Below are positions 1 to 30,793 of a stretch of DNA of 30,793 nt, piece by piece. The notes under the pieces were generated by a model. The model ran no database searches. It saw nothing but the letters and a program-made list of their open reading frames with translations, and was not told where the DNA came from. The stretch covers positions 1-30,793 of IMG/VR virus record IMGVR_UViG_3300043331_001637; one strand, written 5' to 3'. Positions within the stretch are counted from its first letter, which is position 1; each line of letters opens with the position of its first letter. The DNA is from a virus. The position numbers and the translations under genes were made by a program.

Positions 1-958
1 TCACCGGCGTGTTCGAGATGCTCTCGGCGTTCACCCACACCGACCAGGAGAAGCTGTGGTTCCCCTGGTTCAAGATCATCGCCTGCGCGTGGATGACCCG
101 CTGGGTGCTGCCGGCTTCGGTGTCGAGGCAGTTGCCGACCTTGCCGGTCCCGCCCCCTGGGGCGTTGACCGGCGAGAGATCCATGCTGCCGTGCGCGTCG
201 ATCCGATCGCCGCTGCTCTCTTCCAATTCCCAAAAGGCCTTGAGCCCGACGTGGAGCCCGGTCGCCGTCAGGGGCGAAGCGAAGTCGTCGTAGCGTTGCC
301 CGACGTAATTGTTAAACAGTTGGTCGTGCTCGCCCGAGGTGAGCACGCGCTTCCACCAGCCGACCTCGTCGATCAGCCCGTCCCAGTAGATCGACTGGGT
401 GTTCGACGCGCCGATCTCGAAATCATCGCCGCCATCCTGCACCCCGGTCGAATGCGCGGCGGTGACCGCGTCCTCGTTGTTGATCTGGATGCCGATCTGG
501 TTGTTGGCCGCATCGTGCCAGGCGCGGATGAAGATCCAGTCGGTGGAGTCGACGAGAATGTCGCCGCTCTCGACCGAGGTGGTGACGCTCGCCGAACGCA
601 CGGAAAATTTGAAGCTATCGGTGGTGCCGTCGTAGAAGAGCACCCACTCGGTGTTAGCGTCCGGGGAATTAGCCCAGCCCTTGCTCGCGACCGGGAACGA
701 CGTCGCGCCGAGGGCCGAGCGTGCTTTCACCCAGGCGGTGATCGTGAAATCGACGTCGCCGGCGGAGAGATCGGCATTGTCCGCGTGGCTCAGGAACTCG
801 CCGTTGGAAAGCTCCAGGTCGGCGGCCTCGCTGATCTTTCCGGCGGCGCTGCCGATGGTGCCATTCGCGCTGAGATCATTCGAGCCGTGGCTATCGACGC
901 GCGTGCCCGAACTCTCGTCCATTTTCCAGTAGGAGATGAGGTTGTCTGTGAGCGCCAT
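1..958 (-). CDS. LamG-type (concanavalin A-like) tail protein, cut by window edge
   Basis: I translated this frame by hand from the ATG at 958. It stays open for 319 codons and runs off the left edge, so the protein is partial at its C-terminus. The first about 210 residues form a LamG/concanavalin A-like lectin fold: an opening YWKMDESSG block, a TITAWVKA strand, a WIFIRAWHD strand and an IDEVGWWKR strand near the end. A second, diverged copy begins at about residue 225 with FWELEESSG and SWSVWVNAE. Such tandem domains in phages are typical of distal tail or receptor-binding proteins that bind sugars. It starts 4 bases after the stop of the beta-helix stub and lies downstream of the tail hub genes, which fits an adhesin. 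The lectin-like fold is clear; the ligand is unknown. The long plus-strand frame over the same bases is a GC-driven shadow. Confidence 0.85.
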   Translation of the reverse strand, partial: MALTDNLISYWKMDESSGTRVDSHGSNDLSANGTIGSAAGKISEAADLELSNGEFLSHADNADLSAGDVDFTITAWVKARSALGATSFPVASKGWANSPDANTEWVLFYDGTTDSFKFSVRSASVTTSVESGDILVDSTDWIFIRAWHDAANNQIGIQINNEDAVTAAHSTGVQDGGDDFEIGASNTQSIYWDGLIDEVGWWKRVLTSGEHDQLFNNYVGQRYDDFASPLTATGLHVGLKAFWELEESSGDRIDAHGSMDLSPVNAPGGGTGKVGNCLDTEAGSTQRVIHAQAMILNQGNHSFSWSVWVNAESISNTPV

Positions 959-962
959 GTGC

Positions 963-1253
963 TTACCCGAAAATGATCCCGCGAAATTCGAGGTACGGCC
1001 GCGCGGTGCCGACCAGGCGAAGGCCTCCGATGGTCACGACTTCCGCCGCGTAGGCCTGGAGCCGGATCGGATTACCGGACGTGCCGACCGCTGCGAAATG
1101 AGAATCGTCGAGCCGCAGGTAGGTCCCGGCGCGCAAATAGAGCGTGTCGCCGGCGACGAGCTGGCTCGCGGCGAAGGCGAGCGTTTGCCACGGGTTCGCC
1201 AGGCTCCCGACGTTCGCGTTGTTCCCCGAGGGAGAGACGTAATACTCCGCCAT
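963..1253 (-). CDS. Short parallel beta-helix (pectate-lyase-like) N-terminal segment
   Basis: A 96-residue protein that starts with the signature of right-handed parallel beta-helix proteins: an N-terminal YYVSPSGNN, then PWQTLAFAA and GDTLYLRAGTY. Full family members (polysaccharide lyases, tailspikes) run several hundred residues, so only the cap and two or three coils are present. The ATG overlaps the stop of the upstream tail-hub gene as TGATG, so it is translationally coupled. Either it is a true short tail-tip subunit or the remains of a longer tailspike replaced by the LamG protein. No enzymatic residues can be assigned. Confidence 0.7.
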   Translation of the reverse strand: MAEYYVSPSGNNANVGSLANPWQTLAFAASQLVAGDTLYLRAGTYLRLDDSHFAAVGTSGNPIRLQAYAAEVVTIGGLRLVGTARPYLEFRGIIFG

Positions 1254-3499
1254 CAGGCCTGCTCGGTGATGACCACCTCAATGTTGTCGGCTGCGTCGAG
1301 CCGCAGATACCGCCGCGAAGTCTTGAGCTGAAAGCTGTCCCGCTCTAGGTGGGAGACCGCCAGCATGACGTCGGCGACCTCGCGGGCCTTGGCCGAAGTC
1401 ATGGCGATCGCCAACTCGACGCTTTGGGTCGAACGGGCCTCGGTGATCAGCCGCGGAGCGTATTCGTGACCTGGCTGATACGCCGCCTCCCAGTTGTTGA
1501 AGACGATGTGGATTCTCAGCGGCAGCTCCGCTTCCCGCTGGCGCGTCTGCGTGATCCGGTCCGGAAGCCTTTCGGTGTGCGAGCTCCGAGCGGCCAAATC
1601 GTCGCCAGGGAGCGAGAGCACGGGCGCCTTGCCGCGCTTCGGGTAATCGAGCTTGAGATCGGTTTCGCGGCAGTCGAAATAGTAGGCGAGCGATAGCTGG
1701 AACAGGGCGTCGCGGGCCGACATGGCGCGGGTCAGGGAATAGCCGTGCACCGGGTCGAGCAGGTCGTTGACCCGCACCTCGCCGACCGCCGGTGGAGAAG
1801 CGCCGATCACCGAATCGAGACCGGACATGATGTTGATGTCACGCACGATCTTCCAGAGCGGAATATCGAACGACTGCGAACTTGGCCCAAAGAAATCGAT
1901 GCGCGCCGGAAACCCGCCGATGTACCCGGTGAAATCAACGATGTACGTGCCGTTCACGTAATGCAGGCCGAAGCGGGTAAAGCCGCGGATCCCGGAGTAG
2001 CCCTCGTCGGTCGCGATCTGATCGAGCACCGGCGTGCCCTCGTTCAGCATGATATGGAACGTGGTGCCTGCGGCGGTCGCTCCCATGATGCGAATCTCGG
2101 TATCGCTCACCACCGCCATTGCCAGCGGGTTGGAGATGTTGCTGATGTCGAGGGTCGAGATCAGCGCGAGCGTGTCCTTGTCGATCTTGAGGATCTTGTC
2201 GGCGAACAGCGCCCACAGGTAATTCTCCGAGCGCCCGAGATCGCGGACGTCGGCGCCGCCGCCCTCCGTGTTCAGCATGTCGGTCTCGGCGAGCGGGCCA
2301 GCTCCCGTATTCGCGTTGAAGCGCATCAGGTAGTGCGGGTCGCTGCCGAAGTACAGGTTGTTGCCGTGGATCATATAGAGGTCGTCGCCGTACTTGACGC
2401 CGATCTCGATCGCGGTGTGGAAGTCCAGATCGACCGCCGAGAAATTGATCTGGGTGCCGGCCGCCAGGCGGAAATACGCGACCGGTAAGCCGCTGTCCTC
2501 CGTGCCGTAGACGAGCGCCGACGGTTCATCGGAGCGCAACCGCGCGGTGTTCGCGGTCGACGACTCCTGGACCAGCGTGCCGTCCCACAGCGGGTGAAAC
2601 TCCTGGACGGGATTAGCCGGGCGGTCGAGCGCCCAGTGAAAAACGTACGAGTAGGCGTTGTACCAGTAGGGAGTCGAGCTCGGGTGGTAAAGCGCCCAGG
2701 CCTCGCCGTTCTCGTCGATGTACGCGAAGGAGTGTTTCCACCAGGAGTACGGCGCGGCGGGAGGCGTATACTGGCCGATCAAGCCGAACTCGCTCTCGCC
2801 TTCGGTGAAGACCTCGGCGGTGAAATTCGGGATGCGGTTGGCGAAATCCGCGAGCTGGAAATCCGCCGCCTCCAGGCAGAAGAGACCGCGGTGCCCCGAG
2901 CACAGCCCGACCCCGTGATAGCTTTCCTCGAGGGCCGATGGCAGCTGAGTCTCGTTTCCGTCGCGGACAACGAAACGACGCCCCTCGCGCGCCCATTGCT
3001 GCTTGATGTCGACCTCGCCGGTGACGTCGTAGATGAGCTTGGTATCGGCCCAAATCCGGAGCACGCCAGCCGCACGACGACAAAACGACAGCATAATGTC
3101 CACCGAGTAGGTGTAGGTTACCGACGTCTGCGAGGGCCCGCCCATCTTGCCGCCGACTTCGGTCTTATGCTTGGTCTCCTTGAGAGGGCTCGAAAACACG
3201 ATCTGAGCGTTTAGCCTGTCCGTGCCCCAGTGCTTGGTCACGTGAGCGCCGAAGGCGGCCGACTGGACCTGGCGGTCTTCGATCCGCGGCCCATGCACGG
3301 TCGGCAACTTAGTCGGAAAGAGCAGAGAGCCGAGGAGGCCGCCGGCCGCATAGCCGATGGCGAAGCCAACCGGTCCGCCGAAGAAGGCCCCGATGATGCC
3401 GCCGGCGATCGAGATCAGCAGTTGGCCGGCTTCAACGTCGCTCGGAAAAAGCAGCACCAGGAGCAGGGCATTGAGCAACAAAAGAACAACGATGCGCAT
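1253..3499 (-). CDS. Tail tip/central hub protein (GTA g15-like) with beta-propeller insert
   Basis: A 748-residue protein of the phage tail-hub family (lambda gpJ/GTA g15 role): it closes the tail tip and links to the receptor-binding proteins. Visible parts are a hydrophobic N-terminus (1-24), a glycine-zipper segment (about 30-62), the family block with PRIEDRQVQSAAFG at about 71-84, and a late domain after about 560 (LWKIVRDIN, GYSLTRAMSARDAL, YYFDCRE) like the phage-tail-3 domain. Between about 240 and 555 lies an insert with propeller-like blades such as LWALFADKILKIDKDTL. The protein ends at VVITEQA, where relatives usually continue for hundreds of residues, so the C-terminus looks shortened. 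Its start overlaps the stop of the peptidase gene as TAATG. Family assignment is firm; the propeller reading is an inference from sequence pattern. Confidence 0.82.
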   Translation of the reverse strand: MRIVVLLLLNALLLVLLFPSDVEAGQLLISIAGGIIGAFFGGPVGFAIGYAAGGLLGSLLFPTKLPTVHGPRIEDRQVQSAAFGAHVTKHWGTDRLNAQIVFSSPLKETKHKTEVGGKMGGPSQTSVTYTYSVDIMLSFCRRAAGVLRIWADTKLIYDVTGEVDIKQQWAREGRRFVVRDGNETQLPSALEESYHGVGLCSGHRGLFCLEAADFQLADFANRIPNFTAEVFTEGESEFGLIGQYTPPAAPYSWWKHSFAYIDENGEAWALYHPSSTPYWYNAYSYVFHWALDRPANPVQEFHPLWDGTLVQESSTANTARLRSDEPSALVYGTEDSGLPVAYFRLAAGTQINFSAVDLDFHTAIEIGVKYGDDLYMIHGNNLYFGSDPHYLMRFNANTGAGPLAETDMLNTEGGGADVRDLGRSENYLWALFADKILKIDKDTLALISTLDISNISNPLAMAVVSDTEIRIMGATAAGTTFHIMLNEGTPVLDQIATDEGYSGIRGFTRFGLHYVNGTYIVDFTGYIGGFPARIDFFGPSSQSFDIPLWKIVRDINIMSGLDSVIGASPPAVGEVRVNDLLDPVHGYSLTRAMSARDALFQLSLAYYFDCRETDLKLDYPKRGKAPVLSLPGDDLAARSSHTERLPDRITQTRQREAELPLRIHIVFNNWEAAYQPGHEYAPRLITEARSTQSVELAIAMTSAKAREVADVMLAVSHLERDSFQLKTSRRYLRLDAADNIEVVITEQA

Positions 3500-3921
3500 T
3501 AGTCCTCCAAGCCGCGAAACCGATAAACCGCCACGATCGCCCGATCCCAGCGATCGTCGATGCGATGCTCGCGGACGCCGCGCTGCCTGTCGATGGCGTG
3601 GATGAGAGAGTGCTCGAACGTTAAAATCCCGACGTGCTGCGGCAGTCGGTGGGGCTTTAGGAGAAGCGCGTCGCCCCCCTTCATGGCGCGCTTGTCAACG
3701 CGATCGAGATACTGCTCGAGGTAGGAGATCAGCACCGCTGGAGCCGGGGACCGAGAGTACCCGGTGACGTTGAAATCCGGAGGCAAAAGGGAGCAGGCCA
3801 CGCCAGCCCCAATGAGCACGCCAACGCAGTCGCAGCTCCAGCCCTTCGTGCGACCCTGGTGTCGCCACGGCGTCCCGATCCATGACCGGGCTTCTCTTAT
3901 GACGTCGGCGCGTTTTGCCAT
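3499..3921 (-). CDS. NlpC/P60-family tail-tip peptidase
   Basis: A 140-residue protein of the NlpC/P60 fold, the counterpart of GTA g14 and of the peptidase in lambda gpK. The catalytic cysteine is the first Cys of the GWSCDCVG motif (about residue 29) and the likely histidine lies in PQHVGILT (about residue 96), followed by a second polar His in SLIHAI. Such proteins sit in the tail tip and cut the peptide stems of peptidoglycan during DNA entry. The N-terminal pattern IREARSWIGTPWRHQG is typical of the phage branch. It overlaps the preceding small tail gene by 25 bases and the following hub gene by one base (TAATG). Confidence 0.9.
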   Translation of the reverse strand: MAKRADVIREARSWIGTPWRHQGRTKGWSCDCVGVLIGAGVACSLLPPDFNVTGYSRSPAPAVLISYLEQYLDRVDKRAMKGGDALLLKPHRLPQHVGILTFEHSLIHAIDRQRGVREHRIDDRWDRAIVAVYRFRGLED

Positions 3922-4148
3922 CCGAGCTTCTCGCGAATTTTGACCCGGCCGTGAAACACCAGCTTCTCGACCTGGCCGCCGCAGACGATGACATGGCCGT
4001 AATCATCCACGGAGTGCAGAACGACGAAGCCCTGCTCCTCGTCGGCCGTGACGCATTGCTTCACCAGCCGGCCGTCGAGATAAACTTCCCACTTGCCGGG
4101 AATGAAATTGGCAAACCCTGGGTCTTGAGGATCGGAGCTCGTGCGCAT
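3897..4148 (-). CDS. Small tail-tip protein, unknown function
   Basis: An 83-residue protein with alternating hydrophobic and polar residues (WEVYLDGRLVKQC, VVLHSVDDYGHVIV), suggesting a small beta protein. It lies between the tail hub (DUF2163) and the NlpC/P60 gene, a place where related phages also have a short gene of this type. A GAGG sequence lies 6 bases before the ATG and overlaps the stop of the hub gene. No enzymatic motif is visible. Role in tail-tip assembly is inferred from position only. Confidence 0.7.
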   Translation of the reverse strand: MRTSSDPQDPGFANFIPGKWEVYLDGRLVKQCVTADEEQGFVVLHSVDDYGHVIVCGGQVEKLVFHGRVKIREKLGWQNAPTS

Positions 4149-4155
4149 AAAAGCC

Positions 4156-5796
4156 TCACTTGCTATCGGGATAGAGCAACGCTCTATCCATGCCGGGAAT
4201 GTTGTCCTCGGCCCTGCGGTTCGCCACGTTGTCGAATTTGTTCACGCACATGCTGAGGGACTTGTCGCAGCCGGCCGTCGCCTCGTAGGCATCGCCCACC
4301 TGAATGTCAAACGGGAACTGCTCGAACACCTCGAAGAAGCCTGGGCCCGTGAACGTCATCCCATCGGCGGTGGAAACCGAGAAGCTCCGCACCTCGCGCG
4401 AGATGCCTTTGTTCTTGCCGTCGAGAAACGTCACCTTGCCGAAGGCAAAGAAGCCGACCAGGCTCGGCAGCCGGCCGATGATGGATCCACTGGCGGTCCC
4501 ATCGGGAACCGTTTCGCTCACCACGATCTCGGTATTGCCCGCATTGAGGGTCGAGCTCACTATCGTGTAGCCGCCGTCGTTGGCGGCGGAGCCGACGATC
4601 GTGAAGGTCGAGCCGGCTGGAAACTGCGCCACGAAATCACCGGCGATCGTGAACCGCTTGGCGCCCTGGTTGACGGCGGTAATGGCAAACAGCGTCGTCA
4701 CCCCGCCTGCTCCAGCGAGCGGGGCCTCGCTCCGGTCGTTGTCGATCCAGCGCCGGCGGTCGATCACGGCGTGGACCGTGCCGGACTTGCTGAGCGCCTG
4801 GACCGTTGTCCACTCGACGCTGCCATCGACGGTCGTTCCGCCGACGGTGCCGTTCCATGCCGGCTCACTTCCGCCCGAGGTTCCGGTCACCGACACTTGG
4901 AAAGCCACATCTGGAAAAGCGGCCGACCGCACCAGATGGCCGGAGCCGGCGTCGCCGGGCGCGCGGATCGTATAGTCCGTGTTCGGCGTCCAGAGCGGCG
5001 GATCGAGCCGCACTTTGCAGCCGAAGCCGGGGTGCAGCTCATGCTCCGGTTCGCTGCCGTCGTAATCGTCGCCAAGATCGGCGCGACAGCGGGCGGTATA
5101 AACCTCTTGAAGCGTCTCCTGGAGGTAAGCGGTCTTGCCGACGAGCTCGGCGACGTACTGACCCCGATTGAGCGTCGTCTCGCCCAGGCGGCCGCTGCCG
5201 AGGATCAGCCGCCCCATCGTCAAGTCCTGGTAGTTCACCACGAAGAACTCCATCTCGGCGTTGTCGTAAAAGCCGGCGATCAAATCATCGTCGGTGATCC
5301 CATCGAGCAGGAGACCTTGCAGCTCCTGCTTGGCCGCATTTTGCAAGATCCCCTGGTGCTCGACGCTATCGACCGCCATCGCGGATCCCTGCCGGAGCGA
5401 CTGCGAGGTGTACGCGAGCGTCGACTTGTAGGTGACGTTCTCGAACAAAATCTCGCGTGGGTGATCGGTGAAGCCGAAGACCTTACGCGCCACGCCCTTG
5501 TGGGTATAGGGCTCGAAGCCCGACGTGCTGACGCCGATCGAAAAGCGAAAATCATCCACCTTGGTAACGACGAACTCCTGGCGGTTGACCGACGTCATGC
5601 CGCGAACGCCGACGATCTTGACCACGTCGCCGGTCTCGTAGTCGTGAGCCCAGCGGGTTGTGACCACGCCGGGGTTCGCTTGGCTGATGGCGACGATCCG
5701 CGGTGGATACTTCGCGAACGTGATTTTCACGCAGGTCGCCAGCGTCTGGAGCTCGCCGTTCAGATGCGCTAACAGTTGGGCCGTGAGCGTCTTCAT
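4156..5796 (-). CDS. Tail hub protein, DUF2163/BR0599 (GTA g13-like)
   Basis: A 546-residue protein. The start at 5796 overlaps the stop of the DUF2460 gene (ATGA), so the open frame that extends further upstream is not used. The N-terminus (LTAQLLAHLNGELQTLATCVKI) and C-terminus (GCDKSLSMCVNKFDN, NIPGMDRALLYP) match the DUF2163/BR0599 family, which forms the ring between distal tail protein and tail tip. Four cysteines (237, 260, 510, 517) match the family set thought to hold an iron-sulfur cluster in the GTA and lambda gpL hubs. Relatives have about 290 residues; the extra length comes from three inserted beta domains: an FCCH-like domain at about 36-104, a GTSGGSEPAW domain at about 266-332, and a third at about 375-442 that resembles an insert in the head connector of this phage. 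Confidence 0.88.
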   Translation of the reverse strand: MKTLTAQLLAHLNGELQTLATCVKITFAKYPPRIVAISQANPGVVTTRWAHDYETGDVVKIVGVRGMTSVNRQEFVVTKVDDFRFSIGVSTSGFEPYTHKGVARKVFGFTDHPREILFENVTYKSTLAYTSQSLRQGSAMAVDSVEHQGILQNAAKQELQGLLLDGITDDDLIAGFYDNAEMEFFVVNYQDLTMGRLILGSGRLGETTLNRGQYVAELVGKTAYLQETLQEVYTARCRADLGDDYDGSEPEHELHPGFGCKVRLDPPLWTPNTDYTIRAPGDAGSGHLVRSAAFPDVAFQVSVTGTSGGSEPAWNGTVGGTTVDGSVEWTTVQALSKSGTVHAVIDRRRWIDNDRSEAPLAGAGGVTTLFAITAVNQGAKRFTIAGDFVAQFPAGSTFTIVGSAANDGGYTIVSSTLNAGNTEIVVSETVPDGTASGSIIGRLPSLVGFFAFGKVTFLDGKNKGISREVRSFSVSTADGMTFTGPGFFEVFEQFPFDIQVGDAYEATAGCDKSLSMCVNKFDNVANRRAEDNIPGMDRALLYPDSK

Positions 5797-6434
5797 GTTC
5801 CCCTGAGCGAAATCACCGGCACTTCGATGGAGCCCACTTCCCAGGCATGGAACTGCACCGGAATCTTGTCCACGTCGAAGCGCGCCTTGCGGTAAAATTC
5901 CCCTCCCCAGGTCACCGTCTCGCCACCGGCGAGAGCCACCGAACGAGTGATCAGCCCGGTCACCTCGCTCACCGTCCAGCCGGTCGTTTCCTCGACGCCG
6001 TTGACTCCAACGCGGACCGTGGAGCCCTTCGGCTTGATGATGTCGAGCACGGTTTCGTAGGGCGACTTGGCGTACGTTTTGATCAGCTGAAACTGGGTCT
6101 GGCCGGCGGTCGCCACGCCCAGGGATTGATCGGTAAAATTGACGGCGCCGGTAACGGCGCTGCTCTTGTAGTCGGCCCAGTCCTTGAAGCGGAACGGCTT
6201 GGCGCGACCGCGGCAGGCATGGAAGAACTCGAGAAGGGCGTACACCTTGTCGAAAGTCTTGACTCCGTAACCGACATCCCACGAGTACTTCGGCTCCGGC
6301 CAAAACGAATTTCTCTGCTCGTGGCCGCTTTCGAGAATCTGAACGTCGGTGTTGTACTCGGGGCCGCCCGGGTGCTCGAAAGCGAGATCGGTCGGGAACA
6401 CTGGCAGCGTGTCTTGAACGACGGTAAGCGGCAT
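5793..6434 (-). CDS. Distal tail protein, DUF2460 (GTA g12-like)
   Basis: A 213-residue protein of the DUF2460/TIGR02217 family. Visible family features are the N-terminal FPTDLAFEHPGGPEYNTDV block, SWDVGYGVKTFDKVYALLEFFHACRGRAKPFRFKDWADY, and the C-terminal GGEFYRKARFDVDKI with a final beta strand. In gene transfer agents and related siphophages, this protein forms the distal tail ring at the end of the tape measure and starts tail-tip assembly. It starts inside the stop codon of the tape-measure gene (TGATG) and overlaps the next hub gene (ATGA), so the three are translationally coupled. Confidence 0.93.
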   Translation of the reverse strand: MPLTVVQDTLPVFPTDLAFEHPGGPEYNTDVQILESGHEQRNSFWPEPKYSWDVGYGVKTFDKVYALLEFFHACRGRAKPFRFKDWADYKSSAVTGAVNFTDQSLGVATAGQTQFQLIKTYAKSPYETVLDIIKPKGSTVRVGVNGVEETTGWTVSEVTGLITRSVALAGGETVTWGGEFYRKARFDVDKIPVQFHAWEVGSIEVPVISLRGT

Positions 6435-9400
6435 CAGTTGTACCTGTCGCCCTTCCGCACGGCGCGAGAGAGCTTGGCCGATAGCTCGGCCTGCGAGCGG
6501 CGAAAACTGTCCATGTCCTGCACGCCGTGAAAATTAAACGTGTTGTTCTGCCCGCCGCCGGCGCCCATCATCTTGTGGATCGGGATCACCGACCCGGAGG
6601 CGTCCGGAACAAACAGCTCTGGAGCTCGCTCGCCGACGATGTAGGGCCGGCCGGAAACGGCATGGCCACCCCCCTGAAGGCCGATCGCTGAGCCGATCGC
6701 CCCGGCCGCCTGCTCGGCCGCCGAAGCGCCGCCACCGGCGAAAATATCGGCGGTGCCACCCCCTCCGAAAAGCGATCCGAAAATACTGCCGAGGAATCCA
6801 CCGGCCCCGCCGCCACCGCCCGGAACGGACACTTCCGGTGGTTTGAAGATTTCGTTCAGGAGCTTGCGGAACTGATGGCGCAGAATCTCCGCGGCCAGGT
6901 CGTCGAGGATGCCCTTGACGCGGTTGCCAAAATCCTCCCAGCTCTTGATGTTGCCCAGCAGGCCGTCGGTCACCAGGTCAAAGGCATCCTCGGCCGCATC
7001 GCGGTAAACGCGGAACATCTCCTGGTCCTCGAGCTGGCGGCGCAGGTCTTGGATGCGCGGGTCGAGCGGGTCCAAACCCTCTTCGATCAGCCGCTTGATC
7101 GCGTTGGTGAGCGCGTTGATGTTGGCGGTCACCTGATCGAAAGACCCGCCGAACGCCTCGGCCGATAGCCGTGAGGTTTCGAGATCGCGCGACAGATCGC
7201 CGAAAACCTCGTCGACTTTCGCGGCCTGGAGATCGCGGGCGAGATTCTGGACTTCGATCCGGGCCGGGCTGAGCCCTCTTTCGAGCATGTCGCGGAGCCG
7301 TTGCTGCAGGATGCCGACCTGCTCGGCCGGCAGATTGAAGGATCGGCCAAGCAGCTGGGCCTCGGCCTGGGCGATTTTGAGATCGCGCTCAATGCCGCCA
7401 AAGGCCTCCGCGAGTTGCGCGTCGTCGAGCTGGCGGCCGATTTCTTGCACCTCCTCGCTGAGCGGGCTCAGGCCAGCCTCGCGGGCTCGCTCCAGAGCAT
7501 CCGTCAGCCGGTCAACGCGCGAGGCGGCTTCATCGAAAGTGTTGGTAAACGTACGGTTAAACAGATCGGCGAACCCCTCGTCGAGGGCCAGCCCGGAAGC
7601 CAGTTCAGTCTGAATCCCCCGAAGGCTCGCCTGATCGAGCTCGACCTTGAGCTTGATGGCTTCGGCTCGCGCTGCGCCCCTGGCCCGCGGATCTTTCTGC
7701 GCGAGCAGCCCCTCGATGGTATTGCGGATCGCGTCCGCTTCGGCCTGGGCGGCGTTGAAGGTCGGCCCCAGGATTTCCCCGGTGGCTCTCGCCGTCGAGC
7801 GTTGGTCCGCTAGTTCCCGGAGAGCCTGAGGCACCACCGCCTTCGCCGCTTCGTCGTTCAACTGCCTTTGGGCTGCGGCTGCCGCAAGCGCCGCCGCCCC
7901 GTAGTTCTTGAGCTTGGAATCGGCCAGCTGGTATTGAAGCGCCAGCTCCTCGGCCGCCGCCTTGCCCGAGGTCATTTCGGTGATCTGGACGCGGAGGGCT
8001 TGATTCTGTTTGGTCAGCTGGTCCGCCAGCGTCGCCTGAGCCGCCCCTAGCGAAATCGACCGGAACTGCGCGATCTGATCATTCAGCTCCTTCGAGCTCG
8101 TCGAGACCCCGGTCTGTTTGGCGCGCAGCCGGATCAACCCGGCCTCGTAGTCGATCGCCGCTTCCTTCGATTGGGTCAGCGCGACCACCTGACCTTGCAG
8201 CCCGGCGTTCTGATCTTTAATGCCCTGGACAAAATCGCGGGCGACTGCGCCGATTTGCGCCTGGGTGGTCTCTCTCACTTTCTTGCCGACCGCCAATACC
8301 TCGTCGCTCGTGGCGCGTAGGGCGCGTGCATCCTTGATCGCATCGGTGGTCGCAAACTTCCCTTCGAGGGCGATTTTGCCGGTTTGAGTCGGTTCGTTGG
8401 CGAGCAGGCGTTGGCGATCGAGCTGCTCGGTCACCGCTTCCAGTTTTTCGGTCCGCACCGCCTGCAGGCCGGCGTTCAGGTCCTGCACTTGTTGCCGCAG
8501 AGTCCCTGGGAAAAAGCTCTCGCCCTTGGAAAACTGGCTGAGTCGCGTGAGCACGCGGCCGAGATAGGTGGACGACGTCGCATCGAGGTCGCGGATCGTC
8601 TTGTTGAGCCGGTCGATCTCCTTGATAAAGAAATCCGAGTTGTTCGTGCGCAGGGCCTCGTCGAAGGCCTGAATCTGTTCCGACCTGCGGTTGAGCGCGG
8701 TGGCAAAACCGACGATGCCAATGATGGCGGCACCAGAGGCGATCGTGACCGCCGAGATCCCGGTCGAGAGCTGAAGCAGGGCCGCGCCGAAAAAGGAGCT
8801 GATCGGGCCGAAGGCGCCGATCGACGAGAACAACAGGCTGATGGCCGGCTTGAGCTTTCGCGAGGCGCCGTCGAGCCGGGTGACCGCGGTCTCGACTAGT
8901 CGAGCTCCGCCGCCCACCCTCCTAGTCGCCTCATCGGCGCCCTTGGCCGCTTGCTGAATCGAATTGAGGCTCTCCGTTCCAGCCGCGCCGAGGAGCCTGT
9001 ACTGAGCCGCCGCGGCCGCAATCGATTCGGTGCTCTCCCTCAAGGCGCCAGCCTGAGCGGCTGCGGCCGTTCGGAGGGCGGCTGCGGTCTCCCCGGCTCG
9101 CCCGGCTTCGGTCGCTCCTTGGCCGGCGCGGATCGCGGCGTGCTGGGCGGTGAACGCTGTGGTGAACGCAGTCACCTGGGGCTGGGCAGAGAGCCCCTGA
9201 ACCGGGACTTTCTCCTTCTGGAGAAACCCAAGCATGCTTTGAGCGGTCGGCTTGACGTTTGTGATGATCGCCTTGGACACCAGGGCGCGGACCGCTTCGT
9301 ACTGTTTGGCGATCGCCTGCAGTTCCGCGACGGTTTTTTGCCGTGCGGCCGACGCGGCCAGGCCGACTTGGCCGAAGGATTTCGAGAGCTTGGAGCCGAG

Positions 9401-9535
9401 GTCGGACAGACTCTTACCGGTAGTGGCGCCAGCGGCCTCGATCTTCTTCAAAGCGGAGATGCCGATATTGCTGCCGGCATCCATGCCGGTCGCATCGAGG
9501 CCCAGTTCGATCAGCGCATCGCCGATCAACGCCAT
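6434..9535 (-). CDS. Tail tape measure protein
   Basis: A 1033-residue, alanine- and glutamine-rich, largely helical protein placed straight after the tail chaperone pair, which is the usual tape-measure position. A hydrophobic stretch (about 228-282) can form the membrane-active region. The C-terminus contains a glycine-rich block and the lambda-family signature GRPYIVGERAPELFVPDASG, followed by a short tail ending in GDRYN. Repeated helical units of about 75 residues in the C-terminal half start with EVQEIGRQLDDAQ, EVQNLARDLQAAK and RIQDLRRQLEDQE. By the usual relation of about 1.5 angstrom per residue, the tail would be near 150 nm. GGAGG lies about 10 bases before the ATG, which follows the TAA of the chaperone gene directly. 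Confidence 0.95.
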   Translation of the reverse strand: MALIGDALIELGLDATGMDAGSNIGISALKKIEAAGATTGKSLSDLGSKLSKSFGQVGLAASAARQKTVAELQAIAKQYEAVRALVSKAIITNVKPTAQSMLGFLQKEKVPVQGLSAQPQVTAFTTAFTAQHAAIRAGQGATEAGRAGETAAALRTAAAAQAGALRESTESIAAAAAQYRLLGAAGTESLNSIQQAAKGADEATRRVGGGARLVETAVTRLDGASRKLKPAISLLFSSIGAFGPISSFFGAALLQLSTGISAVTIASGAAIIGIVGFATALNRRSEQIQAFDEALRTNNSDFFIKEIDRLNKTIRDLDATSSTYLGRVLTRLSQFSKGESFFPGTLRQQVQDLNAGLQAVRTEKLEAVTEQLDRQRLLANEPTQTGKIALEGKFATTDAIKDARALRATSDEVLAVGKKVRETTQAQIGAVARDFVQGIKDQNAGLQGQVVALTQSKEAAIDYEAGLIRLRAKQTGVSTSSKELNDQIAQFRSISLGAAQATLADQLTKQNQALRVQITEMTSGKAAAEELALQYQLADSKLKNYGAAALAAAAAQRQLNDEAAKAVVPQALRELADQRSTARATGEILGPTFNAAQAEADAIRNTIEGLLAQKDPRARGAARAEAIKLKVELDQASLRGIQTELASGLALDEGFADLFNRTFTNTFDEAASRVDRLTDALERAREAGLSPLSEEVQEIGRQLDDAQLAEAFGGIERDLKIAQAEAQLLGRSFNLPAEQVGILQQRLRDMLERGLSPARIEVQNLARDLQAAKVDEVFGDLSRDLETSRLSAEAFGGSFDQVTANINALTNAIKRLIEEGLDPLDPRIQDLRRQLEDQEMFRVYRDAAEDAFDLVTDGLLGNIKSWEDFGNRVKGILDDLAAEILRHQFRKLLNEIFKPPEVSVPGGGGGAGGFLGSIFGSLFGGGGTADIFAGGGASAAEQAAGAIGSAIGLQGGGHAVSGRPYIVGERAPELFVPDASGSVIPIHKMMGAGGGQNNTFNFHGVQDMDSFRRSQAELSAKLSRAVRKGDRYN

Positions 9536-10245
9536 TTACTTGATCCTCCGAAACACGCCAGGCAGGGCGGTTATGAGAGCCTTGAGCTTGCTGGCAACAC
9601 CGGACCCGCCGGCGTCGTCATCCTTGCGCTTACGCTCGACTTTGGGGAGAAACTCTTCGACTTCGGCGCTCTTGCCCGTGAGAAAGCTCGCGACCAGACG
9701 GGTCTGCATCGCGATGGTTAGGGCGAGATACGGCTGACCGAACGGCTCCACTTCGTAGTACATCTCCCACTCCGTGATCTCGGTCGCTGAGAGCTGCTGC
9801 TGCAGAGCCGTAACGGACGGAATCCCCAGAGCGAGCGCTAGGCGGTAGTAGAACCGCCTTCGCCCGTCTGGGGCCTGGAGTTTTTTCGGAGTCGCTCGCG
9901 CTCGGCCTTCGTCATCCCCGAGAGGTTGAGCACCGTGTCGAAGATGGTATCTAGGGCCGCCGCGCTCAGAGAGCCCAGGCGTTCGGAGTCCTCGTCGGAG
10001 AACATCCGAAGGCCAGTTTCGTCGGCCAGCCCCCTGGCGGCGACGCGGCCCCGCAGGTTCTTAAGGCTTTCGCGCCGCTCCTCGATCGAGGTTCCTTCCG
10101 GCGCCGAAAGCCACGACTCCACTTCGTCACGCTCATCGGCGGTGAGCTCCCTGACATTGACGTGACCCTGCCAATCCTCAACGAAGACGACTTGCGTCTT
10201 CAGATGCTTCTTGGACAGGATGGCGTCGCGCGATAAAAGATCCAT
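9536..10245 (-). CDS. Tail assembly chaperone GT, made by -1 frameshift
   Basis: Frameshift product joined from 10245-9880 (zero frame) and 9880-9536 (minus-one frame), 236 residues. The -1 frame stays open across the end of the first gene and continues as GRRRFYYRLALALG, ALQQQLSATEITEWEMYY and EVEPFGQPYLAL, the hallmark of the T part of phage tail chaperones. An ATG exists at 9763, but it lies in the middle of this conserved block, so a separate start there would cut the domain. The slip site is A AAA AAC in correct phase at 9886-9880. As with lambda gpG and gpGT, the long form is expected to recruit tail-tube subunits to the tape measure. The frame geometry is seen directly; the function is by family. 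Confidence 0.88.
9838..10245 (-). CDS. Tail assembly chaperone G (zero-frame product)
   Basis: A 135-residue protein between tail tube and tape measure. It begins MDLLSRDAILSKKHLKTQVV, has the VRELTADERDEVESWL block seen in phage tail chaperones, and ends in GEGGSTTA. The first 122 residues are shared with the GT form and the last 13 are read only without frameshifting. The short form should be the main product, as in lambda, where G exceeds GT by tens of times. A purine-rich GGGGAAG lies before the ATG. Confidence 0.88.
   Translation of the reverse strand: MDLLSRDAILSKKHLKTQVVFVEDWQGHVNVRELTADERDEVESWLSAPEGTSIEERRESLKNLRGRVAARGLADETGLRMFSDEDSERLGSLSAAALDTIFDTVLNLSGMTKAERERLRKNSRPQTGEGGSTTA
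9880..9886 (-). promoter_or_regulatory. -1 ribosomal slippery site (A AAA AAC)
   Basis: On the minus strand, the zero-frame codons read CGA AAA AAC TCC. The heptamer A AAA AAC follows the X XXY YYZ rule exactly, so both tRNAs can re-pair after slipping back by one base. The -1 frame reached is the one that encodes the T domain. The zero-frame stop (TAG at 9840-9838) lies about 40 bases further on. I did not identify a clear stimulatory stem-loop or pseudoknot. Confidence 0.88.
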
Positions 10246-10279
10246 AAAGCACTTCCCCTTTCCCTTTCAGACTAAAAGC

Positions 10280-10789
10280 CTACGGAATGGTCACGGCCCC
10301 GGTCGGCTTGAGCGTTATGTCCCCCTCAAGCATCCCTGCCACCGGTCCGAGGATAGACACGCCGGTCACGTACGACTGGAAGGCGTAGGTCGCGTTCGCA
10401 AACTGCGGGATAACGAGCTGCCAGTTGCGTAGCGTCTTGGCCTGAGCCAGCCCCTGATAGCCGGTCGCGTTGTTATGAGTCGCGTGGTTCGGCAGAAAAT
10501 TGACGCGGAACGTCACCTCCGGGTGGCGCAGAATGGTGAGGATGATCTCCTCCCAGTCTCCCGGGCTATCGTGGTTCGTGCCGTCGAGCTGATCGACGGA
10601 CATGAGCGGAAAGGTGATGTCCTTGACCTCCGCGATCGTCGTGAAAGCTTCCGGCGAAGCGCCGTCGCCCATCTTGAGCTGCAAGCCCTTCGCCGCTTTA
10701 CCCAACAGACCGCGCTCGTTCCGCAGCGGTGAAGCCAGACTCCAGAACCAGCAGGTCAACAGACTGAACAGGTATCGAATCACTCGCAT
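10280..10789 (-). CDS. Major tail tube protein with hydrophobic N-terminal extension
   Basis: A 169-residue protein. From about residue 28 it follows the usual tail-tube pattern: GLLGKAAKGLQLKMGDGASP, AFTTIAEVKDITFPL, DWEEIILTILRHPEVTFRVNFLP and a C-terminal GDITLKPTGAVTIP. Such proteins form the hexameric rings of the siphovirus tail. The ATG at 10789 has an excellent ribosome site (GGAGGA, 6 bases away) and overlaps the end of the preceding gene by 10 bases. It adds about 27 residues, rich in Leu, Trp and Phe (RVIRYLFSLLTCWFWSL), not usual in this family. No better start is visible downstream, except a TTG near residue 29 without a good site. Confidence 0.82.
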   Translation of the reverse strand: MRVIRYLFSLLTCWFWSLASPLRNERGLLGKAAKGLQLKMGDGASPEAFTTIAEVKDITFPLMSVDQLDGTNHDSPGDWEEIILTILRHPEVTFRVNFLPNHATHNNATGYQGLAQAKTLRNWQLVIPQFANATYAFQSYVTGVSILGPVAGMLEGDITLKPTGAVTIP

Positions 10790-11019
10790 GGCACTTCCTC
10801 CGTGACGGTAAAAGGTTTGCCGTCGGGGCCGAGAATAACGCTCTGGCGCACGACGGGTTGCGGTTCTTGTTGGTGACACGACAAATGACTTTTCAGCGAT
10901 TCCAAATCGGTATCGGCGTACACGCAGGCCGGACAGTGATAATTGGGCAGGCCCGACCAGGTCGTCACCTCGATCTGGGCGTCGCCGATGAAAACGTGCT
11001 CGGAGATTCGTTCCGTCAT
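10780..11019 (-). CDS. Small protein with C2H2 zinc-finger motif
   Basis: A 79-residue protein with the spacing C-x2-C-x12-H-x3-H in YHCPACVYADTDL to HLSCH, a classical C2H2 zinc finger pattern, flanked by beta-forming sequence (ISEHVFIGDAQIEVT, SVILGPDGKPFTVTEE). The start at 11019 overlaps the stop of the tail terminator gene (ATGA). Short zinc-finger proteins at this spot next to the tail tube are seen in other siphophages, but their role is not known to me. It could be a structural or assembly factor, or bind nucleic acid. Confidence 0.72.
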   Translation of the reverse strand: MTERISEHVFIGDAQIEVTTWSGLPNYHCPACVYADTDLESLKSHLSCHQQEPQPVVRQSVILGPDGKPFTVTEEVPCE

Positions 11020-11435
11020 TGAGCCGTCCCCGCTAGCAGAAACTCGAAGTTGCAGCTGAACTGCTCGCGTTCGTTCTCGTCCCCGCCGATCGGAAACGGG
11101 GTCTGGCGCGGCCGCACCTCCAGCACCGCTGAGCTTCCGACCGCCTGGTTGCAGAGCTTCGCGAAGGCGTTGTAAACATCCCAGCACTTGGCCCGGGCGG
11201 TCACGTAATCCTTGGACCGTGTCAGCACCTGGAGCGTCGGCCGCGTATACGAAGGCTCCGGTCGGTCATGGACGTGGAGCGGATCGGCGCCGGACGTTTC
11301 GATCAAGGCGATCGCGTCATCGCCACCCTCGAGCGGCCAGCCATTCACGAACATGTTCTGGTTCGGTGTCCCGCCAGGAGCGTAGACGCCGATACCGAGC
11401 GTGTTCAGATAAGCGAGCAAGTCGTCGACGATCAC
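11016..11435 (-). CDS. Tail terminator / minor capsid-type tail completion protein
   Basis: A 139-residue protein starting at a GTG (11435) that overlaps the stop of the preceding gene (GTGA). Features: an N-terminal helix VDDLLAYLNTLGIG, then HDRPEPSYTRPTLQVLTRSKDYVTARAKCWDVYNAFAKL, the pattern of the phage tail terminator/minor capsid family (role of lambda gpU). It caps the tail tube and joins it to the head. The position between the gp10-like gene and the tail tube fits. The longer in-frame extension upstream is not used. Confidence 0.8.
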   Translation of the reverse strand: MIVDDLLAYLNTLGIGVYAPGGTPNQNMFVNGWPLEGGDDAIALIETSGADPLHVHDRPEPSYTRPTLQVLTRSKDYVTARAKCWDVYNAFAKLCNQAVGSSAVLEVRPRQTPFPIGGDENEREQFSCNFEFLLAGTAQ

Positions 11436-11872
11436 AGCTTCAGTTCGCTCCGGATGTGTTGCGCCATGCGAGCGTCCATCGTCCCGAGCGCCGCGTTGAA
11501 CGGCTTCTCGAGGTACTTCCACTCGCCGGTCTGAGCCCAATGCTGGTACTTACGGCCCGAGGGACTCACCCCGCCGGTTTTGCCGGCGCGGGGATTCTCA
11601 TGAACCGAGAGCGCGTAGGGCGCCGCCGGTCCGCCGAAGCCGCACCGAACTTTGACTTTGCGCCCCGAAACTTTCGGCGGTTCGACGAAGCCGGAATTGC
11701 GTAGCGTGCCGAAATCGACCGGAACGTAATTTTCCTTGGAGTCGCCGATGATGCGCTCGCCTTCCAAGAACAAGAACTTGACCCCGGACTGGAACGCCCG
11801 CTGACCGATCAGGCGGATCAGCCGCGAGCTCTCCGGAAATCCCTTGCTCTTGAACGTCTTCGTGTTCGCCAT
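11432..11872 (-). CDS. HK97 gp10-like tail completion protein
   Basis: A 146-residue basic protein in the position of HK97 gp10. The pattern is typical: an N-terminal amphipathic helix, then VPVDFGTLRNSGFVEPP, a strand with VRCGFGGPAAPYALSVHE, a His- and Trp-containing loop (KYQHWAQTGEWKYLEKPF) and a C-terminal helix ending HIRSELKL. It takes part in head-tail joining. The start at 11872 overlaps the stop of the 22-residue gene upstream as TGATG. The GGGAG before it is close, so coupling is likely. Confidence 0.85.
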   Translation of the reverse strand: MANTKTFKSKGFPESSRLIRLIGQRAFQSGVKFLFLEGERIIGDSKENYVPVDFGTLRNSGFVEPPKVSGRKVKVRCGFGGPAAPYALSVHENPRAGKTGGVSPSGRKYQHWAQTGEWKYLEKPFNAALGTMDARMAQHIRSELKL

Positions 11873-11940
11873 CAGCTCCCCAGCAGAAACAAAACCGTCA
11901 GACCGATCCCAAGGACGAGCAACCAATCCAACTCGTCCAT
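11872..11940 (-). CDS. 22-residue single-pass membrane microprotein
   Basis: A very small frame read by hand: ATG at 11940, 22 codons, TGA at 11874-11872. The peptide opens with the acidic MDELDW and then has a continuous hydrophobic stretch (LLVLGIGLTVLFLLG), enough for one membrane span. GAGGA lies 7 bases before the ATG, and the stop overlaps the next start as TGATG, so the frame sits exactly in the gap between two structural genes with proper translation signals. I infer that it is translated. Function is unknown; it might be a lysis accessory protein or only a device for coupling. Confidence 0.6.
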   Translation of the reverse strand: MDELDWLLVLGIGLTVLFLLGS

Positions 11941-11950
11941 GAGCGTGTCC

Positions 11951-12292
11951 TCATGTGTAAACCACCAAATGATGCAGGCCCCCCTGGGAGTCCTGCGGAT
12001 CCACGCGAATGATCGGCGGCGATTGCGGATCGTAGGGAGCCGGCAGAATCAGCTGGTCTTCCTTCTTGATCGCGTGGCTTTCGACCGCGACGTAAATCGC
12101 GTAGCGGCTCACCTTCTCTTCTCCGGTGGTTTGATCCCGCACTTTCGCACCGCCGGTGCCTTGAATGGCCGCCTGGTAACTGACGGCATCGCCATAAACT
12201 CGCTTGTGGTATGCATCGACGCCGGTCGCCGGCTTGACCTGGATGGTATGCGGCATCATCCAGAGCCAAAGGCCGATCCCAGGAGCTCCCAT
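11951..12292 (-). CDS. Head closure / head-tail connector protein
   Basis: A 113-residue beta-rich protein with HTIQVKPATGVDAYHKRVYGDAVSYQAAIQ near the N-terminus and SRYAIYVAVESHAIKKEDQLILP in the middle, the general pattern of SPP1 gp16-like or lambda FII-like stopper proteins. It lies between the gp6-like connector and gp10-like protein, the conserved position for head closure. The assignment rests on pattern plus order rather than a specific motif. Confidence 0.7.
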   Translation of the reverse strand: MGAPGIGLWLWMMPHTIQVKPATGVDAYHKRVYGDAVSYQAAIQGTGGAKVRDQTTGEEKVSRYAIYVAVESHAIKKEDQLILPAPYDPQSPPIIRVDPQDSQGGLHHLVVYT

Positions 12293-12646
12293 TTAGGGCA
12301 GCCTCACCACGGCGAACTCGATCTCGGCGTGGTCCGCCTCGAAGTAGAGCATCCCGTCCGAGGCCTGCTTCCAGCCTTCCGGCTGGGAAAACGGCCCGAA
12401 CATGTGGACGCTTCCAGCGGCGAGCGATTCGTTGGTGATGTCCTTGGTGCGGCCGCGAGTATCGACCGCCGAGGTGATCGTCACGTTATGCGGGGTCGCC
12501 CCGGTATTGCGCGCCAAGATCATCTCCTTGCCGGTAAACGCGCACTGGTGATCGTTCGCCGGATCTGCCGCCGTCCACGACAAGGTCACGCCCGCAGCCG
12601 GGTAAGCGCCTAGACAGATGTTCGGGTTGATCGTTGCTCTGGGCAT
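12293..12646 (-). CDS. Small structural head protein
   Basis: A 117-residue protein: an N-terminal block with ANDHQCAFTGKEMILARNTG, a strand pair with HNVTITSAVDTRGRTKDIT, then GSVHMFGPFSQPEGW and a C-terminal YFEADHAEIEFAVVRLP. This is a widespread small beta-sandwich protein between connector genes in siphophages, probably a virion protein. It has a strong ribosome site (TTAGGAGG) next to the stop of the connector gene. The exact role is unknown. Confidence 0.7.
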   Translation of the reverse strand: MPRATINPNICLGAYPAAGVTLSWTAADPANDHQCAFTGKEMILARNTGATPHNVTITSAVDTRGRTKDITNESLAAGSVHMFGPFSQPEGWKQASDGMLYFEADHAEIEFAVVRLP

Positions 12647-12655
12647 TTTTTCCTC

Positions 12656-13528
12656 CTAAGCCTGCGCGGTCCTGACCCACGGAATGAGCATGCGCTCACT
12701 TTTCAGAGGGAGGCCGCTACTTTGAGTCGAGAGCGTGTCGGCAAAAGACACCGAAAGGTCGCCGATCGACTGAGACGAAATATTGCCGCCTCCAACGCCA
12801 CGCTGGATGACGTGAGCGCCCATCGCATCGAGGGTGGCCCGCTCGATCTCCCGAGGAAGCGTCCGTACTTGAAACAGCACTTGCGGCCCAGCGGACTCAT
12901 CCCCGCCAAGATTCTCCGAAACCACCACTTCGCCCTCGGTGGCCGATGCCACCGTGAAAAACCCGTTGTTGCCGGCGGTCGCGAACCCGCTCACACGGAT
13001 CCGCTCGCCTTGGGCGAGAACGGGGAAGCCATTGGCGGAATCGAGGAACTTCTTGGTCGCCTGCTGCACTGAGAACGTCGTCCCTTGAAGATCATCGCCC
13101 GGGAGAAGAAAGCCGCCTGCGTACTCGACGGTGAACTCCGGATTCTCCGTCCCGGCCATGCCGCGATCGGTAATCCAGCCGACCAAGCCAGCGGTCCACT
13201 CCCAGCCGCGCGACCGATAGAGCGAGCCCGCCAGCGGGTCGTCGATCACGAAGTCGGTAATGGTCTCGCCGCGGAAACTCACCGAATAGACCTGCATCAC
13301 CGGCGTTCGTTCGAGGAGCATGTCGGTGGTGCCGTAACCGCGCACGGTTTCGATCACGCGCTGACGGCAGAAAACCCTGTGACAAAAAGACTCAACGTAG
13401 GCAGATATTTCGCCGATCAGATCGGCGATGTACTCATGGCTCGCCGCATCCGTCGCCGGATTGTCGAGCAGGTACTTCGCGAGAGTGGTGAGCTCTCGCG
13501 TTTTTTCGTGTCTGACTACGCTGAGCAC
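12656..13528 (-). CDS. Head-tail connector (gp6-like) with inserted beta domain
   Basis: A 290-residue protein. The N-terminal helices (LTTLAKYLLDNPATDAASHEYIADLIGEISAYVESF) and the C-terminal RTLPREIERATLDAMGAHVIQ match the gp6-like connector family, which forms the ring under the portal. Strands such as LLERTPVMQVYSVSFRGE and PEFTVEYAGGFLLPGD are also typical. Relatives have about 200 residues; the extra about 65 (residues 152-219) form a beta domain with GERIRVSGFATAGNNGFFTV and EVVVSENL. That domain has a look-alike in the tail hub at 4156-5796. It may stick out from the neck. Confidence 0.82.
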   Translation of the reverse strand: MLSVVRHEKTRELTTLAKYLLDNPATDAASHEYIADLIGEISAYVESFCHRVFCRQRVIETVRGYGTTDMLLERTPVMQVYSVSFRGETITDFVIDDPLAGSLYRSRGWEWTAGLVGWITDRGMAGTENPEFTVEYAGGFLLPGDDLQGTTFSVQQATKKFLDSANGFPVLAQGERIRVSGFATAGNNGFFTVASATEGEVVVSENLGGDESAGPQVLFQVRTLPREIERATLDAMGAHVIQRGVGGGNISSQSIGDLSVSFADTLSTQSSGLPLKSERMLIPWVRTAQA

Positions 13529-13531
13529 GGT

Positions 13532-13858
13532 TTACTTCTTCTTTTTCCCAGGGCCGCCGCTGGCATCGGAGAGATCGACGGTGGCTGGCCCCGGTCCGGG
13601 ACTGCCGGCCGACGAACCCTCGCCAGCGTCAGGCGACTCCAGGGGCAATCCGAGATCGTCCACCGGAGGAGGCGGCGGAGGCGGCTCGGGAGGCGGAGCC
13701 GTCTTTTTTGCAGGTGCTTCGGGTTGCGCCAGATCACGGATAAACTCCGCCGCCCCTTTTTTGATCAGCATGTCGGCCACGTCGGGCGTGAAGCCGCAGA
13801 TCTCTCCCGCGTTGTTGCAGCCGTAGGGCTGCTTTAGCTTGACGACGATAGCGTTCAT
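13532..13858 (-). CDS. Proline-rich small head-module protein
   Basis: A 108-residue protein with an N-terminal domain (NAIVVKLKQPYGCNNAGEICGFTPDVADMLIKKGAAEF) that resembles the short phage proteins in which a MuF- or gp53-like segment marks a loss of rigid residues, followed by a long linker rich in Pro, Gly, Ser and Ala with eight or more consecutive prolines and a basic KKKK end. AAGGAG lies before the ATG. It lies between decoration and connector genes. No function can be assigned; the C-terminal half is probably disordered. Confidence 0.72.
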   Translation of the reverse strand: MNAIVVKLKQPYGCNNAGEICGFTPDVADMLIKKGAAEFIRDLAQPEAPAKKTAPPPEPPPPPPPVDDLGLPLESPDAGEGSSAGSPGPGPATVDLSDASGGPGKKKK

Positions 13859-13887
13859 TCTGCCTTGCTCCTTTCAGCGCCCAGGGC

Positions 13888-14358
13888 TCAGGGCACCGGG
13901 TTCTGGTCCGCCCCGCCCATAACGAAGACCGCGGCGATCGCGACGGTATCGGTATTGGCCCGAGACAGATCGGCCGTCAGCTGGAGACGGATGTACTGCT
14001 TGGCCCCGACCAGCGGGACCGAGAATTCCGTCACGCCCTGGAAAGTGCCGCCGCCGCCACCGGCCTGAACGATAGCGCTCGGGAACGCCGGGGACAGGTC
14101 GGCCGTGTCGGAACCAAAGTTGGACACCGATGAGGTCTGAATGTTGGCCGCAATCGACAGGCTCTCTGAGGCGCCGATCGCCGCTTCCCAAACGATCATC
14201 ACTTTGCAGCTGTGGTACTTTTTGGTCAGCGCGAGCAGATCTAGAGCCGGGCCGTTGACCTCCACGCCGTCGTTGCCGGCGCCTGCGGTGATGACGGCCG
14301 GGATGCGAGCAAACTTGCCGGTGATCAGCGCGCCGATGTTTTCGGAAATGAGATTCAT
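13888..14358 (-). CDS. Probable capsid decoration/structural protein
   Basis: A 156-residue protein straight after the major capsid gene. It has alternating strands (CKVMIVWEAAIGASESLSI, GVTEFSVPLVGAKQYIRLQL, RANTDTVAIAAVFVMGG) and a glycine run (AGGGGGTF). The DLSRANTDTVAIAAVFVMGG end is the pattern of a common virion protein beside HK97-like capsids. It probably sits on the capsid surface. AGGAGGG lies before the ATG, and a hairpin precedes it. Confidence 0.75.
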   Translation of the reverse strand: MNLISENIGALITGKFARIPAVITAGAGNDGVEVNGPALDLLALTKKYHSCKVMIVWEAAIGASESLSIAANIQTSSVSNFGSDTADLSPAFPSAIVQAGGGGGTFQGVTEFSVPLVGAKQYIRLQLTADLSRANTDTVAIAAVFVMGGADQNPVP

Positions 14359-14377
14359 GGTTTCCCTCCTGGTGGGT

Positions 14378-14398
14378 GGGCGGCCTCAACGGCCGCCC
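14378..14398 (-). other. Intercistronic GC hairpin between capsid and decoration genes
   Basis: Perfect 8-bp inverted repeat GGGCGGCC/GGCCGCCC with a 5-base loop, in the gap between capsid and decoration genes. No U-run follows on the transcribed strand, so it is not a simple intrinsic terminator. It may protect the 3' end of capsid mRNA from exonucleases. Confidence 0.6.
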
Positions 14399-14435
14399 GT
14401 CTCAACACCAACAAACGGATTGACTAACTACTCGA

Positions 14436-15638
14436 TTACGTACCCCAGATGACGCCGGTCAGAACCGCGACCGATTCCAGGTGGCGGACCACCAGGTCGG
14501 TCTCAACGATGGCGCGAAGCACGCTCTGATCGAGCGACCAGGCCGAGACCACCTGACCGGTGCCGCTGTCGTAGTACGCAGCTTCGGTCGAGACCTCGAC
14601 CGCGATCGTCAGCGCATCGCCGATCACGACGTCAGCGAAGTCCGCAAAATAAACTTCCGACTCGTTGGAACCGCCGCCGAGGTTGATGGGAATCTGCGTG
14701 GTCATCTTGAACGGGTAACCGTTCAGCCGACCCATCATCATCTCGTCGTGGTAGACGTAGTTGCCGTTGCCGTCGCGCAGGAACATGAGGTGCAGCGCGG
14801 CGCGCGGGGCCATGAGCCAGCCGGGCCGAATCATCCGGACGTTGGCCGCGAACAGTCGCAGCATCAAGGCCTCGAGATCGGTACTGACGTTGTCGAGCGT
14901 CTGGCCGGCGCTGCCGAAAACATTGGCGGCCGGAGCCCAGTAGCGCAGCCCCTTGGGGCTATACAGGGTGCCGTTGCCACGGATGTACGCGAGATCGGTT
15001 CCTTGACCGATCGCGGCGACTAGGTCGTCGCGGATGATGCCATCGGAGCGGGCATCGGCTCGGCGCAACAAATCGTTCGAGATCGGCAAGGTCGCGCCGC
15101 CCTTCTTGGCGACCAGGACGACGTTGCCGGCCGTCAGAGCGGTGGAGCCGAGATTCTGGTTCTCACCGATCCAGCTGAACTGCGCCCCGCCGGTGACCTT
15201 GGGGATGGGCAACTGGCCGCGCGGCAAATCCGCGAGCATCGGGTTCATGGACCGCACCACGGAGGCCGGCCGCAAGAGCTCGATAATGTCCGAGGAAATG
15301 TCCGGTGGAATGAGCGCCCCGCCGTCGGCGAACGTGGTCGCCGCCATCGCTTTGGTGATGACGTCTTCCGGACCGTAGATTTTCGCGGCGTACTCGACCG
15401 GGCTGATCGGGGTGCCGGACCGCGACACGACTTTGGAGCCGCCGATCGCCCGGATATAACGCGATGCGAGGTGGCCGACTTCGTGCTTCGGTTCGGGTTT
15501 CGGCGTGTGGACGATGCCCGACTTCACCAGGGCGGTGATGGTCTCTTCGATGTTCGGCGAGAACACCGGTTTCTGTTGCTCAAGGATCTCACCGAGGCAG
15601 CTCTTGATGAGCGTCTTGAGTTGATTTTCGTCTAGCAT
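14436..15638 (-). CDS. Major capsid protein, HK97 fold
   Basis: A 400-residue HK97 gp5-like protein. The N-terminal about 100 residues look like a delta (internal scaffold) domain: helical, charged, with the core starting near GGALIPPDISSDIIELLRP (106-124). Core markers follow: ADLPRGQLPIPKVTGGAQFSWIGE, the ISNDLLRRADARSDGIIRDDL spine helix, GNGTLYSPKGLRYW, the A-domain WLMAPRAALHLMFLRDGNG, and the C-terminal VIGDALTIAVEVSTEA strand. Cleavage by the upstream prohead protease should fall at about 95-106 (inferred). GGAGGG lies before the ATG. Confidence 0.95.
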   Translation of the reverse strand: MLDENQLKTLIKSCLGEILEQQKPVFSPNIEETITALVKSGIVHTPKPEPKHEVGHLASRYIRAIGGSKVVSRSGTPISPVEYAAKIYGPEDVITKAMAATTFADGGALIPPDISSDIIELLRPASVVRSMNPMLADLPRGQLPIPKVTGGAQFSWIGENQNLGSTALTAGNVVLVAKKGGATLPISNDLLRRADARSDGIIRDDLVAAIGQGTDLAYIRGNGTLYSPKGLRYWAPAANVFGSAGQTLDNVSTDLEALMLRLFAANVRMIRPGWLMAPRAALHLMFLRDGNGNYVYHDEMMMGRLNGYPFKMTTQIPINLGGGSNESEVYFADFADVVIGDALTIAVEVSTEAAYYDSGTGQVVSAWSLDQSVLRAIVETDLVVRHLESVAVLTGVIWGT

Positions 15639-15666
15639 GTTGGACTCCCTCCTGTCTTCGAGAGCG

Positions 15667-18630
15667 TTAGAAGACTCTGCCGGTCTTCTCAGTCACGAAC
15701 TCGCGCAATGCGTCCTGCATCGCGCGCTTCAGCACTTCCTCTTCGCTCAGCTTCGGCTGAGGCGGTTCGGGCGGCAAAGCCGCAGTCTTTTCCAGGTTGA
15801 TGGCGTCTAGCAGTTGCTGGATCGAGGACTTCGGGACGACGCCGTCGGCCCCGGCCTCGGATTTCACTCGGACTTGTCCCTCGCCGGTGAATTCATAGGC
15901 GTCGGGACAATGCTTGAGGGCTTGCGCCTCGACGAAGCGGTAATCGGGAGGCAGCTTGTCGAACTGGCGGTAATGGTGCGCGAGGTGCTCGTAGACTTCC
16001 CTGCGCTGGGAGGCCGCCACCTGGTCGATCCCGCCCTTGGCCCCGATCAGGAGCGCCATCGCAGAACGGACCCCGGCCCACACCGCTTTTCCTTCGGCGT
16101 CGTGATGCTGGAGGTAGCACTCCCCATCAGCATCAACCCAGGCGAAGCTGCCGACAGCGCGGTCGCGAACATCGGAGGCAAAGTCGGAGACATGCACGCG
16201 ACCCGGCAGCTTCGCCCAGTCGTCAGACTCGGAGACTTCGTCGCAGGGATCGCGCGGCACGTACTGAGAGATAGCCACATGGCCCGGACTGGTCGTAACG
16301 ACCTCTTCGGGGTCTTCGGAGGGAGCGCCGCGTTTCATCGGGCAGTTCTCGCCCCTGGGGCAGTACTCCATGCCCTCTTTCATCGGGCACTTGTCGCCCA
16401 TCGAGCACCCCTCTTTGACGGCCTTGGGCTTCCACTCGCGGACCGACTTTTCGAACGATTCCTGGATTTCGCGAATCGGCGTATAGCGGTTGGGCAACGT
16501 CTGGTTGATCAGCTCGCGCTGCTCGCGAACCTTGGTGAGAGCCTCCTCGACCGCCTTGGCGAGATCGACGTTGTCTTCGCGCTCGATGATCCTGGCGAAC
16601 CGGGCCAGATCCCGCAGATGCGCGCCCGAGTAGCCCTCGGTATCCTTGGCGATCGCCTTGACCGATTCCGGCTCGAGATCGGCCAGCCACTTGGCGAGCA
16701 TCCGCTCGCGCACCGCCAGGGAAGGCAGGCTGATGGACAAAACATCGTGGAACCGGCCGGGCCGGTCGATCAGCGCCTTCGGTAGCTGGTCCGGGTAGTT
16801 CGTCGTCAGGAGCGTGATAACGCCCTTGTGCTGCACCAGGCCGTCCATCTCGGTCTTGATGAGATCGACCGTGTGCGAACTCATCCAGCCATCGACGTCC
16901 TCGAACAGAACGATCGACGGCGCGTTCTCGCGCGCCAGATCGAAGGCGTGCGCGAATCCGCCGAATGATCCCGAGTACCAGAAGTCGCGTGCGCTCACCC
17001 AGATGAACGTGGTGTCGGGAGCCTCTTTCATCATCACTCGGGCGCTCAGCGTCTTGCCGGTGCCCGGAGGCCCCATCAGAATCACGCCGCGGTTGTCCAT
17101 CGACTCTTTCTGCGAGTTAACGACCGCGACCGCCCGTTTGAGGGCTCGCTCATTCTTGGGCTCGAGGAAGACGTCGTCCCAGGTCTCGGTCGCGCTGGCG
17201 CGGTCAATGAACTGTCCGGAGAGGGCGAAGGCCTCGCCCTTGAGGAACTTGAGCTCGGCCGCCCGCTCGGCCACGGCGCTCATAAAGGCGTCCGATACCA
17301 CCTCGCCGATCTTGCCGTAGTTGGTGATCGCGACGCCGTACCAGGTGGGCTCGACCTTGACGACGATCCGGGCCTCGTCGGTGATGCGCGAGAGAAACCG
17401 TGCACCCTCGATCAGAAAACTGCGCGACGATTTGGAATTGAGCTGGATGGTGTCGTATCGCGGCGGGCACTCCTTGCCGGTGTAGTGGTCGAGGTTGCGC
17501 ACGTCATCGACCGCCCACTGAGACAGCCCTTCTTGCAGCGCCGTCAGATAAGCGCCCATCTTGGCCGAAGAGACCGTGCGATAATCCTCGGTGATCTCCT
17601 TCACCTCGCAGTCGAAGTAGCGCGCCACGAGCTTGTATTCGGCCGTGAGCGGTTCGAACCGTTCGCGAGTAACGTCGAAAGCCTTGGACAGCTGGACGTT
17701 CCAGCGCTTCTCTTGGTCCCAATCGCGATACTCAGAAGCCTGCGCGCCTCCGGCGCGGGGGGCAAGTCCCGCGCCGGAGTGATTTGCCGCGTCCGTCGAA
17801 GGTAAGCCGGTGGGTGAGTCCGGCTTCGGCGCGGCTGGCAAAACGGTCTTGGCGGCAACGATGACCTTGTTGCCGTTGGAAATTTTGTGGATCGCCTCGA
17901 TCTGGCCCTTAGTCAGATAGAGGCCTTCATGCTCCTGCCACTCGTCGAGTACTTGCGCGGCCCAGTCGCGCATCGGGTGCAGATCGACACCGGCCGACTT
18001 GGCGCCGACGAGGGCGTCGGGATTGGATCCGACCGGGACAAACGACCATTCGAGCAGCTCCTGGGTCTTGAAGTCGTAGCCCTTCTCGTCCTCGTTGTAC
18101 GTCCACGTCCGCGGGTTGAAGCCGACGCTCGCGCCCTTCATCCAACCACCCTTGACCATGTCTTCGATCGTGCCGGCGAACGGATAGATTTCGCGCGGGA
18201 CGAAAGTCGGGTAGCTAAGCAACGCGCCTTCGCGTCGCACCGTCTGGGGCGCCATGCCGACGTTCGGCGACTTGTGATCGTGGGCGAACAGGATGACCGG
18301 GTTCTTGAGGTAGGCGCTCAGGTCCCAGCCTTCGACGGCCAGGGTGTCCTTGTCGCGATCGCGGGTCTCGTTGGAGATGAGGACGTAGATTTGACCGCCG
18401 CCGTCGCGCTCGACGAGCTGGGCGGTTTGCTTGATGATGCGGAGCTTTTCGGCGTTTGCTTCGCTTCGCTCTTTGATGGCGAGCGCGGCGAAATCGGACC
18501 GGGAGATAACCGCAGGGAGGCCCGATTGTTCGTGCGGGTGCTCAGCCTCGCACTCGGCCAGGCTGGAATATTTGCACTCGCCGTTGACCCCCCACTTATA
18601 CTTTCCGTCGGAGCAGGCTTGACAGGGCAT
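15667..18630 (-). CDS. Prohead protease fused to BCS1-like AAA+ ATPase
   Basis: A 987-residue protein starting at ATG 18630, with GAGGTG 3 bases before it. Domain order: a Cys-rich N-terminus (residues 3-30), a prohead protease domain (about 80-215) with the conserved His pair HDH at 117-119, Ser168 in GASVGF and the ELLEWSFVPVGSNP signature near 190-204; a helical/beta region (about 305-475); an AAA+ domain (about 480-700) with Walker A GPPGTGKT at 520-527, Walker B IVLFEDVD at 573-580 (Glu-Asp order as in BCS1 ATPases), sensor-1 Asn611 in TTNYP and a RPGR arginine-finger motif at 623-626; a cluster of four cysteines (742-763); and a C-terminal domain (about 800-911) with REVYEHLAHHYRQFDKLPP, similar to scaffold-like ends of phage proteases. 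It lies before the capsid gene as protease genes do. The frame is continuous, so the fusion is real in this sequence. Inferred role: ATP-driven unfolding tied to proteolysis during capsid maturation. Confidence 0.9.
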   Translation of the reverse strand: MPCQACSDGKYKWGVNGECKYSSLAECEAEHPHEQSGLPAVISRSDFAALAIKERSEANAEKLRIIKQTAQLVERDGGGQIYVLISNETRDRDKDTLAVEGWDLSAYLKNPVILFAHDHKSPNVGMAPQTVRREGALLSYPTFVPREIYPFAGTIEDMVKGGWMKGASVGFNPRTWTYNEDEKGYDFKTQELLEWSFVPVGSNPDALVGAKSAGVDLHPMRDWAAQVLDEWQEHEGLYLTKGQIEAIHKISNGNKVIVAAKTVLPAAPKPDSPTGLPSTDAANHSGAGLAPRAGGAQASEYRDWDQEKRWNVQLSKAFDVTRERFEPLTAEYKLVARYFDCEVKEITEDYRTVSSAKMGAYLTALQEGLSQWAVDDVRNLDHYTGKECPPRYDTIQLNSKSSRSFLIEGARFLSRITDEARIVVKVEPTWYGVAITNYGKIGEVVSDAFMSAVAERAAELKFLKGEAFALSGQFIDRASATETWDDVFLEPKNERALKRAVAVVNSQKESMDNRGVILMGPPGTGKTLSARVMMKEAPDTTFIWVSARDFWYSGSFGGFAHAFDLARENAPSIVLFEDVDGWMSSHTVDLIKTEMDGLVQHKGVITLLTTNYPDQLPKALIDRPGRFHDVLSISLPSLAVRERMLAKWLADLEPESVKAIAKDTEGYSGAHLRDLARFARIIEREDNVDLAKAVEEALTKVREQRELINQTLPNRYTPIREIQESFEKSVREWKPKAVKEGCSMGDKCPMKEGMEYCPRGENCPMKRGAPSEDPEEVVTTSPGHVAISQYVPRDPCDEVSESDDWAKLPGRVHVSDFASDVRDRAVGSFAWVDADGECYLQHHDAEGKAVWAGVRSAMALLIGAKGGIDQVAASQRREVYEHLAHHYRQFDKLPPDYRFVEAQALKHCPDAYEFTGEGQVRVKSEAGADGVVPKSSIQQLLDAINLEKTAALPPEPPQPKLSEEEVLKRAMQDALREFVTEKTGRVF

Positions 18631-18641
18631 GGACACCTCGC

Positions 18642-18704
18642 AATTGGGACGCCTCAACAGCCGGCGGGCTTGCGCCACACCGGAGATCAAGGGCCGTCCC
18701 AATT
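18642..18704 (-). ncRNA. Predicted structured RNA leader of the protease-AAA gene
   Basis: On the minus strand, an outer 10-bp stem is formed by AATTGGGACG and CGTCCCAATT (perfect inverted repeat). Inside lies a second hairpin CCGGTG-T-GGC-GCAA-GCC-CGCCGG, with a GCAA tetraloop (GNRA type), a G-U pair and one bulged U. The G-U pair exists only in the minus-strand RNA, the transcribed one. The 3' arm ends 3 bases before the SD of the protease-AAA gene (ATG at 18630), so a folded element would be close enough to influence ribosome access. No U-run follows, so it is not an intrinsic terminator. Cis-regulatory function is inferred from structure and position. Confidence 0.5.
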
Positions 18705-18768
18705 ACGGGGTCGGGCCCGTTCGAGGAAAGACGATTCGAGCTATGAACGATTCTCAAAATTTTGTCAA

Positions 18769-19215
18769 TCACTTGCGATGGCCGGCACGGTCGAGCAGCT
18801 CGGCCAAATCCTCGCTTTCGCGTTGCACGATCGCCAGAGACCGGCCGAAAGCATCGCGACCGTTCTTCCCCCAGCGAAGGCAGCTGGTCACGTCGATCGG
18901 CCCACGGGCCAGCCAGTTCTGCGTGAAGGCTAAGGCCGCCTCCCCGCGCGGCCGGTCATCGCCGGTCATCTCCGGCGTGTCGAAGCCGAACAAACGGACC
19001 CGCTCGACCGCCTCGATCGTGACCTTGGTCTGATGCCAGTGCCATTCCCACTTGAGCTCGGCGTCGAAGGTATCGCCGTCGACCACCCGCAGAGGCCTGC
19101 CGACGGCCGTCCAGCAGCTGTCTACCGCTTCGGCCCCGAGGGCAACGTGACTGCAAAGAAACGGGGAAAGGCAGAGGGCGAGGAGCGCGAGCCGCTTCAA
19201 CGGCTTTCCACCCAT
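18769..19215 (-). CDS. Secreted thermonuclease (staphylococcal nuclease family)
   Basis: A 148-residue protein. Residues 1-28 form a signal peptide (basic start, LLALCLSPFL core, cleavage near ALGAEA). The mature part has the staphylococcal nuclease signature: VVDGDTFDAEL (Asp46, Asp48, Ca binding), RVRLFGFDTPE (Arg74 and Glu82, matching Arg35/Glu43), and FGRSLA (Arg125, matching Arg87). All three catalytic residues are present, so it should be active and exported, cutting DNA or RNA outside the cytoplasm. It overlaps the preceding gene by 19 bases, the last gene before a 138-base gap. Likely uses: clearing DNA after lysis or attacking competitors (inference). Confidence 0.88.
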   Translation of the reverse strand: MGGKPLKRLALLALCLSPFLCSHVALGAEAVDSCWTAVGRPLRVVDGDTFDAELKWEWHWHQTKVTIEAVERVRLFGFDTPEMTGDDRPRGEAALAFTQNWLARGPIDVTSCLRWGKNGRDAFGRSLAIVQRESEDLAELLDRAGHRK

Positions 19216-19415
19216 GCCGCAGTAGTGGCGTAGATCGGCCGATGGCCGCCGTCCATGTGGTTAAGCGTCTCGGCGTAGGCGTTCATCGTCTTCACGGCTT
19301 CTTCCAGGGCGAGCACCAGGGCCGGCACCCGGGCCGTCACTTCCTCGCAGTGCCTCTCGATCGCCATGAGCCGGGCCTCGAGAGCCCTTAGCCGAAACTC
19401 CAACAGCTCAGACAT
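19197..19415 (-). CDS. Small coiled-coil protein
   Basis: A 72-residue protein with a heptad-like helical N-terminal 55 residues (LLEFRLRALEARLMAIERHCEEV, LVLALEEAVKTMNAYAETL), a probable coiled coil, and a short polar tail. No signal or membrane segment. It overlaps genes on both sides (8 and 19 bases). Function unknown. Confidence 0.6.
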   Translation of the reverse strand: MSELLEFRLRALEARLMAIERHCEEVTARVPALVLALEEAVKTMNAYAETLNHMDGGHRPIYATTAAWVESR

Positions 19416-19617
19416 CGCTATCGATCTGGAGCGTTTCGGTAATATCGAGGCTGCCGTCCTTCCATCGGCGAGCTGCTCCGGCCACTCGGCCCTCGCGGAT
19501 GTTGAACACGACCTGGCCGCTGCGCTGCTCGGTCAGGAATCCGAGAAGAGCGTTGACGGCGTTGGCGGGGAGCATGCTCAGGAGCTGGGCTCCCTTGTCC
19601 TTCACATCACCAGACAT
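19408..19617 (-). CDS. Small protein of unknown function
   Basis: A 69-residue protein starting at ATG 19617, inside the last 16 bases of the preceding gene. The longer in-frame extension upstream overlaps other genes and is rejected. It has a helical N-terminal half (GAQLLSMLPANAVNALLGFL) and a beta C-terminal half (GQVVFNIREGRVAGAARRWKDGSLDIT). No family recognised. Confidence 0.55.
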   Translation of the reverse strand: MSGDVKDKGAQLLSMLPANAVNALLGFLTEQRSGQVVFNIREGRVAGAARRWKDGSLDITETLQIDSDV

Positions 19618-19841
19618 GGTTGCACACGACTGTTCTGCCCGGGCTGAACGGTCCAGGCGGTGCCGTCGGTGTAAACATGAGCGCCGGGCTGCCAGAACCG
19701 TAAGGATCGCGAGTACGCGTCGGCGAACGAAGCCACCACGTCCGCGTTGATATAGTCGATCAGGACCATGTTGCAGCGTTCGCAGCACTGGATGAGGCCG
19801 GTCGGTTTGCCGGCAAGGTGCTCGACGCACTTCTTCTTCAT
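19602..19841 (-). CDS. Small cysteine-containing protein, unknown function
   Basis: A 79-residue protein with an ATGA overlap to the preceding secreted protein. A CCERC motif near residue 19-23 plus Cys5 and Cys76 could hold a metal. The rest (LIDYINADVVASFADAYSRSLRFWQPG) is mixed. No family recognised; translational coupling supports it as real. Confidence 0.55.
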   Translation of the reverse strand: MKKKCVEHLAGKPTGLIQCCERCNMVLIDYINADVVASFADAYSRSLRFWQPGAHVYTDGTAWTVQPGQNSRVQPCLVM

Positions 19842-20191
19842 GGCGCGATAGAGGCACCCGCCTTGACCGGAACCTCAGCGGTGGGATCGGGTGGGACATC
19901 GACCGAAAAAGTGACCGGCGTTGCCATCTCCGCTCCATTGGCATCCACCAGGACCACCCAGCCCTTATAGCTCCCAGGCGCCACGTTCGAAAAAGTGATC
20001 GTCCGGGCGGTGAGCGCGGCCTGCTGCTCGGTCACGCCCAGGCCGACCACGTAGTGATGGGCGGCTTTGGCGTTGGCGATCGCCTGCGCCTGGGTCTCCC
20101 AGGAGACGATGACGTTGCCGCCGAAGGCGAGGGCGGCGCCGACGATCGAAAGAGCCACGCCGGCCAGGACCGAAAGAATTTTAAGCTTCAT
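19838..20191 (-). CDS. Exported small beta-sandwich protein
   Basis: A 117-residue protein with a clear signal peptide (MKLKILSVLAGVALSIVGAALAF, cleavage near residue 23). The mature part has strands and a turn pattern (NVIVSWETQAQA, TARTITFSNVAPGSYKGWVVLVDANG, VTFSVDVPPDPTAEVP) typical of fibronectin-III or Ig-like folds. AAGGAG lies 6 bases before the ATG. It is the third of three exported genes in a row and the smallest. No enzymatic motif. A surface or periplasmic binding role is inferred only. Confidence 0.68.
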   Translation of the reverse strand: MKLKILSVLAGVALSIVGAALAFGGNVIVSWETQAQAIANAKAAHHYVVGLGVTEQQAALTARTITFSNVAPGSYKGWVVLVDANGAEMATPVTFSVDVPPDPTAEVPVKAGASIAP

Positions 20192-20205
20192 GCCGTTCTC
20201 CTTTT

Positions 20206-20745
20206 TTACGGAACCACGGTTCCGTTCACTTTGACCGTTTCGTTCTGGTCCACGAGCAGCGGAACGATCGAGATCGAGCCGTCGGCGCGCTTGGAATGGG
20301 CGAGCTGCTCGCGGGTATGGACAGTCACCTCGTCACCCTGATTGGAGAGGACCGCCACGATCGAGCTTTGACCGGAGCGCCGCGAGGGTAGAACCTGCTT
20401 GCCTTCCGGGACGCGAACGGTGACGTCGGTCACCGTCCCGCAGGCCTCGGCGCTCGGAGGCGATTCACCGGCTTCGTTGAACGCGCGGACATGGTAGCAA
20501 TAACGCTCATTGACGTTTCCCGTCGCGTCCACAAAGGAAGGCTGGGTCGGCGAGCCGACAAGCGTCCAGGACGAATCGTTCTCGGCGCGGCGATAGACCT
20601 TGTAGCCGGTCACTGGAACTTCCTCGGAATCATCGACCTCGTTCCAGTGAATCACGAGCACCGAGCCTTCCGCTGGCGAAAGCGAAAGCAAGAGGGCGAG
20701 CACTAAGGCGAGCACGAACCACATGTTCATCCGGGCCTCCATCAT
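20206..20745 (-). CDS. Exported fibronectin type III protein
   Basis: A 179-residue protein starting at 20745, overlapping the stop of its neighbour (ATGA). A signal peptide with a strong Leu/Ala core (NMWFVLALVLALLLSLS) ends near AEGS. Residues about 28-110 form a fibronectin type III domain with VTGYKVYRRAEN and ERYCYHVRAFNEAGES. A second small beta domain follows (about 110-179). One Cys pair (YCY and ACGT) is shared with its larger neighbour. The longer upstream extension in the same frame is not used. Confidence 0.8.
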   Translation of the reverse strand: MMEARMNMWFVLALVLALLLSLSPAEGSVLVIHWNEVDDSEEVPVTGYKVYRRAENDSSWTLVGSPTQPSFVDATGNVNERYCYHVRAFNEAGESPPSAEACGTVTDVTVRVPEGKQVLPSRRSGQSSIVAVLSNQGDEVTVHTREQLAHSKRADGSISIVPLLVDQNETVKVNGTVVP

Positions 20746-21518
20746 TCGACGACGATCCCAGTCGGCGCCGCAGGGACCGCCACCGGTTGGGTAAACTCCA
20801 CGACCGCCGCCTGGATCTCGTAGCCATTCGTCTTGGTGTGCGTGAACAGCAGGCGATTGGTACCGTCGGCCCATGCCGTGAGCGGCACATCGACCTCGAC
20901 GATCGTCACCACCTGGTCCGTGCCCTCGGCCACGTTCGGCGCACCGGGGAACAAAACGACGGGCGTCGCGAGCGTGTTGATATAAAGCTCGCCTTCATCG
21001 AGGAAGTCGGCATCGCGCACCGTGATCTTCAACTTGGAGCCGATCGCGTTCGCCGGCTTGCTGACCGCGATTTCAAGGGCGCGGTATTCCGGCAGCGTCG
21101 TGCCGAACAGGGTGAGCGGCAGCTGGGAGCTCACCACGATCAACGGACCGCAGCCGTCGTTGGAGCGCGGCGACTCTTGCGCGACGGTCTTGGCTTCGTC
21201 CTTCCAGTTCCAGGCGGTCACCGCGTAGCAGTAGTTCGACCCTTCGGTGTTGGTCACCGCTGGCGTCATGAACGTGGTGACGTCCTTGGCGACCGAGCCG
21301 ATCTTCACGTAGGCGAACCCGAAATTGGGATCGGGCAGTTTGATGTAGACGTTGAAGCCTTCCTCGTTATTGCTGTTGTCGGTCCAGTCGAGCCGGAAGC
21401 CTTTCGTGATCGTTGCTTGCGAGGGGCCGGTGGGAGTCTGCCCGAACGCTGAGATCGCGAAGCCGAGCAGCAGTAGAGCGAGCACGAAGGGACCAACCAC
21501 GGCGACGAGCTGTTTCAT
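20742..21518 (-). CDS. Exported fibronectin type III protein, larger paralogue
   Basis: A 258-residue protein taken from the ATG at 21518, where a regular signal peptide starts (MKQLVAVVGPFVLALLLLG, cleavage near AFG); an ATG 15 bases upstream is possible. A fibronectin type III domain (about 30-125) is marked by FRLDWTDNSNNEEGFNVYIK and SNYCYAVTAWNWKDEAK. The rest is a second beta-rich domain (about 125-250) with LKITVRDADFLDEGELYINT and PLTAWADGTNRLLFTHTKT. The TAG of the holin gene lies just upstream. It is very probably exported. Adhesin or matrix-binding roles are common for such folds, but I have no direct evidence. Confidence 0.8.
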   Translation of the reverse strand: MKQLVAVVGPFVLALLLLGFAISAFGQTPTGPSQATITKGFRLDWTDNSNNEEGFNVYIKLPDPNFGFAYVKIGSVAKDVTTFMTPAVTNTEGSNYCYAVTAWNWKDEAKTVAQESPRSNDGCGPLIVVSSQLPLTLFGTTLPEYRALEIAVSKPANAIGSKLKITVRDADFLDEGELYINTLATPVVLFPGAPNVAEGTDQVVTIVEVDVPLTAWADGTNRLLFTHTKTNGYEIQAAVVEFTQPVAVPAAPTGIVVE

Positions 21519-21538
21519 ATCCGTCGGTGGCATAGGAG

Positions 21539-21817
21539 CTAGTGCGGGGCCTTGGCCCCTTTGCCAAGAATCGTCGTTCGAGCCAGCTCGTAGACGATCG
21601 CCGCCGCGCCGGAGTACATCAGCGCCTTGGCGCCGAAGTCTCTCAGGTTGGCTTCATCGCCCTTGAGAAACCCGGCGAGCACGCCAAGCACGATGACCAC
21701 CAGGGGCACGTAGCGCCACATCGTCTCGGGCAGAAACGACTTCAGCCCTTGAGCCACTCCGATGATCGCCACGATCAGGACCATATCGACTGCGTCGAGC
21801 AGCGGTTTGAAATCCAT
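21539..21817 (-). CDS. Probable phage holin
   Basis: A 92-residue protein starting at ATG 21817 with GAGGAGG 5 bases before it. Three hydrophobic stretches (about 12-23, 36-52 and 65-79) with short loops and a charged end (GKGAKAPH) fit a class I-type holin. The frame can be extended upstream, but the strong ribosome site fixes the start. Placement beside exported proteins fits a lysis function, though no endolysin is present in the window. A generic small membrane protein is the alternative. Confidence 0.7.
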   Translation of the reverse strand: MDFKPLLDAVDMVLIVAIIGVAQGLKSFLPETMWRYVPLVVIVLGVLAGFLKGDEANLRDFGAKALMYSGAAAIVYELARTTILGKGAKAPH

Positions 21818-21836
21818 AGCACCTCCTCGGTTGTGA

Positions 21837-22073
21837 TTACCTTTCGTCCACCCAGCCCTGGCCTTCCTGGTCCGGCAGCTTGAGGCGCGGCTGCTGCTCG
21901 AACAGCTTGACGATATCGGCCCGGCGAAAGCGCCAAGACCGGCCAACTTGAGCGCCGGGAATTTTCCCTTCCTTGGTGAGCTTCACCACGGTCTTGTAGT
22001 GAAGCTGCAGAAACGCCGCCGTCTGGCGCACATCGAGGATCTCGCCGTCGCCGTTGTGCGTTTTCTTAATCAT
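21837..22073 (-). CDS. Excisionase-like helix-turn-helix protein
   Basis: A 78-residue protein starting at ATG 22073 in an ATGA overlap with its neighbour. Residues about 10-60 form an HTH_17/excisionase-type winged helix: EILDVRQTAAFLQLHYKTVV, LTKEGKIPGAQVGRSWRFRRADI. Such proteins bind DNA as recombination directionality factors or regulators. Here it lies in the middle of late structural genes with no integrase nearby, so a regulatory role is equally likely. Confidence 0.82.
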   Translation of the reverse strand: MIKKTHNGDGEILDVRQTAAFLQLHYKTVVKLTKEGKIPGAQVGRSWRFRRADIVKLFEQQPRLKLPDQEGQGWVDER

Positions 22074-22258
22074 TGCGCCGCCTCTAGGGCCGACTCGTCC
22101 CACCAGCCCTCGGCCGCAGTTCCATGCACCGATTTGTAGCGCACGTGGTACGCGTTGCCGTGAGTCAGATACTCGGCGCGGCCGATGACCATGCCCTCCT
22201 CACCGCTCACGGTGATCCGGACCTTCTGCCCAAGTTTGAACTCGAACGTGTTTTCCAT
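22070..22258 (-). CDS. Small SH3-like beta protein
   Basis: A 62-residue protein with five strand-like segments (FKLGQKVRITVSG, GMVIGRAEYL, NAYHVRYKSV, EGWWDESAL), similar to short SH3/KOW-like phage proteins that carry an YHVRY...WW pattern. AAGGAG lies 6 bases before the ATG. It overlaps the membrane protein gene upstream by 59 bases in another frame. Function unknown. Confidence 0.72.
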   Translation of the reverse strand: MENTFEFKLGQKVRITVSGEEGMVIGRAEYLTHGNAYHVRYKSVHGTAAEGWWDESALEAAQ

Positions 22259-22466
22259 AGAGCTCCTTTCCCTTGTCGCCCGCCGGAACGTAGCGTTCCG
22301 CGAGCCACGGCCGATTACAGTTTTGCCCGACTCTTTGCTCGAGCTGGTAGACTTTGGCGATCACAAACGCGATCAGATAGACGTTGGCGGCCACGAGCGT
22401 AAAGCGGGCCAGCCACTTGCCGGCGAACCAAAGTCGCAAGATCACCCGAAGCAATCGCAGGTTCAT
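22200..22466 (-). CDS. Small membrane protein
   Basis: An 88-residue protein with a basic N-terminus and one long hydrophobic segment (about 20-40: LARFTLVAANVYLIAFVIAKV), then a polar C-terminal half. The ATG overlaps the stop of the portal gene (ATGA), which supports translation. It overlaps the SH3-like gene by 59 bases. It might be a holin partner or spanin-like protein, but no lipobox or family match is visible. Confidence 0.62.
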   Translation of the reverse strand: MNLRLLRVILRLWFAGKWLARFTLVAANVYLIAFVIAKVYQLEQRVGQNCNRPWLAERYVPAGDKGKELYGKHVRVQTWAEGPDHRER

Positions 22467-24889
22467 TTGAGCACCAGGCGCTGGCTGCAGCGGCAGTTCG
22501 GATGGGCGGTTGGCCCCATCACCTTGCGGCCGTCGCCGGTGGTAAACGGTTCGTTCAGCCCGACCTCTTGGCCGGTCATCGGCTCGCAGACTTCTTCGTC
22601 GAGACGGTCATCGGGTGTCACGATCCAACGACGCTTCTGGTTGGAGGGCAGATAGCCCTGATCGACCGCCTGCCTCCAGAGCTCCCGCTGACCCGCCGAA
22701 GCCGCGTTGATCGTTTCGGTTCGGGCAATCATCATCGAGCGTTGCCGGAGCTGGGCCGCCGCGTACCGTTCGACGCGCCGCTGGATCTCGGTCGTGGTGC
22801 CGACGGTCTCGTAGAGCTTCACCTCGAAAGCGGCGACCTTGGCCGCTTGCCGCCGGGTGAGTCCGACCACTTCCCGAATCAGCTGGGCGGAGCGCGCCGG
22901 CGGGAGGCCTTCGATAAATGCCAGCTCGATGATCTCGCGGACCGCCTGCCGCTGGGAATGACTGATCTCGCGGATGAGGTTGGCAACGGCGGTGCGGACC
23001 GCCTGGATCGCCCGCGGGTTGGTCATGTCGAACCGCCCCTCGAGGGTAGTGTTGTCGTCGGCTTTGCGGTGGCCTCGGTGAAGCTGCTTGCGTTCGAGGA
23101 GTTGATCGACGTAGCGGGCCTCGGTCTTGGCTGCCTGCTCGAAGGTGTTGGTGAAAACCGCGCCGATCTTTTGCTGCTGGGCGCGTTGCAGGGCGTCCAT
23201 GCCGACCGCGGTGAAGGCGATCGCCGACTCTCCGGCCGCCATCGCTGCCGTAAGCGCCCGCATGTCGATTTTCTCTTTGCGCTCATCGGCTGCGGCGAAA
23301 GCCGCCCGCCACATGTTGTTGAAAAATTTATCGGCAACGGCGTGGATCAGCCGGTAAACGCGATCGGCGGGCTCGACGTCGACGAATCGCGACTTGACCG
23401 AGCGACGAGGCGGTCGTTCTTCGTCTTGTTCGGGCTCGTCCTGCTGCTCTTCCTCCTCTTCCTGCTCGTCCTCGTCCTGCTCGTTCTGCTCGTCGTCGTC
23501 ATCATCGAGGCCGCCGCGATCCGGCAGGGAGAACGGGTCGGCGATCGGCTCGCCCACCTGGTCGACCGGCACCGGCGTCAGGCTGTAGGGCATCATGAAG
23601 AACTTACCCTTGTTATCGGGGAGCGCCTCGAGATCCTGGAGCTCGCGCCACTCGTCGAAGTCCCGAGTCCAGGGGGCCGCCTGCGCGACCTTGAGCGCCA
23701 TCTCCTTGTCGGCCGGGATGGTCGATTCGTATTCGAGGGAAAGCCGCGCGTCGAAATCCGGCACGAGCTGGACCTGCAGTTCGTTGCGGATGAGCGATTG
23801 GCGCGGGTCGATCACCAGCTTGTTGAACAAATAGTCGGCCCCGTCGATGCCGGCGCGCAGCGGGTTGGCGATAATGCCGAGCACCTCGGGAGGAACGTTC
23901 CAGACCTGCTGGCAAACGTCGCGTTCCCACTTGCGCAGTTCGTGGAACTGCATGGCGCCGAAGTCGTGGCTGAACTCGTGGACCGAGACCTCGCCCGACA
24001 TGAAGTGCGGCAGGAACTGGCGCCAGAAGCCGCGATGCTTTTGCATCCACTCCTGCTGTAGCCGCTTGGTGTCGTTGGGCGCGATGCCCTTGCCGTAGAT
24101 CAGCAGATCGGGGCGCGCGTTGTTGTAGAAGAACGACTTGACGTGCTGGGCCGCGTACTCGTCCGTTTCGATCTCGTCATCGACCGACTTGGCGACTCCG
24201 ACGCCCCGGCCATACGGATCCTGGGCGTTGAGTTCGCGCAGCCAGATGACTTCGGTCATCGGAATCGGATCGCTTACGAGCCGCGAGCCGAGCTTGAAGA
24301 ACGGATGCCCTGGAAGCGGGGTGGCCTCCACCCAGTTGGGTGGGACCGGCCACAGCCCGATCGGCATGCCGAGCTCGTTGCGTTGCTTGAGAACGAACGC
24401 ATCGCCGGTCGTCTCCAGCCAGATTTGCACCAGCTTGATGACGGCCGACCCCGCCATGTAGGGGTTGGCGCGAATGAACAGGCTCAGCAACGGGTGGCTA
24501 TCGATCCGCTCCAGCTGGTTCTGCTTTTCGAAGCGGCGGGCGGCCTTGCGTCGAGCCGGGCGGCCAGGAGCGAGCTGCAGCGAGGGAGAACCTGTGGGGT
24601 CGCCGTTGAGGCGGCGCACCTCGAGAAAAAATTCGGTGTTGCTGACCGTCGTGCTGATGCGGTTCACGATCGAGCGCACCCACGGCAGATCGTTGTAGGC
24701 GCGGATCAGATCGGCAGTGGCGCGCGGGGGCGGGGATCCGCGAGTGGGAAGAAGATTGGCGAACAGGCCGACCGTCGTAGCGATGGGATCGAAGATCGCC
24801 GCAAGAGCTCGTGCCGCAATTCCGACACGTTGGCGCGGTTGCGTGTTTGTCTCGGCCATCGAGGGAGTTACTGAGAGCCCTCTAGACAA
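22463..24889 (-). CDS. Portal protein fused to Mu gpF-like minor head protein
   Basis: An 808-residue protein. Residues about 55-455 form an HK97-family portal (LIRAYNDLPWVRSIVNRIS, GDAFVLKQRNELGMPIGLWPV, KHRGFWRQFLPHFMSG, NVPPEVLGIIANP); about 461-492 is an extremely acidic linker; the C-terminal part (about 505-808) is a Mu gpF-like minor head domain with TRRQAAKVAAFEVKLYE, IARTETINAASAGQRELW and the Cys/His pattern TAHPNCRC. In most phages, these are two genes. The start chosen is TTG at 24889, which has GGAG 8 bases before it; the ATG at 24859 lacks a site nearby. The portal is the ring through which DNA is packaged, and the MuF domain lies inside the head. Confidence 0.92.
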   Translation of the reverse strand: MSRGLSVTPSMAETNTQPRQRVGIAARALAAIFDPIATTVGLFANLLPTRGSPPPRATADLIRAYNDLPWVRSIVNRISTTVSNTEFFLEVRRLNGDPTGSPSLQLAPGRPARRKAARRFEKQNQLERIDSHPLLSLFIRANPYMAGSAVIKLVQIWLETTGDAFVLKQRNELGMPIGLWPVPPNWVEATPLPGHPFFKLGSRLVSDPIPMTEVIWLRELNAQDPYGRGVGVAKSVDDEIETDEYAAQHVKSFFYNNARPDLLIYGKGIAPNDTKRLQQEWMQKHRGFWRQFLPHFMSGEVSVHEFSHDFGAMQFHELRKWERDVCQQVWNVPPEVLGIIANPLRAGIDGADYLFNKLVIDPRQSLIRNELQVQLVPDFDARLSLEYESTIPADKEMALKVAQAAPWTRDFDEWRELQDLEALPDNKGKFFMMPYSLTPVPVDQVGEPIADPFSLPDRGGLDDDDDEQNEQDEDEQEEEEEQQDEPEQDEERPPRRSVKSRFVDVEPADRVYRLIHAVADKFFNNMWRAAFAAADERKEKIDMRALTAAMAAGESAIAFTAVGMDALQRAQQQKIGAVFTNTFEQAAKTEARYVDQLLERKQLHRGHRKADDNTTLEGRFDMTNPRAIQAVRTAVANLIREISHSQRQAVREIIELAFIEGLPPARSAQLIREVVGLTRRQAAKVAAFEVKLYETVGTTTEIQRRVERYAAAQLRQRSMMIARTETINAASAGQRELWRQAVDQGYLPSNQKRRWIVTPDDRLDEEVCEPMTGQEVGLNEPFTTGDGRKVMGPTAHPNCRCSQRLVLK

Positions 24890-24951
24890 GACCGGCGCTC
24901 CGTGCCTATAGTGCGACAGTGCGCCAGGTCTGGTCTGGTCACTTTGGGCAC

Positions 24952-24989
24952 GTAAGTCGGGAGAACTGCGCTCCGATTACTGGACTTAC
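24952..24989. repeat. Inverted repeat upstream of portal gene
   Basis: GTAAGTC and GACTTAC, 7-bp arms 24 bases apart, enclosing a GGAG/CTCC pair. It may fold as a two-part stem in the leader of the portal mRNA, or be an operator. No family recognised. Confidence 0.4.
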
Positions 24990-25011
24990 ATGCTCGACCC
25001 TTTCCCACGGT

Positions 25012-25038
25012 GCCGGCCCCGTTGTCGCCGGGGCCGGC
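25012..25038. terminator. GC-rich hairpin, possible terminator or processing site
   Basis: Perfect 9-bp stem GCCGGCCCC/GGGGCCGGC with a 9-base loop, in the main non-coding gap. On the minus strand no U-run follows, so it is not a standard intrinsic terminator; on the plus strand a partly T-rich stretch follows. It could be a transcription pause or an RNase site separating packaging and structural transcripts. Confidence 0.4.
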
Positions 25039-25132
25039 GCTTTCCACTTTGTCGGGTTTTGTACTACACGATCATACCCTCGCGATCAATAAAAATTTCC
25101 CAAATCTTCCTAACGCGGCGTAAAGACTACGA

Positions 25133-25321
25133 TTAAGTCCCTGACGCTACGTGTCCCTCCGATGCGACAATCCCGTAAACGCTCCGGCGTGCGCGGTCGG
25201 TAGAATTCATCCACACAACGGCTCTCATGTAGCCGAGACCGTCATGCTCCTGGAGAATCCGGTGGAAATCGCGCCACACGATGGCCGTCACCACGCGATC
25301 GAGAAATTCATTCGAAGTCAC
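25133..25321 (-). CDS. Small protein, unknown function
   Basis: A 62-residue protein with helical N-terminal part (NEFLDRVVTAIVWRDFHRILQE) and strands after it (YMRAVVWMNSTDRARRSVYGIVAS). It overlaps the end of the nuclease-like gene by 14 bases. No family recognised. It is the last gene before the main non-coding gap. Confidence 0.55.
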   Translation of the reverse strand: MTSNEFLDRVVTAIVWRDFHRILQEHDGLGYMRAVVWMNSTDRARRSVYGIVASEGHVASGT

Positions 25322-26000
25322 CGAAGCCTCCAGAGCGAGCCATGTAGGACCGCAGCTCGATGAGATTTTTTTCGATGCGAACGGGGTCGAGCTTTACACC
25401 GAGGATGCGGAGCCACGCGGCTGCGATCCGCTCCGCTTCGCTGCGGGTGGTTTTGGTGGACAGCGCCGACCGCTCGGTGAAGATCGACTGAGGATCGCGC
25501 AGATTGCGGATGGCGGTGACCCGCGCGTCGGTGTCCAGGCGGAAACCGTTCTCATCGGTCCAGCCTTCTTCGTGAAACTCCGCGATCGAGCCAAACTCGG
25601 AGCGCGAGAGCCAGCCGGTGATGATCGCTTTTTTCTTCGGCAGGACGTAGGTGCCGAACACGTAGCAATTGATCCGTCCCGGATTCTGCCACTGAACCTC
25701 TCTCACCCAGGCGGCGTAGGACGGTCGCGGTTCGACATTGCGGCTGATGCCCTTGACGTCGACGTGGCGCTCGCCGATAGAGAAATCCACGTTGTCGTCG
25801 AAGTGTCCGCGTCGATGCGGGACACGGTGGTGGCGGAGCCAGGCCTCCACCACGTCCTCGCAGAGCTTCCCGCACCAGTAGTACTTGCCGAGGATCTTGG
25901 TGTTGCTGCGCTTGGCCCGCTCCTTGACGATGCGCTCGGCCTCTTTCTCCTCAGCCTTGGTGAACACGGCCCAAGGCCAATCGCCGTCGTGGAAGATCAT
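25308..26000 (-). CDS. PD-(D/E)XK nuclease-like protein
   Basis: A 230-residue protein starting at ATG 26000, which overlaps the terminase stop (ATGA); the frame extends upstream but is not used. The catalytic core is visible: Glu48 in a helix (GKLCEDVVEAWL), then Asp72 in VDFSIGERHVDVKG with Asp81 and Lys83, the D-x8-D-x-K order of the PD-(D/E)XK fold. A strand and helix follow (INCYVFGTYVLPKKKAIITGWL). Such folds include restriction endonucleases, resolvases and terminase partners. Next to the terminase, it may process DNA ends or resolve branched DNA before packaging, or act against host DNA. No DNA specificity can be read. Confidence 0.8.
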   Translation of the reverse strand: MIFHDGDWPWAVFTKAEEKEAERIVKERAKRSNTKILGKYYWCGKLCEDVVEAWLRHHRVPHRRGHFDDNVDFSIGERHVDVKGISRNVEPRPSYAAWVREVQWQNPGRINCYVFGTYVLPKKKAIITGWLSRSEFGSIAEFHEEGWTDENGFRLDTDARVTAIRNLRDPQSIFTERSALSTKTTRSEAERIAAAWLRILGVKLDPVRIEKNLIELRSYMARSGGFGDFE

Positions 26001-27430
26001 AGCACGCTCACTTTGGTGAGTTTCTTGGCGTACCAGGCCATCGCGCCGGCGACAAAGGTATCGGGCGGGTGGCCGGCGCCGTAGAGATCGTCGATCGAGC
26101 AGAACTTGTGCTCCTGATACATGCTGCGGATCATCGGGCAAACAACCTCCATGTGCTCGAAGGCGAGCACCCAGGCGTTGAACGCTTCTGCGCGAATGCG
26201 TCCGCCGAGAGTCACGCCGATCGCGTCATGGGAGAGATAGCCGGCCACCACATCGCCGATACCGGTCTGGTCATGAGCTGCCCGGCCGCCGTACTTTTCG
26301 ATCCGGTCGTCGAACCGCCGCACCATCACCGGCCAGGGGAGTCGCTGACCGCGATAGAAGGCGACCACACGCGCGGGATAAACGTCCACGCGCAGCGTCA
26401 CGATGACCGTCCAGTCCTGGGTGCGGGCCCAGTCGGCGCCATGAACGTACTCGGCGCCCTCGACCGGCGGGGCCGGCTGCTCGAAGATGTATTCGACGCC
26501 GTTCTGATCATTCACCTCCGCGTTGGCGCACCACTCGAAGGATTTGCCGAAGGACGCTTCGACCAGGTCCTGCATGATCGCGCGGTCTTCCGGGTTCGGC
26601 TCCTGGAGCTCGACCTCGGCGCGCCAGGCGGTGGCCGTCATTTCGTTTTTCTTCTTCGCGACCATCGACTGCGAGAGCCATCCGTGAGGCTGCAGGGATT
26701 CTTTGTAGCACCAGCGGTAAACGCCCCAGCCGCGTTCGGCGGCGAGCTTGAGCGCCTCGGTCATGGTTCCATCGGGGTGCTGATGCGTGCTGGAGAGAAC
26801 GGTCTGCGCCGGCACGAGAGTTTTCTTGGGGCCGCACTCCTTGTCCATCGTCTGGCCGAGGCTGGCGCTGAACAGCTCCATGTTGACCTCGTCGAGCTCG
26901 TCGAGCCGGAGTCGGGGAATGTGCGGGCCGCGGACCGAGGTCTGCGATGCCATGAGCACCGTCACTTTGTTGCCCCAGGCGAGGCGCGTTCCGCGAGAGA
27001 TGGTATCGGCAGCGATGGATCGGTCGTCCTCGAGCTTGGCGGCCGTGTCTTTTTTGAAGAACTGATCCATGTACTCAAGCACGCGGCGGGCCTGCTCGCC
27101 GGATCCACCGAGCAGGTTGACGTCGCACTGGAGCGTCCAGGCCTCGACCGTGCCGAGGGCCGCGAGCAGATGGGACTTGCCGCCAAAGCCGCGCGAGGCC
27201 TCCCAGATGGCGATCGAGTGTTTGGCGAAGTAGGCATCGCGGAAAGCCTCCCAGGGAGAGACGTGACCGGGGCACACTCGCTGGTTCGGGATGCGGATGC
27301 CGAGGGCCTTTTCGACGAAGATGCGCAGCTGGGTCTCGGTCTGGATCGGCAGCTCGAACCGATACTGGACGTGCGTCGGCTTGGCTTTGGGCTTGGCCTT
27401 GGCCCTACTCACAGGGTGCGCTGTCGGCAT
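25997..27430 (-). CDS. terL: Terminase large subunit
   Basis: A 477-residue packaging motor. Visible ATPase motifs: Walker A-like EASRGFGGKS (77-86), Walker B LRLDELDEV (174-182; Asp177, Glu178) and coupling motif STHQHP (214-219). The nuclease domain has GADW (Asp333), HDQTG (Asp387) and DTFVAGAMAW (Asp457), the acidic triad of the RNase H-like terminase fold. Length is normal. It starts 2 bases after the J-domain gene and overlaps the nuclease-like gene (ATGA). It drives DNA into the prohead through the portal and cuts it. Confidence 0.95.
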   Translation of the reverse strand: MPTAHPVSRAKAKPKAKPTHVQYRFELPIQTETQLRIFVEKALGIRIPNQRVCPGHVSPWEAFRDAYFAKHSIAIWEASRGFGGKSHLLAALGTVEAWTLQCDVNLLGGSGEQARRVLEYMDQFFKKDTAAKLEDDRSIAADTISRGTRLAWGNKVTVLMASQTSVRGPHIPRLRLDELDEVNMELFSASLGQTMDKECGPKKTLVPAQTVLSSTHQHPDGTMTEALKLAAERGWGVYRWCYKESLQPHGWLSQSMVAKKKNEMTATAWRAEVELQEPNPEDRAIMQDLVEASFGKSFEWCANAEVNDQNGVEYIFEQPAPPVEGAEYVHGADWARTQDWTVIVTLRVDVYPARVVAFYRGQRLPWPVMVRRFDDRIEKYGGRAAHDQTGIGDVVAGYLSHDAIGVTLGGRIRAEAFNAWVLAFEHMEVVCPMIRSMYQEHKFCSIDDLYGAGHPPDTFVAGAMAWYAKKLTKVSVL

Positions 27431-27432
27431 GC

Positions 27433-28029
27433 CTACGTGCCCGTGGTGGTGGTGCTGCCCCAGGTCACGCTGAACACCACCGCGTTCGAGGCGGTACGGT
27501 CATCGTAATCGCCGAGAATCTTGAGCGCCAGCTCGTGGACCTCCAGGTTGCGGCTCGATTCGGCGAAGGCGGACTCGGTCCTGCGGATCAAGTCGTTCAG
27601 CAGTTGCTGCCAGAGGTTCACACCGCGTTTGACCGAGACGTCCTTCGACCGTCGCTGGAGTCCGTCGATGGACTGCCGCTGTACCATCTGCTGGCGCTTG
27701 AGATCGGCGATCGCTCCGCGCAGCCGGGTAGCGGCCGTGCCGACCAGGTGATGCGTGACGTCGTCCTTGAGGAGCTGCATGAACTGTTGCAACAGGAGAT
27801 CGCGCGCCAGCGATTCTATCGAATTCGCTGGAGGCTCCTCGCCGGTCCTGTCGTAGGCGAGCCGCTTCACAGGATCCTTCAGGCAGGCATACGCCCGGTT
27901 GATTTCCGCCATCACGTTCGGGTCTCCGCCGCGATCGGGATGGGACTCAGCGGCTCGCCGGCGAAACGCTCGCTGGATTTCTTCCTGGGTGGCGTTCTTC
28001 TTGACGCCGAGCTTGTCGTAGTAATTCAC
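27433..28029 (-). CDS. J-domain (DnaJ-like) cochaperone
   Basis: A 198-residue protein starting at GTG 28029. Residues 1-60 are a J-domain: MNYYDKLGVKKNATQEEI, helix with FRRRAAESHPDRGG (the invariant HPD at 30-32), and AYACLKDPVKRLAYDRTG. There is no Gly/Phe or zinc region, so it is a class C type. The rest is helical to about residue 180 with a short beta end (VVFSVTWGS). J-proteins bring host DnaK to specific clients; next to terminase, the client may be terminase or capsid parts. The HPD motif is intact, so interaction with DnaK is likely. Confidence 0.88.
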   Translation of the reverse strand: MNYYDKLGVKKNATQEEIQRAFRRRAAESHPDRGGDPNVMAEINRAYACLKDPVKRLAYDRTGEEPPANSIESLARDLLLQQFMQLLKDDVTHHLVGTAATRLRGAIADLKRQQMVQRQSIDGLQRRSKDVSVKRGVNLWQQLLNDLIRRTESAFAESSRNLEVHELALKILGDYDDRTASNAVVFSVTWGSTTTTGT

Positions 28030-28033
28030 GTGC

Positions 28034-28306
28034 TTAGGCCCTCGACAGCAGGATCGCCCCGACTGCCACCAGGGAGCAGAGAGCGATTAGCGCGGTCGCG
28101 ATCCACTGCTGGAGAAGGTAAGACCTCGGCCAAGGATGTTCCCGGCCGACATGGGTAACGATGGAATTGTGGAGGCAAAACTCGCAGACGCCGACGCCGA
28201 CGCTCGCCGTGATATGGCTTTTCCAGGTTTGCGGGCAGGAGCTCTCGCCGTGGCACCTGCTGCAGATTCTCCGTCTCAAGGATGGCCTCCTCGCTCCGCG
28301 CCGCAT
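28034..28306 (-). CDS. Small zinc-ribbon-like membrane protein
   Basis: A 90-residue protein with two CxxC pairs (ICSRCHGE at about 15-18; CEFCLHN at about 41-44) and one C-terminal membrane span (about 68-88: QWIATALIALCSLVAVGAILL). A metal-binding domain anchored to the membrane is suggested. It overlaps the previous gene by 31 bases. The start codon has no good ribosome site. Function unknown. Confidence 0.6.
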   Translation of the reverse strand: MRRGARRPSLRRRICSRCHGESSCPQTWKSHITASVGVGVCEFCLHNSIVTHVGREHPWPRSYLLQQWIATALIALCSLVAVGAILLSRA

Positions 28307-28509
28307 TTACGGCAGACGTTGCCCCTGACGTCGGTGTTGTTCACCGCGCCGCAGACACATTGCCAGAACATCAATGCGAGCTTTTGCCTGAGCGGGAGAG
28401 CCTTCCAGCGCTCTACCTCGGGGTCAGGCTCTTGGACCCCAGAGACCCCAGAGACCAGGCCCAGCGGTCGCTCGGCTTTTTCGATTGTTCCCTTCTCCAC
28501 TTTTGACAC
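28276..28509 (-). CDS. Small zinc-ribbon protein
   Basis: A 77-residue protein starting at GTG 28509. Its C-terminus has CVCGAVNNTDVRGNVCRKCG, a zinc ribbon (two CxxC-type pairs), preceded by a polar segment. It overlaps the neighbour at 28413-28628 in a different frame by about 97 bases; both have clear cysteine motifs, so both may be real. Function unknown. Confidence 0.55.
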   Translation of the reverse strand: MSKVEKGTIEKAERPLGLVSGVSGVQEPDPEVERWKALPLRQKLALMFWQCVCGAVNNTDVRGNVCRKCGAERGGHP

Positions 28510-28628
28510 GGCACGCAGATCCTCACTTGCTCGCCGGCGGCGTGACGCCCGACGGCGGTTTTCCGAGTATAAATCCTGACATTTCTCTTAGTCTGAGGGT
28601 GCCCGCGCTTGCAGTTCTTTCTTGCCAT
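28413..28628 (-). CDS. Small zinc-binding protein
   Basis: A 71-residue basic protein. It opens MARKNCKRGHPQ and later has CVPCQKWRRE, the Cys/His pattern found at the start of HNH-type and related phage proteins. The ATG at 28628 is chosen because GAGGAGG lies 9 bases before it; the ATG at 28637 abuts that site. There is no HNH catalytic core, so it is not a complete nuclease. It overlaps the DUF5681 gene and its other neighbour in different frames. Confidence 0.6.
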   Translation of the reverse strand: MARKNCKRGHPQTKRNVRIYTRKTAVGRHAAGEQVRICVPCQKWRREQSKKPSDRWAWSLGSLGSKSLTPR

Positions 28629-29100
28629 CACTCTCATCCTCCTCGACTGGAACGGTCACAACGACGACGTTGGATGCTAGGGCGTTGCCCTTGATGGGAG
28701 AACCGTCCGGATTCGCCACAGTCGTCGGCTGAACAGGTTTGCCGTGGATTTGCTCAATGATTTTTAGAAACAACTCGGGGTTTTTCCCCGCATCGAAGCA
28801 AGCACGCATGGCGCCGTACTCGCCGTATTTGAGCTTGCGCACGAAGAGAGGAACGATCCGCTTCGCGCCTGAGTCCTGTAGGGTCTTGCCGCTCTTGATC
28901 CATTCGTCGAGAGCCTTTACCTGCTGGCTAAGGCCGAGAATCACCATCGCGTTACGCCAATACTCCGGCGCGATCGGCATCACCAGCATCGCGCCCTCGA
29001 GATACCACCGCAGTTCGTGCTCTTTTTTCGGACGCCCCTTCGGGTTGCCGCTCTGGCCCGGCTTCCACCGATAGGGCTTGATGTTATCAGGGTTCGCCAT
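28588..29100 (-). CDS. DUF5681 protein, candidate small terminase-like subunit
   Basis: A 170-residue protein with the DUF5681 hallmark near the N-terminus: YRWKPGQSGNPKGRPKKEHE, then helices (WYLEGAMLVMPIAPEYWRNA, LDEWIKSGKTLQDSGAKRIVPLFVRKLKYG, ACFDAGKNPELFLKIIEQ) and a polar C-terminus. Proteins of this family often lie just before terminase genes in phages, and a DNA-packaging role is inferred from that. It overlaps the gene upstream by 14 bases. Confidence 0.75.
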   Translation of the reverse strand: MANPDNIKPYRWKPGQSGNPKGRPKKEHELRWYLEGAMLVMPIAPEYWRNAMVILGLSQQVKALDEWIKSGKTLQDSGAKRIVPLFVRKLKYGEYGAMRACFDAGKNPELFLKIIEQIHGKPVQPTTVANPDGSPIKGNALASNVVVVTVPVEEDESDGKKELQARAPSD

Positions 29101-29389
29101 TGGTCGCTGTACCGTCGCTGTTTTTCAGGGCACCGGCTGCTTGGGCGGCTGGCGGGGACGGTTTACTCTCCTCCGGTTTTTTTTCGGGCGTGCAGAAAGA
29201 TAATCCGCAGGTTGCGCATTGCAGGTGCAAGTGCTCGATTCCCCTGGAAGAATCTGGGCACCGCACGAAGTAGCAGTAGAACTCCGGCTCCTCCGAGCCG
29301 CAGGTCGGGCAGTAGCACAGTTGAGCCGGCGACTCGCGACCATCGACCATCGACTTCACGAGAACCGGCAGAATTTTCAACTGGCTCAC
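29087..29389 (-). CDS. Zinc-ribbon protein, unknown function
   Basis: A 100-residue protein starting at GTG 29389, with GAGGGA 8-9 bases before it. Cysteines occur as CYCPTCGSEE and CATCGLSFC, with further Cys and His between, a two-part zinc ribbon. The C-terminus is polar and disordered-looking (PEESKPSPPAAQAAG). It is the first gene after the palindrome cluster at 29428-29460. Function unknown. Confidence 0.65.
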   Translation of the reverse strand: MSQLKILPVLVKSMVDGRESPAQLCYCPTCGSEEPEFYCYFVRCPDSSRGIEHLHLQCATCGLSFCTPEKKPEESKPSPPAAQAAGALKNSDGTATNGEP

Positions 29390-29427
29390 GGCTCGTTTCC
29401 CTCTACTTTCGCGGAAACACGACGCTT

Positions 29428-29460
29428 TTACCTGGTAAATTACCAGTCGTTTACTAGTAA
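29428..29460. promoter_or_regulatory. Palindrome cluster, candidate operator
   Basis: Three related palindromes in 33 bases: TTACCTGGTAA (29428-29438), CTGGTAAATTACCAG (29432-29446, 7-bp arms around one base) and TTACTAGTAA (29451-29460). The first two interlock, so a TTACC/GGTAA half-site is used several times. They lie at the end of the small membrane gene and about 40 bases before the zinc-ribbon gene. Repeated half-sites at close spacing suggest a binding site for a dimeric regulator. The AT-rich sequence stands out against the GC-rich surroundings. Confidence 0.5.
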
Positions 29461-29589
29461 TTTCCTAAGACGACGGAGCACTTTTCGCCGCCAGCACACA
29501 TAAATCGTCGCCGAAACGACGGCGATGATCGCCACCGCCTTGACGGCGACCAGGCCGAGCAGATACCACACGAAATTCAGGAGTTGCAT
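29440..29589 (-). CDS. 49-residue membrane protein
   Basis: A short protein starting at ATG 29589, which overlaps the stop of the gene upstream as TAATG. One long hydrophobic stretch (about 6-32: FVWYLLGLVAVKAVAIIAVV, then SATIYVCW) is followed by a strongly basic end (RRKVLRRLRKLL), so the basic end should lie in the cytoplasm. It could be a holin-like or membrane-anchored accessory protein. The longer upstream extension in this frame is rejected because it would overlap two genes. Confidence 0.65.
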   Translation of the reverse strand: MQLLNFVWYLLGLVAVKAVAIIAVVSATIYVCWRRKVLRRLRKLLVNDW

Positions 29590-29771
29590 TACTTTTTGAA
29601 CCTCTCGGTCCTGCCGGTGATGTCGAGCTCGCGCACGATGCGCCTCATGGCGTCGGAGAAAATATCCGGCCGGATTCCGACGATCTGATCGGCATGGGGC
29701 ATGTGCGGGTCGTCTTTGTCTTGCGGGTTCGGAGTGACCAGGCGGCTGCACTTCTTGCACCACCAGATCAT
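29589..29771 (-). CDS. Small CxxC protein
   Basis: A 60-residue protein starting MIWWCKKCSRLV, with CxxC at 5-8 but no second pair, then a helical part (DIFSDAMRRIVRELDITGRTERFKK). ATGA overlap with the oxygenase-like gene. No family recognised. Confidence 0.6.
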   Translation of the reverse strand: MIWWCKKCSRLVTPNPQDKDDPHMPHADQIVGIRPDIFSDAMRRIVRELDITGRTERFKK

Positions 29772-30307
29772 GTCGTCCTCCGGATGTTGAACGCGAAGCT
29801 GATGCGCTCTTCCGCGATCTCGTGCTTTTCAACGGAATGGACCAACGTCGCGGGAAATACAAGCAGTTGCTTGGCGCGCGGGGCGATGATGCGGTCGCCT
29901 TCGCTGCTGGAGAAGTGAATCCTGGTCGGGCTGTCATCGAGATAAAACACCGCCGCGTAAGCGTTTCTGCCGCCGAGGTGAGACATCGAGTGGTCATGGG
30001 AGAGGATTAAGTCGCCTTGACGCATGACGTTCGCCCAGCCGCACACGTCCCAAGTCTTTTCGGCGCGGGACCAATCCCGCTCCGTCTGGTTCGGGTGTTC
30101 CAGGACTTCGCAGCCCTGGCGGATAGCGCGGGCGATCTGGTTAAGGGCTTGGGGGTTCTCTGAGGAATCGAGCAGTACCTTGGGGGAGGACCAGCTCGCT
30201 CCAGCCGCGAGGCGCGAGGTCGGGAAGGCCTTGCGCAGCAAAGCGACGACTTCGAGGAGGCCGTCATCGTGGAGGTTGTAGCAATCGACTTCGAGGATTT
30301 GATTCAT
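29768..30307 (-). CDS. 2OG-Fe(II) oxygenase-like protein
   Basis: A 179-residue protein whose C-terminal half follows the phage/cyanobacterial 2OG-Fe(II) oxygenase pattern: W-N-V with GDLILSHDHSMSHLGG (His104, His106), YAAVFYLDD, KQLLVFPATLVHSVEKH (His157) and ERISFAFNIR (Arg168, the likely 2OG-binding residue). Members hydroxylate proteins or small molecules with 2-oxoglutarate and iron. In phages such enzymes are often found beside structural genes, and targets are mostly unknown. It overlaps both neighbours by ATGA. Confidence 0.78.
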   Translation of the reverse strand: MNQILEVDCYNLHDDGLLEVVALLRKAFPTSRLAAGASWSSPKVLLDSSENPQALNQIARAIRQGCEVLEHPNQTERDWSRAEKTWDVCGWANVMRQGDLILSHDHSMSHLGGRNAYAAVFYLDDSPTRIHFSSSEGDRIIAPRAKQLLVFPATLVHSVEKHEIAEERISFAFNIRRTT

Positions 30308-30555
30308 GGGCTATGCTCCTTCAGCCATTCCCAACAGCCCTGCTCGCCGCAGCGCCAGCACCACAGAATCCTTTGCTCTTTTCCATCGTTACAGTGCTCA
30401 CACTCGCCGCTCTGCTTACGGAACGGGTTAGGCTCGGGCGCGCTCGCGGTGAGCGGCGTCGGGTTTTGTTTCTCTTGCTCGAACAGCTCCAGCAGCGACG
30501 GCTGTTCACTCGCCGGAGGGGCTGTAGTCCCAGTAGCCGCCGGTCGGCCCTCCAT
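30304..30555 (-). CDS. Small cysteine-rich protein
   Basis: An 83-residue protein with a Pro-rich N-terminal half and a C-terminal metal-binding pattern (CEHCNDGKEQRILWCWRCGEQ), two CxxC pairs plus another Cys. It overlaps the gene upstream by 50 bases and the oxygenase-like gene by ATGA. Function unknown. Confidence 0.6.
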   Translation of the reverse strand: MEGRPAATGTTAPPASEQPSLLELFEQEKQNPTPLTASAPEPNPFRKQSGECEHCNDGKEQRILWCWRCGEQGCWEWLKEHSP

Positions 30556-30751
30556 GCTTGAACGTGATGATGCCGCGGTCGCCGGCTTTGGCCTCGAACG
30601 CGCCGGATCGGATAAGAGCGAAGCCCTCCGAGTCGGCCTCGCACAGACACATGAGCACGTGAGTCGAGCCGCTGTTGAGGACCGGCATGACGGAAAGCAC
30701 TTTCACCCGCTTCCTCGTCCCGTAGGGCCAGGTCTTAGCTTCGACTGGCAT
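30506..30751 (-). CDS. Small unknown protein, first gene at right edge
   Basis: An 81-residue protein starting at ATG 30751 with an almost perfect ribosome site (AGGAGGT, 4-5 bases away). It has beta-forming segments (KRVKVLSVMPVLNSGSTHVLMCL, FEAKAGDRGIITFKHGG) and ends in YSPSGE. No family recognised. The strong ribosome site and in-frame order support it. Confidence 0.7.
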   Translation of the reverse strand: MPVEAKTWPYGTRKRVKVLSVMPVLNSGSTHVLMCLCEADSEGFALIRSGAFEAKAGDRGIITFKHGGPTGGYWDYSPSGE

Positions 30752-30793
30752 TGTACCTCCTAAGAATTTCGCGCCTGAGCCAGCGGTGGTCGA

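Follow-up and report, generated by a model that had tools for sequence, protein, structure and literature searches.

What would an ATPase contribute to a phage capsid maturation protease? This question is raised by a gene in the window analysed here, i.e., the entire IMG/VR virus record IMGVR_UViG_3300043331_001637 (30,793 bases), in which a single open frame encodes both an HK97-type prohead protease and an AAA ATPase module. HK97-type maturation serves as a model for the shape change of a protein shell and is described as drawing on proteolysis and on conformational energy stored in the shell, with no part for ATP; to our knowledge, no studied phage has an ATP-powered capsid assembly or maturation step. 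Both parts of the protein are of known kinds. It is their joining, as a recurrent ATPase-bearing maturation protease, that appears to be new, with no published description of a protease–AAA fusion found in a literature search that had most subscription journals outside its coverage.

The fusion gene (P0001; 15667..18630, minus strand; 987 aa), recognized through Pfam and PHROG matches, runs from an ATG at 18630 to a stop at 15667-15669 over 987 codons without an internal stop, and GAGG lies a few bases 5′ of the ATG; the coordinates given in a preliminary description of this locus were right, the strand being minus. Prohead protease genes are usually located between the portal and major capsid genes, and this is where the fusion gene sits. 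The gene for the HK97-fold major capsid protein (14436..15638, minus strand; PF05065, E 1.6e-37, residues 106-394) starts 28 bases downstream, preceded by AGGAGG, and its product carries an N-terminal (delta-like) region of ~100 residues ahead of the HK97 fold. On the other side, the portal (22463..24889, minus strand; PF04860, E 4e-34) shares a single frame of 808 residues with a Mu gpF-like head morphogenesis domain (PF04233, E 1e-7). The packaging/head module also contains a gene for a J-domain (DnaJ) co-chaperone (27433..28029, minus strand; PF00226, E 1e-16), through the product of which host DnaK may be drawn into building the head.

The N-terminal part of the fusion protein is a HK97/S78-type prohead protease domain (residues ~60-230; 17941..18453, minus strand), identified by its matches to the head-protease families PHROG 617 (E 4e-13) and PHROG 80 (E 4e-12), by invariant residues, and as a predicted folded unit. 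Against Pfam S78 (PF04586), the window protein scores 18.9 bits (E 0.0018), under the cut-off of 21, which its relatives pass. His117, Ser168, E194, and S196 are invariant in an alignment of 49 sequences, with His117 and Ser168 the catalytic candidates; the preliminary description had named both of these, together with His119, which is not among the conserved columns. Its assignment to the HK97 type is borne out by the PHROG matches, the invariant His and Ser, and the adjoining HK97-fold capsid gene. Behind the protease domain follows a linker (residues ~251-309; 17704..17880, minus strand) predicted to be disordered (pLDDT 31-50 in the full-length model), the length of which varies from 16 to 299 aa across relatives.

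At the other end of the chain, the protein has a C-terminal prohead-protease domain and a tail ending in TGRVF (residues ~814-987; 15667..16191, minus strand), separated from the AAA module by a disordered stretch in the model of the window protein. For comparison, we used relatives of the window's capsid protein with 36-53% identity. The proteases encoded upstream of these related capsid genes are 272-492 residues long and lack an AAA module, and several of them share the end of the tail. Three such unfused proteases (L008, L010, and L011) carry the C-terminal domain directly after the protease, which bears out the C-terminal domain proposed earlier. Since unfused relatives carry both parts adjoining, the AAA module is best described as inserted between two parts of an ordinary prohead protease. 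Other domains, too, are inserted behind the protease domain, a hotspot illustrated by long unfused proteases of 600-865 residues that have no AAA module (L169, L186, L147, L155, and others). A four-cysteine cluster noted previously (residues ~742-763; 16342..16407, minus strand) is indeed present in the sequence between the AAA module and the C-terminal domain, as a duplicated C-x5-CPM motif that is possibly a small metal site; as a feature of the family it does not stand, being found after the AAA module in 9 of 70 members, and it was ruled out as part of the mechanism on account of this lack of conservation.

The inserted module consists of an N-domain (residues ~305-490; 17161..17718, minus strand) and an AAA ATPase core with lid (residues ~491-712; 16495..17160, minus strand; PF00004, E 4e-19, residues 516-633). 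Across the 70 sequences of the family alignment, K and T of Walker A (GPPGTGKT, residues 520-527; 17050..17073, minus strand) are invariant, as are E, D, and D of Walker B (IVLFEDVD, residues 573-580; 16891..16914, minus strand) and, in the sensor 1 and arginine-finger segment (TTNYP and DRPGRF, residues 609-627; 16750..16806, minus strand), N and the whole DRPGRF. Walker A, the ED-x-D Walker B, and the DRPGRF motif are intact in all of 103 modules, in agreement with the earlier reading of a full AAA+ module. The family departs from the usual AAA pattern in two respects: Walker B has the order ED instead of the usual DE (70/70), and column counts over the 70 sequences reveal no aromatic-hydrophobic-glycine pore loop 1. 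By sequence, the core is closest to Cdc48/p97, not to Bcs1. The N-domain has no sequence relative in Pfam, PHROGs, or the PDB, apart from one PHROG that matched 1 of 38 members (E 0.001), and an N-domain profile run against PDB chains retrieved neither Bcs1 nor YjoB at E values up to 10.

The predicted structure points elsewhere than the core sequence. The AAA module as a whole (N-domain, core, and lid; residues ~305-712) was modelled with a pLDDT of 92.5 and a pTM of 0.87, and in a Foldseek search of the PDB, ranks 1-10 were all Bacillus subtilis YjoB or Bcs1, over 399-431 aligned columns. A second structural aligner likewise gave YjoB (PDB 7w42; Z 21.4 over 356 residues) as the best match across N-domain and AAA, and Bcs1 at Z 18.2 over 347 residues, with other listed AAA proteins aligned over mostly ~220-260 residues. 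Because proteasomal AAA proteins have Z values that differ little from these, YjoB and Bcs1 stand out by aligning across the N-domain as well. The window protein is nonetheless distinct from both: its identity to YjoB is 17%, the solved YjoB chain of ~400 residues lacks a prohead protease domain, and Bcs1, the mitochondrial translocase of the folded Rieske protein, has an N-terminal transmembrane helix that is absent here, where the module is instead fused to a protease and has a core nearer to Cdc48/p97. In the full-length model, the protease (~80-200) and the AAA module (~325-710) fold well, with no prediction of their mutual arrangement (pTM 0.51).

These data uphold the previous designation of the module as BCS1-like, with respect to its modelled fold, its ED Walker B, and its missing pore-loop motif, the last also a property of Bcs1. 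They do not favour the substrate threading that had been derived from it. Bcs1 has no conserved substrate pore loop and translocates folded protein in a concerted manner (PMC11143374), i.e., a published mechanism that is likewise not threading. With no aromatic pore loop and a Bcs1-like predicted fold, folded-protein handling is thus likelier than the threading of unfolded chains, and a Bcs1-like handler of folded proteins fits the module better than a threading unfoldase would.

Is the joining of the two activities peculiar to this virus? Scans with the whole protein or with its AAA part alone matched a single contig, L002, which is identical (100%) to positions 9535-18719 of the window. The family was opened instead by a nucleotide pattern built on the sensor-1/arginine-finger block (TTN[YH]P...RPGRF), which, together with a module-alignment scan (best 80 of 163 relatives), yielded 70 distinct modules; a further AAA scan, which became saturated with Walker A matches, added 5, for a total of 75 distinct modules from uncultured viral contigs. 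In 64 of these, one frame encodes a protease domain followed by the module (for L035 and L041, both counted among the 64, the complete form was seen as L067 and L062). Three more (L044, L052, and L028) are AAA–protease–capsid proteins of 1071-1112 residues in a single frame, with matches to Pfam AAA, S78, and Phage_capsid; this is the arrangement of the protease–capsid fusions of PHROG 617, which itself spans protease and capsid only, with an N-terminal AAA module added. In L058, too, the AAA module, the protease, and the capsid protein share a frame in the same size range (1071-1112 residues). When triple fusions were examined for an internal start from which the capsid part might be translated separately, 2 of 4 had no convincing ribosome site and the others were ambiguous.

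Five of the 75 modules are separate genes adjoining the protease gene, with the protease first in L089 and the AAA gene first in L111, L116, L211, and L213. In L111 (4196-6505) and L116 (2695-4902), the AAA gene has an extra N-terminal region of ~300 residues, and a long acidic tail is present on the protease. The three remaining modules have no readable context, as two (L047 and L082) run off the contig end and in one (L132) a short duplication within the protease causes a split. No module was found away from a protease among the 75 collected, and 67 of the 75 are fused, such that the fusion recurs beside HK97-type capsids in other phage genomes, as the preliminary description had suggested one should look for, and homologues are far from being confined to separate genes. 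At least 70 related uncultured viruses therefore carry a capsid protease joined to, or adjoining, a motor of the Bcs1/YjoB kind.

Two qualifications apply to the reading of these counts. The collection was found via the AAA module and thus shows that the module is accompanied by the protease, while saying nothing of the kind about proteases in general; being drawn from the best-scoring relatives (best 80 of 163), it also leaves room for more distant members to behave differently. Moreover, among 76 newly fetched loci with the proteases closest to that of the window, AAA was present in 1. As the closest proteases mostly lack it, the module is an accessory, and capsids of this type do not generally require it.

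Within the family, strongly supported branches of the AAA tree require at least two changes between the protease–AAA and the AAA–protease–capsid order and at least three splits into separate genes. As read from these branches, the partners remain together while the architecture around them changes. On the protease tree, the triple-fusion proteases form one supported clade, whereas the AAA modules attached to them fall among modules that belong to other proteases, indicating that modules have been exchanged. Several independent gains of the AAA module, as suggested by 6 changes on the protease tree, were considered and dropped, since a single clade uniting the AAA-bearing proteases was not rejected (p 0.60).

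We propose that the product of this gene is a capsid maturation protease of the HK97 type that is powered by ATP, in which the ATPase would remodel a folded capsid-side protein, a reading to which we assign a probability somewhat short of even (about 45%). Within it, the AAA module is most likely an ATP-driven remodelling module that would reach the immature head together with the maturation protease. The tail would bring the protein, protease included, into the immature head; the AAA parts would assemble into a ring; and ATP hydrolysis would move or dislodge a folded capsid-side protein, with candidate targets including delta/scaffold bundles, misplaced capsid subunits, and the protease itself. 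Cleavage, release, and expansion could then proceed. Action on a capsid or scaffold protein during maturation is inferred from the constant link to the protease and from the shared tail, the AAA module lying between the catalytic domain and a tail common to unfused proteases. A kept protease link, conservation of both putative active sites, a capsid gene next door, and a modelled Bcs1/YjoB fold together suggest the same. Known HK97-type prohead proteases (Peptidase_S78; PHROGs 617 and 80) share the protease domain, the His and Ser, the C-terminal tail, and the position upstream of the capsid gene, and they differ in having no ATPase, where here 400-500 residues of N-domain and AAA are inserted or placed in front. 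Counting against our explanation are the closest proteases, which do without the accessory module, the crowding that triple fusions would cause inside a prohead unless first cut off (see below), as well as the sequence affinities of the module itself, with a core nearest to Cdc48/p97 and an N-domain profile devoid of a Bcs1 match. Slightly more tentative is the wider formulation that, across a broad range of uncultured tailed phages, a Bcs1-like ring would accompany the maturation protease and remodel folded capsid or scaffold protein in or at the prohead, for ATP-dependent maturation or proofreading of HK97-type heads.

Alternatively, the AAA module could be a dedicated cytoplasmic chaperone acting before assembly, which would keep capsid protein or protease soluble or undo wrong assemblies, with the fusion fixing its dose and location. 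The nearest fold, that of YjoB/Bcs1, speaks for such a role, as does the J-domain co-chaperone gene in the same module of this phage. The triple fusions make the AAA module equimolar with the capsid protein, as expected of a factor acting on the nascent subunit. One AAA–protease of ~70 kDa would be expected per capsid subunit, and by our estimate ~400 of these would fill or exceed the interior of a T=7 prohead; either the AAA–protease of triple fusions must be cut off, or the module acts before closure, and this space limit keeps the chaperone explanation alive. Most members, however, tie the module to the low-dose protease and not to the capsid protein, and most have it upstream of a protease-type C-terminal tail. 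We consider this explanation unlikely on balance, albeit deserving of attention.

Decidedly improbable is a classical ATP-dependent protease in the manner of Lon or FtsH, with a ring that would unfold its substrates and feed them by threading into the serine protease joined to it. AAA and a protease that is apparently active, judging from its residues, do share one chain, as in FtsH and Lon, and the arginine fingers and nucleotide site are intact. FtsH and Lon, however, have proteases of unrelated fold, rigidly coupled to AAA rings with canonical pore loops, whereas the present family lacks the aromatic-hydrophobic-glycine pore loop, occurs in both domain orders, and joins its domains through flexible linkers; a linker of 16-299 residues, disordered in the window protein, speaks against a coupled degradation chamber.

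Still more doubtful is a role in some other step of head formation or infection, be it the loading of folded proteins, portal or membrane-proximal assembly, or evasion of host defences triggered by sensing of the protease. Iyer et al. (2021) suggested virion-assembly roles for BCS1 orthologues of jumbo phages, proposing that they move folded proteins into heads (PMC7824862); these are likewise phage-encoded AAA proteins of the Bcs1 type, yet they are stand-alone genes, for which the consulted part of that article describes no link to a prohead protease. The prohead protease has also been reported to influence CBASS activation (cited in PMC13236601). Membrane-proximal action finds little encouragement in the window protein, which has no hydrophobic membrane segment (maximum 19-residue hydropathy, 1.18). 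An assembly error, a possibility raised at the outset, or a fortuitous join between two genes can be dismissed, as nothing was found in its favour and the same join is present on more than 60 other contigs as well as on the identical L002.

The ATPases are tied to the maturation protease in every readable context here and so point to an ATP-dependent step, suggesting that shell assembly or maturation in these viruses has an ATP-powered component. If true, this would be a remodelling step new to the capsid maturation pathways studied so far, as well as a bacterial-virus use of the Bcs1 fold, the handling of folded proteins by which is otherwise known mainly from mitochondria. Protein searches of ~50,700 phage records returned matches to the AAA core or the protease core only, never to the N-domain, and the module alignment had a single match (L134) among 84,980 bacterial and archaeal species genomes; in these collections, the family is thus practically confined to uncultured viruses. 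That match comes from a Cloacimonadota metagenome bin, in which a 3.4-kb contig bears both the module and the protease; this contig is probably a phage fragment and hints at one host group.
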